Assembly: GCA_028285035.1 (NCBI GenBank)
Contig: JANQQF010000106.1
Coordinates: 62,001 to 126,000, forward strand
Source of the DNA: Phycisphaerae bacterium
GTDB lineage: Bacteria > Chloroflexota > Anaerolineae > 4572-78 > J111
Length of the DNA stretch: 64,000 nucleotides
Direction: 5' to 3'
The notes under the pieces were generated by a model. The model ran no database searches. It saw only the letters and a program-made list of their open reading frames with translations, and had not been told where the DNA came from. The position numbers were made by a program, and so were the translations under genes. This document shows positions 1-64,000 of the stretch, piece after piece (the first letter of the stretch is position 1; each line of letters opens with the position of its first letter).

Positions 1-1
1 C

Positions 2-970
2 ATCCGAAATCCTGGGCAAGTCTGGCTTTTGTATACCCTAACGGGCATTCAATTGGGGCTGAGCGGCATCTTTTACCCAGCTCGCAATGCAATGCTGCCC
101 AACATTGTTGCTCCACGGGAGCTTGGCACAGCGAACGTTATCAGTGGAGCTACCTGGTCTACAATGTTGGCGGTCGGGGCTGCTCTGGGCGGCCTTGTCT
201 CTGGAACGTGGGGCATCTATCCTGCGTTCACAATTGACGCCTTGACGTTCCTTATCTCGATCATCTTTATTGCTCAAATCAAGCTTGATGTCTCAGATGA
301 CCTCACCGCAGTAGATGCGTCTCTTGGAGCGGCATTACAGCAATACCTGGATGGATTACGCTACTTAGGCCAGCAAGTCAATGTTTTGGTAATTGCCCTG
401 CACAAAGCCGCCATCGGGGTACTGCTAGGGTCCACTTTTGAGATTGTTCAAGTGTCTGTGGCCAAAGATGTCTTTACCATTGGCAAGGACGGTGGCATCA
501 GTCTGGGTCTGATTTTTGGGGTAACGGGGATTGGGATTGCACTTGGCCCCATCGCGGCTCGGCACTTCACCGCAGATCGACAGGCCCCAATGAGTTGGAC
601 AATTGTATTGGGGTATCTTATCGGGGGGATGGGGCTGGCCTTAACTGCGCCATTGATGAGTTTTGGCACAATTCTTGTCGGCACCTTACTGCGAGGCATT
701 GGGAACGGTATCATCTGGGTCTTTTCCACCCAATTAATGATGCAACTGGTTCCTAATCATATTCGGGGGCGGGTCTTTTCCACAGAATTTGCCTTCTCAA
801 CCCTGATGAGTGCTATGGCAGCGGCTGTTGTGGGAAGCGCGCTCGACTCGTCATTGGGTATTTCCGGGGTAGCTTGGTGGATGGCCGGATTGACCCTGAT
901 TCCTGCGGGGTTGTGGGCTTTTTGGCTACTTTTCATAAATAACCAACAAGCCGTAGAAAATCAATTGTAA
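2..970 (+). CDS. MFS transporter, 5'-partial
   Basis: Membrane carrier of the major facilitator superfamily, probably an efflux permease acting at the cytoplasmic membrane; the substrate is unknown. The reading frame is open to the left window edge, so the gene begins outside and only about 320 residues are visible against the usual 400-430. The TTG at 29 is not a credible start because open frame and hydrophobic coding continue upstream. Visible are several hydrophobic helices, a FYPARNAMLPNIV stretch of the kind seen in MefA/TMR-type efflux MFS proteins, and a late RGIGNGIIW helix followed by NHIRGRVFS, the conserved RGR-type loop. It lies 15 bp ahead of the flavin oxidoreductase and is probably its operon partner. 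Confidence 0.85.
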   Translation: MRNPGQVWLLYTLTGIQLGLSGIFYPARNAMLPNIVAPRELGTANVISGATWSTMLAVGAALGGLVSGTWGIYPAFTIDALTFLISIIFIAQIKLDVSDDLTAVDASLGAALQQYLDGLRYLGQQVNVLVIALHKAAIGVLLGSTFEIVQVSVAKDVFTIGKDGGISLGLIFGVTGIGIALGPIAARHFTADRQAPMSWTIVLGYLIGGMGLALTAPLMSFGTILVGTLLRGIGNGIIWVFSTQLMMQLVPNHIRGRVFSTEFAFSTLMSAMAAAVVGSALDSSLGISGVAWWMAGLTLIPAGLWAFWLLFINNQQAVENQL

Positions 971-985
971 CAACGGGTAGAAAAG

Positions 986-1912
986 ATGAAAATATCTATC
1001 ACCATCGAAGGCCAACGCGGCCTGACTTGGCCCCGCTGGCAGCGTATCGTCCGCGCTGTTGAAGCATTGGGCTTTGCTGGGCTTTATCGCTCCGACCACT
1101 TTTTTGACGCCGATCCACCTGATCAAGACTCACTGGAATTGTGGACCTCGCTGACCTGGCTAGCCAGTAACACCCAACGCATCCAGTTTGGCCCGTTGGT
1201 GACGCCTATCTCCTTTCGCCATCCCGTTCATACGGCACGTATGGCCAAAGATGTATATGACTTATCAGGCGGGCGGCTAGTTTTAGGATTGGGTGCTGGT
1301 TGGGGCGGCGGCGGGAGAGAACATACCAGCTTTGGCTTTGATTTACTCGATACCACCGCTCGTTTCAAACGATTTCAAGAGGGACTAGAGGTCATCACCC
1401 GTCTGCTTCGCAGTGACAAACCCGTAACGTTTGAGGGAGACTACTACCGGTTGCAAGATGCAATTTTATTACCTCGCCCCCAACGGTCGGGTGGCCCCCC
1501 GATTCTCATCGGCGGCAATGGCCCCAAACTGATCTTGCCGATGGTGGCCCGCTATGGCGACGAGTGGAACGGAATTTATAGATCGCCCGCCCAATTCAAG
1601 GAACTTAACGCTCATTTAGACAAATTATTGTTAGACAATGGTCGCCAGCCCGGCGACGTGGGCCGCTCTCAGATGAAAGGGCTCGTTTTTGGCCGTGATG
1701 AGTCAGATTTAAAAAAGAATCTTGCTGGGCGTGACGCTGCTGCACTGATGGAACGCGGCCTCATTGTGGGAACACCGGCGGCGATCATAGACCAGTTAGG
1801 GCAGTTGGCAGAGGTTGGTCTGCAACAAGTCATGTTTCAATGGGCTGATTTGGACGATCTGGATGGATTGGAGGTGTTTGCCCAAACTGTTTTGCCTCAG
1901 ACAAGGATGTAA
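986..1912 (+). CDS. LLM class flavin-dependent oxidoreductase
   Basis: Predicted cytosolic FMN- or F420-dependent monooxygenase/reductase of the bacterial luciferase-like TIM-barrel family, 308 residues, the normal length. Seen: the N-terminal barrel strand with LGFAGLYRSDHFF, the GPLVTPISFRHPVHTARMAKDVYDLSGGRLVLGLGAGW block typical of the family (described here in pieces around residues 68-105), and PPILIGGNGPK near residue 170, which is the usual cofactor phosphate-binding segment. F420 use is common in this subfamily but cannot be decided from sequence. The gene sits 15 bp after the MFS gene and 1 bp before the amidohydrolase, so the three probably form one catabolic or detoxification operon. 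Confidence 0.88.
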   Translation: MKISITIEGQRGLTWPRWQRIVRAVEALGFAGLYRSDHFFDADPPDQDSLELWTSLTWLASNTQRIQFGPLVTPISFRHPVHTARMAKDVYDLSGGRLVLGLGAGWGGGGREHTSFGFDLLDTTARFKRFQEGLEVITRLLRSDKPVTFEGDYYRLQDAILLPRPQRSGGPPILIGGNGPKLILPMVARYGDEWNGIYRSPAQFKELNAHLDKLLLDNGRQPGDVGRSQMKGLVFGRDESDLKKNLAGRDAAALMERGLIVGTPAAIIDQLGQLAEVGLQQVMFQWADLDDLDGLEVFAQTVLPQTRM

Positions 1913-1913
1913 A

Positions 1914-3134
1914 ATGAACCTTCACTACAACTCTACCTTAAAAATTATCAAAGCAGGCCGACTCATTGATGGTACTGGTGGCGAACCGCTCATCAACCAG
2001 GCAATTATTGTCCAAGATGCAAAGATACAGGACATCAAGCCAGAAACAGACGAAACAATTGCTTCGTTAAGCCAACAGGCAACCGTGTTTGATCTGGGCG
2101 ATGCGACGCTCATTCCTGGTTTGATCGATACTCACCTCCATTTGACCTTTGATCCAATCAATCTGGCTGGATATTATGACCCAACGCAAGATACGGCTGA
2201 GATTGTGCTCCGCACAATTGGCAACGCCCAGGCCGCCTTACGAGCAGGGGTAACCACGGTTGGGGATTGTGGGGCGCAAAATCATATCATCTTTCCCGTA
2301 CGAGAGGCGATTGCAACTGGGCAAATTATTGGCCCGCGTATTCTCTCCAGTGGCAATGCCCTTGCCCCTGTTGGCGGACATGGGGCGGATCGGATTGGCA
2401 AAATTGCCAGCGGGATCGAGGCCGTTCGGACCGCCGTCAGGGAACAAGTTGAGGCCGGGGCGGACTTTATCAAGGTGATGGCTACGGGTGGAGGCGGGGA
2501 GGATCCCAGCGAATGTCATTATGATGTGGCCGAGTTAACAGCCATCCGAGAGGAAGCGGCGGGGTACGGGAAGAAGGTGGCCGCCCATGCTCACGGCTCA
2601 CAGGGGATCAGAAATTGTATTGCGGCGGGTATCCAACGGATTGAACATTGTACCTTTTTCAACGGCGATCACTTTGCCTTTGATCCAGCCGCTGCCCAGA
2701 TGATTGCTGATCAGAACATTATTGTCTCGCCAACGAACGTGATCGATTATCGCCGCATCGAGACAAAGGGGCAGGGCGCCCCTCGGCAAGAGCTCAATAA
2801 AATTTGGCGACAGCTCTTAGCCCACAATGTTTTATTCGCCGCCAGCAGTGACGCCGGTGTCACCGATATTTTATATGACGATTACGCCCTAATCCCCGAA
2901 TTAATGGTCACCGAATTGGGAATGTCCCCGATGCAGGCAATTTTGTCCAGTACCAAAACCGCCGCTGAGGCGCTGGACTTGGCGTCTGATCTTGGTACGT
3001 TGGAGGTTGGTAAACAGGCTGATCTTGTTGTGGTCAAAGGCAATCCGCTTGAAGATATTACTGCACTACGACAGGTTGGTTTGGTGATAAGACAGGGTGA
3101 GGTGGTTTATGACAATCGGGCTACCATCAATTAG
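1914..3134 (+). CDS. amidohydrolase family protein (imidazolonepropionase/prolidase-like)
   Basis: Metal-dependent hydrolase of the amidohydrolase superfamily, 406 residues from ATG 1914. An open frame extends to 1815 but overlaps the previous gene, and the ATG at 1914 directly follows its stop. Metal-site motifs are visible: HLH at residues 74-76 after LIDT, the FIKVMATGGGG lysine segment, AHAHG, IEHC and the SSDAGVTD aspartate late in the barrel. The C-terminal small domain contains GKQADLVVVKGNPLEDI, the family's usual ending. Substrate unknown; relatives act on dipeptides, cyclic amides or imidazolone compounds. Its TAG stop lies inside the first unit of a heptamer repeat (TTAGAGA). Confidence 0.9.
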   Translation: MNLHYNSTLKIIKAGRLIDGTGGEPLINQAIIVQDAKIQDIKPETDETIASLSQQATVFDLGDATLIPGLIDTHLHLTFDPINLAGYYDPTQDTAEIVLRTIGNAQAALRAGVTTVGDCGAQNHIIFPVREAIATGQIIGPRILSSGNALAPVGGHGADRIGKIASGIEAVRTAVREQVEAGADFIKVMATGGGGEDPSECHYDVAELTAIREEAAGYGKKVAAHAHGSQGIRNCIAAGIQRIEHCTFFNGDHFAFDPAAAQMIADQNIIVSPTNVIDYRRIETKGQGAPRQELNKIWRQLLAHNVLFAASSDAGVTDILYDDYALIPELMVTELGMSPMQAILSSTKTAAEALDLASDLGTLEVGKQADLVVVKGNPLEDITALRQVGLVIRQGEVVYDNRATIN

Positions 3135-3151
3135 AGATTAGAGATAGGAGG
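3131..3151. repeat. degenerate heptamer repeat overlapping a stop codon
   Basis: Three 7-bp units: TTAGAGA, TTAGAGA, TAGGAGG. The first unit contains the amidohydrolase stop codon. Same repeat class as several other gaps in this window. Confidence 0.6.
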
Positions 3152-3274
3152 GGAACACCCGCATATTTGCCCTTCCTTATGAAAAATTTAGTGAAATCCA
3201 AAACCAAGACCAACCTCATCATCATTTCCAATATTCTACCCAATCTACCTTAAATACCCAACAGATTATTTTTG

Positions 3275-3835
3275 TCAATCAATACACATATTATTTACGA
3301 TTTGTTTTGTTTCTTCAATCGGTAAGGTAGATAGAACTCGATAAAATGTCCACTCTTCATCCTTATTAGCCAACCAGCGAAAAGAGGTGATAAATGGAGG
3401 ATTTCCGTCCAGTATTTTTTTATCATCATCAAAAAGTGTGGGCATATCTGTTGAGATACAAATATCATTAAACATACTTGATGAGGCAATAAATTTATCC
3501 TTGCAATACTGTGGACTGTAAAATTCTTCGACATCACCATCCTGCATAGAGTGGGTTCTCAAGCTAGCCAAGATATATACTAGATGCGATGAATTATCAG
3601 GCCCTCGATAGACGATACTAGTATCTGGTAAGTCTCCATCATCCCCTACCCAGTAGAATGTTGGTGTTGGACTTAACTGAACAGGAACATCGTCTGGTAG
3701 ACAAAAAATACCAGCAATTTTAGCCGCTTCCTTTTGAGAAATAACCCGACTACGTAGTTGATCAACAAGTCCACAAGCTAAAACAAACATCATTATTATG
3801 ATACTAATACCATATTTTATACCTTTGTTACTCAT
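3275..3835 (-). CDS. small putative lipoprotein, function unknown
   Basis: I do not recognise this gene. From ATG 3835 the product is 186 residues: a short basic N-terminus, a hydrophobic stretch and a FVLAC lipobox around residue 20, then a soluble, mostly beta-type exported part with no repeats I can name. A GTG 12 bp upstream (3847) would add MIEI; the ATG is preferred because a GGTGA sequence lies about 9 bp ahead of it. Base composition is clearly more AT-rich than the neighbouring housekeeping genes, as is another lipoprotein at 21657-23360, suggesting recent acquisition or relaxed composition. It converges on the amidohydrolase operon. Confidence 0.65.
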   Translation of the reverse strand: MSNKGIKYGISIIIMMFVLACGLVDQLRSRVISQKEAAKIAGIFCLPDDVPVQLSPTPTFYWVGDDGDLPDTSIVYRGPDNSSHLVYILASLRTHSMQDGDVEEFYSPQYCKDKFIASSSMFNDICISTDMPTLFDDDKKILDGNPPFITSFRWLANKDEEWTFYRVLSTLPIEETKQIVNNMCID

Positions 3836-3915
3836 TATTTCTATCACCAGCTATACATTAAAATTTCAGGCATCTGTTCTAAACAAGGTTAGCTTCATTC
3901 CGGTTCACGTCCGTT

Positions 3916-4797
3916 CTAACCCACAAACCGTCGCAACACCGCATCAACACTCCCACCATAACCACCGCCAAACAAATTGAGGTGGTTGAGCAGGTGATAC
4001 AGATTGTACAGTTCTTTGCGCTCGTGGTAGCCGGAATCGAGAGGCCAGACGTGATTGTAGGCATCGTAGAACGCTGAGGGGAAGCCGCCAAACAGTTCGG
4101 TGAAGGCCAAATCGGCTTCGCGGTCGCCGTAATAGACGGCGGGGTCGATTAAGGCGGGGGAACCGGCTTCGGTTATTAGCCAATTGCCACCCCACAAATC
4201 ACCGTGGAGGAGCGAGGCGGGGGGCTGGGCGGGGAGCCATTCGCCTAGACGAGACATCAATCTCTCCAAACGGCTCGCTCGGCTGGCGGGGAGATGACCG
4301 TTCTGTTCGGCCAAGGTCATTTGAAAGCCGAACCGTTGGGTGGCGAAGAAGTTGATCCAGTTTGATGTTTGGTTATTGGGTTGAGGATTGGCCCCGATAA
4401 AGTTGTCGTGATCGAGGCCGTACTGTTCGGCGGTGCTTTGATGCAACAGCGCCAAGCCCTCGCCTAGAACCTTAGCCGCAGCGTTGGTCTTGACCGACTG
4501 GCCTAGCCACTCCATCGCAATGAAGGCTGGGTCATCGGCTGATCCTGCGGCATAAGCCAAAACCTCGGGGGTCCGTAGGGTGTCAGTCGAATGTAGCAGT
4601 TGCAAGCCGTGTGCTTCGGCCATGAACAAGCCAGACCACCGCCCAGCGGGTTGCCATTTCACAAAAATGTCTCGTCCATCAGCCAATTGACACCGCGCTG
4701 CCGCACTGATATCACCACCGCTGACTGAGCGAGTTTGTTTGATTTTGATATTGAGTTTTGCTTCAAGAACTGCGGGTAATTGGGCAGGTAAGGTCAT
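3916..4797 (-). CDS. fructosamine kinase family protein
   Basis: Predicted cytosolic ATP-dependent kinase of the fructosamine-3-kinase/ribulosamine kinase family, which phosphorylates sugar-protein adducts and so helps reverse early glycation. The 293-residue length matches the family (about 285-310). Seen: FVKW with the ATP-binding lysine at about residue 47, AFIAMEWL near residue 91, HGDLWGGNW with catalytic Asp at about residue 200, and IDPAVYYGDREADLAF, the metal-binding Asp and family signature, near residues 217-233. The gene stands alone; a palindromic element lies just upstream (4858-4969). Confidence 0.9.
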   Translation of the reverse strand: MTLPAQLPAVLEAKLNIKIKQTRSVSGGDISAAARCQLADGRDIFVKWQPAGRWSGLFMAEAHGLQLLHSTDTLRTPEVLAYAAGSADDPAFIAMEWLGQSVKTNAAAKVLGEGLALLHQSTAEQYGLDHDNFIGANPQPNNQTSNWINFFATQRFGFQMTLAEQNGHLPASRASRLERLMSRLGEWLPAQPPASLLHGDLWGGNWLITEAGSPALIDPAVYYGDREADLAFTELFGGFPSAFYDAYNHVWPLDSGYHERKELYNLYHLLNHLNLFGGGYGGSVDAVLRRFVG

Positions 4798-4857
4798 TGT
4801 CTTAATTTTCGCATTACCTTGCTATGATAACTTATTGCAAATTAAGTTATGTGGAAT

Positions 4858-4969
4858 TGTCATTTCGACGAGGTCCGAGGAGAAATCTTCAAATTCGAGA
4901 TTTACTCAGGCAACAAACACAAAGATTTCTCTCTACATTCCACTTCGTTCCATTCCGTTCGAAATGACA
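4858..4969. repeat. MITE-like palindromic element with GTCATTTCGA ends
   Basis: A 112-bp imperfect palindrome. The outer arms TGTCATTTCGA and TCGAAATGACA are exact inverted repeats, and the inner arms AGAAATCTT (4881-4889) and AAGATTTCT (4922-4930) are also inverted. It sits between the 5' end of the fructosamine kinase gene and the 3' end of the phosphatase gene. From memory, similar GTCATTTCGA-to-AGAAATCT palindromes are dispersed in several bacterial phyla. No transposase is present, so if mobile it is non-autonomous. Confidence 0.7.
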
Positions 4970-4983
4970 GGTCTATCTAAAAT

Positions 4984-5454
4984 CTACAAGCCTCGTTCCG
5001 CCCGAATGTGGACCAGCAGACCAGCACAGCCGGACTCCACTAACCGATAGACCTCATCAAAGCTGCCTGTGTAATAAGGATCGGGTACGTTACTGAGCGA
5101 AGTATCATCGGCAAAACTTAGGAGTAGCTCGACTTTATCATCAATTACACTGGGACGCGCCATCGATAAGACATCGGCGCGATTGCTATGATCCATCGCA
5201 ATGATGTAATCGGATTGAGCCAGATCATTACGATTGATTTTTCGAGAGATACTGTGACAGGGAATATTATGTTTTGCCAAAACCTTCTGGGTGCCACGGT
5301 GGGCTGGCTCACCGACGTGATAGCCCCCCGTACCCACGGCATCGATAGCAAACTGATCACTCAGTCCTGCCTCATTGACCATATGCTGAAAAACCGCTTC
5401 AGCCATTGGTGAACGACAGATATTGCCCAAACACACAAATAGTACATTAATCAT
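4984..5454 (-). CDS. low molecular weight protein-tyrosine-phosphatase
   Basis: Cytosolic cysteine phosphatase of the LMW-PTP family (arsenate reductase fold), 157 residues, typical length. The P-loop CLGNICRS (CX5RS) is at residues 8-15 with nucleophile Cys8 and Arg14, and the late DPYYTGS carries the general-acid Asp. Two ATGs are adjacent (5457 and 5454); 5454 is chosen because AGGAGG at 5461-5466 is then 6 nt away. A longer frame to 5595 would run back into the upstream gene and is not supported. The ribosome-binding site overlaps the TAG stop of the dehydrogenase gene, so the two are translated as a coupled pair. The substrate may be a tyrosine-phosphorylated protein such as an exopolysaccharide kinase, but none is nearby. 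Confidence 0.9.
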   Translation of the reverse strand: MINVLFVCLGNICRSPMAEAVFQHMVNEAGLSDQFAIDAVGTGGYHVGEPAHRGTQKVLAKHNIPCHSISRKINRNDLAQSDYIIAMDHSNRADVLSMARPSVIDDKVELLLSFADDTSLSNVPDPYYTGSFDEVYRLVESGCAGLLVHIRAERGL

Positions 5455-5464
5455 CATCGGCCTC

Positions 5465-6523
5465 CTATTCAAAATGGCGAAGTACGGCTTCAGCCACTGC
5501 GTCTGTCCCACTACTGGCCGAGCCATTAGGCTGAAGTGTGATCTCTTTATTAGACAACGCTTTCTCCACCGCTGCTTCAATCTTAGCCGCAGCATTGACC
5601 TCGCCTAAATAGTTGAGCATCAATCCCCCGGACAGAATCGTGGCCAGCGGGTTGGCAATGCCCTGTCCGGTCAAACTTGGGGCTGAGCCGTGGATCGGCT
5701 CAAAATAGGCATAATCAGCGCCAATATTAGCCCCACCACATACGCCAATGCCGCCAACAGTTGCCCCGCCTAAGTCGCTTAAAATATCGCCAAACAGATT
5801 CTCGGTGACAATCACATCAAAACGATCCGGCTCCAAAACAATGGCTTGGGCCGCTGCATCAACGTAGAGATAGTCTCGCTCAACATCTGGGTAATCATCA
5901 CCAACTTCATCGAACACCTTTCGGAAAAAGGCCATCGATCGCAGCACATTACTCTTATCCACACAGGCCACCCGTTTCAATCGATTGCGCCGACGGGCTT
6001 CCTCAAAGGCATAGCGAGCAATCCGTTCAACCCCCAGTCGTGTGATCATCATCGTATCGGTCACAGCCTGCCCCGTATTAGCCACAATGCCATTTCCCCG
6101 GCTCGCATACAGCCCTTCCGTATTCTCACGCACCATCACCCAATCGATTTCACCGTAGGATCGATTGGCCAAAGCCGTCGGCACATTGGGATAGAGTTTG
6201 ATCGGGCGCAAATTGACATACAAATCTAGACCATTTCGCAAACGCCCTCCGAGCACCCCTGCCTCAGTGCCATCGGGGAACCGAACCTCTGGTAAACCAG
6301 TCGGGCCTTTGAAGATAGCGTGAGCCGCTTTACACCCGGCCATTGTCTCGGCTGGCAGGGGATCACCATATGTCTGATATGCCGCCGCACCCGCTTCATA
6401 TGAAACCCAATTGAGGGTAAAATTTTCAACGCTGGCAGCCTGATCAAGCACGGCTGTGGCTGCTTTGACGACTTCGGGACCAATGCCATCACCGGGTAAT
6501 ACTGCGATTGTGTATTCGGTCAT
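5465..6523 (-). CDS. isocitrate/isopropylmalate dehydrogenase family protein
   Basis: NAD(P)-dependent beta-decarboxylating dehydrogenase, 352 residues. Seen: the N-terminal LPGDGIGPEVV, NLRPIKLYPNVP, VRENTEGLYASRG (closer to isocitrate/tartrate-type enzymes than to LeuB), the KSNVLR lysine segment, and VTENLFGDILSD with metal-binding aspartates. The cofactor loop reads EPIHGSAPSLTGQGIANP: the residue usually Asp in NAD-using LeuB or Lys in NADP-using Icd is Ser here, so cofactor preference is unclear. No leu or TCA genes flank it. It could be isocitrate, homoisocitrate, isopropylmalate or tartrate/malate dehydrogenase. AGGAGAG lies 6 nt ahead of the ATG. Confidence 0.88.
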   Translation of the reverse strand: MTEYTIAVLPGDGIGPEVVKAATAVLDQAASVENFTLNWVSYEAGAAAYQTYGDPLPAETMAGCKAAHAIFKGPTGLPEVRFPDGTEAGVLGGRLRNGLDLYVNLRPIKLYPNVPTALANRSYGEIDWVMVRENTEGLYASRGNGIVANTGQAVTDTMMITRLGVERIARYAFEEARRRNRLKRVACVDKSNVLRSMAFFRKVFDEVGDDYPDVERDYLYVDAAAQAIVLEPDRFDVIVTENLFGDILSDLGGATVGGIGVCGGANIGADYAYFEPIHGSAPSLTGQGIANPLATILSGGLMLNYLGEVNAAAKIEAAVEKALSNKEITLQPNGSASSGTDAVAEAVLRHFE

Positions 6524-6559
6524 GATCTCTCCTAATTACAACTTTTATTATTTATAAAG

Positions 6560-6587
6560 AGGAGTCCAAACTGTAGCTTGGACTCCT
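6560..6587. terminator. inverted repeat, possible terminator between two minus-strand genes
   Basis: A perfect 10-bp stem (AGGAGTCCAA and TTGGACTCCT) with an 8-nt loop. A run of T follows on the plus strand, whereas read in the minus direction, the direction of both neighbouring genes, only a weak CTTTATAAATAAT tract follows. It could be an imperfect terminator of the FG-GAP gene or a processing structure. Confidence 0.45.
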
Positions 6588-6628
6588 GATTTTTATATTT
6601 CTTGTTACTCAAAATTCACTTACAAGAA

Positions 6629-8650
6629 TCAATTTCTCAACACCGCAGGCAGATAAACTCGCTTTGAATTAGCAATGAACAAAGCGGGGCGATTGAGAAA
6701 TGTTCCGGCTGGATATTCAATAACGGCGTCACTTGAAACGGCGAGCGTTTCTGAAATCGCCACCGAGGCTTGATAGGTGATTAGAAGCGGGGATTGATTG
6801 AGAATACCTTGCCAAGTTAGTGTATTATCACTCAAGGACGCTGCGCCAATATTTGGTGTTAAAGTAATATTCTGGACATCAGTAAACGCTGTCGGAATTT
6901 GAACCGTTGCGGTGACTGTTTGCGTAATCGTCAGCCCACTATTTTGCAAGGTCAGCGAGAATTGGGTCGTTTCACCCAAGTCACCACTAGAAGGATTTGC
7001 TGCAAACGTGGATGATGATAAGTTTGATGTCGATTCAACATAAGTGGCAGTACGTTGCGCATTGTGCCGCCCCTGCGGCCAAGGCATTAAACCAGCGTTG
7101 TAGGTTCCGGGCAAATCCCAAACAATAATCTGATTGGTACTGGAGGCCGTGGCTACAATTAGCTCAACATCACCATCATTATCGAGATCTGATAGCGCCG
7201 GAGCTGAGCACACCCCAATGGAGCCAATGCCATCCAAAGGGAACCCGGTCACGATGGAGCCATCCGTTTCCAAAGCCCACACACGCGCCGCGCTAGTTGA
7301 ATTAAAGTTGGGTTGATAGGTATTAAATACGATTTCAACCTCACCGTCACCATCAATGTCACCGATCACGGCTTCACTCGAAATCACATTTTGGCCCAAA
7401 GTGTAATCAAACGACCACAGCAGGCTTTTATCGGTGTTGTATGCCCGCACAAAACCATCATTGTTGGAGACGACGAGTTCTAGATCTGCGTCATCATCAA
7501 GATTAGCCACCGAGACCATCTCATATGGGGCACACACTTGACTGGACTGCCAGCCCGAACCAGAGGCGGGAAACTCCCAGCCTGGAAACCGACTACCATC
7601 CCGTTGAAACACCATAATGGCCGAGCTGAGACGGACCTCGCCTGGGGTTTGTCGAATACCATTGTGGATAACCTCATTTTGGCCATCCCCATTTAAATCA
7701 GCCAAAACGGGGGCAGCCACACCCGATTCAACCGTATCGCTCCCCCAAGTCGTATTGGGATCGTAGAATGGAATAACAGGCCAATCACTTACAAAATTAC
7801 CGGAACCATCATAGGCATATAAAATATTGTAATCGCGTGGGATAATGGGATTAGCTGCTCCGTCTCCGGTCAAGTCGCCAGCCGCCAATGTGCCGTAAAT
7901 CGCCACCCGACTATCATAATCAGCCCAGTCGCCGGGGGAGGTCGGCCAGCCCGAAACTGCTACTCCGGTGTGATGCCAGGCAAAGGCGTTAAAGGCGTGG
8001 GGGGGATTAGGGCCAGGCGCTCTCGTCGTTAAGGCCGTTGAGGTGGCTAAAACTTCATTATCGTTATCGCCATCAATATCTGCCACGGCAATCGAGGTCA
8101 CCTCATTCCAGGCCCAATTGGGTGCCCAAGTATCATCCCAAGGAGCACTCTGCGGCCAGCCCGTCACTGATGTGCCGTTATGATGCCAGGCAAAGACTCT
8201 AGCCCGATCCACCTGCGCCCCTGTACCAGACAAGCTACTGGTACCGACCAAAATCTCAAGATCAGTATCATTATCCAAATCGGCCAAAGCCACCGGAGCA
8301 ACGATAATGCTGTCCCCTGTCGTTATCGGAAACCCAGGCAGAAGATTGCCATTGTGATCCCAACCATAAACATCGCCAATTAAATCGCCAACAAATAGCT
8401 CATAATCACCATCATTATCAACATCGCCTACCGCCGGTGAAGAGGCCTCCACCCCATCAAATGAAACACTTTGCGGAAAGCCCGTTTGAAAGGGGAAGGT
8501 CACGCTGTTTTGGTCAACATTGTTGGGTCTATCTTGCGTAGGCCCCGCTGCTTCAACTGATCCAGCCAAGTTCAGAGGGGAGCCGTTGTTTATAAAAATT
8601 AACAATAACATTAAGAAGATTAGAAATTGGGGAATTGTTTTTCGTGTCAT
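6629..8650 (-). CDS. secreted FG-GAP/VCBS repeat protein with DUF11-like domain and YLPAVLRN tail
   Basis: Predicted secreted or cell-surface protein, 673 residues. Residues 1-33 form a Sec-type signal peptide. From about 45 to 540 there are at least seven FG-GAP-type repeats, each marked by a calcium-loop-like sequence such as GDVDNDGDYELFVG, ADIDGDNDNEVLA, GDIDGDGEVEIVF or SDLDNDGDVELIVA, which fold into a beta-propeller as in integrin-alpha and VCBS proteins. Residues 550-650 look like a DUF11/CARDB-type beta-sandwich. The extreme C-terminus is KRVYLPAVLRN. The family usually mediates adhesion or ligand binding; no catalytic motif was seen. It is followed by a stem-loop at 6560-6587. Confidence 0.85.
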   Translation of the reverse strand: MTRKTIPQFLIFLMLLLIFINNGSPLNLAGSVEAAGPTQDRPNNVDQNSVTFPFQTGFPQSVSFDGVEASSPAVGDVDNDGDYELFVGDLIGDVYGWDHNGNLLPGFPITTGDSIIVAPVALADLDNDTDLEILVGTSSLSGTGAQVDRARVFAWHHNGTSVTGWPQSAPWDDTWAPNWAWNEVTSIAVADIDGDNDNEVLATSTALTTRAPGPNPPHAFNAFAWHHTGVAVSGWPTSPGDWADYDSRVAIYGTLAAGDLTGDGAANPIIPRDYNILYAYDGSGNFVSDWPVIPFYDPNTTWGSDTVESGVAAPVLADLNGDGQNEVIHNGIRQTPGEVRLSSAIMVFQRDGSRFPGWEFPASGSGWQSSQVCAPYEMVSVANLDDDADLELVVSNNDGFVRAYNTDKSLLWSFDYTLGQNVISSEAVIGDIDGDGEVEIVFNTYQPNFNSTSAARVWALETDGSIVTGFPLDGIGSIGVCSAPALSDLDNDGDVELIVATASSTNQIIVWDLPGTYNAGLMPWPQGRHNAQRTATYVESTSNLSSSTFAANPSSGDLGETTQFSLTLQNSGLTITQTVTATVQIPTAFTDVQNITLTPNIGAASLSDNTLTWQGILNQSPLLITYQASVAISETLAVSSDAVIEYPAGTFLNRPALFIANSKRVYLPAVLRN

Positions 8651-8837
8651 CTGATATTCCTTTTTTCAGTAAACGCCTAATTTCGTGAGGCTGGTCAATA
8701 TGGTCGTAAATACGTCTTTAATTTTACCCACAATGACACGCTTTGTCACTCAAAATTAAGGATGTTAAGGGGTTGCAGGGGATGGAGGGTGGCAAGTAGA
8801 TCAAAGCATCGATGTTAAACTTGACTGAGAGCACACA

Positions 8838-8957
8838 TAGTGCGTAGTGCATAAAGTCAAATAAGTTCGTCGATCTTTGTTCCTATGACTTTGCGACTTT
8901 GCTCCCTTGATACCTTGCATTCCCGCATCTTTGCGACTTTGCTCCCCTGCCTCCCTG
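8838..8957. repeat. degenerate 7-9 bp repeats upstream of lipoprotein gene
   Basis: TAGTGCG, TAGTGCA, TAAAGTC (8838-8858) are followed by a run of CTTTGCGA, CTTTGCTCC, CTTGATAC and CTTGCATT-type units with the CTTTGCGA-CTTTGCTCC pair present twice (8889-8957). The right end supplies the -35 of the next gene. The whole gap 8651-8992 contains no credible gene. Confidence 0.6.
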
Positions 8958-8967
8958 ATGTTATACT
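8939..8967 (+). promoter_or_regulatory. sigma70-type promoter for TolB/glycosidase lipoprotein
   Basis: TTGCTC at 8939-8944, a 17-bp spacer and TATACT at 8962-8967 lie 25 bp ahead of the ATG at 8993. The -35 is embedded in the CTTTGCTCC repeat. Confidence 0.5.
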
Positions 8968-8992
8968 GGGCCGAGTAATTTTTGGATGTCCA

Positions 8993-10957
8993 ATGAAAAC
9001 AAAAACCAAACGACCACGCTTGGTTATTTCAATAATGGGGATCACCACCCTGCTAACATTACTGGGGCTGGTGGCCTGCTACAATCAAATCAATCGCCCT
9101 GGGTTACAACCCATTTTCGCCTTTGCCTCTGATCGTAGTGGTGCAGGCGATATTTTTGTGTTAGACAAAAATGGCACGTTGCACAACCTCACCAACCATC
9201 CTGACGCTGACTGGGACCCCACTTGGTCGCCCGATGGCCGCAAACTCGCCTTTACCAGTCATCGCAGCCAAAATAGCGATATCTGGATTATTGATCTCAA
9301 TCGCCTCGACCAAGACAACCATCTATTTAATTTAACCCAAACATCCGGCTGGGAGCATAGCCCAACGTGGTCGCCCAGCGGAAACAGTGTTGCGTTTGTT
9401 TCCGAGCAAGATGGAGACTCAGATATCTTTGTCCAACACCTTGAAGAAGAGACCCCCATTCAACTCACCTTCAATGAAACAATGGATCGAATGCCTGTCT
9501 GGGCACCGGATGACAGCTACATCGCCTTTGCCGCTATTCGGGATGGGGCTGAGAAAATTTATCGTGTTCGTCCGGATGGCACGGATGAACAACTGGTCAC
9601 GCCTCACCCTTTACAAGGGACAAGCCCAACCTGGTCGCCGGATGGGAAGCAGCTAGCCTTTGTCGGCTGGAATGAGCAAAATAAGGTTGGCATTTATATT
9701 ATCGGGCCAACCGTAGATGACATTGAATTGGTCCACCAAGGGAAAGCATGGTTAGGCTCTTTGGGATGGTCGACCAATGGACAATGGCTTACTTTTACGG
9801 CTTGGGATGCGGGCAATCATGAGCTGTATGCCTTGGCCCTGAATGAGCCGGACGCCCATCCGGTACGCCTAACAATCAATGAGGCTTGGGATGATTTCCT
9901 CAGTGTCCACCCCATTGCTAAGTTTGCACCAGAGCCGCTAACTGGCGTTGCCCAGGCTGCACCCGCGCTCAAACTCCCGCCTCAGGATGATTTTGCCTTG
10001 GGCGTCAATATGGCTGATCTAAGTCTAGCCTACTTGATCAATGATATGGGCTTTGATTGGTCCAAGGGCTTTATCAACTGGGCCACAGTCGAACCGGCCA
10101 AGGGTGAGTATCGCTGGGTTGATCCAGATAATGTGGTCAAAGCATTTGGGGATCAAGAGATAAAAATATTAATGCGTGTGCACGGCACCCCAGATTGGGC
10201 GCGTCCGGCAGACACCCACTGGAGCCACCCCCCCAACAATACCGCCGATTTTGCTGCCTTTCTAACCGCCCTCGCCAATCGTTACAAAGGACAGGTCGCC
10301 GCTTACGAAATTTGGAATGAGCCGAATCTGAATTACGAGTGGGGTTATCTAGAGCCTGATCCAGCCCAATACACTGAAATGCTTAAAGCCGCTTACACAG
10401 CGATCAAGGCGGTTGACCCTGAGGCGATTGTCATTAGTGGCGGGCTGGCGACAACGGGTGATGGTTCTGATGATGCTTACGGAGACTTGGCCTTTCTGCA
10501 AGGCATGTATGAGGCCGGGGCTAAAGGCTATTTTGATGCCTTTGGCAGTCATCCCTATGCCTATGGCAACTCCCCTGATACCCACCATCCTGATGGTTTG
10601 TCGCTTGATCGGGTTGTCGCACAATACGAGTTAATGAAAGCAAATGGTGATGCCCAAACCCCCATCTGGATTACTGAAACCGGCTGGGTGCTTAATAGTG
10701 ACTGGGACCTTGGCGAGCATCAAAGCATTGGGATGACCCAAGCGGAACAGGGTGAGTATCTAGCCCGTAGCTACACCAAAATTCAAGAAGAGTGGCCCTT
10801 TATCCAGGCGATGTTTCTGTTCAACCTTGATTTTAGCACCGTTTCCTGGTACCCCGCCGCCGAACCCATGCGATGGTATGCCATCCTCAACCCCGACCGC
10901 ACCCCTCGCCCGGCCTATACTCGTTTGCGTGAAGTAACGAGGCAACAAAAGGAGTAA
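8993..10957 (+). CDS. lipoprotein with TolB-like propeller and GH39/GH5-like glycoside hydrolase domain
   Basis: Predicted exported lipoprotein of 654 residues from ATG 8993; a longer frame to 8885 runs through repeat DNA and the promoter. The N-terminus MKTKTKRPR plus a hydrophobic stretch ends in LVAC, a lipobox. Residues about 35-310 hold five or six TolB/WD40-like units with the WSPDG-x-LAFxS pattern. Residues about 330-650 form a (beta/alpha)8 glycosidase-like domain: IWNEPN with the predicted acid/base Glu443 and WITETGW with the predicted nucleophile Glu562, spacing as in clan GH-A. The protein probably binds and cleaves a polysaccharide outside the cell. Substrate unknown; GH39, GH5 and GH10-like assignments are all possible. 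Confidence 0.82.
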   Translation: MKTKTKRPRLVISIMGITTLLTLLGLVACYNQINRPGLQPIFAFASDRSGAGDIFVLDKNGTLHNLTNHPDADWDPTWSPDGRKLAFTSHRSQNSDIWIIDLNRLDQDNHLFNLTQTSGWEHSPTWSPSGNSVAFVSEQDGDSDIFVQHLEEETPIQLTFNETMDRMPVWAPDDSYIAFAAIRDGAEKIYRVRPDGTDEQLVTPHPLQGTSPTWSPDGKQLAFVGWNEQNKVGIYIIGPTVDDIELVHQGKAWLGSLGWSTNGQWLTFTAWDAGNHELYALALNEPDAHPVRLTINEAWDDFLSVHPIAKFAPEPLTGVAQAAPALKLPPQDDFALGVNMADLSLAYLINDMGFDWSKGFINWATVEPAKGEYRWVDPDNVVKAFGDQEIKILMRVHGTPDWARPADTHWSHPPNNTADFAAFLTALANRYKGQVAAYEIWNEPNLNYEWGYLEPDPAQYTEMLKAAYTAIKAVDPEAIVISGGLATTGDGSDDAYGDLAFLQGMYEAGAKGYFDAFGSHPYAYGNSPDTHHPDGLSLDRVVAQYELMKANGDAQTPIWITETGWVLNSDWDLGEHQSIGMTQAEQGEYLARSYTKIQEEWPFIQAMFLFNLDFSTVSWYPAAEPMRWYAILNPDRTPRPAYTRLREVTRQQKE

Positions 10958-10983
10958 AGAAGTCGTGAGTTTAGGGGAAACAT

Positions 10984-11029
10984 AATGCGTAGGGTTACAG
11001 TCTAAATCCACACTACACACTACGCACTA
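10984..11029. repeat. inverted heptamer repeat (ACTACGC family)
   Basis: AATGCGTAG at 10984-10992 faces CACACTA, CACACTA, CGCACTA (11009-11029), giving the inverted pair TGCGTAG/CTACGCA. It lies in the gap between the glycosidase lipoprotein gene and proB. Confidence 0.55.
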
Positions 11030-11095
11030 TCATTGCCACGTATGCCACAAAATTCTTCAGTTTCATTCACCCTATAAATTCACGTTAACCACACC

Positions 11096-12193
11096 ATGAG
11101 AATCGTAATCAAAGTTGGAACAAATGTATTGCGGGCAGGGACCCCCGGCATTCACCGCCCTCGCCTGATCGAATTGGCCCGCCAAATTGCTGAGGTGAGT
11201 AATCAGGGGCACGAACCGATTCTAGTCTCTTCTGGGGCAATTTTTGCGGGGCGAGAATTGCTCAACTTAACACCAGCTGCCACGCGAAAAGACATCCCAT
11301 ACAAGCAGATGTTAGCGGCTGTCGGACAGGGGCATCTTTTGACGCTGTATCAAAAGATTTTTGAGATGTATGAAATTACGGTCGCCCAGGCGCTGCTCAC
11401 TCGCTCCGATTTGGCCAATCGCACTCGCTATCTGAATGCACGAAATACGCTTAATTTTCTGATCAATCGCAAAGTGCTGCCCATCATCAACGAGAATGAC
11501 GTTGTCGCCGTGGATGAGATCAAATTTGGCGACAACGACAATTTGTCCAGCCTCGTCGCCAATCTGATTGACGCTCACCTCCTGATCATTCTCACGGACC
11601 AACAAGGCCTCTTTACCGCCGATCCCCGGCAAGACCCCACAGCTCAACTCATTCGAGAGGTGCCGATCATTGATAACACGATTCGGGCGGTGGCTGGTGG
11701 CACCAACACCAAAGTCGGCACAGGCGGGATGATCACCAAGATCGAGGCCGCTGAGTTAGCCACTCGCTCCGGAACTGAAGTCATCATCGCTCCCGGCGGT
11801 GAAGTCGACACCATCCTTCGTGTGGTCGCTGGCGAAGCCATCGGCACTCGCTTCCCTGCCCAAGCCAGCCGTGTAGAAAGTCGTAAACGCTGGATCTTGG
11901 CCGAGCAGTCTCAGGGTATTGTCAAAATTGATGATGGAGCAGTGCGGGCATTGGTGAACGGTCGAAAAAGCTTGCTAGCGGTGGGTGTCGCTCAGGTAGT
12001 TGGCGACTTTCAGCGGGGGGCAACGGTCCGTGTTTGTGACCTCACAGATCAGGACGTTGGGCGCGGTATCGCCAATTACAAATCCAGTGATATGCGGCTC
12101 ATCTGCGGTAGCCACTCAGAGCAGATCACCGAAATCCTCGGCTATGATTACGGCCCTACGGCCATTCATCGAGATAATTTGGTGTTGGGGTAA
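11096..12193 (+). CDS. proB: glutamate 5-kinase with PUA domain
   Basis: Catalyses ATP-dependent phosphorylation of L-glutamate to glutamyl-5-phosphate, the first step of proline synthesis, in the cytosol. The 365 residues match the two-domain form. The amino acid kinase domain (about 1-260) shows IVIKVGTNVL, LVSSGAIFAG, INENDVVAVDEIKFGDND and the late nucleotide segment KVGTGGMITKIEAAE. The PUA domain (about 270-355) starts at KRWILAEQSQGIVKIDDGA. The proA partner is not adjacent in the window, so the gene is outside the common proBA pair here. It converges with the DUF4345 gene with a 12-bp gap. Confidence 0.95.
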   Translation: MRIVIKVGTNVLRAGTPGIHRPRLIELARQIAEVSNQGHEPILVSSGAIFAGRELLNLTPAATRKDIPYKQMLAAVGQGHLLTLYQKIFEMYEITVAQALLTRSDLANRTRYLNARNTLNFLINRKVLPIINENDVVAVDEIKFGDNDNLSSLVANLIDAHLLIILTDQQGLFTADPRQDPTAQLIREVPIIDNTIRAVAGGTNTKVGTGGMITKIEAAELATRSGTEVIIAPGGEVDTILRVVAGEAIGTRFPAQASRVESRKRWILAEQSQGIVKIDDGAVRALVNGRKSLLAVGVAQVVGDFQRGATVRVCDLTDQDVGRGIANYKSSDMRLICGSHSEQITEILGYDYGPTAIHRDNLVLG

Positions 12194-12205
12194 AAGGCCA
12201 CATCA

Positions 12206-12586
12206 TCAGCCCTCAGACCGCAATGACACCAATGACAAAATAATAACGAGTATCTCCAACCCCAAATACAGATACATTACCCAATTTGGATTGCCATCAA
12301 TAACGATACCGATCAGCCGCCCACCTGCCATCCCCGCCATCATCAGAATAATACTGATCACTCCCAGCCTAACCGTGGTTGGCTCTCTAAGCATCAGACC
12401 AAAGATAAGCCCGACCGCAATCGACATCCCCCCATACGTCGCCCGCATATCAATCAGCCCCGATGATGACTGCGGCGCTGCATTTGTTATCAAGATCGCG
12501 AGGCTTTGTGGAAGTAGGGTAAAGCCAAGCCCGTAGACAATAAAAAATAAACAAGCGATCCACAATAGAGTGTGTTGAAATTTCAT
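12206..12586 (-). CDS. DUF4345-like small membrane protein
   Basis: A 126-residue integral membrane protein with four predicted hydrophobic helices, roughly residues 4-30, 45-65, 70-92 and 98-120, and a GLIDMRATYGGMSIAVGL block like that of DUF4345 proteins. Function unknown. ATG 12586 is chosen over an upstream start at 12634 because AGAGGA sits 5 nt ahead of it and the extra residues would be polar. A TATAAT-containing region flanked by AATGTAGCA/TGCTACATT arms lies upstream on this strand. Confidence 0.7.
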   Translation of the reverse strand: MKFQHTLLWIACLFFIVYGLGFTLLPQSLAILITNAAPQSSSGLIDMRATYGGMSIAVGLIFGLMLREPTTVRLGVISIILMMAGMAGGRLIGIVIDGNPNWVMYLYLGLEILVIILSLVSLRSEG

Positions 12587-12642
12587 AATATCCTCTTGAG
12601 TTTGGCGTTTATCCAGTAATTGATGGTGTTGCAATGAGTCTC

Positions 12643-12697
12643 AATGTAGCAGTTGCCACACAAGCATTATACACAAAAATGTAACAAGTGCTACATT
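12643..12697. promoter_or_regulatory. inverted repeat AATGTAGCA/TGCTACATT upstream of the DUF4345 gene
   Basis: Exact 9-bp arms at 12643-12651 and 12689-12697, 37 bp apart, enclose a TATAAT on the minus strand and a TGTTACAT half-site. Probably the promoter/operator of the DUF4345 gene; the regulator is unknown. Confidence 0.4.
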
Positions 12698-12802
12698 CAT
12701 ATCAGAAATGTTAGATCTTCATCAAACGAATCTCGCTTCTAGAAGTCATAGTTTGTGTCTTCCGAGATAATCTGAATTGAAATAAAGTACCCAAATTCCC
12801 TC

Positions 12803-12831
12803 TTGACGCCCTAGCACATCTGTGCTAATTT
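12803..12831 (+). promoter_or_regulatory. promoter with a palindromic operator in its spacer
   Basis: TTGACG at 12803-12808, a 17-bp spacer and TAATTT at 12826-12831. The spacer holds TAGCACA-TC-TGTGCTA (12812-12827), a perfect 7-bp-arm palindrome overlapping the -10, as expected for a repressor site. It reads toward the gene at 13010, leaving a leader of about 170 nt in which no gene was seen. Confidence 0.5.
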
Positions 12832-13009
12832 TGAATAAACCAGAGAGCGCTTTCAAAATAACAGATTTTCGTAATGGCGACCATTATACGCAACCATACC
12901 TATGTCTGGTTTACTTTTTAATAATTCGCTATACTCTGTTCGATTTGTGGTCGATCTGGACAAAGCCAATTTTCTCATTTTCAATGATGTTTTGCGAATC
13001 ACTTAATCT

Positions 13010-13888
13010 ATGACACAACAACCCTTTTCTCTAAACCCAACAGAAGTGCGGGTATTAGCCCAATGCCCGTTGCATTATCATTTCTTGCAGCAGAAATCGA
13101 CAGTCGAGCTTGATCCTGAACTGGCCAAAGTGGATGAACTGGTGCGGGAGGTGCTTCAGCAATTGCATGCGGCCGGTGGGCCAGCCCGGATGTCATTGCG
13201 AGAGTGTCTAGAGGGCTTACATACCCAGCGCGTGGCTCGGCAGATGGTGGAGCGGTATTATCGGCGATTGGAGCGAGAGTGGTCGCAGATGATTGCCAGT
13301 AATGAGACGATGGAGCTGCGGATTTCGTTGGGTGGCGTGTCATTGGAATTGGAAGCAACGGTGGACAGGCTAGATAAAACCAGCGATGGCGGTATCTTGG
13401 CCATTCTCTTTCGTACGGAGCCGCCACCTATCCCGACTGCGGCAAGCCTTCGACGAGATCACGCGATGACCATCTATCATTCCCTCGTGGCGGCCACCTA
13501 TCCCCTCCGGCGTCCGGTACGTATTCAGGAATTGTGGCTACGCACCAATGAAAGTGTGACCATTGAATTGAGCGAAGAGGAGTATCGACGTAATTTGAGT
13601 GATCTGCGTGATCCGGTGATCGGCTTGGCCAAGGGTGAGGTGATGGCTCGTCCCGGATTACACTGTGATACCTGCCCCTTCAAACATCACGGCTGTCCGG
13701 TATACGCCCACGAAGTGAAGGCCCTTGAACTCGCCGCCAAAAACAAGCCGCTTGATCCTAATGATGTAAGCCAGCCCATCCTCCCTAAGCTCAACGAGAT
13801 TACTCAAGGGGACGATGATGATTTTGTTTCCCCCTCCTCTGATGGTAAGATTTCTCCCCGCAAATGGATCTTTAAGTTAGGAGATTAA
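13010..13888 (+). CDS. PD-(D/E)XK nuclease-like protein with Fe-S cysteines, catalytic site apparently degenerate
   Basis: Related to the RecB/AddB/Cas4-type PD-(D/E)XK family, 292 residues. It starts with SLNPTEVRVLAQCPLHYHF, the family's opening helix, with Cys19. Three further cysteines (C219, C222, C229 in LHCDTCPFKHHGCP) complete the four-Cys pattern that holds a [4Fe-4S] cluster in Cas4 and AddB. The active-site region reads ATVDRLDKTSDGGILAILFRTE around residues 116-136: the first Asp (D119) and following Arg are present, but the expected hydrophobic-D-Y-K-T motif is replaced by LFRTE. It may therefore bind DNA without cutting it, or use a migrated lysine. No addA/recB partner is adjacent. 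Confidence 0.7.
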   Translation: MTQQPFSLNPTEVRVLAQCPLHYHFLQQKSTVELDPELAKVDELVREVLQQLHAAGGPARMSLRECLEGLHTQRVARQMVERYYRRLEREWSQMIASNETMELRISLGGVSLELEATVDRLDKTSDGGILAILFRTEPPPIPTAASLRRDHAMTIYHSLVAATYPLRRPVRIQELWLRTNESVTIELSEEEYRRNLSDLRDPVIGLAKGEVMARPGLHCDTCPFKHHGCPVYAHEVKALELAAKNKPLDPNDVSQPILPKLNEITQGDDDDFVSPSSDGKISPRKWIFKLGD

Positions 13889-13891
13889 GGG

Positions 13892-13968
13892 ACGCTACGC
13901 TTGGGGAGATTGGAGATTATTGAGTGTGGGTGGTCAGTCGTTGGTAATTAGTAATTGGTAATTGGTCC
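13892..13968. repeat. heptamer repeats GGAGATT and TTGGTAA types
   Basis: GGGGAGA, TTGGAGA, TTATTGA units around 13903-13921 are followed at 13941-13968 by TTGGTAA, TTAGTAA, TTGGTAA, TTGGTCC, exactly 7 bp each. No gene lies between 13889 and 14085. Confidence 0.65.
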
Positions 13969-14015
13969 AATACAATTTTAGGTTCGACCTGATTAGATCC
14001 TGCTTCAACACCCAC

Positions 14016-14083
14016 TTTTTGACCTTGTCCGCTATACCCTGCACCCCTGCTATCTTGCTACCCTGCGTCCTTGTGACCTTGCC
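14016..14083. repeat. degenerate CTTGCTAC-type repeat directly upstream of a start codon
   Basis: A run of about eight 7-8 bp units of the forms CTTGTCCG, CTGCACCC, CTTGCTAC, CCTGCGTC and CTTGTGAC, ending 3 bp before the ATG at 14086. It resembles the repeat upstream of the lipoprotein gene at 8993. No recognisable Shine-Dalgarno sequence is present in it. Confidence 0.55.
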
Positions 14084-14085
14084 CT

Positions 14086-15378
14086 ATGAACAGACGTGAA
14101 TTTCTCAAAAAAAGTGGATTTGTTGGTATCTGGGCCTTCTTACAAGCTTGCAATTTAGGCGGTTTGACCCAATTTGGACAAGAGGAAGAAGCGGCGGTGC
14201 GGCTCTCGACCTCGTTGCCGACGGATGCGCCAGCTACGACAACTTCGACCGCAACAAAAATCCCGACATTCACCTCAACCGCGACCCTCACCCCATCAGC
14301 GACCGCTACAGCAACACCGATTCCCCCCACAGCAACGCCAACACTGACCCCAACGGTGACAAATACACCGACACCACTCATCACTTTTACCCCAACCCCA
14401 ACGCCCATTCCAACCCCATATCCCCCCGGCCCACCCAGCAAACTCGGCCTCTTTGTCACCCAATTTGAACCTGATGTGTTGGAAATGACCGCAATGGGCA
14501 AACCGACCATCATCAAGACTCTCGAGATTGATGGCAATTTTGCAAAAGGCTTAAAAGACTCGTCACCAACGACACTAATGATTGGGCGTATCGTATTTGA
14601 TGAGATAAATCTGGACGTTGAACAGGGGCCGATGGTGCAAAGCTTTGTTGACAAGCTGTTGCCTCTCGCCACTGATCCGACCCGAATGGCGGTCTTTGAT
14701 GGCTGGGAGGCGTATAACGAGCCGATCGTGACCACGCCTGATCAAATGAAGCGACTCGCTGAATTCGAGGCCGCGCGTACCCGCATTTTGGGCGAAAATG
14801 GTCTACGTTCGGTGGTCGGCAACTTTGCAGTAGGCAACCCGCCTTTGGAATTTTGGCCTCACTTTGAGCCTGCCTTGGCCGCTATTCGGCAATACAATGG
14901 CTATTTGGGTCTGCACGAATATTCAGCGCCGGTGATGCAATATCTGGCCGGGGCTTTACAGCCAGATGGCAATCCTGATCAGGGGGATGAGGGCTGGTTG
15001 ACTTTACGCTACCGTAAGGTCTATCGCCAATATTTAACCCCAATGGGATACGGGGATATTCCAACGTTGATCACCGAATGTGGGGTTGACGGTTTGGTAC
15101 AGCCTCGACCTGGACCAGCGGATGCTACCGGCTGGCAAGATTTTATCGATACCTGGCTGGCGAATGGCTTACGGAATGACCCACCCGGCGTATATATGGA
15201 TCAACTGATTTGGTATGATGAGAATTTGCAGCAGGATGATTTTATCAAAGGAGCCGCGATTTTCTTGGCCGGCACCAATGATCGCCAATGGGATTCGTAC
15301 AATATTTTGGGGCCAGGGGCGGGCCGAATGAAGGATTTACTCACCCAGTATCTAACGGTTCATCCTCCAGCGGGATAA
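14086..15378 (+). CDS. Tat-type lipoprotein with Thr/Pro linker and glycosidase-like domain
   Basis: Predicted exported lipoprotein of 430 residues. The N-terminus NRREFLKKSG is a twin-arginine motif, and the hydrophobic segment ends at LQAC, a lipobox. Residues about 45-125 are a low-complexity Thr/Pro/Ala linker. The remainder is a TIM-barrel-like glycosidase-type domain with YNEP (candidate acid/base Glu212) and LITECG (candidate nucleophile Glu331), the same two-motif arrangement as in the protein encoded at 8993. Substrate unknown. The linker drives long spurious open frames on both other strands and frames. Confidence 0.75.
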   Translation: MNRREFLKKSGFVGIWAFLQACNLGGLTQFGQEEEAAVRLSTSLPTDAPATTTSTATKIPTFTSTATLTPSATATATPIPPTATPTLTPTVTNTPTPLITFTPTPTPIPTPYPPGPPSKLGLFVTQFEPDVLEMTAMGKPTIIKTLEIDGNFAKGLKDSSPTTLMIGRIVFDEINLDVEQGPMVQSFVDKLLPLATDPTRMAVFDGWEAYNEPIVTTPDQMKRLAEFEAARTRILGENGLRSVVGNFAVGNPPLEFWPHFEPALAAIRQYNGYLGLHEYSAPVMQYLAGALQPDGNPDQGDEGWLTLRYRKVYRQYLTPMGYGDIPTLITECGVDGLVQPRPGPADATGWQDFIDTWLANGLRNDPPGVYMDQLIWYDENLQQDDFIKGAAIFLAGTNDRQWDSYNILGPGAGRMKDLLTQYLTVHPPAG

Positions 15379-15383
15379 GATTG

Positions 15384-15440
15384 AGTTTGTAGAGTTTGTG
15401 AGTTTTTAGGGTTTATAGAGTAGGGTTGATAGTGTCTGGG
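15384..15440. repeat. degenerate GAGTTTGTA-type repeat
   Basis: GAGTTTGTA, GAGTTTGTG, AGTTTTTAG and GGTTTATAG units of about 9 bp directly after the stop of the previous gene, between two convergent genes. Confidence 0.5.
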
Positions 15441-15452
15441 AGGGCGGATATA

Positions 15453-16517
15453 CTACGGTTGATTGTCCGTAGCGGTTTCGGGAGTCGAGACACGGCTGGG
15501 ATCACCATCGGAGATGTAATATTCGTGGGGATTTTGCTCAAAATAAGTCAGCCATTGATCGAAGGACTCACTCGTGACTTCAATGCGTGAGACTTTGTAG
15601 GGTTCAAATGTTGGGTCAAAGGGAGAAACGGTGGGACCACCCCAGGCAGCTACATTTCCAACATAACTGTATTGATACTCCTCCCAATTGCCAGATTTAA
15701 GAAAATCAAGACTGTCTGGGAATCCGCCATAAGGCATCGAGAGAGTCTGAACCGTGTATCCTGGCACCAGATCTTCGATTACCTTTTTGCTAACCGCCAA
15801 CTCCCAATAAATTCGTTCTGAGGTTGCCACCGATAAATCCACATGATTGACGGTATGGCTGCCGATTTCGATGCCATTGTCCACAAGAAACTGGAGCTTT
15901 GCTTTGGCCCGAGAGGATTGGCCAAATATGGCGACATGCTCTCCCACATCATTGCCTAAAACAAAGAATGTGGCTCGGGTTGGCCACGCGATCGGATGCT
16001 GATTATGGAAATCCAGCAGAATTCCGACGGCACTATCCGCATCAATGGTATTGTCATCTAAAACGCGAAATTGGCTGATATCCGAGTCATCAAAAGTTAA
16101 AACCACGGGTTTCTGCCCCGCCGCCAGATGAGACAAGCCCTGTAGAACATCATAAAAATTGACAGGCGTATATCCCGCTTCATATAAACGTTGGATATCA
16201 GCCCGAAAATTCTCCGGGGTACGCTGGTAGCGCGTTTCAGGATAGCCAATCCGATGGTACTCCAAGATCATAATTTTGCCCAGCTCATTTCCATCTTCAA
16301 AAGCAGGTTCAAATGTTACAAGCGAAGATGCCTCTTCGGTCATTTGCCCTTCAGATAATTCGGTTTCGGTACTTGTTTGAGGCCTGGGCGTAACCGTTGC
16401 GAAAATAATGTCACTTTGAGCCGCAGCAGCTGAGCTTGAGGGGACAACGCCAAAATCAATGTAACCACACGCGATGTTTGGCGCGAGCACAAATAGTAAG
16501 AGCAGCATGTAATGCAT
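15453..16517 (-). CDS. polysaccharide deacetylase family protein
   Basis: Predicted exported NodB-type carbohydrate esterase (CE4) removing N- or O-acetyl groups from an extracellular polysaccharide such as peptidoglycan or exopolysaccharide. Motif 1 is LTFDDSD (catalytic and metal Asp), motif 2 is SHTVNH (metal His pair), followed by a MPYGGFPD segment in the place of motif 3. From ATG 16517 the protein is 354 residues with a hydrophobic start ending in IAC, a poor lipobox. A TTG at 16619 would add 34 residues; neither start has a clear ribosome-binding site, so the N-terminus is uncertain. It diverges from the SGNH hydrolase gene, suggesting a joint role in polysaccharide modification. Confidence 0.85.
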   Translation of the reverse strand: MHYMLLLLFVLAPNIACGYIDFGVVPSSSAAAAQSDIIFATVTPRPQTSTETELSEGQMTEEASSLVTFEPAFEDGNELGKIMILEYHRIGYPETRYQRTPENFRADIQRLYEAGYTPVNFYDVLQGLSHLAAGQKPVVLTFDDSDISQFRVLDDNTIDADSAVGILLDFHNQHPIAWPTRATFFVLGNDVGEHVAIFGQSSRAKAKLQFLVDNGIEIGSHTVNHVDLSVATSERIYWELAVSKKVIEDLVPGYTVQTLSMPYGGFPDSLDFLKSGNWEEYQYSYVGNVAAWGGPTVSPFDPTFEPYKVSRIEVTSESFDQWLTYFEQNPHEYYISDGDPSRVSTPETATDNQP

Positions 16518-16676
16518 GCTGCCCCAATGTTCAATTTTTTCTTGCAGCCGTTGAAAGCAGTTCAATTTAATAACCAGGTGGATGAGACAATTATTTTTTA
16601 TTGTAAAAGAAAATTTCAAAATTGTAAATTACGTTATGTCAAGATATAGTTCCGTTTCATACCAAATCAGAGACAA

Positions 16677-16705
16677 TTGCGATTTTTAATTTGCACCTGT
16701 ATGAT
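16677..16705 (+). promoter_or_regulatory. promoter for SGNH hydrolase gene
   Basis: TTGCGA at 16677-16682, a 17-bp spacer and TATGAT at 16700-16705, about 33 bp ahead of the ATG at 16739. Confidence 0.5.
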
Positions 16706-16738
16706 GCCAAAAATTTTATCTGACATTTTTAATTGACA

Positions 16739-18034
16739 ATGAATAAATCAACATCTTTCAAAGCAATCGGGGGACGATTGCTGCTAATTGCATTTGGCCT
16801 TTGCTTTCCAATTTTTTTGCTCGAAATCGGTGTCCGTCTCATTGGTATCGCCCCACCGCCAGCCCCTAACCCAGCGATCTGGGCCCCACATCCTTTGTTT
16901 GGGTGGTGGCATATTCCATACAGCGGCGGCACTTTTAACAGTGACTTTAATGAATTTTCTGCTGAAGTTCGCATCAACGCCCGAGGATTACGGGATCGAG
17001 AAATCGGCTACGACAACCCCGACGGGGCATTCCGCATTTTGTCGTTGGCTGACTCATTTGGCGAGGCATTGCAGGTTGACTTAGCTGATACCTACCATAA
17101 ACAGCTAGAACAAAAGCTGATAGATGAATTGAATCGCCCCGTTGAAGTCATCAACGCCGGAGTTGGCGGGTGGGGCACTGACCAGGAGGCCATCTTTTAT
17201 GTGGCTGAGGGCTTCCGCTATGAACCTGACATCGTTTTGCTCGCCTTTTTTATTCGCAATGATGTGGTGAACAATTATGGGCCTTTAGAAATCGCTCGAA
17301 ATGGGGGAAACCAACAAAAAGAGTTTTTCACCCTGTCGCCAGATGGCACCCTGATTCCCCCGCCTGTTGAAGAAATAGCCAATGCCGAAGCCCAACCCAT
17401 TGAAACGATTTCTCCGGAGTTAGCCGCCTCAGACGACAGTGATCCCATTCTGTTGGATGTGGCTGATATCTTGTGGCGCACATCGGCCCTGTATCGGGTG
17501 GTGATGCCCAACTTACGCAACATTCCAGGCGTTGTTCAGATACTTGGACCAAGCGGCATTTTAGGAGGTGAGGCTGTCGTCAGAGCCAATCACCCTAGCA
17601 TCCCCATCCCCTTCTTCGTTTATCAAGACCCACCCAATGAAGATTTTGAAGCAGCTTGGTCTCTCACCGAAGCCATTCTTTTGCAGTTTCGCGATGAAGT
17701 TGTCAGCAAAGGAAGCGAATTCGCCGTTGTCATCGTTGGGGCACCCGAGCAGTTAAATCCAAGGGAACTGGCGAACCTAATGCAAGATCAACCTAACATC
17801 AATTGGGATGTCGAGGCTCCAAATGCTCGGCTCACCGCTTTTTTGGCTGAAAATAATATTCCACACCTTGATTTATTGCCCATATTTCAAGAAGCATCAC
17901 AGGCTCCAAATGCTCCACCACTCCATTTTCAACAAGACCAGCACTGGACTCCAGCAGGCCACAAATTAGCGGCCGAGTCATTACTAGAATTTCTATCAAA
18001 TGAGTTTGGCTCCACTTTGACAGTATCAGAATAA
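16739..18034 (+). CDS. SGNH/GDSL hydrolase family protein, membrane-anchored
   Basis: Predicted extracytoplasmic esterase or acetyl-transfer-type hydrolase, 431 residues from ATG 16739 (a TTG two codons upstream is less likely). Residues about 10-35 form an N-terminal membrane anchor. SGNH blocks: block I LSLADSFGEA with the nucleophile Ser near residue 102, the GVGGWGTDQE Gly block, FFIRND with the Asn block, and a late DQHWTPAGHK with the Asp/His pair. This arrangement resembles AlgX/AlgJ- and DltD-like proteins acting on cell-surface polysaccharide. The adjacent divergent polysaccharide deacetylase supports a role in surface glycan acetylation or deacetylation. Confidence 0.82.
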   Translation: MNKSTSFKAIGGRLLLIAFGLCFPIFLLEIGVRLIGIAPPPAPNPAIWAPHPLFGWWHIPYSGGTFNSDFNEFSAEVRINARGLRDREIGYDNPDGAFRILSLADSFGEALQVDLADTYHKQLEQKLIDELNRPVEVINAGVGGWGTDQEAIFYVAEGFRYEPDIVLLAFFIRNDVVNNYGPLEIARNGGNQQKEFFTLSPDGTLIPPPVEEIANAEAQPIETISPELAASDDSDPILLDVADILWRTSALYRVVMPNLRNIPGVVQILGPSGILGGEAVVRANHPSIPIPFFVYQDPPNEDFEAAWSLTEAILLQFRDEVVSKGSEFAVVIVGAPEQLNPRELANLMQDQPNINWDVEAPNARLTAFLAENNIPHLDLLPIFQEASQAPNAPPLHFQQDQHWTPAGHKLAAESLLEFLSNEFGSTLTVSE

Positions 18035-18274
18035 ATTACGCTCACCACCAAATTCTATCAAGAATAGTCACTGCCGCTGCATAGAAATGGCATTTAAATA
18101 GCGATTGCCCTGTTTATGCACGGGATTTGTAGCATCTTAGTACTGTTTGAAAAAACCATATCTATGATAGAATATTAAGGAGGTAGGTGGGATTTCAAAT
18201 TGATTGCTGTTTCATTTACTGCAAATCCAAGGTATAATTAACGTACCGATTAATTAAGCCAAGTTGGGACAATT

Positions 18275-19825
18275 ATGTCAACTACTAATTTATTAATTTT
18301 ATTAGGGCTGGGTGTTGTATTCTTTCTTGTTCTTATTCTCGTCGTCGGCTTGTTCATCTGGCGACGGAGACGAAGCCGCCAGGGTGAAGAAACGACTACG
18401 CCGGAAGAAGCAACTACAGAACGTCGTCTACAGCGCCTAACCAGTACAAATGGGACTGAAGAAGCGATTGAGGAGAGTGAGCCAGAAGCTGTGCCAGAAA
18501 TGGAGCTAGCCTCAGCCGCCACCTCGTCGCCGACACCTCAACCAACCCTCCCAACTGAAACACCACTCCCCATTTCAGAACTAGATCACCCCGAGGGTGA
18601 AAAAATAAACATACTTGTTGTCGATGACAACCCAGGCACCCGAGACAACGTCAGTCGCTTGCTCTACTTTGAAAATGATATGGAAGTGATTGGTCAGGCC
18701 ACAAATGGCCGCCACGGGATTGAGATGGCCGAGGATTTACGGCCTCATATTGTCCTGATGGATATCAATATGCCTGATATGGATGGAATTACAGCCACAG
18801 GTAAGATGTCTGTGCAAACACCATATAGTCAAGTTATCATTATGTCTGTTCAGGCTGAGCAGCACTACATGAAACAGGCGATGGCGGCTGGCGCGCGCGA
18901 TTTCCAACCCAAACCGTTTACGGCCGAGGAATTAGTTGGGACCATTCGCCGGGTATATGAAATTGGCAAGCCTATCTATCGCCAAATCGAGGCGATGGAA
19001 AATATTGATCCACAGCTAGCCGCGCAAGCTCAGGCGGCACAAGCTGGTCAGAACGATGTAGGGGGTGCACCTGTTATTGCCGTTTACAGTGCAAAAGGGG
19101 GCATTGGTACCTCAACCATTGCAGTCAATTTAGCCGCCGCCCTCCAACAACAACAAGGCGAAATCGCCTTAGTGGACGCAGATTACCAGTTTGGGGATAT
19201 TTCAGTCCATCTTAACACGCGCCCCGCCCGAACCGTACATGATGCCGTTCACGAGGGGACCATTGATGTTGAGCTACTCCCAGAAGTCATGCTGCCGCAT
19301 AACTCTGGGCTAAAACTGCTTCTGGCCCCAGCCTCACCAGAAATAGCGGATGAGATTACCCCTGATATGGGTCCCAAGGTCCTGAAGGAGTTAAAGAAGC
19401 ATTTTAAGGCTGTTATTGTTGATACCTCAACCCATCTCGGTGATAGAACACTGAATGTCTTGGATACAGCCGACTATATTCTTTTTGTAGTAACCCCAGA
19501 ATTGCCATCAATAAAAAGCACAAAACTATTCCTTGAGCTGACCCAACAATTGGAATGGGACCCTGAGCGAATTTTAGTTGTCATGAATCGGGCTAACTTA
19601 CCTGGCGGCATTCCTCCCGCAAAAATTGAACAAGCCCTCAATTTATCTGAGTCGTACCCCATCCCTTATGATCCCCGCATTCACGCAGCAATCAATAAAG
19701 GGGTCGCCGTAACGCTCCAAGACTCAAGCGCCCCTTCGGCGAAGGCTCTCCATCATTTGGCCAGCACCATTTGGGAAATCGTTAACACGGACGAGTCTAC
19801 GCCCGAAATGGCAGCAGCCATGTAG
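18275..19825 (+). CDS. CpaE-like protein: TM helix, receiver domain and MinD/ParA-type ATPase
   Basis: 516 residues. Residues 5-28 are a transmembrane helix followed by RRRRSR, so the rest is cytoplasmic. Residues about 110-230 are a receiver domain (VVDDN, LMDINMPDMDG with phosphoacceptor Asp163, FQPKPF with the conserved Lys). Residues about 265-505 are a P-loop ATPase of the MinD/ParA class with deviant Walker A SAKGGIGTST (Lys274) and VDADYQFGD. This architecture matches CpaE/TadZ, which localises Tad/Flp pilus assembly, except for the added membrane anchor. No other Tad genes are in the window, so the partner is unknown. A strong terminator follows. A possible -10 TATAAT lies at 18233-18238. 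Confidence 0.85.
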   Translation: MSTTNLLILLGLGVVFFLVLILVVGLFIWRRRRSRQGEETTTPEEATTERRLQRLTSTNGTEEAIEESEPEAVPEMELASAATSSPTPQPTLPTETPLPISELDHPEGEKINILVVDDNPGTRDNVSRLLYFENDMEVIGQATNGRHGIEMAEDLRPHIVLMDINMPDMDGITATGKMSVQTPYSQVIIMSVQAEQHYMKQAMAAGARDFQPKPFTAEELVGTIRRVYEIGKPIYRQIEAMENIDPQLAAQAQAAQAGQNDVGGAPVIAVYSAKGGIGTSTIAVNLAAALQQQQGEIALVDADYQFGDISVHLNTRPARTVHDAVHEGTIDVELLPEVMLPHNSGLKLLLAPASPEIADEITPDMGPKVLKELKKHFKAVIVDTSTHLGDRTLNVLDTADYILFVVTPELPSIKSTKLFLELTQQLEWDPERILVVMNRANLPGGIPPAKIEQALNLSESYPIPYDPRIHAAINKGVAVTLQDSSAPSAKALHHLASTIWEIVNTDESTPEMAAAM

Positions 19826-19883
19826 CCATCATATAACATTTCACTTTCCTTTGCTCAAAGCATTGCTTAACGCTAAGATATAG

Positions 19884-19915
19884 ACCTATCGATGATTGAT
19901 CGATAGGTTTTTTAT
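19884..19915 (+). terminator. rho-independent terminator after cpaE-like gene
   Basis: Perfect 10-bp stem ACCTATCGAT/ATCGATAGGT with a 5-nt loop, followed by a T-rich tract. Confidence 0.85.
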
Positions 19916-19959
19916 TTTTGAGACCTTTCTGCCAAATACGTTATCCCGAGGAAATATTT

Positions 19960-21129
19960 GTGAGTACAAACATACCGGAGCGTTTTCAGGATATGGTGGC
20001 CCCAATGCAGGTAAGCCATCAGGAGATTGAACGCTTGTTAACAAAAAAGGGGCTTGCCATTGAATCTTACCCAAACCTTGACTCAATGGGACAATCAACA
20101 GGTGTGGCGGCGGCCAAGGCCTACCCCATTCAAGGCATTTTGAAATATCACGGTATGAGCGACTGGCAATGGCGCATCAGTCACCTACCCAGCATTTCAT
20201 TGAATAATGACGCGGCTCATACGATTACACGAGTCGAATTCGATCCAAATTTATCTGAGGACCAAGCCATAATTGGAAATACACCCGCCCAAGGGCGTGA
20301 ACTTGAACGGGTGCAACAAATTTTGCACGTTGTCCGAAATTTAGCAGGCATTTCGACACCGGCCCGCGTGACCTCGCAAAATTTTGTTCGTGCCAGCCAA
20401 ACTGGCAAAGGGTTAGGCACCAGCGCCTCAGCCTCAGCCGCCCTAGCTCTGGCCACTATTGCCGCTACCTTCGGCCCCAAAATTGCTCAAAATCGGCGGC
20501 TCGTCAGTTGTATCGCTCGTCTTCTGGCTGGGTCGGGAGGTCGTAGCGCAGCAGGTGGGGTTTCATTGTGGCTGTCTTATCCGGGTATCGGACACGAGGA
20601 CAGCTACTCTATCCGGCTTGACCAAAAGAATGAACTGGCTGACGTGCGCCTGATCACCATTCCCCTCAATTCCCGCATCGGCTTAAAGACGGAAGTGGCC
20701 CATGAGGATGCGCCAAACAGCCCCTTCTTTAAAACGTGGATGATGAACCGGCAAGCTGAGATTGTTGAGTGTGTTAACGCTATTCAAGCAAGCGACTGGG
20801 AAACGGTTGGTCAATTGGCCGAACTCGATAGTATTCAACTGCACGGCGTGACGATGTCGGGCAGTCGATCTAATAAAATCTTTGCCTGGGAACCGGAAAA
20901 CATTAGGCTATTTCGCATGTGCAATGAGTTGCGCAGTGATGGTATTCCTGTTTACTTTTCAACCGACACCGGCCCAACTGTTGTCTTAATCACCCATAAA
21001 GATTATCTAGCCGCTGTCACAGCAAAAATACATTCGCTTAACTCCCAATTTGAGGTTGTTCAAGGTGAAATCGCCGGACCAGCCCAATTACTTGACCTGG
21101 ACGAAGCAAAAACCGAATTAGGCTTATAG
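19960..21129 (+). CDS. diphosphomevalonate/phosphomevalonate decarboxylase family protein
   Basis: GHMP-superfamily ATP-dependent decarboxylase of the mevalonate route to isopentenyl units. The GTG at 19960 is chosen because GAGGAA (19948-19953) lies 6 nt upstream; product 389 residues. The core signature is visible: ILKYHGMSDWQWRISHLPSIS (equivalent to IKYWGK...LP...S, shown in pieces), GLGTSASASAALALA as the ATP loop, GSGGRSAAGG with the conserved Arg, and STDTGPTVVL with the catalytic Asp. About 55 residues precede the core, more than in the yeast-type enzyme. Chloroflexota such as Roseiflexus are known to use a phosphomevalonate decarboxylase plus isopentenyl phosphate kinase, so monophosphate specificity is plausible but not readable here. 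Confidence 0.85.
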   Translation: MSTNIPERFQDMVAPMQVSHQEIERLLTKKGLAIESYPNLDSMGQSTGVAAAKAYPIQGILKYHGMSDWQWRISHLPSISLNNDAAHTITRVEFDPNLSEDQAIIGNTPAQGRELERVQQILHVVRNLAGISTPARVTSQNFVRASQTGKGLGTSASASAALALATIAATFGPKIAQNRRLVSCIARLLAGSGGRSAAGGVSLWLSYPGIGHEDSYSIRLDQKNELADVRLITIPLNSRIGLKTEVAHEDAPNSPFFKTWMMNRQAEIVECVNAIQASDWETVGQLAELDSIQLHGVTMSGSRSNKIFAWEPENIRLFRMCNELRSDGIPVYFSTDTGPTVVLITHKDYLAAVTAKIHSLNSQFEVVQGEIAGPAQLLDLDEAKTELGL

Positions 21130-21136
21130 GGACATA

Positions 21137-21601
21137 ATGTCAGATAACCTATCAATCACCGTTGAAAGTCCCTACAATCCTGATGGGATGGCTTTGATCC
21201 AGGCGCTGGATAAAGATTTGCTAGACCGTTATCCATCCGAAAATGTGTATATTTTGGATCTGAGCAAAATTGATGGGGAAACGGGCATTTTTTTGGTCGC
21301 GAGGATTGATAACAAGCCAGTCGGTTGTGGAGCCGTGTGTCAGTTAGAAGCAGGCGTTGGCGAAATCAAACGGGTTTTTGTCATTCCGGAAATGCGAGGT
21401 CAGGGCCTCTCTAAAAAAATAATGCAGGTGTTGGAAACAAAGGCCCTTGCGCTAGGCTATACGACATTACGGTTGGAAAGCGGCGACCGGCAGCCTGAGG
21501 CCAATGGTTTATACAAAAAATTAGGCTATCTTCAGATTCCAAACTTTGGTGAGTATGTTGGTGACCCCCATAGCGTTTGTATGGAGAAGAAGTTGGGGTG
21601 A
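21137..21601 (+). CDS. GNAT family N-acetyltransferase
   Basis: Acetyl-CoA-dependent N-acetyltransferase, 154 residues, cytosolic. The acetyl-CoA motif A is IKRVFVIPEMRGQGLSKKIM (R/Q-x-x-G-x-G/A pattern) near residues 77-97, followed by LRLESGDRQPEANGLYKKLGY, the usual C-terminal beta-alpha unit. Substrate unknown. It starts 7 bp after the mevalonate-pathway decarboxylase gene and is probably cotranscribed with it. Confidence 0.88.
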   Translation: MSDNLSITVESPYNPDGMALIQALDKDLLDRYPSENVYILDLSKIDGETGIFLVARIDNKPVGCGAVCQLEAGVGEIKRVFVIPEMRGQGLSKKIMQVLETKALALGYTTLRLESGDRQPEANGLYKKLGYLQIPNFGEYVGDPHSVCMEKKLG

Positions 21602-21656
21602 GCATAGATGTGACGATGTCATTCAAATGTATGTTAGGCTAGCTCAAAATTTCACC

Positions 21657-23360
21657 TTATTCAACAACTCTCGCTATTGCCAATTGCCCTAGAATATGAA
21701 AACTAAGATACTGACCATCAAACGACCACTGAAGATTCATTATTCGTTGCCCCCCACTTTCTGTCAATTTCGTAATTTTCATTTCGGGTATTGTTAGAAT
21801 AACAAAGTTATTTTGTTCATCAAAATAGGCTAATCTTTCTCCATTTGGTGACCAAAGAGGCAATCTCATAGACGCAGGAATTCTATAAACAATCTCACCA
21901 ATTCCAGTGTCAAATATGTTAAGATTTTTGTTCTCATTTTCGGGAGAACCTTCAGAACTAGAAGCACTATCAAAAAAACTTACATAGTGGCTATTGGGTG
22001 AAAATGTAACACCAAAACTTTGATCAGAAAAGTTAGTGCCATAATTTGATACAATTGATGAAGAGAAAATATTTTGCTTGGTTTCAACGTCAAGAATATG
22101 TAGATAGCGTGGTAACTCCGCATACATCTTTAAGGGTATGGGTTCGTTTTTGTTGGGATATGAGTGTGATTTATTGAATGTCAGATAAGCTAATAGAGAA
22201 CCATCGGATGAAAATCGTCCTCCAAAACTGTCGACCTGCGTTACCACTTCATTAGTGTCTACATCCCACAAAATCAATTTATATGTTGGTAAATTTTCAT
22301 CACCATTTTCGAAAACAGATACGCGGAGAAGCATCTTATTTGTACTTGGTAACCAACCCTCAAACTCGATGCTATACCTCCCCAGCGGAAGATCAAGTTT
22401 GGGATATTTTTTTATATCAAGGGCATTAAAATAATTCATCTTATCTATTGCTAGATTAGTCTTTGGTAAAGCTTTAGTGATAAGCTCTGGATAATGGAGG
22501 GATACAGGGACATATTTTGCATTGGGTTTATGCATACGTCCCGTGACTTCATACCAAGTTACATATTCACCTGTAGAAATATCCAATATTGTTACTTGAT
22601 AAGAACCACCGCCTGTATAACCACTATAAGCCACGGTTTGATCGCCCATCCATCCAACAAATGTCAAATTGCGATTAGGAGAATCACCAAAATTTGGACT
22701 GATATGATGAGGATTATCACCTGATGAACTCATCAGCCATAATTCACTAGAATCAGGGAAATATGACGCATATTCAGACGGCTCTTCACCAATTTCAAAT
22801 GATAAACCATTGAAAGCAATTTGCTTTCCATCAGGTGTCCAGACGACCGGCTGCCGAGAAGAGCCACAAAAAAAAGTGTCAGGCGTAATTTGAATTAGCT
22901 CAAAATAAGGAGCTTCTGCCCAAAACAATAAATCTGCCTCCCGATCAGTTTCAATCCCCTTGCAAATAACCAATAAAATTTCATTTTTAGTCGGGGACCA
23001 ATATTCTTGATAATCTCCCAATTCTATAACATCACTGACTCCCTTGATCCAAACTAACGGGGGAAGGGGTGTTGAGGTAGGAACAATCATTACTGTAGCC
23101 GATGAAGTAGCAGAAAGTTCCTGAGTAGGGAGCTTGCTTGATTGCGGCGTAGAACTTGGTGTAATTGTTACTGTGGGGATAGGCGTGTTTGTAGATCTTA
23201 TAGATGTTACAGATTCTGGTACGGTGCTTTCAGTGACTTCAGTTGAAGAAGGTGTAGAAGAAATAAGGCTATCGATTTGAGTAGAACTTGTAGGGTATGG
23301 ATTACAAGCAATACAAACAAAAAGGACAAAAATGATAAAGAAATAAAGTAGAGTTTTCAT
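21657..23360 (-). CDS. lipoprotein with TolB/WD40-like beta-propeller
   Basis: Predicted exported lipoprotein, 567 residues. A hydrophobic start ends at CIAC (residue 19), then about 75 residues rich in Ser/Thr/Pro. The rest carries repeated propeller strands such as QPVVWTPDGKQIAFNG, GRFSSDGSLLAYLT, FGVTFSPNSHYVSFFD, RLPLWSPNGERLAYFD and LQWSFDGQYLSFH, matching the PD40/TolB pattern. No enzymatic motif was seen. The sequence is AT-rich relative to its neighbours. Likely a ligand-binding or sensing surface protein; function unknown. Confidence 0.75.
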   Translation of the reverse strand: MKTLLYFFIIFVLFVCIACNPYPTSSTQIDSLISSTPSSTEVTESTVPESVTSIRSTNTPIPTVTITPSSTPQSSKLPTQELSATSSATVMIVPTSTPLPPLVWIKGVSDVIELGDYQEYWSPTKNEILLVICKGIETDREADLLFWAEAPYFELIQITPDTFFCGSSRQPVVWTPDGKQIAFNGLSFEIGEEPSEYASYFPDSSELWLMSSSGDNPHHISPNFGDSPNRNLTFVGWMGDQTVAYSGYTGGGSYQVTILDISTGEYVTWYEVTGRMHKPNAKYVPVSLHYPELITKALPKTNLAIDKMNYFNALDIKKYPKLDLPLGRYSIEFEGWLPSTNKMLLRVSVFENGDENLPTYKLILWDVDTNEVVTQVDSFGGRFSSDGSLLAYLTFNKSHSYPNKNEPIPLKMYAELPRYLHILDVETKQNIFSSSIVSNYGTNFSDQSFGVTFSPNSHYVSFFDSASSSEGSPENENKNLNIFDTGIGEIVYRIPASMRLPLWSPNGERLAYFDEQNNFVILTIPEMKITKLTESGGQRIMNLQWSFDGQYLSFHILGQLAIARVVE

Positions 23361-23572
23361 GCTTCAATAATACACTAATCCTTTGAGCTTTACCTGACAG
23401 AAAACCAATATTTTTCCCATACTGTACCGACAAATAACCCACGGTAATTCAGCTTATGTCAATTCAAAATATTATGCTTATGTAATGTCACACTCTCATT
23501 TTACTAAACTGTCTACACAAATTTGCCACTGTTAATTTTTACTGATCACCCTTTGGAGAACTACCTCTGACA

Positions 23573-24442
23573 ATGTCCCCATTCCATACCTTTATTGCCG
23601 TTTTGATCAATTTTATCTGGGGATCGATGTTTATCGCGGCCTCAATTGGTCTTGAAGAATTCCCGCCGATTTTATTCACAGGGTTGCGTTTTACCCTATT
23701 AGCAGTTGTTCTGGCTGCCTATCTAAAGGTTCCGAGAAACATAGTCAGGCCACTTTTGAAGATTGGTTTTTTGATGGGGGTTGGGTCTTATTTGACCTTG
23801 TATCTCTCGATTGCACTGGCTGAAAATACCAGTTCAATTGCGGTTTTCAGTAAACTAGAAGTACCATTTGCCCTGTTATTTGGCGTCATATTGTTAAAGG
23901 AAACAGTTGGGCCACAACGGATCGCGGGTACGGTCATTGCTCTGACTGGTGCGCTGATGATTAGCTTTGACCCTGCGGCTTTTGATGATTTAGCCGCCCT
24001 ATTTTGGATGGCCGTATCGTCGGCCTTTTCAGCCTACGCCTTGATTCTCATTCGTCAGTTAGGCAAAATACACCCATTAACAATTACAGCTTGGATATCT
24101 TTAGTTGGTGGTCCAACACTGTTGGTGACAACGTTTATTTTTGAAAGCGGACATCAGCAAGTTATTTTGGATGCAACCGTAACGGGGTGGACGGCATTGC
24201 TATATACGGCCTTTATGAGTTCAGTCGTTGCCCATTCAGGAATGTATTATTTGTTGCAACATTACCCAGTAGCCCAAGTGTCACCGTTCACACTGCTATC
24301 TTCGATTTTCGCTGTGCTGGGTGGGGTGATTTTGTTAGATGACCAGCTAACATTACCTTTAGTCTTTGGCGGTGTATTGATCCTTTTCGGTATTACCTGG
24401 ATTAACATTCGTAAAGCCAAAGCTATGCCAGTTGGCACCTGA
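23573..24442 (+). CDS. EamA/DMT family transporter
   Basis: Integral membrane permease of the drug/metabolite transporter superfamily, 289 residues with ten predicted hydrophobic helices arranged as two EamA repeats (about 5-135 and 145-280). The first repeat begins with FIWGSMFIAASIGL and ends with GVILLKETVGPQRIAGTVIALTGA, the second ends with GGVILLDDQLTLPLVFGGVLILFGI, both standard EamA signatures. Members export amino acids, nucleosides or drugs; the substrate cannot be told. TTTGGAGAA lies about 12 nt before the ATG. Confidence 0.9.
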   Translation: MSPFHTFIAVLINFIWGSMFIAASIGLEEFPPILFTGLRFTLLAVVLAAYLKVPRNIVRPLLKIGFLMGVGSYLTLYLSIALAENTSSIAVFSKLEVPFALLFGVILLKETVGPQRIAGTVIALTGALMISFDPAAFDDLAALFWMAVSSAFSAYALILIRQLGKIHPLTITAWISLVGGPTLLVTTFIFESGHQQVILDATVTGWTALLYTAFMSSVVAHSGMYYLLQHYPVAQVSPFTLLSSIFAVLGGVILLDDQLTLPLVFGGVLILFGITWINIRKAKAMPVGT

Positions 24443-24483
24443 CAAATATGTTTTTATATTGATTTGCCAGCCTTAATTTTGTT

Positions 24484-24503
24484 CCTGACATACTGTTGTC
24501 AGG
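24484..24503. promoter_or_regulatory. inverted repeat upstream of VOC gene, possible operator
   Basis: CCTGACA-N6-TGTCAGG, exact 7-bp arms, centred 85 bp before the ATG at 24579. It may be an operator or, for the preceding transporter gene (stop 24442), a weak stem-loop without a T-run. Confidence 0.4.
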
Positions 24504-24578
24504 GGTGATTTGATATAGTGGAGACAATGATCGATAACCGATCAGCCAATCAATTCACTATTATTTTTTGGAGGCAAA

Positions 24579-24944
24579 ATGTTTCAAGAAATGAATTTTC
24601 TCGGGTTAGTGGTTAAAGATGTCGCGCAAGCCACAGAGTTCTACACCAACACCTTGGGGTTTGAGGTTGATGCTGAGGCCAGCATTCCGAATGTGTACAC
24701 CCAGTTTTCAATGAAAGAGGGCGCGGTGATGGCTCTATTGGGTGGTTTTGAGCACGAAGGTATTGAGCAATCTTTTGACTCAGCTATTCGGGTCAATGAT
24801 GTTGATGCCAAATATCAAGAACTTCAGACCGCCGGCGTCGAGATGGTCAGCAGCCCACAGGATATGCCCTTCGGCCGAACCTTTTTGTTCCGCACCCCAG
24901 ATGGACATGTCCTCCGGGTTTTTAGTCCACCATCGATGAACTAG
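24579..24944 (+). CDS. VOC family protein (glyoxalase-like)
   Basis: Vicinal oxygen chelate fold protein, 121 residues with paired beta-alpha-beta-beta-beta modules: FLGLVVKDVAQATEFYTNTLGFEVD at the start and FGRTFLFRTPDGHVLRVF at the end. Such proteins include glyoxalases, dioxygenases and antibiotic-resistance proteins. The classical metal ligands are not all present, so activity is uncertain. GGAGG is well placed 6 nt before the ATG. Another VOC gene follows after a repeat-containing gap. Confidence 0.85.
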   Translation: MFQEMNFLGLVVKDVAQATEFYTNTLGFEVDAEASIPNVYTQFSMKEGAVMALLGGFEHEGIEQSFDSAIRVNDVDAKYQELQTAGVEMVSSPQDMPFGRTFLFRTPDGHVLRVFSPPSMN

Positions 24945-25040
24945 TGATAGAAGCTTAGTGCCTAACCGATCATTTTCTTGCCCAATAAGCAAGAAGTTGG
25001 AAAAAATGGTGTTTTCCTATTTGATTCTGGTCCGGCCAGG

Positions 25041-25108
25041 TTAGGGGTAGAGATTGGAGATTAAGCAGGTATCACCATATAATCTCCAATCTCCCTATCT
25101 CCATCCAA
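25041..25108. repeat. inverted heptamer repeats forming a 13-bp hairpin
   Basis: AGATTGGAGATTA (25051-25063) and TAATCTCCAATCT (25080-25092) are exact inverse complements with a 16-nt loop. Further degenerate units (TTAGGGG, CTATCTCC, ATCCAATC) flank both arms. It lies between two same-strand VOC genes; no T-run follows, so it is not a standard terminator. Confidence 0.7.
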
Positions 25109-25138
25109 TCTTTTTACAATCAGGAGGTATTCTAAATC

Positions 25139-25528
25139 ATGCCACACAAAATTGCGCTTCTAACAGTTCTCGTCGATGATGTACCAAAGATGGTTGAATT
25201 TTACAAAACGGTCTTAGGCTTCACAGTAGACATCGATATGGGGCAATATGTTGAATTTTCGGAGCAGGGTATTCGTTTTGCTGTGTGTGCCCGTTCTGTG
25301 TTGGAGGAAGCTACCGGCTATGCCGATTTTCGCACCAAGCCAAGCGGTCAAGCTTACGGGTTGGCCTTTCCCTGTGAGAGTGTTGACGTCATCGATGACG
25401 TTTATGACGAGTTGATTGTAAAGGGGGCCACACCAGTTGCTGCTCCCAAGCCAATGCCCTGGGGACAACAAACCGGCTTTTTTGCTGACCCCGAGGGCAA
25501 TGTTCACGAGTTGTTTACTGATTTATAA
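25139..25528 (+). CDS. VOC family protein (glyoxalase-like)
   Basis: Second VOC-fold protein, 129 residues, only distantly similar to the one at 24579. Begins with VLVDDVPKMVEFYKTVLGFTVDID and ends with WGQQTGFFADPEGNVHELF, the usual second-half signature with the conserved Glu. Perfect AGGAGG 11 nt before the ATG. Together with the DUF2461 gene 21 bp downstream it probably forms an operon. Function not assignable beyond the fold. Confidence 0.87.
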   Translation: MPHKIALLTVLVDDVPKMVEFYKTVLGFTVDIDMGQYVEFSEQGIRFAVCARSVLEEATGYADFRTKPSGQAYGLAFPCESVDVIDDVYDELIVKGATPVAAPKPMPWGQQTGFFADPEGNVHELFTDL

Positions 25529-25549
25529 TCTATTCTTACGGAGGACCCT

Positions 25550-26233
25550 ATGTCAACCTATATCACCCCAGAATTATTTACGTTTTTGCGGGAATTACAA
25601 GAAAATAATAATCGTGAGTGGTTTCAAGCCAATAAAAAACGATTTGAGGCGCAAGTTCGAGAACCACTCCTGCAATTTGTCACGGACTTTGGCATTCGTC
25701 TGGCGGAGATCAGCCCCCATTTTCTGGCCGATGCTCGCAAAAGCGGCGGGTCTCTCTTTCGAATCAATCGTGACATCCGCTTCTCAAAAGACAAAAGCCC
25801 ATACAAGACCAACTCAGGTCTGCAATTCCGTCATGAAAGTGGCAAAGATGTCCACGCACCTGGGTTTTATCTCCACCTTGAACCAGACAGTGTGTTTGTT
25901 GGTGTCGGCATCTGGCACCCTGAGAATAAAACGTTGGGGAAAATTCGAGATGCGATCGTAGAGACCCCCGAAAAATGGCAAGCAGCAATCTCAGACGCTG
26001 AGTTTACCCAAACGTTTGCCCTCTCTGGTGACTCGCTCAAACGTCCACCCAGAGGATATGATGCAGATCACCCCTTCATCGAGGATTTAAAGCGCAAAGA
26101 TTTTATTGCCGTAACGGAGTATCCTGAGCAAGACACTTACGCGGCTGGCTTTATGGATCAATTTAGCGACACCTGCCGCAAAGCCTCTCCCTTTATGGCC
26201 TTTTTAACCAAATCGCTTGGATTACCGTGGTAG
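25550..26233 (+). CDS. DUF2461 domain-containing protein
   Basis: 227-residue protein matching the DUF2461 (TIGR02453) family along its whole length: FLRELQENNNREWFQANKKRFE at the start, SLFRINRDIRFSKDKSPYKTN in the middle and PRGYDADHPFIEDLKRKDF near 165-185, all family hallmarks. The biochemical role of the family is not established. GGAGG precedes the ATG. Cytosolic, no signal peptide. Confidence 0.9.
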   Translation: MSTYITPELFTFLRELQENNNREWFQANKKRFEAQVREPLLQFVTDFGIRLAEISPHFLADARKSGGSLFRINRDIRFSKDKSPYKTNSGLQFRHESGKDVHAPGFYLHLEPDSVFVGVGIWHPENKTLGKIRDAIVETPEKWQAAISDAEFTQTFALSGDSLKRPPRGYDADHPFIEDLKRKDFIAVTEYPEQDTYAAGFMDQFSDTCRKASPFMAFLTKSLGLPW

Positions 26234-26328
26234 CTGTGAATGCCCAGCGGAGAGCGATCCCACCAATTTGCTCATCCACCAAGAAGGGGGATAATGGGGC
26301 CTCATTTTTTATGAAATAGTGAGGAACA

Positions 26329-27396
26329 ATGGATCGCTTAAATGTTGGAGTGGTTGGGGTCGGCATTGGCCGTGCTCATCTTAGAGGGTATCAACAACTC
26401 AATGAGGAGGTCAATGTTGCTGCGTTGTGCGATGTAAATGAGGTCCGTCTCAATGAGGTTGCGGATGAGTATAATATAAAATTACGTTATACAGATTATC
26501 AGGAGATGTTCAGTTCAGGCAACATTGAAGCTGTTAGCATCTGTTTACCAAATAGTCTACACGCACCTGTTGCGATTTCAGCCTTGGAAGCAGGGTTGCA
26601 TGTGCTTTGTGAAAAGCCACTCGCCGAAAATGTAGAGTCAGGACAAAAAGTTGTCGAAGCTGCCCAAAAGGCATCCGGCAAATTTATGATGTGCTTTAAC
26701 CGCCGTTATCGCGCCGATATTCAATGGATGAAACAGGCATTAGATGAGGGGATGTTAGGCACAGTCTATCAGGTTAAAGCGGGTTGGATACGTGAAACGG
26801 GTATTCCCTCGGGATGGTTTACCAATAAAGAAATGGCTGGCGGTGGCCCTCTGATCGACCTAGGGGTTCATATGCTAGATGCTGTTTTGTGGTTGCTCGA
26901 TTATCCCAAAGCACATACTGTCACCGCTGATGTAAAAGCCAATTTTGGGCCAAAGTCATTGAAATACTTTCCTGGCTGGAGAAACAAGCCTGGGGCATAT
27001 ACCGTCGAAGATTTAGCGACAGCCTTTATCCGTTTGGAGAGTGATGTCGCGCTCTATCTCGAAACGAGTTGGGCCTCCCATGATCGTCCTGGGATGGATG
27101 ACATCTATATTACCCTCTATGGAACTGAGGGTACGCTCAAACTTTATATCGAGAATTACGCCAATGAGCATACGTTGACTTTGTACAGTGAATTAGGGGG
27201 CATTCCTACCGTTAGTTATCCAAAAGTAAAGGGGGTACAGATGGATCACCAATATGCCGTCGGGGAGTTTGTAAAAATGATCCAGGAAGATACACCACCC
27301 ACTGCTTCGGTTGAGCAAGGCCAAATGGTCATGCAGATTATCGATGCGATTTATCGGTCGGCGGAAGTAAAACGGGAAATTGCTTTAGAGCTTTAA
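26329..27396 (+). CDS. Gfo/Idh/MocA family oxidoreductase
   Basis: NAD(P)-dependent sugar or inositol dehydrogenase-type enzyme, 355 residues. The N-terminal Rossmann fold reads VGVVGVGIGRAHLRGY, and the catalytic segment is VLCEKPLAENV with the conserved Lys in the EKP motif near residue 96. GGGPLIDLGVHMLDAVLWL near residue 182 contains the Asp-x-x-x-His pair typical of the family. Substrate unknown. A GTGAGGA sequence precedes the ATG. Its TAA stop abuts the stop codon of the convergent WYL regulator gene with no intervening base. Confidence 0.92.
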   Translation: MDRLNVGVVGVGIGRAHLRGYQQLNEEVNVAALCDVNEVRLNEVADEYNIKLRYTDYQEMFSSGNIEAVSICLPNSLHAPVAISALEAGLHVLCEKPLAENVESGQKVVEAAQKASGKFMMCFNRRYRADIQWMKQALDEGMLGTVYQVKAGWIRETGIPSGWFTNKEMAGGGPLIDLGVHMLDAVLWLLDYPKAHTVTADVKANFGPKSLKYFPGWRNKPGAYTVEDLATAFIRLESDVALYLETSWASHDRPGMDDIYITLYGTEGTLKLYIENYANEHTLTLYSELGGIPTVSYPKVKGVQMDHQYAVGEFVKMIQEDTPPTASVEQGQMVMQIIDAIYRSAEVKREIALEL

Positions 27397-28350
27397 TTAA
27401 GACACAAATTCTGGAACTGGCTGATGGTGGGCCAAAATTTTTTCAGCGGTTCGGGCCAATCGGTCTCGAACATCAGCTGGTTCCAGCACCTCCATTTGAT
27501 CCCCCCAACTTAACAACCACCCTTCAATCTGATCGTAACTTCGCGGGCGATATAACATCACCACTCCCGCTGGGTCAGGGTGCATATCATCAGCAATGAG
27601 TGAAAAATGTTGTCGCTCTCGCACCCAGCGCACCACTGCAGGATCAAATCGCACGACAATATCAACCGCCATTGACTCAAAAGGGATTTCGTCTGTCTCA
27701 CGGGGGGCAAACGTCTCTGATAAAATCTGCAAGACATCAATCCGATCAAGCCGAAATGTTCGATGATCCCGTCTCAATCGGCAGTAAGCAGTGAGGAGCC
27801 AACTCTTCTCCAGAAAAATCAATTCACTGGGTTCAACCTCACGTTCTGTGACCGAGTTATTATGGAGCGCGTGATAGTGAATGCGAATCACATTTTGATT
27901 TTCAATCGCCTTTTGCAATTGTGGTAACATATCATTATCAAAATCGAGGGCATTGGTGGGAAACGTATAAAATTGCGTCACAGCCTGGAGAGCCTCAATG
28001 TGCCGCAAGGTGGTGTTGGGGAGAATTGAGCGGATTTTGTCCAAGGCCGTTTTTGAGGCACGTTTAGTCGGTCCGGATTTGGTCAAACCAGCCAGCATCG
28101 ATAAGGCCAAATAGAGGGATCGGGCTTCATCAGGATTGAAAGTAATCGGTGGCAGATAGTACCCTTCCATCAAACGATACCCTTCCCCTGGCATCGCCAT
28201 AATTGGCACCCCTACTTCACACAACGCCTGCACATCGCGATAAACAGTACGCTCGCTGATTTCAAACCGTTCGGCAAAGTCCTGCGCCCGCATCAAGCCT
28301 CGGCTTTGAAAGAGCAACATATAGCCCATTAATCGATCAACTCGATTCAT
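27397..28350 (-). CDS. WYL-domain transcriptional regulator (YafY type)
   Basis: 317-residue DNA-binding regulator. N-terminal HTH_11 winged helix (RVDRLMGYMLLFQSRGLMRAQDFAERFEISERTVYRDVQAL, described at residues 2-43), followed by a middle helical part and a WYL domain at about 140-225 containing IRIHYHAL, EPSELIFLEKSWLLTAYCRLR and FRLDRI, then a C-terminal WCX-type extension. WYL domains bind ligands or nucleic acids and often control stress or DNA-damage responses. The gene starts 3 bp after the GNAT gene stop and is likely cotranscribed with it. Confidence 0.92.
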   Translation of the reverse strand: MNRVDRLMGYMLLFQSRGLMRAQDFAERFEISERTVYRDVQALCEVGVPIMAMPGEGYRLMEGYYLPPITFNPDEARSLYLALSMLAGLTKSGPTKRASKTALDKIRSILPNTTLRHIEALQAVTQFYTFPTNALDFDNDMLPQLQKAIENQNVIRIHYHALHNNSVTEREVEPSELIFLEKSWLLTAYCRLRRDHRTFRLDRIDVLQILSETFAPRETDEIPFESMAVDIVVRFDPAVVRWVRERQHFSLIADDMHPDPAGVVMLYRPRSYDQIEGWLLSWGDQMEVLEPADVRDRLARTAEKILAHHQPVPEFVS

Positions 28351-28353
28351 CGA

Positions 28354-28989
28354 TTAGGCCTCGCGATAATCAGAGTTGTGCCACACTATAAAAGCGGCTT
28401 TATTGTCACAGGAAGGGGCATCCACATAGTTTTGAATCAAACCGTGGATCTGAAAGCCAACTTTTAGCTGAACACTGACGGTGGGATCAAATAGTTCACC
28501 AGATTTGACCTTTTCCAAATATGCTTCGGCCGTCATCTGGTCTTTCAGCTTACCATACCCCTTTAGCATACCGCCAGCAACGTGCCCTCGCAGGTTTAGA
28601 CGCCGAATCAGGTCGCGACGCGCATTGTACATTTTGCGCCCCAAACCCCGCCCCCGATATTCAGGCAACACCCCAATATCGGCCCCGTAAAGCCAATCGC
28701 CTTCGGGATCGTGATTACCCAGCCAATTATCATCCACAGCATCGATGTAGCGATGCTCAAAATTATCAAAATCGACCTTGGTTCGAAAGTCGGTCGAACA
28801 CGCAACAACCTCACCTGCTTCATTCAACATCGACAACTGTCCGTCGGGAAACCGCTCAATTTGGGCCGCATAATGTGCCGCCGTGATAATTTCATCCTCA
28901 GACAGTGTCGGAAAACTGGCCCGCTGCACCGCCTCAAGCTGCTCAACCCTATCCAAGGCACTCTTCACAATGGTAAATTTTTCGCTCAT
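28354..28989 (-). CDS. GNAT family N-acetyltransferase
   Basis: 211-residue acetyltransferase. The acetyl-CoA motif is ADIGVLPEYRGRGLGRKMYNARRDL (R-G-x-G-L-G core) near residues 103-127, and the rest shows the GNAT beta-alpha pattern with a C-terminal IHGLIQNYV strand. Substrate unknown. It is upstream of the WYL regulator gene with a 3-bp gap, so the regulator may control this operon. Confidence 0.88.
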   Translation of the reverse strand: MSEKFTIVKSALDRVEQLEAVQRASFPTLSEDEIITAAHYAAQIERFPDGQLSMLNEAGEVVACSTDFRTKVDFDNFEHRYIDAVDDNWLGNHDPEGDWLYGADIGVLPEYRGRGLGRKMYNARRDLIRRLNLRGHVAGGMLKGYGKLKDQMTAEAYLEKVKSGELFDPTVSVQLKVGFQIHGLIQNYVDAPSCDNKAAFIVWHNSDYREA

Positions 28990-29080
28990 CGTCTCTTTCT
29001 CAACTTGTTGATGCTCAATTATAAAATAGGGGGGAGGTCAAGTCAATTGTGACTCAAGGGCGAACAAATGAGCTACGTAA

Positions 29081-29109
29081 TTGACTTTACTGTGGCGGGG
29101 AGATATACT
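29081..29109 (+). promoter_or_regulatory. strong promoter for HNH-like gene
   Basis: TTGACT at 29081-29086, exactly 17 bp, TATACT at 29104-29109. The expected start near 29116 leaves a leader of about 58 nt before the ATG at 29175, without a recognisable ribosome-binding site. Confidence 0.65.
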
Positions 29110-29174
29110 CACACCAAACAACTATAATCTAAACATTTAGCTCCCAAGTTGGGATTCATTGTAATCATAATTAA

Positions 29175-29954
29175 ATGCAAAAGAAAATTGAAGGTATATG
29201 TCGCTTATGCGGCGATTATAAAAAATTATCATTTGAACACATACCTCCAAAAAGTGCGTTTAATGATCAGCAAATTGTCTTTAAAACGATGCAAGACCTT
29301 TTAAGAGGTCGAAGTCATAGCAAATTTCGGAAAGGAATTGGTAATTATAGCTTATGCCAAAGCTGTAATAATCTTACTGGTTCCTGGTATGGGGAAGCAT
29401 TTGTCGATTGGACTCGCCAAGGTTTAGTATGGTTTGATAAACTAGGTGATAAAAGTTTATTAAGCCTGCCATACTACATCAAACCATTACAGGTAATAAA
29501 ACAAACACTTGTTATGGCGTTGGCGATGACGTCTGCAAGAACGCTAAATTATCATCAAGACCTTAGACATTTTGTTATGAATAAAAAACAACAATATTTA
29601 CCCCCAAAATATCAAGTTTATACATATTTCAATGTGGATGGTTCACCCAGATTTGTATCCGATATAGCGGTAATAAAGCTTGACTCAGGTAGTGCTAATT
29701 ATGTCGAGGCAGAAATATCCCTCCCTCCATTTGGTTACTGTATTTCTAAAACTGTTAAAAACCTGAAATCTTTAGCAAAACATCAGGGGTTGTATGAGAT
29801 TTCTTGGTTTTCAAAGTACCGATACAATGATTGGAGCCCTGTCCACTTACGAATTCCCGCACAGGAAACATATGAACCACTACCACTGGATTATCGAACA
29901 AAAGAAGAAATCCAGAGCCATAATTCTTATAGTCGAAGTAATATACAAAAATAA
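29175..29954 (+). CDS. uncharacterised protein with HNH-endonuclease-like Zn motif
   Basis: 259 residues, AT-rich. The N-terminal 70 residues carry an HNH_5-like pattern: ICRLCG (C9, C12), LSFEHIPPKSAF (E21-H22, matching the D/E-H of HNH nucleases) and SLCQSCNNLTG (C61, C64, N65-N66). The two CxxC pairs would bind a structural zinc. The usual last histidine is not obvious, and activity is uncertain. The C-terminal 180 residues are unrecognised. Its composition and the adjacent toxin-antitoxin genes suggest a small acquired patch, possibly defensive; this is inference. Confidence 0.6.
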   Translation: MQKKIEGICRLCGDYKKLSFEHIPPKSAFNDQQIVFKTMQDLLRGRSHSKFRKGIGNYSLCQSCNNLTGSWYGEAFVDWTRQGLVWFDKLGDKSLLSLPYYIKPLQVIKQTLVMALAMTSARTLNYHQDLRHFVMNKKQQYLPPKYQVYTYFNVDGSPRFVSDIAVIKLDSGSANYVEAEISLPPFGYCISKTVKNLKSLAKHQGLYEISWFSKYRYNDWSPVHLRIPAQETYEPLPLDYRTKEEIQSHNSYSRSNIQK

Positions 29955-30042
29955 TAACAAACTCCATTTACTTGATAGACAAGGGCTAATTTACAACCTC
30001 TACCTACTCAAGTAAACTATATACATCTGAAAGGAGAAACAG

Positions 30043-30318
30043 ATGACCCTAAAAACCTACTCCATCGAATTACCAGAGTCATCATTTTCGGCTTTACGGA
30101 AAACCCCAGCAGAGTTTATCCAAGAAATGAAATATGCGGCTGTGGTCAAGTGGTATGAAGCGGAAATGATTAGCCAGGATAAGGCAGCTGAAATTGCTGG
30201 GTTATCAAGGTATGATTTTTTAAATTTATTGGCTCGCTATCAAGTCTCAGCTCTGCAATACAGCGCCAATCTTATCGATGAGGAATTGGCCTATGCCCGC
30301 ATCGAAGATCGTTCTTAA
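30043..30318 (+). CDS. UPF0175 family antitoxin-like protein
   Basis: 91-residue small protein of the UPF0175 family, DNA-binding antitoxins usually paired with DUF3368 PIN-like toxins. Seen: the beta strand YSIELPESSF, the AVVKWYEAEMISQDKAAEIAGLSRYDFLNLLARY helix-turn-helix region (residues about 31-64) and a short C-terminal tail that would contact the toxin. GAAAGGAG lies well placed ahead of the ATG. Its 3' end overlaps the start of the toxin gene by 26 bp, the usual arrangement. Confidence 0.9.
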   Translation: MTLKTYSIELPESSFSALRKTPAEFIQEMKYAAVVKWYEAEMISQDKAAEIAGLSRYDFLNLLARYQVSALQYSANLIDEELAYARIEDRS

Positions 30319-30778
30319 TGCCTCTCCTCTGATTTTGCTCTGTAATACCGAATTATCTTTCATCCTACCGGCTCTATTTTCTGAAATTGTCGTACCGGAA
30401 GCTGTCTGGTAAGAAATAGTGAATGGTAGTCAGCTTGACCAAGCCGCCCAAATGCTATCAGAGCTAGACTGGCTCAAACAGGTGTCTGTTGAGGCTGTCT
30501 CAGATGTGGTTCGTTGGGATTTAGGGTCGGGTGAAACGGAAGTGCTAAGCTTTGCTGTACAAAGTAGTGACTACACCCCTGTTCTTGATGACATGCTGGC
30601 TAAAAAATGTGCTCGGTCATTAGGCCTGCAAACCCTTGGAACAGGCACAATCCTTATCCTGGCCAAAGAACAGGGCTTAATCGAGTCGGTTGAGGAATCC
30701 TTACGAAGCTTAAAAAATGCCGGTTTATGGATTTCTGAGGCTGTTATTCAATTGCTCAAAGAAAAAGCTGGGGAATAA
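30293..30778 (+). pseudogene. DUF3368 PIN-like toxin interrupted by an in-frame TAA
   Basis: Reading from ATG 30293 gives a DUF3368 protein in one frame across 161 codons, broken only by TAA at 30410-30412. Before the stop: IVLNASPLILL, the PIN-domain opening, and FSEIVVPEAVW. After it, in the same frame: EIVNGSQLDQAAQML, GSGETEVLSFA, LDDMLAKKCARSLGLQTLGTGTIL and a C-terminal AGLWISEAVIQLL, all family landmarks including the conserved acidic residues. The expected residue at the stop is Gln or Glu; CAA to TAA is one transition. A GTG at 30419 could restart translation but would lack the first catalytic strand. Hence a disarmed toxin next to an intact antitoxin, unless the base is a consensus error. 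Confidence 0.8.
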
Positions 30779-30806
30779 GTAGCTTGATTTCAACAGTAAC
30801 AGCAGG

Positions 30807-33800
30807 TCACTTCACCACAACCACAACTACCGTCATATCATCGTGTTGCTCAGTATCGTCACCGACAAAGGTTTGAGCAGCGTATAAAACATGCTCAGCG
30901 ATTTGCTCCGCGTCATTGAGATGAACACACTCTCGGGCGGCCTCTTCCAGGCGCTCAAAACTAAACAATTCACCACGCTCATTTTGCGCCTCAACGATGC
31001 CATCACTGGTGAAAATCACAGCGGTGCCAGGGTCGAGAAGGATCTTTTGCTCCATATAGACAGGATCATTGACAGGAGCGCCGAGCGGCAGTCCTGAGGC
31101 AAAAAGATAATCAACACCATAAGGAGAGACAACTATCGGGGCAATCATACCGGCATTGGCGATGGTCAAGAGCTTACCTGTTGGCTCGACATCATCGGAT
31201 AGCTGCGGGGGGGAGGAGAAGGAGGCTACCTGCATCCCAATATTCATTCGATTTTGTTGCAACCGTTCGTAAAGAATTTCGTGCAAACTTCGCAAAAGCT
31301 CACCAGGCGCAGGATTGTTCTCCTTAATCTCCGCATCCATCGCGGTCATCGCTGCCGCCATATAAAGCGCGGCGGGAATTCCTTTGCCACTCACATCCCC
31401 AATGGCCAAGCGAAACTCCTCATCATCAGTAGACAGGAAGTTGAAGAAGTCACCACCAATCTTGCGAACTGGCGTAATCCGGCCTGCAATTTGCAAATCA
31501 GACACTTGGGGGGCAATCTGAGGTAGCAGGGTCTCCTGAATTTCGTGAGCAATGGCTAACTCCCGTTCAATCTCACTCACTTCAAGATCATACAAACGGG
31601 CATTCTCAATCGCGATCGCCACCTGATTAGCGAAGGCTTGGGCTAAATCGCGCTCCTCTAATGTGAAGGCATCAGTTTCATCTCGATCAATGGTGATCAG
31701 CCCAATCGTATTATCACGAGCAATCAGGGGAATACCCATCCACGACTTAATGCGATGGTGAGGCGGATCCTTGAACGCCCCCTCATATTCACTGGTATTG
31801 CCAATAATCACAGGCTGTTGTGTTTCGATAGCAATGGCACCTGGCTCACGATAATCTGGGTTTAGATCAAAAGAGAGACCAATCACTCGGTCTGGATTTT
31901 CAAATCCATGACCGGCGATGATCCGACGACGGCCACCCTCAATCAGATGAATGGCCGCACTGTTATAGGGGATCACTCGACGTAGCTGGTCCAAAATATC
32001 TTCTAAAACCTCGTCTAAATCCAAACTTGAGCTAACCACGGCCGAAATATCTCGCAGGGTTTCCGCCTGTTCACGTCGGCGTCGTTCCCCCTCATATGCC
32101 TGCTGTACTTCCTGCCAATATTGAATATTTCCTAAAGCAACAGCAGCCTGGTTAGACAACATTCGCGCCAGCCGCATATCATCAACGGTGACAGGTTGAT
32201 TGGCCCCATTACTCAAAAGATCAGCCCAGCCAATTGTTTCCCCTTTGATCACCAATGGTAAAAGGAGCCGGGCCGTACAGTTCAACGCCTCCAAAGCCGC
32301 TTTTTCTTGGGGATCAAGCGATGGATTCTTGATATCAAATCGGGTGGCTCGCTGTTGTTCTAAGGCAGTTGTTAAAACTGATCTTCCTTCTAACGGAATG
32401 GTTTCGTGTAATTCAAAACCAAGTGAAGTCGTAGAGTTGTCAGCCAATTCTCCATAAACTGACTCAATCTGACCTGTTTCTGCGGTTTTGTCCCAACTTA
32501 CAACAAAAGCCTTCGTTGCATTAATTGCCTCGGCCATTTTGCCAACTAGATTATTTAACACTTCCTGACTGTTCCAATTGGTTGAAACAGCGATACTGGC
32601 CTCATACAAAACGGACAATTCTTCCAAGCTACGTTGTGTTTCTTCAAAGGTACGCGCCTTATTAATCGCAGCTGACGCATGATGAACTAAACTTTCAAAA
32701 AAGTTGAGATCACCCCGAGTGAAAGGAAATTTGTCACTACGACGAGCGACCATCAACCCTACTGGTTTTTTAGAGATTGTGAGAGGCGCACACAGTAGAT
32801 GGACATCAACAGGGTCTTCAGCTTGCTGATCATCTAAAGTACCCGCAAAATTAAGCATGGCCCCTTGCCCTTCATACAAAAGTTTGTGTAAATCCTGGTA
32901 CGGATTATTGGCCAAGATAGAGCGAAACTCTTCAGGGTTAGGCCCTAAAGAGTACATCAGGGATTGATCATATTCATTATCAGAAAAATAAACCTGGCAA
33001 TTATCTGCATTAAGTAAGGATTTAACCTCTTCAATGATAATGTGCAAGGTAGCACTCAGATCCTGTTGCTCAGATACCTGACGACTGACTTCTAAGAGAA
33101 CCTGTAGCTCTTCCGTGTACCGTTGGGCTTGCAGTTCCATTCCCTTCAGGTCACTAATATCAGTCGTTAACAAATAAACATTGTCATTGGGCTGCGGGCT
33201 AGGATAAACATAAATTCGTACCCAGCGCTGTTGATCGAATCCAGTTGAAATTGGATAATCAGAAATACAAAATGGCTGTCTTGTCAGCCTCGCCTGACTA
33301 ATTAATTCCTTGATACGCAATTGATCTACCGGAGAAATGGGGAGCACATCCAAGTCTACATTGAGGGCCTGTCCCTGTGCTAAGCCAAAAATTTGCTCCG
33401 CGGCCTGATTCCAGGTATGAACCTGATTGTCTGGATTAAAACCTAGAATAGCCAGGTCGGAGTTCTCATCCATCAAAATGGCGTCAAAGCGCTGGTTCAT
33501 GGACAACAAATTTGATTGATACCGGAGCAATCTTTGTCCTAACGCGGTCAAGCTCAGTGAGGTCAAATCTGCATAATCATCTAGCCCTTGGCTCAGGGCA
33601 TACATCAACAACTTCTGCTGCACTTCGTCGGCTTCAGCATTTAGGGCAACGAGATAGGCTTGGGGAAATGCCTGAACAAAGGTGTTGATCGTGGCTTCAT
33701 TACTAAAATAATTTGCATCAACAAGAACAACATCAGGCAAGACCGTCACAGAAAGCGCCTCTTGCAAATCTCGCAGGATCATAAATCTAAATCGAGATAG

Positions 33801-33878
33801 CGCCTGTGTCATCAATTCAGATACAAGGGCCGCATGATTTACATTGTTTTCAATCAGGAGGATTGACAGTGTGGTCAT
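30807..33878 (-). CDS. PAS/GAF sensor with SpoIIE-type PP2C phosphatase domain
   Basis: Large cytosolic signalling protein, 1023 residues. Residues 1-120 resemble a degenerate receiver domain (SILLIENN, VVLVDANYF). A PAS domain follows at about 135-245 (LAILGFNPDNQVHTWNQAAEQIFGL), then three GAF domains at about 265-405, 420-585 and 605-765. Residues about 790-1020 form a SpoIIE/RsbU PP2C-type serine phosphatase with GGDFFNF, AIGDVSGKGIPAALYMA and a final HDDMTVVVV, the metal-binding aspartates. Such proteins dephosphorylate anti-anti-sigma factors in partner-switching. No anti-sigma or STAS gene is adjacent. It is divergent from the PBP gene. Confidence 0.9.
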   Translation of the reverse strand: MTTLSILLIENNVNHAALVSELMTQALSRFRFMILRDLQEALSVTVLPDVVLVDANYFSNEATINTFVQAFPQAYLVALNAEADEVQQKLLMYALSQGLDDYADLTSLSLTALGQRLLRYQSNLLSMNQRFDAILMDENSDLAILGFNPDNQVHTWNQAAEQIFGLAQGQALNVDLDVLPISPVDQLRIKELISQARLTRQPFCISDYPISTGFDQQRWVRIYVYPSPQPNDNVYLLTTDISDLKGMELQAQRYTEELQVLLEVSRQVSEQQDLSATLHIIIEEVKSLLNADNCQVYFSDNEYDQSLMYSLGPNPEEFRSILANNPYQDLHKLLYEGQGAMLNFAGTLDDQQAEDPVDVHLLCAPLTISKKPVGLMVARRSDKFPFTRGDLNFFESLVHHASAAINKARTFEETQRSLEELSVLYEASIAVSTNWNSQEVLNNLVGKMAEAINATKAFVVSWDKTAETGQIESVYGELADNSTTSLGFELHETIPLEGRSVLTTALEQQRATRFDIKNPSLDPQEKAALEALNCTARLLLPLVIKGETIGWADLLSNGANQPVTVDDMRLARMLSNQAAVALGNIQYWQEVQQAYEGERRRREQAETLRDISAVVSSSLDLDEVLEDILDQLRRVIPYNSAAIHLIEGGRRRIIAGHGFENPDRVIGLSFDLNPDYREPGAIAIETQQPVIIGNTSEYEGAFKDPPHHRIKSWMGIPLIARDNTIGLITIDRDETDAFTLEERDLAQAFANQVAIAIENARLYDLEVSEIERELAIAHEIQETLLPQIAPQVSDLQIAGRITPVRKIGGDFFNFLSTDDEEFRLAIGDVSGKGIPAALYMAAAMTAMDAEIKENNPAPGELLRSLHEILYERLQQNRMNIGMQVASFSSPPQLSDDVEPTGKLLTIANAGMIAPIVVSPYGVDYLFASGLPLGAPVNDPVYMEQKILLDPGTAVIFTSDGIVEAQNERGELFSFERLEEAARECVHLNDAEQIAEHVLYAAQTFVGDDTEQHDDMTVVVVVVK

Positions 33879-34112
33879 GGTTACATATCTTCAAAGAAGA
33901 TAGAGTATGTTGGATGTATGGTTTGATTACATTATTAATGAGTACAGCCATAATCATACCATAAAAATCGTATCGTTGTAACAATTTGGGAAAATGTTCT
34001 TATGTCAGATCATTCATTGAGTATATTGGAAGCAGTTTTAGAAAAAATGATACGCTAAAACGGCGAAAATTATACCTGAATTAACCTGTAATCCCGTTTA
34101 TTTAAATATTGT

Positions 34113-34141
34113 TTGGCACGCTATCGGCTCAATGCTATAAT
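34113..34141 (+). promoter_or_regulatory. strong promoter giving a probably leaderless mRNA
   Basis: TTGGCA at 34113-34118, exactly 17 bp, TATAAT at 34136-34141. Only seven bases separate the -10 from the ATG at 34149, so transcription would begin at or next to the start codon. No Shine-Dalgarno is possible. Confidence 0.7.
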
Positions 34142-34148
34142 TCACATT

Positions 34149-36278
34149 ATGTCCACACGAAAAATTCCACGTCGTCTATTTTTAAAGGGATTGGGGATCA
34201 CTCTTCTGCTGGGAGGATGTACCACCGATTTGGGGGTTGGGCGGATACGTCCGACCTTCACACCGCTGCCAACCGCCACGCCAACGCCGTTGCCTAGTGC
34301 AGATGGTGTGGCCCAAGCCTATTTAAACGCCTGGGTTAACGAGGATTATGAGACAATGTATGGTCTCTTATCCTCTGACTCACAAGCTCGCGTCTCTACT
34401 GAACTCTTTCGGGCCAAATACACCCGTCCTATGCTTGAGGCAACCGTGCAAGAGGTGGAAGCGCAGCTTCAATCTCTCCTTCATGACGGACCACAGGCGA
34501 CAACGACATTTCAGAGTACTTGGCATACACGGCTCTTTGGCCCGATTACAGCCAATAACAACTTACGGCTAAAATTTGTTGATGGTCGATGGGGTGTTGA
34601 GTGGCAACCTACGTTAGTCTTACCGCAATTGGGAGAAGATGTCACCCTGGCTTTTTTGAGCGAGCAACCTGCTCGTGGCAACATCTACGATACCAGCTTT
34701 CACGCTCTAGCCACGCAAGGACAGATGGTTACGGTTGGCGTGGTTCCCCAATTTTTAGAAGAGGAAGAAGATATCGTCATTGATTATCTCTCAACGCTAA
34801 CTAACGTCACCCCAGAAACAATTCAAAACAAAATTGCGACGGCCAATCCTGATTGGTTTGTGCCCATTGCCGATATCACCTTCGAGACCAGTCTAGAGCA
34901 CGATAATTTGCTCAACAACATTGCTGGGGTAGACCGTCGAGCAAGAGAGGTTCGGGTCTACAGCGATGGGGATACGGCCTCACATATCATCGGCTATATG
35001 GGTGCCATCCCCGCCGAAAACAAGGATAGCTACATTAACCAGGGCTATCAGGGGGATGAATTAGTCGGACTAGCTGGCATCGAAGGCTGGTCTGAGTCTG
35101 AATTGGCTGGACAACGAGGGGGACGGCTGGTTGCCCTTTCCCCAGCTGGTGAGATTATGTCTGAGCTAGGTTCAGTGCCCTCGAAATCAGGTAGTAGCGT
35201 ATATTTGACTATTGATACGGACTTTCAAGCGACCGTTGAAAAGTTGCTGGGCGAACGGCTTGGGGCCATCGTAGTGATGGATCCACAAACTGGAAAAATC
35301 CACGCCCTAGCCAGTTATCCTCGCTTTAAACCGGCTGTCTTCACCACTGGCTTTGATGTTGAAGCCTGGACCAGTTTGTACAGCAATGAACTTCGTCCCC
35401 TCGTCAATCGGGCCACCCAGGGTGTTTATCCGCCAGCTTCGGTATTTAAAGTTGTTGGTATAGCTGCTGCACTTGAGGACTTGGGCCTTCAGCCCGATCA
35501 CAATTTCGTCTGTACGGGCAGTTGGGATGGCCTTGGTGAAGATTTCCGGAAAGATTGTTGGCTCAAAACCGGACACGGTAGAATCAACCTTGTTGATGGT
35601 CTCACTCAAAGTTGTGACGTCGTGTTTTATGAGGTTGGGCTAGCCTTGCATCGGGCAGACAATCAATTGCTCCCAGATTGGTCAAGATTATTCGGTCTGG
35701 GACAGAGAACAGGGGTGACAGGTATTGCTGAAGGGGCAGGGGTTGTGGCCGATAATGAGTGGAAACAGCGGGCCTTCAATGAGCCATTATTTGAAGGAGA
35801 TGCCGTAAACTCAGCGATTGGGCAGGGTTTTATGTTAGCCACCCCACTGCAAATCAATCGTCTGATGGCGGCGATGGCAAATGGGGGGCAAATTGTTCGC
35901 CCCTATATCATAGACCGAATCATTGACATCAATGGGCAAGAAACTGTTTTTGAGCCTGAGGTGACAGGCACCATTCCTATCTCGCCTGAAAGCCTGACCA
36001 TTATCCAAGACAGCCTCGAGGCCGTGGTGAGCGGGGCCAGAGGCACAGCTCGTCAGGCCTTTCAAGGAACAACGTACACCGTCGCGGGGAAAACAGGGAC
36101 AGCTGAAAACAGTCAAGAGGAACCCCACGCCTGGTTTTCCGGTTACGCTCCCGTTGAGGCACCACGGGTCACCATCACAGTTATTCTTGAAAATGCAGGG
36201 GAGGGTTCGCAAGAGGCTGCCCCCCTGTTTCGCCAAGTTCTTGAAGCATTCTTTGCTTGGGAAGCAACCCAGGGATAG
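34149..36278 (+). CDS. penicillin-binding protein 2-like transpeptidase, Tat-type lipoprotein
   Basis: Class B PBP cross-linking peptidoglycan outside the membrane, 709 residues from ATG 34149 (a longer frame to 34113 would start inside the promoter). The N-terminus IPRRLFLKGLG is a twin-arginine motif and the hydrophobic run ends at LGGC, a lipobox, which is unusual for a PBP that normally has an uncleaved anchor. Residues about 55-165 look like a MecA_N/NTF2-like domain, then a PBP dimerisation domain with RGNIYDT and AGIEGWSE. Transpeptidase motifs: SVFK (Ser431, Lys434), SCD at 488-490 and KTG at 648-650. All three are intact. It is upstream of the roadblock gene but separated by 420 bp. 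Confidence 0.9.
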   Translation: MSTRKIPRRLFLKGLGITLLLGGCTTDLGVGRIRPTFTPLPTATPTPLPSADGVAQAYLNAWVNEDYETMYGLLSSDSQARVSTELFRAKYTRPMLEATVQEVEAQLQSLLHDGPQATTTFQSTWHTRLFGPITANNNLRLKFVDGRWGVEWQPTLVLPQLGEDVTLAFLSEQPARGNIYDTSFHALATQGQMVTVGVVPQFLEEEEDIVIDYLSTLTNVTPETIQNKIATANPDWFVPIADITFETSLEHDNLLNNIAGVDRRAREVRVYSDGDTASHIIGYMGAIPAENKDSYINQGYQGDELVGLAGIEGWSESELAGQRGGRLVALSPAGEIMSELGSVPSKSGSSVYLTIDTDFQATVEKLLGERLGAIVVMDPQTGKIHALASYPRFKPAVFTTGFDVEAWTSLYSNELRPLVNRATQGVYPPASVFKVVGIAAALEDLGLQPDHNFVCTGSWDGLGEDFRKDCWLKTGHGRINLVDGLTQSCDVVFYEVGLALHRADNQLLPDWSRLFGLGQRTGVTGIAEGAGVVADNEWKQRAFNEPLFEGDAVNSAIGQGFMLATPLQINRLMAAMANGGQIVRPYIIDRIIDINGQETVFEPEVTGTIPISPESLTIIQDSLEAVVSGARGTARQAFQGTTYTVAGKTGTAENSQEEPHAWFSGYAPVEAPRVTITVILENAGEGSQEAAPLFRQVLEAFFAWEATQG

Positions 36279-36534
36279 AGCTGCCTTTGTCAGGCTACTT
36301 TAAGGATCAGGCCTACATTTTTGACCGATGTGATACGTGATGCGTGTGCATTTGGTGTCAAGGTTTCACAAACCATACATTACAGTTACTTTTTACCCCA
36401 CTTAAAGTATTGAATCATCTAAATTTAGGGATCATACAATTTTTATCTTATATTTTCCTATCCCCCCCTCCATTTACTCGAAAATTAGCGATTTTTCACC
36501 GTTATTACCCCTTTAACATCAATAATGAGGCACA
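36279..36534. other. AT-rich intergenic stretch with a GTGATAC repeat
   Basis: No credible gene. Heptamers GTGATAC, GTGATGC, GTGTGCA lie at 36330-36350. The rest is AT-rich without clear structure up to the promoter at 36535. Confidence 0.5.
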
Positions 36535-36563
36535 TTGACATAGTGTTTCTGATGTGCTATGAT
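36535..36563 (+). promoter_or_regulatory. consensus promoter for roadblock gene
   Basis: TTGACA at 36535-36540, exactly 17 bp, TATGAT at 36558-36563. The expected transcript start near 36570 leaves a leader of about 130 nt containing a short ATACCC/GGGTAT hairpin. Confidence 0.7.
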
Positions 36564-36700
36564 GGCCCTATTCAGCCTAAATGGGGCATACAAACTATTT
36601 TTAGCACCTTTTTCCAAGAAAATCATCCTATACCCAATTTCTTATCGGGTATCAAAAATTTATGGTGACACACCTTTTTTGAAAGGAGATATGCGTTAAA

Positions 36701-37066
36701 ATGTCACGTACGGAACAAATGGTAGGTCGATTGCGAGACTTACAGGCAGGAACAGCCGATATTGAAGCATCAGCAGTTGTTAGTGTTGATGGTTTGATTA
36801 TGGCCTCATCACTACCCGCCGATGTTGAAGAAGATCGTGTATCAGCGATGTCTGCAGCGATGCTCTCACTGGGTGAGCGAATTGCGAGTGAGTTAGGTCG
36901 AGGTATTCTCGATCAGGTTTACATTCGCGGGGACAACGGTTACGTTATTTTGATGTCCGTTGGAGATGAAGCGGTATTGACGGCTCTAGCCCGAGGCGAT
37001 GCCAAATTAGGGTTGATCTTCCTTGATATGAAACGTGCCGCCGAAGATCTAGCCAAGCTCGTCTAA
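36701..37066 (+). CDS. roadblock/LC7 domain-containing protein
   Basis: 121-residue single-domain protein of the roadblock/LC7 (MglB-like) family, which binds and regulates small GTPases. Seen: ASAVVSVDGLIMASSLPADVEEDRVSAMSAAMLSLGERI (spanning residues about 23-61) and VYIRGDNGYVILMSVGDEAVLTAL, the family beta-sheet. Strong AAAGGAGAT ribosome-binding site. No MglA-like GTPase lies nearby, unlike many bacterial pairs. Ends at a bidirectional terminator. Its near-consensus promoter suggests high expression. Confidence 0.9.
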   Translation: MSRTEQMVGRLRDLQAGTADIEASAVVSVDGLIMASSLPADVEEDRVSAMSAAMLSLGERIASELGRGILDQVYIRGDNGYVILMSVGDEAVLTALARGDAKLGLIFLDMKRAAEDLAKLV

Positions 37067-37085
37067 ATTTACAATTGAACTCAAG

Positions 37086-37118
37086 AAAAAAGCCGCTTCC
37101 TGAGAGAGCGGCTTTTTT
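37086..37118. terminator. bidirectional rho-independent terminator
   Basis: AAAAAAGCCGCT (37086-37097) and AGCGGCTTTTTT (37107-37118) form a 12-bp stem ending in T-runs on both strands, between the convergent roadblock and radical SAM genes. Confidence 0.9.
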
Positions 37119-37128
37119 GATTCATATC

Positions 37129-37156
37129 ATTCACAATTGGCTATTCACAATTCACA
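37129..37156. repeat. ATTCACA heptamer repeat
   Basis: ATTCACA, ATTGGCT, ATTCACA, ATTCACA, exactly 7 bp each, between the terminator and the stop of the radical SAM gene. Confidence 0.65.
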
Positions 37157-37161
37157 ATTAT

Positions 37162-38892
37162 TTAGTCCATCTGCAACGGAATGAAATTATCTCCATACGC
37201 ACCCATATTTGGCCCTAACACAGCTTCATAATCTGGGCGGAAAGCCCACTCTTCATCACAGGCGTTACACTTTAGACAACCCGCTGGGGGACACGCCTGG
37301 GTCAGATCATCTCGCAAAGCCCGCCGTAAATCCCAACTGAAGAAGGATTTGGTCACCCCTGTTGTCACCGACTCCCAGGGCAATGCCACATCCATACTCC
37401 GTTCACCCAGAAAATCGTCTTGGCTCAGGCCTTCCGCCGCGAGGGCTTTGTGCCACTCCTTCAAGTTCACCTTACGCATCCGCGCCAACACCCGGCCCAG
37501 TCGACGATCACCCCGAGCGAGCACCCCCTCGATTGCGGCCCAGGCAGGGCTATCGCTTCGTACCGCCACTTTGTTGGGATTGAGCCGATCCTGCAAATAT
37601 TTCACGCGGCTCTCGATCGTTTCTACAGGCATCATCGCTGCCCACTGAAAAGCAGTGTGGGGTTTCGGCACATACGGGGTGGCATTGATGGCGATGTTAC
37701 GTGGGAAAATTTTGCGGGCAGCCAGGGCAAGTTCAGCAATGGCTTCCACATCCTCTTCCATTTCAGTTGGCTGCCCAACCATAAAATACATTTTAAGCTG
37801 GGGGAAGTTGTACTTCGCCGCCAACTCAACAGCGTGCAGAATCTGAGCATCAGATTGAGGTTTGTTGATGACCTTTCGCATCCTTACACTGCCCGCCTCA
37901 GGTGCAATCGTTAATGTTTGGTTGCCACTCTCGGCTAGGCCTTTGATCAACGGCTCGCTAATTGGATCAACGCGCATTGAGGAGGCGGTCAGTCTCGCGC
38001 CCATCTTGCGGAGTTCAATGGCGATTTCATCGATCCAACTATGATCACTCACCGCGGCACTGACCAGCCCGACACGGTCGCGGTGTTTCAAACCGTGTTT
38101 TGCCGCCGCCAGTACCGTATCCAGATGCATCTCTCGCATCGGGCGATAAACATAGCCCGCTAAACAGAAACGACAGCCCCGCCCGCAGCCCCGCGCAATT
38201 TCGACCAAGGTCCGATCCCCAAATTCAGTATTGTCTGTATAAATTTGAGTAACCGTAGGAAACGTATCGACATCCTTGACCCACACCCGACCAATCGGCC
38301 CATTGTTGATGGCGGGAATATAGAGCCCATCAACCTCAGCCAAGCGATGGTAAGCTTCCTCGCGGGGCATATTATTAGCATCCCACAGTGCGTCAATTAA
38401 AGGGGGAACGATAGCCTCACCCTCACCAATGGCAAAGGCATCAAAAATATCGGCCAAAGGCTCAGGATTGATGTAGACGCCAGGGCCACCTGCAATCAAC
38501 AGGGGCCAATTTTCATCCCGTTCCTCGGCAAAGATCGGAAAACCTGCCCGCCGCAACATCTCAATGATGTTAAAGTAGTCCATCTCATAGGAAATCGTAA
38601 ACGTCACCGCCCCAAACTCATCGAGCGCCCGCTGCGACTCGAGTGAGATGATCCCCTCATCTCGGCGTGGGGCTTGCTGATTGCCAAAGAAAACCCGCTC
38701 ACAGACCACATCTGGCTCATCATTAAATAGACGATACAAGGTATGGAGAGCCAAACTGCTCATTCCGACGCGATAACTATTGGGCCAAACTAACGCCACG
38801 GGCAACTTACCACCCCAATTCTTATAAACCGCGCCTTCTTCTTGGCTCAATATTTTTTTAATCTGATTGATCTGTTTGTAATTTTGTTTCAT
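37162..38892 (-). CDS. TIGR03960-type B12-binding radical SAM protein
   Basis: 576-residue enzyme with an N-terminal cobalamin-binding-like Rossmann domain (about 25-190), then a radical SAM core with ARGCGRGCRFCLAGY, a CX3CX2C cluster ligand motif near residue 240, and a TIAPEAGSVRMRKVINK segment. A C-terminal cysteine group (CPPAGCLKCNACDEEW) may bind a second cluster. The family is conserved in Firmicutes, Chloroflexota and others, often next to or fused with a DUF2344 protein; that partner is absent here. Biochemical role not established. It begins 10 bp after the DUF5615 gene stop, so it may be cotranscribed with the toxin-antitoxin genes. Confidence 0.87.
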   Translation of the reverse strand: MKQNYKQINQIKKILSQEEGAVYKNWGGKLPVALVWPNSYRVGMSSLALHTLYRLFNDEPDVVCERVFFGNQQAPRRDEGIISLESQRALDEFGAVTFTISYEMDYFNIIEMLRRAGFPIFAEERDENWPLLIAGGPGVYINPEPLADIFDAFAIGEGEAIVPPLIDALWDANNMPREEAYHRLAEVDGLYIPAINNGPIGRVWVKDVDTFPTVTQIYTDNTEFGDRTLVEIARGCGRGCRFCLAGYVYRPMREMHLDTVLAAAKHGLKHRDRVGLVSAAVSDHSWIDEIAIELRKMGARLTASSMRVDPISEPLIKGLAESGNQTLTIAPEAGSVRMRKVINKPQSDAQILHAVELAAKYNFPQLKMYFMVGQPTEMEEDVEAIAELALAARKIFPRNIAINATPYVPKPHTAFQWAAMMPVETIESRVKYLQDRLNPNKVAVRSDSPAWAAIEGVLARGDRRLGRVLARMRKVNLKEWHKALAAEGLSQDDFLGERSMDVALPWESVTTGVTKSFFSWDLRRALRDDLTQACPPAGCLKCNACDEEWAFRPDYEAVLGPNMGAYGDNFIPLQMD

Positions 38893-38902
38893 TTAGGTTT
38901 GT

Positions 38903-39244
38903 TTACTTTTCCGGTCGATTTACACGAATAAGTTCACCCGAAAGTTGATCGGTTGCTTCAATGGCTTCGTGTATACGCCCAGCTTGTCGAATAAAATCTG
39001 GATCATAGCTACAGACAATAATACCTGCGTGATCTGGGTGTGATTTGTGTAAACGGATGAAATGTTTGCGGTTGATAGTCAAAACAGTACGTCCTTGTTC
39101 AGAAGCAAAGGCTAACACTGCCTCATCTGGCAAGGCCTGATTAGCTTCGCCTGTTTCTTGGATGGTTAATACATTATGACCCAACTGCCGTAATTCTTCT
39201 ACAACAGGCAATGGAAAATTCTCATTACTATAAAGATAAGCCAC
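38903..39244 (-). CDS. DUF5615 PIN-like toxin
   Basis: 113-residue protein of the DUF5615/Mut7-C-like family of PIN-fold RNases. Seen: YLYSNENFPLPVVEELRQLGHNVLTIQETGEANQALPDEAVLAFASEQGRTVLTIN (residues about 3-58 in segments), with an Asn-Glu in place of the frequent Asp-Glu at the first active-site strand, and DEAVL plus the TINRKHF strand. Usually paired with a DUF433 antitoxin, which is immediately upstream with a 3-bp gap. Probably an mRNA-targeting toxin. Confidence 0.85.
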   Translation of the reverse strand: MAYLYSNENFPLPVVEELRQLGHNVLTIQETGEANQALPDEAVLAFASEQGRTVLTINRKHFIRLHKSHPDHAGIIVCSYDPDFIRQAGRIHEAIEATDQLSGELIRVNRPEK

Positions 39245-39247
39245 GGC

Positions 39248-39577
39248 TCAGGCATCCTCATTGTCACGGATTTGTTGCTCCATTTCGGCTGAATGTGAGC
39301 GGGCATAGGCCCAAGCATTGGCTAAATCCTGAGCGCGTAAGGTGGGATAGGCTCGCAATAACTCGGCCTCACTCGTACCCAGTTGTCGTGCTTGAACTAA
39401 CACCCAAACGGGTATGCGAGTCCGAATGATACAAGGCTCTCCCCCACAAATTCCTGGCGTACTCTCAATTCCCGGAAAGGCATCCCCTAAATCATTCGCC
39501 ACCCATTGCAAAACTTGCGCCTTTTCGGCAGGGGTCATCGTCGATAATAGTTTTTCAGCTTCTTGTAAGGTGTTCAT
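39248..39577 (-). CDS. DUF433 family antitoxin
   Basis: 109-residue protein of the DUF433 family. The core signature is GIESTPGICGGEPCIIRTRIPVWVLV (residues about 35-60, in segments), followed by GTSEAELLRAYPTLRAQDLANAWAYA, a helix-turn-helix-like region. It is the usual partner of DUF5615 toxins. Its ATG overlaps the TGA of the upstream gene as ATGA (39574-39577), so it is translationally coupled to that gene. Confidence 0.88.
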   Translation of the reverse strand: MNTLQEAEKLLSTMTPAEKAQVLQWVANDLGDAFPGIESTPGICGGEPCIIRTRIPVWVLVQARQLGTSEAELLRAYPTLRAQDLANAWAYARSHSAEMEQQIRDNEDA

Positions 39578-40296
39578 CTTATTCCATACCTAATAAAATT
39601 ACCGCTCAAGGCTGAGTATCCCTTCGCAGTAATTCTATAATTGTTACCTTTATCCCGTTCTAACAACTTAAAATCAATAAGGGTTTCAATATCACAGCCT
39701 GTGAATTCAGGTTCATTTGAATTTGGCTCAACAAAATTCCACTCATTATTTACGACAAAATAAAAAGGATATAAAGCCTCTTTTTGTTTATAATCCATTA
39801 GCCTTCTTAATGTGTTCTTTTCACTTTCTGATAAAGTTATACCCATTACATCATAAGCCTTAGAGGTAAATCGATAACTTCGAGCATTTGTTTTTTTCAA
39901 CAATTCTAAATCAATTAAAGACAGGATAGCATCTCGTTTTAGTTTGAGATGAATAAATGAGTCAAAAAAATTACCATCGGGTCGAGATTCACTTAATTGA
40001 AATGGGTAATATATACTCTCCTGCTTTTGCTTTATCAGCTTACGTAACGTATTCAATAGGATCGGCTCTACTGCAGGGGTTTGAGCAACTGGAGCAGGGC
40101 TAATTACCTGAGATTGCTTATCAGTTTTATCTAATTCGTCCTTCAAAATCTCAAGTTCTTTTTCGATATCTTCAATTTCGAGAAGAATTTGTGGGTCAGC
40201 TGAATGACCATACAATGCTTTCTGCTCTTTGAGTTTTTGCTGACGACGGGTGTGGTTTATTATTAATTTTGCAATATGATCTTTTTGAGTTGACAC
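39574..40296 (-). CDS. uncharacterised protein: EAD-like helical hairpin plus two winged-helix-like repeats
   Basis: 240 residues, AT-rich, GTG start. I do not recognise a named family. Residues about 5-55 (LIINHTRRQQKLKEQKALYG, then QILLEIEDIEKELEILKDEL) form a helical hairpin like the effector-associated modules seen at the N-termini of bacterial NTPase and caspase-type conflict proteins. Two repeats follow: about 80-158 (TLRKLIKQKQESIYYPFQL to YRFTSKAYDVM) and about 163-232 (TLRRLMDYKQKEALYPFYF to YRITAKGYSAL). Both start L-R-x-L-x-x-x-K-Q-K/Q-x-x-x-Y-P-F and end Y-R-(F/I)-T-(S/A)-K-(A/G)-Y. They resemble winged-helix domains. It overlaps the antitoxin start by 4 bp, so it is a third component of this toxin-antitoxin operon. 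Confidence 0.65.
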   Translation of the reverse strand: MSTQKDHIAKLIINHTRRQQKLKEQKALYGHSADPQILLEIEDIEKELEILKDELDKTDKQSQVISPAPVAQTPAVEPILLNTLRKLIKQKQESIYYPFQLSESRPDGNFFDSFIHLKLKRDAILSLIDLELLKKTNARSYRFTSKAYDVMGITLSESEKNTLRRLMDYKQKEALYPFYFVVNNEWNFVEPNSNEPEFTGCDIETLIDFKLLERDKGNNYRITAKGYSALSGNFIRYGIR

Positions 40297-40460
40297 AGTT
40301 TTATTTAAAGCTTGCCCCTAAAGAGTCCACAAATTGTAATCTTATCGTTTAATCAGGAAGTAGGTGGGCTAAAAAATCCTCATAAAATATACCCCAAGAG
40401 GAATCTTATCTTTAACCACTTCAAACAGGAATTATACGTTTGGTATAGTACCCCGTCAAA

Positions 40461-40874
40461 CTAATCACCAATCGGGCGTTCTCTTTTCATCTCAGTCGGA
40501 TAGGTGGATATTACAAAGCCGTGGCGTTCATAAAAAGGAACCAGGTGCTCCTCACAAACCAGTGTGACCAGTTCAACATGAGACAGCCGTTGCATTAAAT
40601 GAGCCATCAATTGATGCCCCACACCCTGACCTCGTTCTTCTTCAGCGATAATGACATCCTCAATAAAGGCCCGATAACGATCATCACTCAATACCCGCAC
40701 AAAGCCGATTAGTCGCTCGCCTCGCCAAGCTTCCAGCCAAAGTGATGTATTGTCCAGCATCACTTTAATATCATCCAAGGTTCGTGTCGTACTCCAAGAC
40801 GCTTGCTGATATAACGTATAGAGTGCTTCAGTGGAAATTGACTGAGCCGATGAGATTGTAATTTCTTTTTCCAT
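40461..40874 (-). CDS. GNAT family N-acetyltransferase
   Basis: 137-residue acetyltransferase. Motif A reads IEDVIIAEEERGQGVGHQLMAHLM (R-G-x-G-V-G) near residues 71-94, followed by ELVTLVCEEHLVPFYERHGF, the standard C-terminal unit. Resembles small-molecule GNATs of the PhnO/YhbS type; substrate unknown. It diverges from the vWA lipoprotein gene across a gap holding a palindromic site. Confidence 0.87.
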   Translation of the reverse strand: MEKEITISSAQSISTEALYTLYQQASWSTTRTLDDIKVMLDNTSLWLEAWRGERLIGFVRVLSDDRYRAFIEDVIIAEEERGQGVGHQLMAHLMQRLSHVELVTLVCEEHLVPFYERHGFVISTYPTEMKRERPIGD

Positions 40875-40925
40875 TTGTTTATCCTCACCACAAGATTATA
40901 GAGAAATTTACAAGCTAGTCAATGC

Positions 40926-41007
40926 GTTACATCGCTGAAACGCTCTATTCACAAGCATTCCAGCCTGTTACATCGAATGTAACAGTTGTGAGGCTTGAAG
41001 TGTAACA
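40926..41007. promoter_or_regulatory. palindromic GTTACAT sites in divergent intergenic region
   Basis: CTGTTACAT (40965-40973), a CGA spacer and ATGTAACAG (40977-40985) form a perfect 9-bp-arm palindrome. Further half-sites GTTACATCG (40926-40934) and TGTAACA (41001-41007) flank it. Probably the operator for one or both divergent genes. The regulator is not identified. Confidence 0.5.
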
Positions 41008-41083
41008 CCATTGGTCTTATGGTGAAGCCAAATCAAGCAACACCAAATTTCAACCAACATTCAAAATAAGGAGATTTAGCAAA

Positions 41084-42817
41084 ATGTTATTCAAAAATTT
41101 AAAGCCGTTCATTTTATCGAGTGTCTTAGGATCAATTGTATTGATAACCACAGCTTGTGGAGCAGCAGGGGAAGCAGCTGCACCGGCACCCCAAGAGGCC
41201 GAGCCGATCATTATTGAAAAAGAAGCTGAGGTTATTAGAGAGGTAGAAGTAATAGAAGAGGCAGCGCCCGCAGAAGAATGGGAAGAAGCAGAAGAAGCAA
41301 TGGAAGAAGAGGCAATGGCCGATGATGCTTCATCAGATATGGCAGCAGAACCAGCCGCCGAGGCCGTTGCCCCCCAAGCTACAGCCGCCCCAGTCAACCC
41401 CACAAACAGCAATGTTGAAGAATCACCAGCCGAGAACATGACCTTTGAGAGCGAAGGGGTTAACCCTTTCATTGATACCGAGGATGATCATCTCTCAACC
41501 TTTGCAATGGATGTCGACACCGCTTCCTATAGTGTCGCCCGCCGCTATCTGGCTGATGGGTACTTCCCGCCGCAGGAAGCCATCCGAATTGAGGAATTTA
41601 TCAACTACTTCGATTTGAGCTATCCCGCCCCAACAAATGGGGATGCCTTTGCCATTCATATGGAAGCAGCGCCAGCCCCCTTCGGGTCAGAAAGTGCCTA
41701 CTTGCTCAAGATCGATCTTCAGGGCAAAGAAGTGGCGGTTGAGGATCGCAAAGATGCTAATTTAACTTTCGTTGTTGATGTGTCTGGCTCAATGAACCAG
41801 GAAAATCGATTGGGCTTGGTTAAAGAATCGCTGCGATTGCTGGTCAACGAATTACAACAAGATGACAAAATCAGCTTGGTCATCTACGGATCTCAAGCCC
41901 GGGTCATCTTGGAACCAACCAGTGCGGCTAACAAAAATCAAATTTTGTCTGCCATTGACCGTCTACATACGGATGGATCAACCAATGCTGAAGCAGGGCT
42001 GCGCTTGGGCTATCAGATGGCAGCGCAGGGTTATGAAGCAGGGGCCATCAACCGGGTCATCCTGTTGTCAGATGGTGTGGCGAATGTTGGGCAAACCGGT
42101 CCTGAAGCCATTCTGAATGTAATCCGTGATCAAGTATCTCAGGGTGTCACCCTCTCAACGATTGGGGTAGGAATGGGCAATTACAACGACGTAATGATGG
42201 AGCAGTTGGCGAATGATGGGAATGGTAACTACAACTATGTTGACACTCTTGATGAAGCTCACCGCATTTTTGTAGAAAACCTGACCGGCACCCTCCAAGT
42301 GATTGCCAAAGATGCTAAAATTCAAGTTGACTTCAACCCAGATGTTGTTCGCAGCTATCGCTTGTTGGGCTATGAAAATCGGGCCGTTGCTGACCAGGAT
42401 TTCCGCAATGATCGGGTTGATGCCGGCGAAGTTGGGGCAGGTCACACTGTCACCGCGTTGTACGAAATCAAGTTGCATGACGACGCTGACATTGCTCCGG
42501 CAGATGTTGCTCTGACTACTCGTATCCGCTATCAAGATATCGATAACAGCGAAATTGTGGAAGTAGCCACTCCGTTTGAACGAGGACACATCGTAGAGGA
42601 TATGACTGAGACCTCGGCTGAGTACCGCTTCATCGCTGCCGTAGCCGAATACGCCGAAATCCTTCGTGGTAGCTACTGGGCACAGGATGGCGACTTAAAC
42701 AAAGTTCAGTCGATGGTTCTCTCAACGGCTCAAGATTTAGGACAAGACAACGATATGGTCGAATTCATCACCATTCTGAATGACGCTATTCGAGTAACAT
42801 CTGAATCGGGAAGTTAG
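41084..42817 (+). CDS. vWA domain lipoprotein (YfbK family)
   Basis: Predicted exported lipoprotein, 577 residues. The signal ends with ITTAC, a lipobox near residue 25, then about 100 residues rich in Glu/Ala. A Von Willebrand factor N-terminal domain precedes the vWA domain: VDVSGSM with MIDAS residues Asp232, Ser234 and Ser236. The C-terminal part matches DUF3520, giving the YfbK architecture. Role probably in surface adhesion or assembly through metal-dependent binding; not established for the family. AAGGAG lies about 12 nt before the ATG. A strong terminator follows. Confidence 0.9.
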   Translation: MLFKNLKPFILSSVLGSIVLITTACGAAGEAAAPAPQEAEPIIIEKEAEVIREVEVIEEAAPAEEWEEAEEAMEEEAMADDASSDMAAEPAAEAVAPQATAAPVNPTNSNVEESPAENMTFESEGVNPFIDTEDDHLSTFAMDVDTASYSVARRYLADGYFPPQEAIRIEEFINYFDLSYPAPTNGDAFAIHMEAAPAPFGSESAYLLKIDLQGKEVAVEDRKDANLTFVVDVSGSMNQENRLGLVKESLRLLVNELQQDDKISLVIYGSQARVILEPTSAANKNQILSAIDRLHTDGSTNAEAGLRLGYQMAAQGYEAGAINRVILLSDGVANVGQTGPEAILNVIRDQVSQGVTLSTIGVGMGNYNDVMMEQLANDGNGNYNYVDTLDEAHRIFVENLTGTLQVIAKDAKIQVDFNPDVVRSYRLLGYENRAVADQDFRNDRVDAGEVGAGHTVTALYEIKLHDDADIAPADVALTTRIRYQDIDNSEIVEVATPFERGHIVEDMTETSAEYRFIAAVAEYAEILRGSYWAQDGDLNKVQSMVLSTAQDLGQDNDMVEFITILNDAIRVTSESGS

Positions 42818-42860
42818 TAAGGAAAACCTAATTACTGATATGAAAGTATAGGTTAATAAC

Positions 42861-42896
42861 AAGGGCCGGACATTAAAACAGAGTCCGGCCCTTTTT
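42861..42896 (+). terminator. rho-independent terminator after vWA gene
   Basis: AAGGGCCGGAC (42861-42871) and GTCCGGCCCTT (42883-42893), 11-bp GC-rich stem followed by T. It also faces the end of the convergent MetE-like gene. Confidence 0.9.
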
Positions 42897-42907
42897 GATT
42901 ACAAAAA

Positions 42908-43951
42908 TCAATCAGTTACAGCATCCAAGTGTACTTGTAGCAACTCAGCAGCAGTCTGGATTGAGTTTCGACCCCAGCCACATTCGGTTGCAACCCCAAA
43001 GGTAGCGAGAAATTGCTGAGCTTGCTTAATCCGAGCTTGATCCTTTCCCTGCACCTTGGGATGCAGCAGACCGAGATAAATATCCGTTTCCTCAGGCATG
43101 TTCAAAACCTCCAGTGGCTGGAAGAAAGCATCCGCTGCATCGGGCACTGATACGGGAAGGTGAACAAAATTTAATGAGCGATTGAGTTGATCCGCAATCT
43201 GATTGCAAAAATCCACCACGACCTGCATATCCTTTTGTTGGACAAGTGGGGCATCAACAGGACTACCATAACAAAAGTGATAACCCACCTCGATCGCCTC
43301 AGGAACTGCATCGCCTAATTCAGCAACCGTTGGGGCCATCCGCTTTGCATCGTAAACCCAATCATCAGGGAAGTAACCCTCTAATAACAAAATTTCCTGA
43401 CAACAATCCCACTGAATGGCTAGCTGGTTGTAGGGAATCTGTGCGCAAATTTCGTGCATCTCTTGTACAAGGGCTTGTTTCATAATCTCAATATAGGCCT
43501 CTTGCGCTTCGGGATGAAAGTAGAGTAATCCGGTGGCAAAGGGGGTAGGTAGACACACCTGGAAACGAACTTGGGATGGAATCAATCCAGCCATTTGTCT
43601 TTCTTGAAAGATTCGCCACGACTCGATTGCAGCCTCAGCATAGCCTAAGGGTCGAAATTCAATATCCTCAACCGAAAACTCTGGATTAAGAACAAATAAG
43701 GCATTTTCGCGACTGATTTGACCATTCAAATCCCGAATGGGTACAGTTCGGCCAGCAGGGTTGATCATCACCGCAGGATGGTTTTCAAGCATAGCATGTT
43801 GAAAGCCAATCCACCGATTACGTACACCCGTTTCACCATCTGGGAGACGCGAAAGATAAGGCCCGATTGTATCACAGACTTGTTCAAATACCTCGGCGGA
43901 TGACGCCAAAGGGATACTACCAACTAGGTGAACGCTGGTTGGTTTTGTCAT
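42908..43951 (-). CDS. MetE/UROD-like barrel protein, possible methyltransferase
   Basis: 347-residue TIM-barrel protein related to the C-terminal catalytic half of cobalamin-independent methionine synthase. It opens with LVGSIPLASSAEVF, shows QWDCCQEILLLEG, and retains candidate zinc ligands: YHFCYGSP (His-x-Cys) near residue 229 and ATECGWGR (Cys) near 321. The N-terminal duplicate domain of MetE is absent. It may transfer methyl groups from an unknown donor, or act on a different thiol. It follows the DUF971 gene by 24 bp, so the two are likely cotranscribed. Confidence 0.7.
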   Translation of the reverse strand: MTKPTSVHLVGSIPLASSAEVFEQVCDTIGPYLSRLPDGETGVRNRWIGFQHAMLENHPAVMINPAGRTVPIRDLNGQISRENALFVLNPEFSVEDIEFRPLGYAEAAIESWRIFQERQMAGLIPSQVRFQVCLPTPFATGLLYFHPEAQEAYIEIMKQALVQEMHEICAQIPYNQLAIQWDCCQEILLLEGYFPDDWVYDAKRMAPTVAELGDAVPEAIEVGYHFCYGSPVDAPLVQQKDMQVVVDFCNQIADQLNRSLNFVHLPVSVPDAADAFFQPLEVLNMPEETDIYLGLLHPKVQGKDQARIKQAQQFLATFGVATECGWGRNSIQTAAELLQVHLDAVTD

Positions 43952-43975
43952 CAGCTTTCTCCATAAATCGACTAG

Positions 43976-44320
43976 CTACGCAGGCGTTTTCTCGCGCAGA
44001 AAGCCAAAGGTGTAAATTCCAGTACGATGCCCATCGGCCCAGAAAAATTGAAGAGCATAATTGCCCACCATTTCGACCGGGCTTTCAGTAGGCAAATCTG
44101 CCTTGACCACCAAGTGCTCATCCTTCAACACCCGCAAACTTAAGGGGTCATAGTTGTTACGTTGTTCATTGCACGTAGCACAAGGGCAAATTTGGCGGAG
44201 ATGATCAAACGGATACACACTTTGAAAGGCATCAGCCCAGGTAATCCGAACTTCACGTTGTTTGATATCGACCTCAATATCGGTCGGTGTTTTTTGTTCA
44301 AGGGTTAAGTTGCTCATCAT
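43976..44320 (-). CDS. DUF971 domain-containing protein
   Basis: 114-residue protein of the DUF971 family (gamma-butyrobetaine hydroxylase N-terminal-like). Seen: the DIKQREVRITWADAFQSVYPFDHLRQICPCATCNE region, given here as residues about 17-52, with a CxCxxC zinc-type motif, then YALQFFWADGHRTGIYTFGFLRE, both family hallmarks. In other bacteria the domain is linked to Fe-S cluster proteins, but its role is unsettled. Two adjacent ATGs are possible starts. Confidence 0.87.
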   Translation of the reverse strand: MMSNLTLEQKTPTDIEVDIKQREVRITWADAFQSVYPFDHLRQICPCATCNEQRNNYDPLSLRVLKDEHLVVKADLPTESPVEMVGNYALQFFWADGHRTGIYTFGFLREKTPA

Positions 44321-44411
44321 TCACTCACACTATATTCAAGGTTTTTCATAAAAATGGTCGCAAGGGGACAGAGTCGTTACATCGAAAAAAAGCTGTAGCC
44401 TTCCCTCGCTG

Positions 44412-44831
44412 CTAACTTGTCATTACCTGAAGCAGGGCCAAACCATAGGCATCGCTTGCCCCAAACGCCTCAAATTCCTGTGTCTGGCCTTGAAATTGAA
44501 TTTCACAAACATAGCCATCAGGAGAACTCATAAGCTTCAGGGCTGGTTGAGCTTCGGTCACTAGCTCCCGCTCTAACAAAGCTCTGAGCTGCGCTTCAGT
44601 GGGCAGCCAAACCAGTTCACTAACCAAGATATAATCTAACGCCCACTCTGGGGTACCGTGGAAGGTAACGGCGAGATGACCGTGCAGTTTTTCAACAATG
44701 ACCGCCATATCGCTGATCACATAAATTGCATCATCGAGGCCAGGGGTTGGCACCATAAAAAAATCGTAGACTGTCGGCGTCCAATCTAGACCAGCTTCTT
44801 TCAATTTTTGAGCTACACTCAAAGAAATCAT
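44412..44831 (-). CDS. hypothetical protein coupled to cobU
   Basis: I do not recognise this 139-residue protein. It is cytosolic, without signal or membrane segments. It opens with [24 protein letters not shown], has a central [12 protein letters not shown] and a C-terminal [17 protein letters not shown]. Its ATG overlaps the cobU TGA by 4 bp, so it is translated with cobU; whether it acts in cobalamin metabolism is unknown. Confidence 0.7.
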
Positions 44832-45373
44832 TCGTCTTTCACCACCATAGGTAAGCCCGCCACCATAAACAGGACACGAGCCGCCTGCTGGGCTAGAAAT
44901 TGATTGGCTCGGCCCAAAGCGTCTCGATAGACACGGCCCAACGGATAGGGCGGGACAAGGCCAAGCCCTACCTCATTCGAGACAACAATCAAAGGCACGG
45001 CTAAAGTCGTTTGGGCCGCTAAAATTGCTTCTACTTCGGCCTTAAGGACGGCATCCACCTCGGCCTGGGGTTTGTCCTCAAGCGCAAGCACAATATTTGA
45101 GGCCAACAGGGTGAGACAGTCCAGCAAAATCACCTCTGGCTGGGTATCAATGGCCGCTAAGGCAGCGCCTACTTGGCGCGGGGCCTCCAAGGTATCCCAC
45201 TCGGTTGGGCGTTCGGCCTGATGTACCGCAATACGCTCAGCCATTTCCTGATCGCCCGCCTCTGCTGTCGCTACATACAAAACCCGTTGGCCCATCTCAG
45301 CTGCCAGCTTTTCAGCATAGTTGCTTTTACCACTGCGTGCGCCACCAAGAATTAAGATGATTTGCTCTGTCAC
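44828..45373 (-). CDS. cobU: adenosylcobinamide kinase/guanylyltransferase
   Basis: Bifunctional enzyme of cobalamin assembly and salvage: phosphorylates adenosylcobinamide and transfers GMP to it. 181 residues, full length. Walker [11 protein letters not shown] at about residues 8-17, the EWDTLEAP segment, [13 protein letters not shown] and [13 protein letters not shown] are CobU signatures. GTG start with GAGGAG 6 nt upstream. No other cob genes are in the window; isolated cobU fits a salvage-type or scattered pathway. Functionally it can support the B12-dependent nrdJ and the B12-binding radical SAM protein. Confidence 0.92.
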
Positions 45374-45400
45374 AGCATCTCCTCAAAAAAGGTGTCTGAG

Positions 45401-45428
45401 ATTATACAACAGATAAAAGTAGATACAA
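45401..45428 (-). promoter_or_regulatory. promoter for cobU operon
   Basis: On the minus strand TTGTAT (45428-45423), a 16-bp spacer and TATAAT (45406-45401), about 28 bp ahead of the GTG start. No cobalamin riboswitch lies between. Confidence 0.55.
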
Positions 45429-45554
45429 CTATGCTCAATGCTCTGAAGAATATCGAATAGCACAGATTGAAGTTAAAAATTATAATCTCAGCGCGTCAAA
45501 AAAATAACCAAAGTTAACAGGGATCAAGTATCAATCAAGCAAAGGAGAATTTTT

Positions 45555-46832
45555 ATGAGACTTTTTCTATTCCTTCCCTTAATTTCATTGCTTTTAGCAG
45601 CTTGCACTAGTCGCTCGACATCAAATGCCAATGTACCCTCAGTGGCAACTGAACAACCATCGCCCTCACCAACACCAAAGCCAAAATTAGAAACACCAAC
45701 CGCTCTACCCACCAACACAGCGCATCCTCCACCAACCGCAACCCCAGCCCCAACTCCCACAGAGCCGGTGAATGAGACGATTACAGGCCCAGCAGAGTGG
45801 CCGATGTTTCGGCTCAATGTCAATCACACAGGGGCTTCGGATGACACCCAAGCGATTACGACTCAACCCGAACTGCTCTGGAAATTTGATACAGGTGGAG
45901 TGGTTGAGTCGTCTCCGGCCGTAGTCAATGGAGTTGTTTATGTAGGTACCTTCAACAACAATCTGTTTGCCCTTGACGCATCAACCGGGGAAGAAATATG
46001 GCGCTTTCCAGTGGGCGGGTTATTGCGGGCTTCGCCATCCGTTGTAGAGGGTCTCGTTTACTTTGGGGCCGATGACAACAAGTTCTACGCCGTTGAGGCT
46101 GAGACTGGAGATGAACGCTGGTCTTTTGATTTGGGGCCGGGGGGCGAACAATCCTCACCAGCTATTGTAGACGGTGTCGTTTATTTTGGAGCATTCGATC
46201 GAAATGTCTATGCCTTGGATGGTGCCACCGGGGAAGAAATATGGCGTTTTGAAACAGGCTCGGGAATCTTATCATCGCCCACTGTAGTCTCAAACATCCT
46301 TTATATCGGCTCAATCGATGGCAATATTTACGCACTTGATGCCAGCACAGGCCAATTAGTTTGGCGATTTCAAACTAGAGGGGCTGTTTTCTCGTCACCG
46401 GCTGTGGCCAACGACACCGTCTACATCGGCTCCGATGATAGTAATATCTATGCTTTAGATGCCATGACAGGCGAGATGATCTGGTTTTTCCCAACAGGCC
46501 GCGAGATTTTCTCTTCCCCAACGATTAAGGATGAGATCGTTTTTGTTGGCTCAAATGATGAATTCTTGTATGCGCTATCCGCTGAAACGGGTGCACTTAT
46601 ATGGCGGCAGGATTTGGGTGGAGCTCTCTTTTCGTCCCCAGCCGTAGCAGGTGTCCTGGTGTACATTGGCTCCAGCGACGGGCATCTTTATGCGGTCGAG
46701 CAAGATACAGGCCAAGTTGTTTGGCGTTTTCTCGTTGGTGAACAGGTGCGAGTTTGGACCTCCCCCGCCATCGTTGATAACACAATTTATTTTGGATCGC
46801 ACGATGGTCATATTTATGCCTTAAAAAACTAA
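45555..46832 (+). CDS. lipoprotein with PQQ-like beta-propeller
   Basis: Predicted exported lipoprotein of 425 residues. A short signal ends at LLAAC (lipobox near residue 17); residues about 25-80 are a Pro/Thr-rich linker. The rest has about eight PQQ-enzyme/BamB-type repeats of roughly 40 residues with the pattern SSPAVVNGVVYVGTFNNNLFALDASTGEEIWRF, seen in part in every blade. No catalytic residues were identified, so it is more likely a scaffold or binding protein than a quinoprotein dehydrogenase. Perfect AAAGGAGAA ribosome-binding site. Confidence 0.88.
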   Translation: MRLFLFLPLISLLLAACTSRSTSNANVPSVATEQPSPSPTPKPKLETPTALPTNTAHPPPTATPAPTPTEPVNETITGPAEWPMFRLNVNHTGASDDTQAITTQPELLWKFDTGGVVESSPAVVNGVVYVGTFNNNLFALDASTGEEIWRFPVGGLLRASPSVVEGLVYFGADDNKFYAVEAETGDERWSFDLGPGGEQSSPAIVDGVVYFGAFDRNVYALDGATGEEIWRFETGSGILSSPTVVSNILYIGSIDGNIYALDASTGQLVWRFQTRGAVFSSPAVANDTVYIGSDDSNIYALDAMTGEMIWFFPTGREIFSSPTIKDEIVFVGSNDEFLYALSAETGALIWRQDLGGALFSSPAVAGVLVYIGSSDGHLYAVEQDTGQVVWRFLVGEQVRVWTSPAIVDNTIYFGSHDGHIYALKN

Positions 46833-46987
46833 TCTCAAGGTCAAGGTTTTAAGGTGTGACGCGTATCATAAAAAGCGAATTCGAGCAATCGATAGATTAT
46901 GTGCAGTTATTTGTTAAAAATTGCCAGAAGATCGCTTTTGAATACGATATCTTACAAATACATACTTTCTGATTGAATGGAGCCGCA

Positions 46988-48571
46988 ATGTCGGTAACCC
47001 TTGAAACCCAACTTGAAAATTACACCTTGGAGAAAGAAATCGGCCGGGGTGATATGACAATCGTTTATCAGGCCCATCGTAAATCCGATGGAGCCTCAGT
47101 GGCAGTTAAGGTCGTTCCCCCTCAATTCACATTTGATGAGTTATTTGTTCGCCGCTTTCAGGATGCGGCTGGACAAGCCACAAAACTGGAACACCCCAAC
47201 ATAGTCCGAACCTTTGAGGCAGGCAAAGAAGATGATGTCCTGTACATCGTCCGCGAATTGATCCAAGCTAAACCGCTGAGTCAAGTGATTGATGAGGATG
47301 GCCCGTTGGCCCCAGAGCGCATGCGAATGATTGCCCAGCAAATCGCCTCTGCGCTGGATTACGCCCATCAACGATCGATTATGCATGGCGATTTATCAGC
47401 CAGCCGAGTGTATGTAGGCCTCAATGATTACACGATTGTGGCGGATTTTGGCCAGACTCAAGCAATGGCTGGTACGAGTCTCGTAAAACAGGGCTTTGCC
47501 ATCGGTTCACCAGAAACCATTGCTCCAGAGCGAGTGCACGGGCAGGGTCCCAGCCGTCAATCAGATTTATATTCCTTGGGTGTTTTGTGTTATCAAATGC
47601 TGGCTGGGGTGCCCCCATTCCAGGGAACGCCGACGACCGTTCTCCACGCTCAAGCCTACGAACAACCTCGCCCCTTACACCTTGTCATTCCCACGGTTCC
47701 GGTTGCTTTGAGTGAAACGATCAACCGTATGTTGTCCAAAGGCCTGGAACTGCGTTACAACACGGGCGCTGAATTTGCTCGAGCCTTGGATATGAGTACC
47801 CAGGGGAATGCCCCAATGTGGAACCCCGCTACGGCTGCTGCACAACGAAAAGCCGCTGGCCTAGAGACATCCTCGCGTTGGTCTCGTCCCTTGGTTTCAA
47901 TCCTAGCTGCAATCATCGGTTTAGCGTGTTTATTAGGTCTTGGTTTTGGGGCCATGTCCTATTGGAACAATAACTCATCTGATTTAGCCGCTTTTTTTCC
48001 AACAAATCCAACAGCGCCCCTTACCGCAACCCCCGTGCCAACTGAGATTGTTGCGGCAACGAATACGCCAAATCGTCCACCAGCAACGAATACAACTGCT
48101 CCCACCTCAACCTCAACGTCGCCTCCAACAATCACCCCAACCGAGACCCCGGTTCCCACGGTAACACCTACCTCAACCCCAACGTTAGCCCCATTCCCAA
48201 CACCGGGCTTACCAACGGTTGAAGAGGATAGCCCCTTCACAAATCTGGTCTTGGCTCACGCAATCAGCGAAGCGAATGTCCCTGAACGCGTGGGCACAAC
48301 ATTTGCTCCGGGGGGGCAGCCCGTTTATCTCTTTTTCGATTACGATCAAATCGAGCCTGGGACTAGCTGGACCCATCGTTGGACCTGGGGGGATACGGAT
48401 CTAGAAACAATTGAAGGTACGTGGCCCGAAAATTACAACTTACAAGGCACGGCCTGGGTCTTCTATAGCCCATCAGGTGGGTATCAGCCTGGCCCCTATC
48501 AAGTCACCTTGGAAATAAATGGTCGCACCGTGGCCACAGCGACCTTTGTCATTGAGCCGGGTGGCTTGTAA
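46988..48571 (+). CDS. PknB-type membrane kinase-like protein, probable pseudokinase
   Basis: 527 residues from ATG 46988, chosen for GGAG 5-6 nt upstream over a TTG at 46973. Residues about 12-275 form a Hanks-type kinase fold: the beta-3 lysine is present (VAVKVV, Lys41) and DFG is intact (153-155). The glycine loop is GRGDMTIV, lacking the third Gly. The catalytic loop reads HGDLSASRV instead of HRDLKPxN, so the base Asp135 remains but Lys is Ser137 and the metal-binding Asn is Arg140. A transmembrane helix at about 305-332 and a long Thr/Pro linker lead to an extracellular C-terminal beta domain. Phosphotransfer is therefore doubtful; a binding or scaffolding role is more likely. Confidence 0.82.
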   Translation: MSVTLETQLENYTLEKEIGRGDMTIVYQAHRKSDGASVAVKVVPPQFTFDELFVRRFQDAAGQATKLEHPNIVRTFEAGKEDDVLYIVRELIQAKPLSQVIDEDGPLAPERMRMIAQQIASALDYAHQRSIMHGDLSASRVYVGLNDYTIVADFGQTQAMAGTSLVKQGFAIGSPETIAPERVHGQGPSRQSDLYSLGVLCYQMLAGVPPFQGTPTTVLHAQAYEQPRPLHLVIPTVPVALSETINRMLSKGLELRYNTGAEFARALDMSTQGNAPMWNPATAAAQRKAAGLETSSRWSRPLVSILAAIIGLACLLGLGFGAMSYWNNNSSDLAAFFPTNPTAPLTATPVPTEIVAATNTPNRPPATNTTAPTSTSTSPPTITPTETPVPTVTPTSTPTLAPFPTPGLPTVEEDSPFTNLVLAHAISEANVPERVGTTFAPGGQPVYLFFDYDQIEPGTSWTHRWTWGDTDLETIEGTWPENYNLQGTAWVFYSPSGGYQPGPYQVTLEINGRTVATATFVIEPGGL

Positions 48572-48650
48572 TCTCAGCCTCTTTTCTCAAAAAATAAGAT
48601 ACAATTGTCCTATTGCCTAAAAAATTTACAGAAACTTCACGGAAGCCTAG

Positions 48651-48679
48651 TTTACATGATACTTGGCAGGTGGTATAAT
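48651..48679 (+). promoter_or_regulatory. promoter for histidine kinase gene
   Basis: TTTACA at 48651-48656, exactly 17 bp, TATAAT at 48674-48679. The transcript start is expected near 48686, inside the inverted repeat CATTCAAG/CTTGAATG. Confidence 0.65.
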
Positions 48680-48684
48680 TTTTT

Positions 48685-48729
48685 CATTCAAGGTTAACAT
48701 CTTGAATGTTGTGGGTTACTTTGTAACCC
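48685..48729 (+). promoter_or_regulatory. two successive inverted repeats at the transcript start
   Basis: CATTCAAG (48685-48692) with CTTGAATG (48701-48708), then GGGTTAC (48713-48719) with GTAACCC (48723-48729). Either could be an operator or a 5'-end hairpin in the roughly 275-nt leader of the kinase gene. The rest of the leader to 48961 shows no gene. Confidence 0.45.
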
Positions 48730-48961
48730 TATCCCCAAATTTAGTCATTAAGTGTTTGGCAGAAAGTTTTGTGAAATAAAAAATTGCTCAAACCAAAAAT
48801 AGTTCCAAATATTGTCAGTTTCGCGCCATAATCTATGGTAAATCTCATTTACCCGTAAACAGGCCAAATGGATCTCGTTTTGAGCAAAAATCGCTAATCA
48901 ATATTCATCGGTTTTTCTAAAACTTCTTGCCGTTTACTCAAAAACCTCCGGAGTATTACCA

Positions 48962-50566
48962 ATGCAGAGTGAGCATGTGCTCATTGTGGACGATGAGATT
49001 GATGTCCTTGAGCTTTGTGAACGTATTCTCAGAGTCAAAGGTTATCAAGTTACAAAGGCCCACAATGGGTATCAAGCAATCGAACTAGCAACTCAAACGC
49101 GATTCGACTTATTGTTAACAGATATCAAAATGCCAGGTATGAGCGGTCTCGATATTGCCCGTGCCTTGAAAAGAAATGACCCAGGTGTGGTTTGTATTGC
49201 CATGACCGGCTACGGCACCATTGATATGGTGCTTGATGCGATAAAACTGGGGATCGATGAATTCATCCTCAAGCCTTTCACTCCCGAAGAACTCAGTTTG
49301 ACGGTCTTAAAAGCTACCGAGAAAGAGCGTTTGCGGAAAGAAAACTTTCGTTTACGCTCGCTGATTCCCCTCTTTGAACTCAATAAGACTTTGATGGGCA
49401 CCGTTGAAGTCGAAAAAGTGCTCCAACGCCTCATTGAAATTTCCCAAGAGGAAACAAAATCTGTAGTGGCTGGCTTGTATACTTTTGAGCAAAATGACAT
49501 CGTTGCCCATCAAAATTGTGCCTCACCCGATGACTTATCAACTACCGAGGAAATGGGTTGTGATATTTTAGCCAAGCTCGTTCTACAAACTGGCGAACAG
49601 ATTCATTTAACGCAAGCCTCTACCAATCAAGAATTCTTAAACATTCTAGAGCAGTTAAATTTACAAGCTTTAATTGCCACGCCAATCAAATCAAAAGAAT
49701 CGAATCTTGGTGCCCTAATTTTAGGCCGAACTTCTAACAGTTTTGCCTCTGGGGATGACGAATTTTTATCCGTATTAGCCAGTCAAGCCGGTATCGCCTT
49801 AGAGAATGCTCGTTTATTTGGTGAAATTCAAACAGCCTATGAGGAATTACAAAAGCTTGATCATATGAAGCGTGAATTCATCAACATCGCGGCTCATGAA
49901 TTACGAACACCACTAACAATTCTGATGGGATATGCCAGTGTTTTAGAGGAGGAGTCAGAAGGCGCTTCTCAAGATTTCGCCACCAGTATCATGCGCAATG
50001 GGATGCGGCTGCGGGCCTTGATTGAAGATATGTTAAATCTCAATTACCTTGAAAGCGGCATAGCGGTATTAGCCCAAGATCACTTGCAGCTTAATGAGGT
50101 TGTGGGAGATATTATCAAAGATATGGCCCTGCTCGCCGAAAAGAAACAACTCGAGATTTCTATCGACATTCCCCCTGACTTTCCAACCATCACGGTAGAT
50201 CGCCAAAAGTTTGATTTGATTGTGATGAACTTATTTCACAATGCAATTAAATTTACCCCAGCCGGTGGCCAAGTCAGCTTAAAAGCTCGCCCCAGTGGAG
50301 ATTATGTAACTATTTCTGTCAGTGACACTGGAATCGGTATCGCTCACAATCAGCTTAATCGCGTTTTTGATCGTTTTTACCAGGTTGAGTCTTCATTGAC
50401 CCGGGAACACGGTGGGATTGGCTTAGGTTTAGCCATCGCACGAGGAATGGTTGATGTTTGTGGGGGGGAAATTACAGTTGAAAGCAACAAGGGTGAGGGA
50501 ACCACGTTTACATTTACCTTGCCAAAGGATAACAGCAAATTGGGGGAGCGCAAGCTACAATTGTAA
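48962..50566 (+). CDS. response regulator/histidine kinase hybrid with GAF domain
   Basis: Soluble signalling kinase, 534 residues. Residues 1-125 are a receiver domain with VDDE (Asp10, Asp11), TDIKMPG (phosphoacceptor Asp54) and the conserved FILKPF. A GAF domain occupies about 145-285. The HisKA dimerisation domain carries AAHELRTPL with phospho-accepting His312, and the HATPase domain (about 410-520) shows NLFHNAIKF, DTGIGI and GGIGLGLAI. A receiver at the N-terminus of a kinase suggests it is itself a phosphorelay target. Its stop abuts the miaA stop on the other strand with no gap. Confidence 0.92.
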   Translation: MQSEHVLIVDDEIDVLELCERILRVKGYQVTKAHNGYQAIELATQTRFDLLLTDIKMPGMSGLDIARALKRNDPGVVCIAMTGYGTIDMVLDAIKLGIDEFILKPFTPEELSLTVLKATEKERLRKENFRLRSLIPLFELNKTLMGTVEVEKVLQRLIEISQEETKSVVAGLYTFEQNDIVAHQNCASPDDLSTTEEMGCDILAKLVLQTGEQIHLTQASTNQEFLNILEQLNLQALIATPIKSKESNLGALILGRTSNSFASGDDEFLSVLASQAGIALENARLFGEIQTAYEELQKLDHMKREFINIAAHELRTPLTILMGYASVLEEESEGASQDFATSIMRNGMRLRALIEDMLNLNYLESGIAVLAQDHLQLNEVVGDIIKDMALLAEKKQLEISIDIPPDFPTITVDRQKFDLIVMNLFHNAIKFTPAGGQVSLKARPSGDYVTISVSDTGIGIAHNQLNRVFDRFYQVESSLTREHGGIGLGLAIARGMVDVCGGEITVESNKGEGTTFTFTLPKDNSKLGERKLQL

Positions 50567-51487
50567 TCATCCCGATTGGAGAAACTGTTTCACTCGATGA
50601 TAAACATCTGCGGTTCCTTCGGTAATTTCGAACCACTCAATGCGTTCATCGCTCAATTGGAACCAATTGTATTGTTGACGGACAAAACGTCGCGTCTCCT
50701 TTTTAATTAAGGCCACAGCTTCCTCTAAAGATATTTCTTCTTGCAAATATAACCCGATCTGTCGATATCCTAACCCAGACATCGCTGGTAGGTTCCAGCC
50801 GTAGCCTGCTAGCACCAGTTGCTGCACCTCTTCAAGTAAGCCCTCATCCATCATTTGGTCAATTCGCAAATCAATGCGTTCGTATAAATTTTCTCGGGGA
50901 CGGGTTAGCCCTATGACCAAAATATCGTAGGGGGGCGGTGTCTTTTGCTGATGAACGCTGATGGGAATGCCGGTTTTAAGATACACTTCAAGCGCCCGAA
51001 TCACCCGCCGGACATTGCGGAGGTCGAGTTTGGCGGCTGCCTCTGGATCAACCGCAGCCAATTTGGCGTGAAAGGCTTCAACCCCCAACTCGGTTGCCTC
51101 GGCTTCAAGTTCAGCACGCAGGGCTGGATCAGGAGCCACTTTAGGAATGCCCCAGCCTTCTACAACCGCCCAAATCCACTGTCCTGTCCCGCCCACCAAC
51201 AATGGCACCCTGCTACGCTGATGCATATCATCAATCAGTCTAAACGCTTCTGTTTGAAATTCAGCCAGGGTTAAAATTTCGTCTGGAGCAGCCACATCGA
51301 TCATGTAGTGTGGGGCGAGCGCTTGCATCGCAGGGGAGGCTTTATCCGTGCCAATGTCAAGCCCTCGATAAATTTGGCGTGAGTCTGCGGAGATAATCTC
51401 GCCCGCAAAATCCTGAGCGAGTTGTAAAGACAAGGCAGTTTTGCCGACCGCCGTTGGGCCGGCAATGACTACAAGCGGTTTACTCAT
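50567..51487 (-). CDS. miaA: tRNA dimethylallyltransferase
   Basis: Adds a dimethylallyl group from DMAPP to N6 of A37 in tRNAs reading UNN codons. 306 residues, standard length. Seen: P-loop AGPTAVGKT at residues 9-17, IISADSRQIYRGLDIGTDKAS, VGGTGQW and RNVRRVIRALEV, all MiaA signatures. It overlaps the end of the M32 peptidase gene by 4 bp and is the last gene of the lepA operon. The DMAPP it needs could come from the mevalonate-type route suggested by the gene at 19960. Confidence 0.96.
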   Translation of the reverse strand: MSKPLVVIAGPTAVGKTALSLQLAQDFAGEIISADSRQIYRGLDIGTDKASPAMQALAPHYMIDVAAPDEILTLAEFQTEAFRLIDDMHQRSRVPLLVGGTGQWIWAVVEGWGIPKVAPDPALRAELEAEATELGVEAFHAKLAAVDPEAAAKLDLRNVRRVIRALEVYLKTGIPISVHQQKTPPPYDILVIGLTRPRENLYERIDLRIDQMMDEGLLEEVQQLVLAGYGWNLPAMSGLGYRQIGLYLQEEISLEEAVALIKKETRRFVRQQYNWFQLSDERIEWFEITEGTADVYHRVKQFLQSG

Positions 51488-52986
51488 AAACCGTAAATAT
51501 CAGTATATTTTTGTTTGATATAGCTAAGGTATGGGGTTGCCTCTATTGAGTCTGTACCCGTGATGCGTTGGATCAATTGATTGGCCGTGAATTTACGCCC
51601 ATATTGATGAATGTGTTCTTTGAACCACTCTAATAATGTACCAAATTCACCCCGCGCATATTGCTCAGGCAAATCAGGAAGATCCTTTAACGTTTGCTCA
51701 TAAAATTGTAACGACAATACATTACCCAAGGCGTATGTTGGGAAATAGCCAATCAACCCTACCGACCAATGAACGTCCTGCAAAACACCTAAGGCAGCGT
51801 TGGGTGGGGTTATCCCCAGATAAGACTCCATCTTTGCATTCCAAATCTCAGGTAAGTCAGCAATCTTGATTTCTTGTTTAACGAGGGCCTGCTCTAGCTC
51901 AAATCGCAAAAAGATGTGAAGGTTGTAGGTCACCTCATCAGCTTCAACCCGGATGAATGACGGTTCAACTTTGTTGATGGCCCCATAAAATGTGTCTAAC
52001 GATACATCCCCAAGCTGCTTTGGAAAATAGGACTGTAATTGGGCGTAGTAAAATTGCCAGAAGGGCTTCCCCCGTCCCAACACATTCTCCCATAATCGAG
52101 ATTGAGACTCGTGTACTCCAAGCGAGGTTCCTCCCGCTAAGATAGTTCCGTCAAGTGATTGAGCTCCATTTTGCTCATACATCCCGTGACCGCCCTCGTG
52201 CAACGTGCCAAACAGCGCGGAGGGAAACATATCTTCAAAGACCCGTGTCGTCAGACGCACATCATTAATTGAAAAGCTGGTGGTAAATGGGTGAACTGAT
52301 TTATCTTGGCGACCTCGCTGTAAATCAAAGCCAATCGCTTCCAAGGCCAACATGCCAAAATCCCATTGAGCTTGTTCCTCAAACGTCTGCTCAAAAATTG
52401 AGGCATCAACCGCATCTGATTTCTGAGAAATCGCTTGGACGAGCGGCACCAGTTCGGCCTTTAACTCATCAAACACGCGATTGACTTCGGCTGTTTTCAT
52501 GTCCGGCTCAAAATCATCAAGCAGGGCATCATAAATTGAGTCCTCATAGCCATAGGCCTCTGCTTTTTGAATCGTTAAATCGACAATCTGAGCCAAACTG
52601 TCCTGAAATTGAGAAAAATCCTCCGCCTCTCGAGCTTTTGCCCAAATATGTTGGGCTTTTGAGGTCACCCGGCTCAAGGCTTCCACCAACTCTGTGGAGA
52701 GTTTTTGCGCTTTTTCATAGTCACGCTGCGCGACACTAATCAAGCTGGCCTCATCAGAGCCAGACTCTAGGTCAGCGCCCGCCAAATCTTCTAGCAATAC
52801 CCCAACTTCATCCGTCGTAAACATCTCATGGGCTAACTTGTTTAGTGTGGCAATTTGATTGGCTCTTGCTGAAGCACCCCCCGCAGGCATTAGGACTTGT
52901 TGATCCCACTGCAACACCGAGGCCGTGTATCGAAGATTCTGGACATCCGCCAGTTTTGTTTTTAGTGTTGATAATTTTTCTTGCAA
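51484..52986 (-). CDS. M32 family metallocarboxypeptidase
   Basis: Cytosolic zinc carboxypeptidase of the thermostable carboxypeptidase 1 family, 500 residues, typical length. The zinc motif HEGGH is in LFGTLHEGGHGMYEQ near residue 262, followed by the downstream Glu in VHESQSRLWENVLGR, and DEVTYNLHIFLRFELEQALV near 375, all family signatures. It removes C-terminal residues of broad specificity. The gene lies 52 bp after lepA and overlaps miaA by 4 bp. Confidence 0.94.
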   Translation of the reverse strand: MQEKLSTLKTKLADVQNLRYTASVLQWDQQVLMPAGGASARANQIATLNKLAHEMFTTDEVGVLLEDLAGADLESGSDEASLISVAQRDYEKAQKLSTELVEALSRVTSKAQHIWAKAREAEDFSQFQDSLAQIVDLTIQKAEAYGYEDSIYDALLDDFEPDMKTAEVNRVFDELKAELVPLVQAISQKSDAVDASIFEQTFEEQAQWDFGMLALEAIGFDLQRGRQDKSVHPFTTSFSINDVRLTTRVFEDMFPSALFGTLHEGGHGMYEQNGAQSLDGTILAGGTSLGVHESQSRLWENVLGRGKPFWQFYYAQLQSYFPKQLGDVSLDTFYGAINKVEPSFIRVEADEVTYNLHIFLRFELEQALVKQEIKIADLPEIWNAKMESYLGITPPNAALGVLQDVHWSVGLIGYFPTYALGNVLSLQFYEQTLKDLPDLPEQYARGEFGTLLEWFKEHIHQYGRKFTANQLIQRITGTDSIEATPYLSYIKQKYTDIYGL

Positions 52987-53038
52987 CCCTCAACTCCTCA
53001 TTGAAAATCGAATTTTTTGGCTTCATTGTCATAAACGC

Positions 53039-54847
53039 CTAGTCATCATCACCCAATTGAAGCACTGACATAAACGCTTCCTGGGGAATCTCGACGCTGC
53101 CAACCATCTTCATCCGTTTCTTACCCTTCTTCTGCTTCTCCAACAGCTTTCGCTTCCGGGTAATATCCCCCCCGTAACATTTGGCCAAAACATCTTTTCT
53201 CATCGCCTTAACGTTCGCTCGGCTAATGATTTTCTTACCCAGAGCGGCTTGAATTGGCACCTGGAACATCTGCCGGGGAATAACCTCTTTCAGCTTACTC
53301 ACCAATTTTTGCCCACGAGGATAGCTGTGCTCCCGATGCACAATCAAACTCAGCGCATCAACAATTTCCTCATTAACCAAAACATCTAGCTTGACCAAGT
53401 CGCTGGGGCGGTAGTCATCAAATTGATAATCAAGTGAAGCATAACCACGGGTCACACTTTTGAGCTGATCATAATAGTCGATAACCATTTCAGACAATGG
53501 CAAATAGTATTCCATTAAGACCCGCGTTTCATCCAAATACTCCATCTGAATGAACTCGCCTCGCCGACGAGTGGTGATTTCCATAATTGGCCCGATGTAA
53601 TCAGCCGGGGTGTAAACACTGAGCCTCATCCAAGGTTCAGAGATAGTATCGATATAGGTGGGTTCCGGCATATCTGCTGGATTATCGATTTCGATCGTCT
53701 CTCCATCCGTCTTGACAATCTGATACTTCACACTGGGCGCCGTGGCCAATAAATCAAGATCGTACTCACGCTCCAAGCGCTCTTGAATGATCTCCATATG
53801 AAATAATCCCAAAAAGCCAACGCGGAACCCAAACCCAAGGGCTTGACTCGTTTCCGGTTCGTAGACCAATGAGGCATCATTCAACTGTAATTTTTCCAAT
53901 GCGTCTTTAAGCAAGGTGTAATCTTCTGCTTCGGTGGGGTAGAAGCCCGCAAAAACCATCGGTTTCACCGACTCATAGCCAGCTAAGGCCTCAATATCAT
54001 TGCGAGACTCACGTCGGGTTACGGTATCGCCGACTCGTACATCTTGAATGGTTTTAAGACCGGTCGCGATATAACCAACCTCACCTGCATTCAGTTGCTT
54101 GATCGGGGTCATCCGAGGCCCAAAAACGCCAATTTCAATCGGGTCAACATTTCGGTCAGTGGCTAAAAGGGTCAGATTATCACCCTTTTTCAGGCTACCA
54201 TCAACCACTCGGATATAGGCAATCACGCCCTTAAAAGGGTCGTAATGACTATCAAAAATCAAAGCCCGCAGGGGTGCTTCCGCCTCGCCTTTTGGGGTAG
54301 GGATACGCTCAACCAGTCGCTCTAGTAAATCATCGATCCCAATGCCTGTTTTAGCGCTTACTGGCATCACATCCAAAGCATCAATGCCGATCAAATCTTC
54401 GATTTCTTGAGCAATTTCATCGGGGCGCGCTGAGGGTAAATCAATTTTATTAACTACGGGCACGATTTCAAGATCATAATCCAAAGCCAAGTAGAGATTG
54501 GCCAGCGTCTGGGCTTCAGTGCCCTGGGTAGCATCAACTACCAGAATTGCTCCCTCACAGGCTGCAATAGCCCGACTAACTTCATAGGTAAAATCCACGT
54601 GACCAGGCGTATCGATCAAGTTCAGCTGATAGGTTTCGCCATCTTTGGCATTATAAGACATCCGCACCGCAGAAGCCTTAATCGTCACCCCTTTTTCGCG
54701 CTCCAGGTCCATCCCATCCAAAAACTGCTCTTGCATCTCACGTTCAGAAATCGTTCCCGTCGTCTGCAACAATCGGTCTGCTAAAGTACTTTTACCGTGA
54801 TCGATATGGGCGATAATACAAAAATTTTTTATATGTGATTGGTTCAT
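53039..54847 (-). CDS. lepA: elongation factor 4 (LepA)
   Basis: Ribosome-binding GTPase that back-translocates or remodels stalled ribosomes. 602 residues, the usual length. GTP motifs: AHIDHGKST (G1), DTPGHVDF (G3), NKIDLP (G4) and SAKTG (G5). Domain II, III and V follow and the C-terminal LepA-specific domain includes [22 protein letters not shown] (residues about 560-581), the family hallmark. First gene of a three-gene minus-strand operon with the M32 peptidase and miaA. Confidence 0.97.
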
Positions 54848-55153
54848 CTATTTTTATGAGCCTATTTTAGTTACTAGTAAATTTAGAAACTGGAGATTTC
54901 TTCCATCCCCAATCTCATTTTTCCCAAAAATTATCTGAGCAATTATACAACAAGGTCAATAGAATTAAAAGTGAAATTAGGAATGCGGCAGATAAAGATC
55001 ACTTCGTCATGTTGACAAGCTGTGGTAAAATATCGATCTATTTGTAGACATATGTGAAATTTAGAGGCTACAAAGACCTGGGACATTCGACACCATCTTT
55101 GTCTGATAAATAAATGCAGAAGTATTACCCCCAAATTTCAATATAAAGTACCC
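54848..55153. other. AT-rich divergent intergenic region
   Basis: The gap between lepA and the helicase gene. A short GGAGATT-like repeat remnant (around 54890-54925) is present. A TTGACA at 55012-55017 has no well-spaced -10. No gene or convincing promoter was identified. Confidence 0.4.
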
Positions 55154-57475
55154 ATGAACCCTTCATCTTTTCTTAACCACATAAAACATCAAAGCTTTTT
55201 TCACGACCAACTGTCGCATATTGAGCGGCTTGGAGCCCAACGCGCGCGATACGAATCGCTGGAACGACCGCTATTGCGACCGCTGGTTGAAGCTGTTCAA
55301 GCAAAAGGCACGCAAAAGCTCTATCTGCATCAGGCCCAGGCAATAAACCAGATCCGTGATGGGAAAGATGTGGTTGTCGCCACAGGGACGGCGAGTGGCA
55401 AGACACTTTGCTACAACCTCCCCATCCTCGAAGCGGTGATGCAAGGGTATGACACCCGCGCGTTTTATTTGTTCCCAACTAAAGCCCTGGCCCACGATCA
55501 ACTCCGATCTCTCAAATCTCTGGTTGATCATACAAAAACGGCCCTTAAACAAAATCCCAACGGACGCCGTTATACGTTGCCCCAATTTGGCACCTATGAC
55601 GGCGATACGTCGCAAAATAGCCGAGGACGATTGCGTCGTGAGGGCAACATCATTTTGACCAATCCCGATATGCTTCACGTTGGTATCTTGCCCAACCATC
55701 GGCTATGGGAGAATTTTCTACGAAACCTAAAGTTTGTCGTGGTAGATGAAGCGCATATTTATCGCGGGGTGTTTGGCAGCCATGTTGCGGTCATTTTCCG
55801 CCGTTTGTGGCGATTGTGCCAAATGTACGGCAGTCGTCCGCAATTTATCTGCTGCTCCGCCACCATTGCCAATCCTGGAGAGCATATCGAGCGCCTGACA
55901 GGGCAACGTCCCATTGTGGTTGATGACGATGGCGCCCCCCGTGCCCCCAAACAATTCGTGTTGTGGAATCCGCCCTTTGTGGATCAGAAGAAGAGTGCTC
56001 GACGCAGCCCGAACGGGGAAGCGGCCAATCTCTTTGCTGAAATGACTCGCCAACGGATTCGCAATATCACCTTTACCAAAGCGCGGGTTGTGGCCGAGTT
56101 GATTTTGAATTATGCCCGACAAACGCTGGACCAAACTGATCCTGACCTCAAAAATCGCATCGCCTCCTATCGGGCTGGATATCTGGCCGATCAGCGGCGC
56201 GAGATTGAGTCCTCCTTATTTCAGGGGCAGCTCATTGGGGTAACCGCCACCTCAGCTCTCGAATTGGGGGTGGATGTGGGCGATTTGGATGCAACTATTT
56301 CGGTCGGCTATCCTGGCACTGTGGCCAGCCTCTGGCAACAGGCAGGGCGGGCGGGCCGCAGCAATAGCAGTTCTCTAGCAATTCTGGTTGGGCTGGACAA
56401 TCCACTTGATCAATATTTTATGCGGCACCCCGAACAACTCTTTGGTCGACCACACGAACACGCCCTGATTGATCCGAGCAACATCTACATTTTGGAAAAG
56501 CATTTGCCTTGTGCCGCCCACGAGCAACCGCTGAGCACAGATGATGAACCAATTTTTGGCCGCAGCTTTATTGAAGCGATGGTCCAACTTGAGGAAGCCG
56601 GCACACTCCTGTATCAGACCGATCACGATCGGTGGTATTATACTGGTAAAGATTACCCCTCGCAGGGCTTTAGCATCCGCAGCGTCGGCAGCCGCCCCGT
56701 AGTGCTCATCGATGGTAGTCAAAAGGGTAAACAGATTGAGGAGATGGATGAAGGCTCGGCCTTGAGCCGAGTGCACCCCGGCGCAATTTATCTGCATCAG
56801 GGGGACAACTACATCGTCACGGAATTGGATTTGCAGAAGGCCCAAGCCACGCTTCAACCAGCCCAGGTCGATTACTACACCCAAGCCAGTGAGCAGAGCA
56901 ACATCAACATCGTCAAGTCCCATATGCATCGCCAATTGCCGACCACAACGGCCTATTGGGGCAGTGTTCGGGTCAGCCAGCAGGTGGTAGGCTACCGACG
57001 GGTACGTCAATTTAGCGAAGCCAATTTGGGCGAAATCCCATTGGATATGCCCGTCAACCTGTTTGAAACCAAGGCCCTGTGGTGGGATGTGCCCATTGAG
57101 TGGGCCACACATCTCAATCGGCGGGGCTGGGATTTTATGGGCGGCATTCACGCCGTTGAACACGCCGCGATTGGGATGCTGCCGCTATTTGCGATGTGCG
57201 ATCGTTGGGACATTGGCGGTCTGTCCACCCCAATGCATCCCGACACCGAACAGCCTCAAATTTTCATCTACGATGGCTATCCCGGTGGTGTTGGTATCAC
57301 TGAGCAAGGCTTCAATCTCCTCCTCGATTTATGGGAAGCCACGCTGGCCACCATCAAAGAATGTCCTTGCGAAGATGGTTGCCCCAGTTGCATCTATAGC
57401 CCCAAATGTGGGAACAATAACTCTCCTTTAGATAAAAAAGCAGCGATTTGGATTTTGGAGTCGCTCCTGAGGTAA
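55154..57475 (+). CDS. DEAD/DEAH-box helicase with DUF1998 (MrfA/YprA family)
   Basis: Superfamily 2 helicase, 773 residues. Motif I is ATGTASGKT, motif II DEAH (VVVDEAHIYRG), and motif VI QQAGRAGR is intact. The C-terminal DUF1998 domain carries four cysteines (CPCEDGCPSC plus KCGN) that bind zinc. Matches the MrfA/YprA family (about 750 residues), DNA-repair helicases for mitomycin-type crosslinks in Bacillus, also seen near defence genes. The MBL-fold gene follows after 2 bp. No methylase or nuclease typical of DISARM is nearby. Confidence 0.92.
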   Translation: MNPSSFLNHIKHQSFFHDQLSHIERLGAQRARYESLERPLLRPLVEAVQAKGTQKLYLHQAQAINQIRDGKDVVVATGTASGKTLCYNLPILEAVMQGYDTRAFYLFPTKALAHDQLRSLKSLVDHTKTALKQNPNGRRYTLPQFGTYDGDTSQNSRGRLRREGNIILTNPDMLHVGILPNHRLWENFLRNLKFVVVDEAHIYRGVFGSHVAVIFRRLWRLCQMYGSRPQFICCSATIANPGEHIERLTGQRPIVVDDDGAPRAPKQFVLWNPPFVDQKKSARRSPNGEAANLFAEMTRQRIRNITFTKARVVAELILNYARQTLDQTDPDLKNRIASYRAGYLADQRREIESSLFQGQLIGVTATSALELGVDVGDLDATISVGYPGTVASLWQQAGRAGRSNSSSLAILVGLDNPLDQYFMRHPEQLFGRPHEHALIDPSNIYILEKHLPCAAHEQPLSTDDEPIFGRSFIEAMVQLEEAGTLLYQTDHDRWYYTGKDYPSQGFSIRSVGSRPVVLIDGSQKGKQIEEMDEGSALSRVHPGAIYLHQGDNYIVTELDLQKAQATLQPAQVDYYTQASEQSNINIVKSHMHRQLPTTTAYWGSVRVSQQVVGYRRVRQFSEANLGEIPLDMPVNLFETKALWWDVPIEWATHLNRRGWDFMGGIHAVEHAAIGMLPLFAMCDRWDIGGLSTPMHPDTEQPQIFIYDGYPGGVGITEQGFNLLLDLWEATLATIKECPCEDGCPSCIYSPKCGNNNSPLDKKAAIWILESLLR

Positions 57476-57477
57476 AG

Positions 57478-58347
57478 ATGCAGGTAACCTTATTAGGCAC
57501 TGGAACCCCAACCAGTCCGCAACGTTTTCAGAGTTCGGTTCTCGTTGAGATAGGTGACGATAAATTGTTATTTGATGCAGGTCGAGGCACTGTTCATCAG
57601 CTATATCAAGCTGAGGTTGATCTTGAGCATGTCAATCCTGTATTCATTACCCATCACCATTTTGATCATATCAATGACCTGTTTGATGTCATCATTTCCA
57701 CAGCGATGGCTGGCCGTCAACGTCCCTTAAATATCTATGGACCAACCGGAACAAACAAAATTGTTCGGGCTTTACTTGAGCAAGTGTATGCTCAGGATAT
57801 TCGTTTTCGGATTGAAGAAGACAAAGACATGCAGCGCAATGGGGGAAGTTGGGATGAACAGCCTGAAGCCATTTCTCGGGTTGATACGCAAGATGTCGGA
57901 CCAGGCTTAGTGGCCGAAACAGAAAATTGGCAGGTGTTTGCCGATTACGTCAGACATGGTGACTTCAAACACGCCCCTGATTTTGAATGGTATTGTCTGG
58001 GGTATCGGATTGAGGCCAAAGGTAAAATCATCACAATTAGTGGGGATACTGTGCCCTGCGAGGGTATTGTCAAACTGGCCAGAAATGCTGACTTACTGGT
58101 GCAATGTTGTCATTTGCCCAAACGTTTGGTCACTAATCCGGCGATGGTCTATTTCACGGACTCGATCATACCTTCCTCTGGGGAAGTGGGGCATATTGCC
58201 ACTGAAGCTGGTGTCAAACGAATGGTCCTCACCCATCTCAGTCCAGCCATCACACCCGATAATTTTTCAGAAATTCTTGATGATGTTCAAGAAGATTATC
58301 AGGGTGAAGTATTGCTTGGGCACGATTTAATGAGGATTGAAGTGTAA
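57478..58347 (+). CDS. ribonuclease Z-like MBL-fold hydrolase
   Basis: Metallo-beta-lactamase-fold enzyme, 289 residues from ATG 57478, which follows the helicase stop by 2 bp with GAGG upstream. Seen: VTLLGTGTPTSP, the opening strand of RNase Z-type proteins, HHHFDHIND (HxHxDH zinc motif), ISGDTVPCEGIV with the metal-bridging Asp and a late THLSPA. Could process tRNA 3' ends or hydrolyse a cyclic phosphodiester or ester. The exosite arm of true RNase Z is not obvious. Confidence 0.85.
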   Translation: MQVTLLGTGTPTSPQRFQSSVLVEIGDDKLLFDAGRGTVHQLYQAEVDLEHVNPVFITHHHFDHINDLFDVIISTAMAGRQRPLNIYGPTGTNKIVRALLEQVYAQDIRFRIEEDKDMQRNGGSWDEQPEAISRVDTQDVGPGLVAETENWQVFADYVRHGDFKHAPDFEWYCLGYRIEAKGKIITISGDTVPCEGIVKLARNADLLVQCCHLPKRLVTNPAMVYFTDSIIPSSGEVGHIATEAGVKRMVLTHLSPAITPDNFSEILDDVQEDYQGEVLLGHDLMRIEV

Positions 58348-58601
58348 TAACACGTAGCAGAGATTGCTAACTTCGTTGTCAATCTAAAATATGAGATTAG
58401 CAACCTTGGTTACAAAACCCCTTTTTTACATCATTCAACCCAACCTTTATTTAGCCGCAATATCCCTCAAAAATTTGGACAAAATCCAAGAAATTCTTCA
58501 AAATCCGCACCCCTCCTGACCTCGGCTTAAATCGAAAAATTCCCACGACACTAAAACAACCAAAATATTAATTTTTTAAGGTTAACAACCAAAAGTTCCT
58601 C
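58348..58601. other. intergenic region without gene
   Basis: AT-rich, no gene or clear site, apart from a TTGCTAA/TTAGCAA inverted pair about 30 bp apart near 58365-58405. The nrdR promoter region begins at 58602. Confidence 0.4.
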
Positions 58602-58630
58602 TTGTCAACTGACATAAAACAGTGTATACT
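58602..58630 (+). promoter_or_regulatory. nrdR-nrdJ promoter
   Basis: TTGTCA at 58602-58607, exactly 17 bp, TATACT at 58625-58630. Transcription would begin near 58637, giving a leader of about 350 nt. Confidence 0.7.
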
Positions 58631-58644
58631 TGTCTTGCTTTTGC

Positions 58645-58688
58645 CACGAGATGTCGTGTAGAGGTGGGGTACACCACAACATCTAGTG
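58645..58688 (+). promoter_or_regulatory. pair of NrdR-box-like sites
   Basis: CACGAGATGTCGTG (58645-58658) and CACAACATCTAGTG (58675-58688), centres 30 bp apart, about three helical turns. Against the consensus CACWATATATWGTG they match 10 and 12 of 14 positions. They lie just downstream of the -10, a position suited to repression by the encoded NrdR. Confidence 0.55.
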
Positions 58689-58755
58689 CTAAAACACTTC
58701 ACATAAATAAAAAACTAAGCCATGAATTTTAACAATATTTTGTCGGTCTCACACG

Positions 58756-58959
58756 CGAACAAATGTACTAAACTAGCGGCTTTCAGCCGATTTGTTTATG
58801 ATTCACCTGAGACTTTTTCCCAAAATTTGGGAGCATCACAAGGCACAAAACAGCCAAGCTGGTTGATGAAATTTATCTTATTAAAACTTTAGATTTGGGG
58901 TGGGAAAATTCCACCTAATTCGGTGACATCGGGTGATTTTAGGCCGCGTCACCTTTTTT
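58756..58959 (+). promoter_or_regulatory. structured nrdR leader with terminator-like hairpin
   Basis: Four stem-loops: AACAAAT/ATTTGTT (58758-58796) enclosing CGGCT-TTC-AGCCG; CCCAAA-A-TTTGGG (58819-58831); GGTGGGAAAATTCCACC (58899-58915); and GGTGAC (58922-58927) with GTCACC (58948-58953) followed by six T, 27 bp before the nrdR ATG. CACC at 58912-58915 can instead pair with GGTG at 58922-58925, breaking the terminator stem, so an attenuation switch is possible. No known riboswitch class was recognised. Confidence 0.5.
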
Positions 58960-58986
58960 ATGTAAAAGTGAGAGAGGTTCAAACGT

Positions 58987-59496
58987 ATGAAATGCCCATT
59001 CTGTGGTGCCCTTAGTAAACAGATAAAAGTTATTGACACCCGCGAGGTGGCCGATGGCATCCGCCGTCGCCGTCAATGCGAGGATTGTGATCAACGGTTC
59101 ACCACGTATGAACGAATTGCGAGTATGAACCTGCTTGTTGTTAAACGGGATGGTCGTCGTGAAGAATTTGATCGGGAGAAGTTGGTCAAAAGTATGCGTA
59201 TTGCCTGTTCAAAACGTCCCGTTTCAAGTGCATCTATTGATGGCGCAGCTAAAGATATTGAAGCCAAGCTATATGCCTTGGGCAAAAGCGAAATCAACAG
59301 CTTGAAAGTTGGCGAGATGGTGATGGACAGCCTGCAAGACATTGATGATGTGGCCTATGTGCGTTTTGCCTCGGTTTATCGCCGATTCCGCGATGTGGAC
59401 AGCATTGCCGAAGAAATTCAACAGCTTCAGGCCCGCCGCCGCCGAGAGGAAGAGCTTAAGAATCAAATGCCTTTACCGATCGGCGATGAGGAATAG
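58987..59496 (+). CDS. nrdR: transcriptional repressor NrdR
   Basis: ATP/dATP-sensing repressor of ribonucleotide reductase genes, 169 residues. The N-terminal zinc ribbon has Cys3, Cys6, Cys31 and Cys34 (CPFCG and CEDC), then the ATP-cone domain at about 48-138 starting VVKRDGRREEFDREKL. Immediately upstream of nrdJ with a 163-bp repeat-containing gap, so it probably controls that gene together with itself. Confidence 0.96.
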   Translation: MKCPFCGALSKQIKVIDTREVADGIRRRRQCEDCDQRFTTYERIASMNLLVVKRDGRREEFDREKLVKSMRIACSKRPVSSASIDGAAKDIEAKLYALGKSEINSLKVGEMVMDSLQDIDDVAYVRFASVYRRFRDVDSIAEEIQQLQARRRREEELKNQMPLPIGDEE

Positions 59497-59557
59497 CAAA
59501 TAGCAAAATCTTAGGTATTAGGTTTTGTTTTATTTATATATCAAAACTTTAAGGAAA

Positions 59558-59629
59558 TTAGAGATTACAGGTTAGAGATTGTGTTGCTGTGTTACAGAGT
59601 CTCCAATCTCCCCATCTCCAATCTCCTAA
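59558..59629. repeat. inverted heptamer repeats between nrdR and nrdJ
   Basis: TTAGAGA, TTACAGG, TTAGAGA (59558-59578) face CTCCAAT, CTCCCCAT, CTCCAAT, CTCCTAA (59601-59629). The arms are inversely related but imperfect. No T-run follows, so read-through into nrdJ is likely. Confidence 0.65.
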
Positions 59630-59659
59630 ACCAGTCAACCATTGAGGAGAGATTTTATT

Positions 59660-62194
59660 ATGGCATTAAACACAGAGGTTCTGGCCGATACGCTTCCCAA
59701 CAGCAAAAACGGCCATCAAACAAACGGGACACATCTCGAAAAAGATCGAAATGCCCTACATCCGCTGGGCGAGAAGATTTTTCTTGATCGATATGCCTTG
59801 AAGGACGGCAAGAAGGAGTCGGTCGCGGTCGGGGATGTGGTCATCGTGGCTGTCAACTTAGAAACGGGCCAGCGTGAGATTGGTACGGTAAAAAAGGTCG
59901 AGGGTCGAAATTTAACCATCGAGTTGCGGGACGGTGAAATTGTCGAGCGAGCCTTGGAAAACATCGATAAGCCCTTGGAAACCCATCCCTCACAGATGCT
60001 GGATCGCGTGGCCCGGGGTCTGGCTGAAGTGGAAGCACCGGAAAAACAGCAAGAGTGGCAAGAAAAGTTCCGCTGGTTACTCGATGAGTGGAAGTTTATT
60101 CCGGGTGGCCGAATTCTGACCGCTGCGGGCACCGACCAAAACCTGACCTTCTACAATTGCTATGTAATCCCCAGCCCCAAAGACAGCCGCGAAGGAATTA
60201 TGTCCACCTTGACCCAGATGACTGAAATTATGTCTCGGGGGGGTGGCGTTGGGATCAACATTTCCAGCCTACGTCCACATCACGCCTATGTCAAAGGCGT
60301 CAACGGTCGCTCGAGTGGGGCGGTTTCCTGGGGTGAATTGTACAGCTTTGTGACCGGATTGATCGAGCAGGGCGGCAGCCGCCGTGGCGCGTTGATGCTG
60401 ATTATGAATGTGTCACACCCCGACGTCATGGAGTTCATCAACAGTAAACGCACGATGGGCAAAATCACAAACGCCAACATCAGCGTTGGGATCACCGATG
60501 ATTTTATGGAAGCGGTCAAACAAGATGCCGACTGGGATCTTGTTTTCCCTGACACCAGCGATCCTGACTATGATGAAATTTGGGATGGCAATCTAGAGGC
60601 TTGGCAAGCCCTGAATAAGCCCGTTGTCGTCCACAAAACGATGCGTGCCCGCGATATCTGGAACAGCATTATCGAAAGTGCCTGGGCCAGCGCTGAGCCG
60701 GGTATCTTCTTTGTTGAGCGCTACAACAAGATGAGCAACTCCTGGTACTATGCCCCAATTTTATGCACCAATCCTTGTGGTGAGCAAGGATTGCCCGCCT
60801 GGGGGGTGTGTAACTTAGGTGCGCTCAATCTCTCTAAATTTGTCACCGATGGTGAGGTTGATTGGGATGATTTGAGTCAATCCGTTCGTTACGCGGTTCG
60901 CTTCCTCGATAACGTCATCGATGGCACCCCCTATTTCTTTGAAGAAAACGCCAACCAGCAGTTGAATGAACGTCGGGTTGGTTTAGGCACGATGGGTTTG
61001 GCCGAGATGCTCATTCGGCTTAAAATTCGCTACGGGAGCGCAGAGAGCGTCGAATTCCTCGATAAATTGTACCGTTTTATCGCCAGTGAAGCCTACTTGG
61101 CCTCAGCCGACAACGCCGCCGAAAAAGGTGCGTTTACCCACTTTGACCAAGAAAAATTCCTGCAAAGTGGCTTTATGGAAGGAATGCCTGAGGATGTTCG
61201 AGCCGCCATTGCTGAGAAAGGCATCCGCAACGTCACCTTGCTAACCCAAGCCCCCACTGGCACCACCGGCACGATGGCCAACACCTCAACTGGTATCGAG
61301 CCCTTCTACTTCTGGAGTTTCCACCGCAAAGGGCGCATGGGCACCCACGAAGAGCGGGTCACTGTATACGATGAATGGCTGACCGAAAATCCAGACCAGC
61401 CCTTGCCTGATTACTTTGTTACCTCAATGGATCTGAAGCCTGAAGAGCACGTTCGCGCTCAGGCCGCCATCCAGCGCTGGATCGACTCCAGCATCAGCAA
61501 GACCTGTAACACGCCCAACGATTACACCGTTGAACAGACCCGCGAATTGTATGAATTGATGTATGAGTTGGGTTGTAAAGGTGGCACCATCTATCGGGAT
61601 GGCTCACGGGATGTTCAGGTTCTCAATTTGAAAGAAGAAAAAGAGCAAGAGAAGCCAGCCCCAGCCCCTCAACCCGAAATCAAATGGCGTGCTCGTCCAG
61701 CTACCCTACACGGCAACACCTACCGCAAATCGACGCCCATCGGCACCGCCTACATCACCGTCAACGCCAACGGGGGTGGGGATCAACAGCCATTTGAGGT
61801 CTTCATCAACGTCGGTAAGGTGGGCAGTGATGTCGCTGCCGACGCCGAAGGGCTAGGCCGCTTGATTAGCATGATCTTACGAATGCCCAGCCCCCTCAGT
61901 CCAGAGGAGCGGGTACAAGACATCGTCGCCCAATTGCGCGGCATCGGCTCCGGTCGTGCCCAAGGCTTTGGCAAAAATCGGGTGATGAGTCTGCCCGATG
62001 CTGTCGCCCAAGTTCTGGCCGAGCACACCGGCATCAACCCCACCGGTGAGTTACCCGGCTTGCCGGATGAGGACGAAACGTCTCAACCCACCCTCAACCT
62101 GAAAGGCGATCTCTGCCCCGGTTGTGGCTCCGCCACCTTGCTCCACATCGAAGGCTGCAAGAAGTGCCTCGAGTGCGGGTATAGTGAGTGTTAG
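59660..62194 (+). CDS. nrdJ: class II (adenosylcobalamin-dependent) ribonucleotide reductase
   Basis: Reduces ribonucleotides to deoxyribonucleotides with a cobalamin-derived thiyl radical. 844 residues from ATG 59660; GAGGAGAG is 8 nt upstream, and an earlier ATG at 59642 overlaps that site. Catalytic cysteines: Cys167 (FYNCYV), Cys373 in NPCGE (with Asn371 and Glu375) and Cys384 (GVCNL), the spacing of the Thermotoga enzyme. APTGTTGTMANTSTGIEP and a C-terminal zinc-ribbon-type tail (CPGCGS, CKKCLECGYSEC) complete the family pattern. Residues about 51-106 are an extra SH3/KOW-like beta module between the RYALKD and THPSQMLDRVARG motifs. The TAG stop lies inside a TTAGGGA repeat unit. Confidence 0.94.
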   Translation: MALNTEVLADTLPNSKNGHQTNGTHLEKDRNALHPLGEKIFLDRYALKDGKKESVAVGDVVIVAVNLETGQREIGTVKKVEGRNLTIELRDGEIVERALENIDKPLETHPSQMLDRVARGLAEVEAPEKQQEWQEKFRWLLDEWKFIPGGRILTAAGTDQNLTFYNCYVIPSPKDSREGIMSTLTQMTEIMSRGGGVGINISSLRPHHAYVKGVNGRSSGAVSWGELYSFVTGLIEQGGSRRGALMLIMNVSHPDVMEFINSKRTMGKITNANISVGITDDFMEAVKQDADWDLVFPDTSDPDYDEIWDGNLEAWQALNKPVVVHKTMRARDIWNSIIESAWASAEPGIFFVERYNKMSNSWYYAPILCTNPCGEQGLPAWGVCNLGALNLSKFVTDGEVDWDDLSQSVRYAVRFLDNVIDGTPYFFEENANQQLNERRVGLGTMGLAEMLIRLKIRYGSAESVEFLDKLYRFIASEAYLASADNAAEKGAFTHFDQEKFLQSGFMEGMPEDVRAAIAEKGIRNVTLLTQAPTGTTGTMANTSTGIEPFYFWSFHRKGRMGTHEERVTVYDEWLTENPDQPLPDYFVTSMDLKPEEHVRAQAAIQRWIDSSISKTCNTPNDYTVEQTRELYELMYELGCKGGTIYRDGSRDVQVLNLKEEKEQEKPAPAPQPEIKWRARPATLHGNTYRKSTPIGTAYITVNANGGGDQQPFEVFINVGKVGSDVAADAEGLGRLISMILRMPSPLSPEERVQDIVAQLRGIGSGRAQGFGKNRVMSLPDAVAQVLAEHTGINPTGELPGLPDEDETSQPTLNLKGDLCPGCGSATLLHIEGCKKCLECGYSEC

Positions 62195-62219
62195 GGATTG
62201 GGAGATTAGGGGGCAAAGA
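62191..62219. repeat. heptamer repeat overlapping the nrdJ stop
   Basis: TTAGGGA, TTGGGAGA, TTAGGGGG, with the nrdJ TAG within the first unit, as in the amidohydrolase gene at 3131. Confidence 0.6.
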
Positions 62220-62247
62220 TTGAGTATAAAGTAAATGTAGTTTCAAG

Positions 62248-62276
62248 AGGGGGTCTGTCGAGGGCTCCCTTTTTTT
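62248..62276 (+). terminator. possible terminator after nrdJ
   Basis: AGGGGG (62248-62253) pairs with CTCCCT (62265-62270, one G-T pair), followed by seven T. Stem of only 6 bp, hence moderate confidence. Confidence 0.55.
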
Positions 62277-62304
62277 AATAACATGATCACAAAGGAGCAA
62301 CCCT

Positions 62305-62778
62305 ATGTCAGACCAAAAACTGAACCAATTCAAAACAGCCTTATTCGCTATGCTAGATGAAACATTTACATCGAATTATCACACCATCTATCTCGACGAA
62401 GGCGCGTCATTGTTCGAGACGCTAGAGGGCGTAACGGCAGAGATGGCGTCACAGCCGGTTTCAGGGCGATGCTCAACCATTGCAGCGCAAGTGCAGCATG
62501 TGAGTTACTATCTTGATGTGTTGGAAAAGTATACGCTCAGCCAAGAAATCGGCCCCGTTGATTGGGAAAAGATCTGGAAAGAGGCTGGGCCGGTGACCGA
62601 AGCGGAATGGACTGAAATTCAAAATCAACTCAAGACGACGTATGAGCGGGTGCGGGCCAGTTTGGAGGGTCTAGAAAACTGGGAGGGTGATCGTGCAATC
62701 GGTGGTGCGTTGGGTATCGTAGTGCACACGGCCTACCATTTGGGCGAAATTCGGCAGGCGTTGTGTACGATTGGGTGA
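62305..62778 (+). CDS. DinB family protein
   Basis: 157-residue four-helix protein of the DinB/YfiT-like superfamily (metal-dependent, many act as thiol transferases). Seen: CSTIAAQVQHVSYYLDVLEKY with the first metal His, and VVHTAYHLGEIRQAL with the C-terminal His-x3-His near residues 142-147. Substrate unknown. AAAGGAG is well placed 9 nt before the ATG. Confidence 0.85.
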   Translation: MSDQKLNQFKTALFAMLDETFTSNYHTIYLDEGASLFETLEGVTAEMASQPVSGRCSTIAAQVQHVSYYLDVLEKYTLSQEIGPVDWEKIWKEAGPVTEAEWTEIQNQLKTTYERVRASLEGLENWEGDRAIGGALGIVVHTAYHLGEIRQALCTIG

Positions 62779-62942
62779 TTTTTTGGAAGGCTGACCTGCA
62801 AGCCTCCAATCTTCCATCCTTCTAATCGCTTTATAAACAAATCGATTCCCGCTCATAATCTCATCATAAAACCAAATACAATTAATAACTTGTCAGAGCT
62901 AAATACGGCAAGTATAATTTTTCACATTGTCTCGATAATACG

Positions 62943-62987
62943 TGATGCGTGTTGCGTAATGAGGCTCTGTATCCGCAACACGCATCA
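62943..62987. repeat. inverted repeats with a 14-bp stem (CGTGATG family)
   Basis: TGATGCGTGTTGCG (62943-62956) and CGCAACACGCATCA (62974-62987) are exact inverse complements with a 17-nt loop. The left side reads as heptamers CGTGATG, CGTGTTG, CGTAATG; GGTATCACGCAC continues the right side. The gap 62779-63049 holds no gene. Confidence 0.7.
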
Positions 62988-63049
62988 GGTATCACGCACA
63001 ATAAAGAGCGCTAAATTTAAAGACGTTAATTCATCCCCAAAGGTATTCC

Positions 63050-63754
63050 ATGTCGGAAGAAGAACAACCACAACGAAAAGAGTCGGAGATTCAGGCGGCG
63101 GAAGGACAACCCGATCCTGAGTTGGAGTCGTTGATTGCGCCGCAGGGGTATGCGGCTGATTTTGTTGATGAGATTGCCGAGTATGAAACACCGCAGGATC
63201 AACGGCGCCAAGGTATCCGCTTTTTTATTATGATGATCCTGTTTGTGGCCTTGGGCTTTTGGTTCTGTACGCCGGCTGATCTGATCATTCCCGAAAATCT
63301 AGATGATCCCGCCCCCTACGGCATCGATGATCGACCCAATGTGCCGACCGATGTGTTTTTGAGAAGTGTGATGCCCAGAGCGGTCGGTGATTTTGAATTG
63401 GTTGATCTCAAAGATGAAAAGGCCTATGATGATCCCTATGTGGGGGCCGATATTGTCAAAGGGACGTACATCAACGAGGCTGGAGTGCCCGTGATTGTGG
63501 TAATGATCCAGGCCGAGTCTTACATCAACGCTCGGCGTTATTTGGAAAATTACAAAATCCTGATTGAAAATCGGGCCACGGTTGTTGAGTGGGAAGAGCG
63601 GCTTCACATCGAGGATAATTACATCCGATGGAACGCGCCCGATTTTGCTGATCAGGCCTATGGCATCGCCTGGAATAATGACAGCCATTTCATCTCTGTC
63701 ACCTCTCCCTTGAAAGAGGCTCAGGAAGCCTTAGCGGCTGAGTTTCCGTATTAA
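63050..63754 (+). CDS. single-pass membrane protein, function unknown
   Basis: 234 residues; I do not recognise the family. Residues 1-55 are acidic and cytoplasmic, 57-76 a transmembrane helix (IRFFIMMILFVALGFWF), then an extracytoplasmic domain of about 155 residues with a mixed beta pattern (VGDFELVDLKDEKAY, YLENYKILIEN, AYGIAWNNDSHFISVTS). No enzymatic motif. It starts after the 62943 repeat and ends before a terminator facing a minus-strand gene. Confidence 0.7.
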   Translation: MSEEEQPQRKESEIQAAEGQPDPELESLIAPQGYAADFVDEIAEYETPQDQRRQGIRFFIMMILFVALGFWFCTPADLIIPENLDDPAPYGIDDRPNVPTDVFLRSVMPRAVGDFELVDLKDEKAYDDPYVGADIVKGTYINEAGVPVIVVMIQAESYINARRYLENYKILIENRATVVEWEERLHIEDNYIRWNAPDFADQAYGIAWNNDSHFISVTSPLKEAQEALAAEFPY

Positions 63755-63789
63755 AAGAAAAAACGTCCTCAATTCTAATACAAAAAATC

Positions 63790-63819
63790 AAAACCCCCGC
63801 CACGTAGCGGGGGTTTTCT
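63790..63819. terminator. bidirectional terminator
   Basis: AAAACCCCCGC (63790-63800) and GCGGGGGTTTT (63807-63817), 11-bp stem with T-runs on both strands, between convergent genes. Confidence 0.9.
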
Positions 63820-63839
63820 TATGCAATTTTCTTATGCAA
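63814..63839. repeat. 13-bp tandem duplication
   Basis: TTTTCTTATGCAA occurs twice in direct tandem, starting inside the terminator tail. Confidence 0.75.
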
Positions 63840-63859
63840 TTGGTCTGAATGGGCGGGGG

Positions 63860-64000
63860 TTAGGCTCTTTTTAGTTTTTCAGCAATAATCCGAAAACTAC
63901 TGCGGTCAATTTGTGAGGTAGTAATAATTCGCGGGGTGTCTTGAACGATGCGATAGCCATTGGCTGTGCAATACGCTCGGGCTTTGTAACGCTCTTCTAT
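63860..64000 (-). CDS. hypothetical protein, truncated by window end
   Basis: An open frame on the minus strand from the right edge to TAA at 63860-63862 gives 46 C-terminal residues, with segments ERYKARAYCTANGYRIVQD and FRIIAEKLKRA. The family cannot be told from this fragment. Support comes from codon-like composition, absence of stops and the bidirectional terminator just beyond its stop. Confidence 0.5.
   Translation of the reverse strand: MEERYKARAYCTANGYRIVQDTPRIITTSQIDRSSFRIIAEKLKRA

What the first reader, a model, noticed from the sequence alone, without database searches (positions are those of the whole stretch)
58602..58986. nrdR-nrdJ control region: strong promoter, NrdR-box pair and possible attenuator
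A near-consensus promoter is followed by two NrdR-box-like palindromes centred 30 bp apart, then a leader of about 350 nt with four hairpins. The last is terminator-like (GGTGAC/GTCACC plus six T), 27 bp before the ATG. CACC at 58912 can alternatively pair with GGTG at 58922, so terminator and antiterminator forms are mutually exclusive on paper. NrdR repression combined with leader attenuation in front of a B12-dependent reductase would be a two-layer control. It does not fit a known riboswitch I recognise.
Basis: partly seen in the sequence, partly recalled or inferred. Interest (0 to 1): 0.72.

Follow-up and report, generated by a model that had tools for sequence, protein, structure and literature searches.

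The report
Translated leader attenuator before nrdR-nrdJ
The DNA between the switch-off sites and the start of a DNA-building-block operon holds a conserved tiny gene followed by a terminator-like RNA hairpin, so this operon is probably tuned a second time by a ribosome reading that tiny gene, which would be a new setting for a known kind of control.

Summary
The described elements are real. A -35/-10 pair and two degenerate NrdR boxes, centres 30 bp apart, lie before nrdR-nrdJ. The box pair keeps this spacing in 10 of 10 long-leader loci, window included. The last hairpin (GGTGAC/GTCACC plus T6) is recognisable in 8 of these 10; 7 of 10 fold better than shuffles at p <= 0.022, combined p about 1e-8.

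All 10 long leaders have an ORF of 35-56 aa ending 21-45 nt before the hairpin; shuffles predict 0.43 of 10. Codon-level conservation and database homologues of one version support coding.

The proposed antiterminator (CACC/GGTG) has counterparts in 6 of 10 leaders, but is energetically weak. In the window the terminator keeps probability 0.82-0.99 even with a ribosome masked at the ORF stop.

Best reading: NrdR operator control plus translation-coupled (leader-peptide) attenuation, a new variant of a known kind. The signal is unknown, and no transcript data were available.

The parts
58573..58585 (+). conserved TTTTTAAGGTTAA element upstream of the -35 (role unknown; UP-element-like or regulator site)
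   Evidence: exact in window; TTTTTAAGG or TTTTAAGGTT recurs before nrdR in 10 of 10 long-leader loci and 3 of 4 group B loci; also elsewhere in some genomes
58602..58630 (+). sigma-70-type promoter TTGTCA-17-TATACT
   Evidence: -10 pattern conserved in 9 of 10 long-leader loci
58644..58659 (+). NrdR box 1
   Evidence: 30-bp register conserved
58674..58689 (+). NrdR box 2
58696..58706 (-). TTATGTGAAGT, a reverse-oriented copy of the TTATGTNAA element that follows box 2 in several relatives
58722..58892 (+). leader ORF, 56 aa, MNFNNILSVSHANKCTKLAAFSRFVYDSPETFSQNLGASQGTKQPSWLMKFILLKL; no clear Shine-Dalgarno in the window
   Evidence: an ORF in the corresponding place in 10 of 10 long leaders
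58898..58916 (+). hairpin P1, starting 5 nt after the ORF stop (possible anti-antiterminator or pause hairpin)
   Evidence: window p 0.032; 10 leaders combined p 0.023
58912..58925 (+). possible antiterminator CACC 58912-58915 with GGTG 58922-58925
   Evidence: counterparts in 6 of 10 leaders; energetically weak
58922..58959 (+). terminator-like hairpin GGTGAC...GTCACC (58922-58953) and T6 (58954-58959)
   Evidence: model R1 matches below E 0.8 in the order lie only before nrdR
58958..58966 (+). TTATGTAAA element just before the nrdR Shine-Dalgarno
58987..59496 (+). nrdR
   Evidence: TIGR00244, 173.9 bits over cut-off 124.65
59657..62194 (+). nrdJ, adenosylcobalamin-dependent ribonucleotide reductase
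   Evidence: TIGR02504, 587.7 bits over cut-off 399.95

Best explanation
The nrdR-nrdJ operon of this Chloroflexota clade is controlled at two successive points. First, NrdR binds the two boxes just downstream of the promoter and represses. Second, transcripts that escape run through a leader of about 350 nt that encodes a short peptide. The position of the ribosome at or near the peptide's stop codon decides whether the hairpins between stop and nrdR let RNA polymerase pass or terminate it 27 bp before nrdR. This is leader-peptide attenuation. Shown or well supported: the conserved box pair, the conserved ORF with a coding signal, and the conserved terminator-like hairpin at a similar distance after it. 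Inferred: that NrdR binds, that the hairpin terminates transcription, that the ORF is translated, and that the two are coupled. Unknown: the signal. I see no run of one control codon, so amino-acid starvation of the trp or his type is unlikely; peptide-dependent arrest or a general translation/transcription coupling signal fits better.
For: An ORF of at least 35 aa ending 20-46 nt before the terminator is found in 10 of 10 long leaders; the shuffle expectation is 0.43 and the largest value in 2000 rounds is 4 (for L096 only the last 260 nt before the hairpin were used). Stop-to-terminator distance 21-45 nt in all 10. L097/L098: the last 24 codons, stop included, keep 16 residues against 10.06 expected (13 of 20000), with 8 and 12 kept in the other two frames; whole ORF 22 of 45 against 15.4 (70 of 20000). 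Database homologues of the L094 peptide keep its C-terminal SHHSVCQKLK while the N-terminus varies. Terminator-like hairpin: combined p about 1e-8 over 10 leaders; right-arm variants read by eye from A3 are GUCACC, GUCGCC, GUCACU and GUCGCU, which differ only by wobble-compatible letters. Own pairing register 75% of cells against 33-58% for slid ones. P1: combined p 0.023, starting 1-7 nt after the stop in 7 of 10. Local antiterminator complementarity: 6 of 10, shuffles 0.59 (0 of 2000), species-swap control 5 of 2000. L097 and L098, sisters in the nrdR tree, have CCTG/CAGG and CCCG/CGGG, a compensatory change. In the window the Shine-Dalgarno-like GAGAGAGG (58970-58977) lies outside the hairpins, which favours a transcriptional switch.
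Against: The antiterminator is weak: -2.6 to -6.5 kcal/mol against -11.9 to -15.0 for the terminator in five of six leaders and -5.2 in L097. In the window the terminator keeps 0.82-0.99 with a ribosome masked at the stop. A first, looser form of the antiterminator test (any loop, 32 nt upstream) gave only 33-389 of 1000 shuffles as good in the 8 leaders with a helix (window 80) and no helix in L096 and L100; the loop limits were set after that. By a recalled d'Aubenton-Carafa-type score 4 of 10 hairpins score as terminators, in an earlier variant 2 of 9. L096, L097 and L099 do not fold significantly there (p 0.91, 0.45, 0.07). On the MAFFT alignment A3 covariation does not exceed shuffles (144 of 500). 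The window ORF has no evident Shine-Dalgarno; no homologue was found for it or for the L097/L098 type, and the L094 peptide does not find the other leader ORFs by similarity. Peptides of different subclades are barely alike. The limits of the ORF test were also set after seeing the leaders, and other ORFs of 35 aa or more exist in some leaders.
Confidence: 0.5

Rival explanations
1. The leader ORF makes a small functional protein, the operon is smORF-nrdR-nrdJ, and the hairpin is a fixed partial terminator that sets the ratio between the small protein and nrdR-nrdJ. No switching.
For: Coding signal and gene-called homologues; in the window the terminator is stable whether or not a ribosome is masked at the stop.
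Against: The peptide changes almost completely between subclades while its stop-to-hairpin distance is kept, which fits a regulatory leader better.
Confidence: 0.2
2. RNA-only attenuator or riboswitch: a ligand-binding leader RNA toggles terminator and antiterminator.
For: Mutually exclusive CACC/GGTG pairing, with counterparts in 6 of 10 leaders.
Against: No Rfam match at gathering score (best sub-threshold matches E 1.2 or worse); the region 5' of the ORF stop is coding and divergent; R1 matches below E 0.8 only at nrdR (at most 150 candidates scored per genome); energetics; a longer-range antiterminator is not significant (p 0.18).
Confidence: 0.1
3. Constitutive structure: the hairpin is a boundary or mRNA-stability element without regulation, and control is by NrdR alone.
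For: L103 and L104 do without the long leader, so it is not needed for nrdR expression in general.
Against: Kept arrangement of ORF and hairpin in one clade.
Confidence: 0.15

Closest known systems
Leader-peptide attenuators such as tnaC and trpL (mechanisms recalled; PMC8429421 and PMC3902921 seen only as search listing and abstract starts)
   Same: Short ORF ending just before alternative hairpins, with a 1:2, 2:3, 3:4-like arrangement of P1, antiterminator and terminator upstream of the operon.
   Different: Different operon (ribonucleotide reductase), no control-codon run seen, no known ligand, weak antiterminator.
Streptomyces coelicolor nrdRJ operon (PMC9110341, passages read)
   Same: nrdR followed by a class II reductase, tandem NrdR boxes about three helix turns apart at the promoter.
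   Different: The passages shown mention no leader ORF or attenuator; box spacer 15-16 bp (PMC12051234, passages) against 14 bp here.
Cobalamin riboswitch in front of RNR operons (Propionibacterium acnes nrdAB and nrdDG, PMC3848588, passages read)
   Same: Premature termination in the leader of an RNR operon as a layer beside NrdR.
   Different: That paper says nrdRJ is not annotated with the riboswitch; here no cobalamin riboswitch matches and the leader appears to be coding.

Membership tests
NrdR-regulated operon | two NrdR boxes with a spacer of 14-17 bp at the promoter | tested here: met
   14-bp spacer, conserved in relatives; single-box match to the recalled consensus is poor
NrdR-regulated operon | NrdR protein with a downstream RNR gene | tested here: met
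   TIGR00244 and TIGR02504 above cut-off
NrdR-regulated operon | NrdR binds the boxes and represses | not testable with these tools
   needs EMSA or a reporter
Leader-peptide attenuator | conserved short ORF between promoter and terminator | tested here: met
   10 of 10 long leaders; coding signal in two pairs, weaker in L094/L095, and in homologues
Leader-peptide attenuator | intrinsic terminator before the first structural gene | tested here: inconclusive
   hairpin conserved, good U-tract in the window, poor recalled score in 6 of 10 leaders
Leader-peptide attenuator | alternative antiterminator that competes with the terminator | tested here: inconclusive
   complementarity recurs (weaker) but is not competitive in folding in the window
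Leader-peptide attenuator | readthrough depends on translation of the ORF | not testable with these tools
   needs reporter or in vitro transcription-translation
Amino-acid-starvation attenuator (trp/his type) | run of codons for the regulated amino acid | tested here: not met
   no consistent residue near the stop in the 10 peptides, by eye
Cobalamin or other known riboswitch | match to an Rfam model | tested here: not met
   0 matches at gathering score; 3 sub-threshold matches, E 1.2-2.9

The most novel reading that the evidence does not exclude
A clade-specific arrest peptide stalls the ribosome at the leader ORF stop in response to a metabolite tied to DNA-precursor status (a nucleotide or a cobamide), and so gates transcription into nrdR-nrdJ. 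It would be a translational sensor layered on the NrdR nucleotide sensor.
Probability: 0.2. Interest if true: 0.85.

Novelty: new variant of a known kind. Interest (0 to 1): 0.58.

Why it matters
RNR operons are known to be set by NrdR and, in some bacteria, by cobalamin riboswitches. A translated leader would be a third kind of input, letting the cell tie DNA-precursor synthesis to ribosome behaviour before the repressor and the enzyme are made. Because nrdR itself is downstream, the attenuator would also tune the repressor of its own promoter. In the open-access library searched here (judged by titles and abstract starts, lists capped) I saw no paper on leader-peptide attenuation of an RNR operon; subscription journals are largely absent from that library.

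Tried and rejected
Riboswitch reading: Rfam at gathering score and at E up to 5 gave nothing credible. Model R1, searched in 25 genomes of the order, gave 8 matches at E below 0.005, all before nrdR, and 6 others at E 0.8 or worse. R1 was built from these same nrdR leaders plus the window, so the 8 are found by construction; at most 150 candidates per genome were scored, so absence elsewhere is not complete.

dif-site or Xer-insertion reading of TTATGTNAA(G)T near both ends of the long leader: it resembles the XerD arm of dif as recalled. A 20-base pattern with up to 3 mismatches found 23 places in 13 genomes against 7 for the reversed control; 6 of the 23 are nrdR sites, and I saw no shared XerC-like arm in the other 17 (by eye). 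Two of those (L132, L134) lie just upstream of promoter-like sequences on the other strand. The leader is kept in a clade rather than excised, so this was dropped; the motif stays unexplained. Its repeated control shows some excess that I did not explain.

Antisense promoter reading of the same motif at nrdR: no consistent -10 by eye.

Long-range antiterminator within the ORF (for example TCACCTG/CAGGTGA in L094): combined p 0.18, rejected.

Direct blocking of the terminator by a ribosome (pyrBI type, recalled): the stop lies 21-45 nt before the terminator, too far for most leaders.

Homologue searches with the window peptide and with the L097/L098 pair found nothing. The L094 peptide searched in 25 genomes found only its own locus below E 0.03.

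NrdR box pairs elsewhere in 9 long-leader genomes: the strict pattern found only 3 of the nrdR sites themselves, so it says nothing about other targets. Alignment A2 was trimmed badly and replaced by A3. The L096/window figure is not used, because its many-gapped protein alignment favours identities.

Full report
Setting. The window encodes a helicase (TIGR03817), an MBL-fold hydrolase, NrdR (58987-59496, TIGR00244) and NrdJ (59657-62194, TIGR02504) on the + strand. The eight best NrdR relatives of the 80 loci kept are titled Anaerolineae, Ardenticatenia or Chloroflexi bacteria. In the order of G004, 22 of 25 genomes have an nrdR match at E <= 1e-20, giving loci L094-L115; some repeat loci (for example L098 = L001).

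Observation. The promoter has 10 of 12 matches; by itself it is not rarer than chance, but the -10 pattern is kept in 9 of 10 long-leader loci. The two boxes are poor against the recalled consensus (not found with up to 3 mismatches). A pair 30 bp apart nevertheless recurs in 10 of 10 long-leader loci and in L103, L104 and L108; L106 and L107 have it at 31 bp. L105 and L109-L115 show no pair at my threshold (8 of 23 rows). A 14-bp spacer lies within the 14-17 bp that four NrdRs bind (PMC12051234, passages).

Two leader types. In L103 and L104 the boxes are followed by TTATGTAAA and then closely by nrdR. In the window and L094-L102 a leader of 243-297 nt (604 in L096, with inserted repeat-like sequence) separates box 2 from nrdR. 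On an nrdR tree of 23 rows the long-leader loci need one change against the four rows of group B (support 97/97; 9 other rows not counted). In the drawing they form one open group (90/93) together with the long-branched L114, which has no visible boxes. One origin of the leader is the simplest reading.

The leader appears to be coding. In each of the 10 long leaders an ATG-started ORF of 35-56 aa runs to a stop 21-45 nt before the terminator hairpin. Start codons are my choice; L099 and L102 have an earlier in-frame ATG (46 and 42 aa), and L094 and L097 an earlier TTG. With dinucleotide shuffles, an ORF of at least 35 aa whose stop falls 20-46 nt before the hairpin is expected in 0.43 of 10 leaders; 10 of 10 have it and no shuffle round exceeded 4 (L096 cut to its last 260 nt). 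I set these limits after looking; other ORFs of 35 aa or more also exist in some leaders (L096, L097, L098, L100, L101). Coding signal: L097/L098 keep 16 of 24 positions (stop included) at the 3' end against 10.06 expected (13 of 20000), including Leu TTG/CTA and stop TGA/TAG exchanges; whole ORF 22 of 45 against 15.4 (70 of 20000). L094/L095 keep 16 of 39 against 12.0 (965 of 20000), weaker and on a gapped protein alignment. A search of 5.8 billion proteins with the peptide alignment found 3 entries (E 7.8e-8, 1.7e-4, 0.18): one identical to the L094 peptide and two variants, all ending SHHSVCQKLK, with variable N-termini; their genomic context could not be seen. The window's own ORF is 58722-58892 and ends LLKL; it lacks a clear Shine-Dalgarno and has no homologue in that database.

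The hairpins. The last hairpin plus a T-rich stretch and TTATGTAAA aligns in A1 and A3. Folding against shuffles is significant in 7 of 10 leaders individually at p <= 0.022, combined p 1e-8; L096 and L097 are negative and L099 has a different hairpin at the same place (p 0.07). The left arm GGTGAC is nearly fixed (GGTAAC in L097, GGTGAA in L102) and the right arm reads GTCACC, GTCGCC, GTCACT or GTCGCT, differing by wobble-compatible letters (by eye). The formal count on the unrefined alignment does not exceed shuffles in covariation, although its own register pairs better than slid ones. The hairpin P1 begins 1-7 nt after the ORF stop in 7 of 10 leaders; combined p 0.023, so only moderate.

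The switch. Between P1 and terminator a 4-6 bp helix with a loop of 5-7 nt can form in 6 of 10 leaders: window CACC/GGTG; L094, L097 and L101 CCTG/CAGG; L098 CCCG/CGGG; L102 ACCTGT/ACAGGT. Shuffles give 0.59; dealing the upstream segments among species gives 2.6 on average and reaches 6 in 5 of 2000 rounds. A looser first test was much weaker, and the limits followed from it. Energies are unfavourable: -2.6 to -6.5 kcal/mol against -5.2 to -15.0 for the six terminators. In the window, masking 9-12 nt after the stop removes P1 but leaves the terminator at 0.82-0.99, and the antiterminator reaches at most 0.11 before the terminator's second arm exists. Of the six leaders only L097 and L102 show a sizeable antiterminator share in the full transcript. 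The switch must therefore be kinetic, or helped by a factor, or it is not the mechanism.

Mechanism. I commit to translation-coupled attenuation (0.5): the ORF is conserved in place and, where P1 exists, ends where a terminating ribosome would cover its 5' arm, and the Shine-Dalgarno-like stretch of nrdR is free. A fixed partial terminator behind a small protein gene (0.2), a non-regulatory structure (0.15) and an RNA-only switch (0.1) are the rivals.

Known systems. Open-access literature searches (titles and abstract starts, some lists capped) showed no leader-peptide attenuator of an RNR operon. P. acnes nrdAB and nrdDG are annotated with cobalamin riboswitches and its nrdRJ is not (PMC3848588, passages). 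NrdR of S. coelicolor binds the nrdRJ promoter with dATP plus ATP (PMC9110341, passages). No Rfam family matches here at gathering score.

Verdict. A translated, clade-specific attenuator-like leader in front of nrdR-nrdJ would be a new variant of a known kind and is worth a reporter test.

Noticed in passing
58573-58585: TTTTTAAGGTTAA, about 16 bp before the -35, is conserved before nrdR in this order; shorter forms (TTTAAGG) stand before nrdR in L033, L036, L042, L055 and in 6 of 8 class-level loci L161-L168, and it occurs before a few other genes (L119, a radical-SAM methylthiotransferase-like ORF by eye). Role unknown.
   Followed up: partly
58696-58706 and 58958-58966: TTATGTNAA(G)T stands before nrdR in 9 of 10 long leaders and also shortly after box 2 in 6 of them (reversed in the window, variants in L098 and L102 by eye); in the four group B loci it is single, 25 nt after box 2, against 11-14 nt in those six. 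It is quasi-palindromic and resembles the XerD arm of dif as recalled; unexplained.
   Followed up: partly
L098, L101, L103, L104, L108 upstream of nrdR: NrdR box 2 reads ACCAC...GTGGTTTTTT, so as RNA the operator itself would be a terminator-like hairpin (by eye). Not so in the window.
   Followed up: no
L107, 188 nt before nrdR: Outside the long-leader group, a 23-aa ORF (MPFSVSTSGHLFRPFVHKIFTHR) with a GGAGG site lies between the NrdR boxes and nrdR, followed by inverted repeats: possibly an independent translated leader.
   Followed up: partly
G005 contig C246 and G006 contig C421: NrdJ reading frames of 1225 and 1207 aa whose matches to the window's NrdJ fall in separate pieces with a gap of about 1.1 kb, as an intein would give.
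   Followed up: no
59497-59656: The nrdR-nrdJ gap holds inverted repeats of the GAGATTG/CAATCTC type (by eye), probably a dispersed repeat.
   Followed up: no
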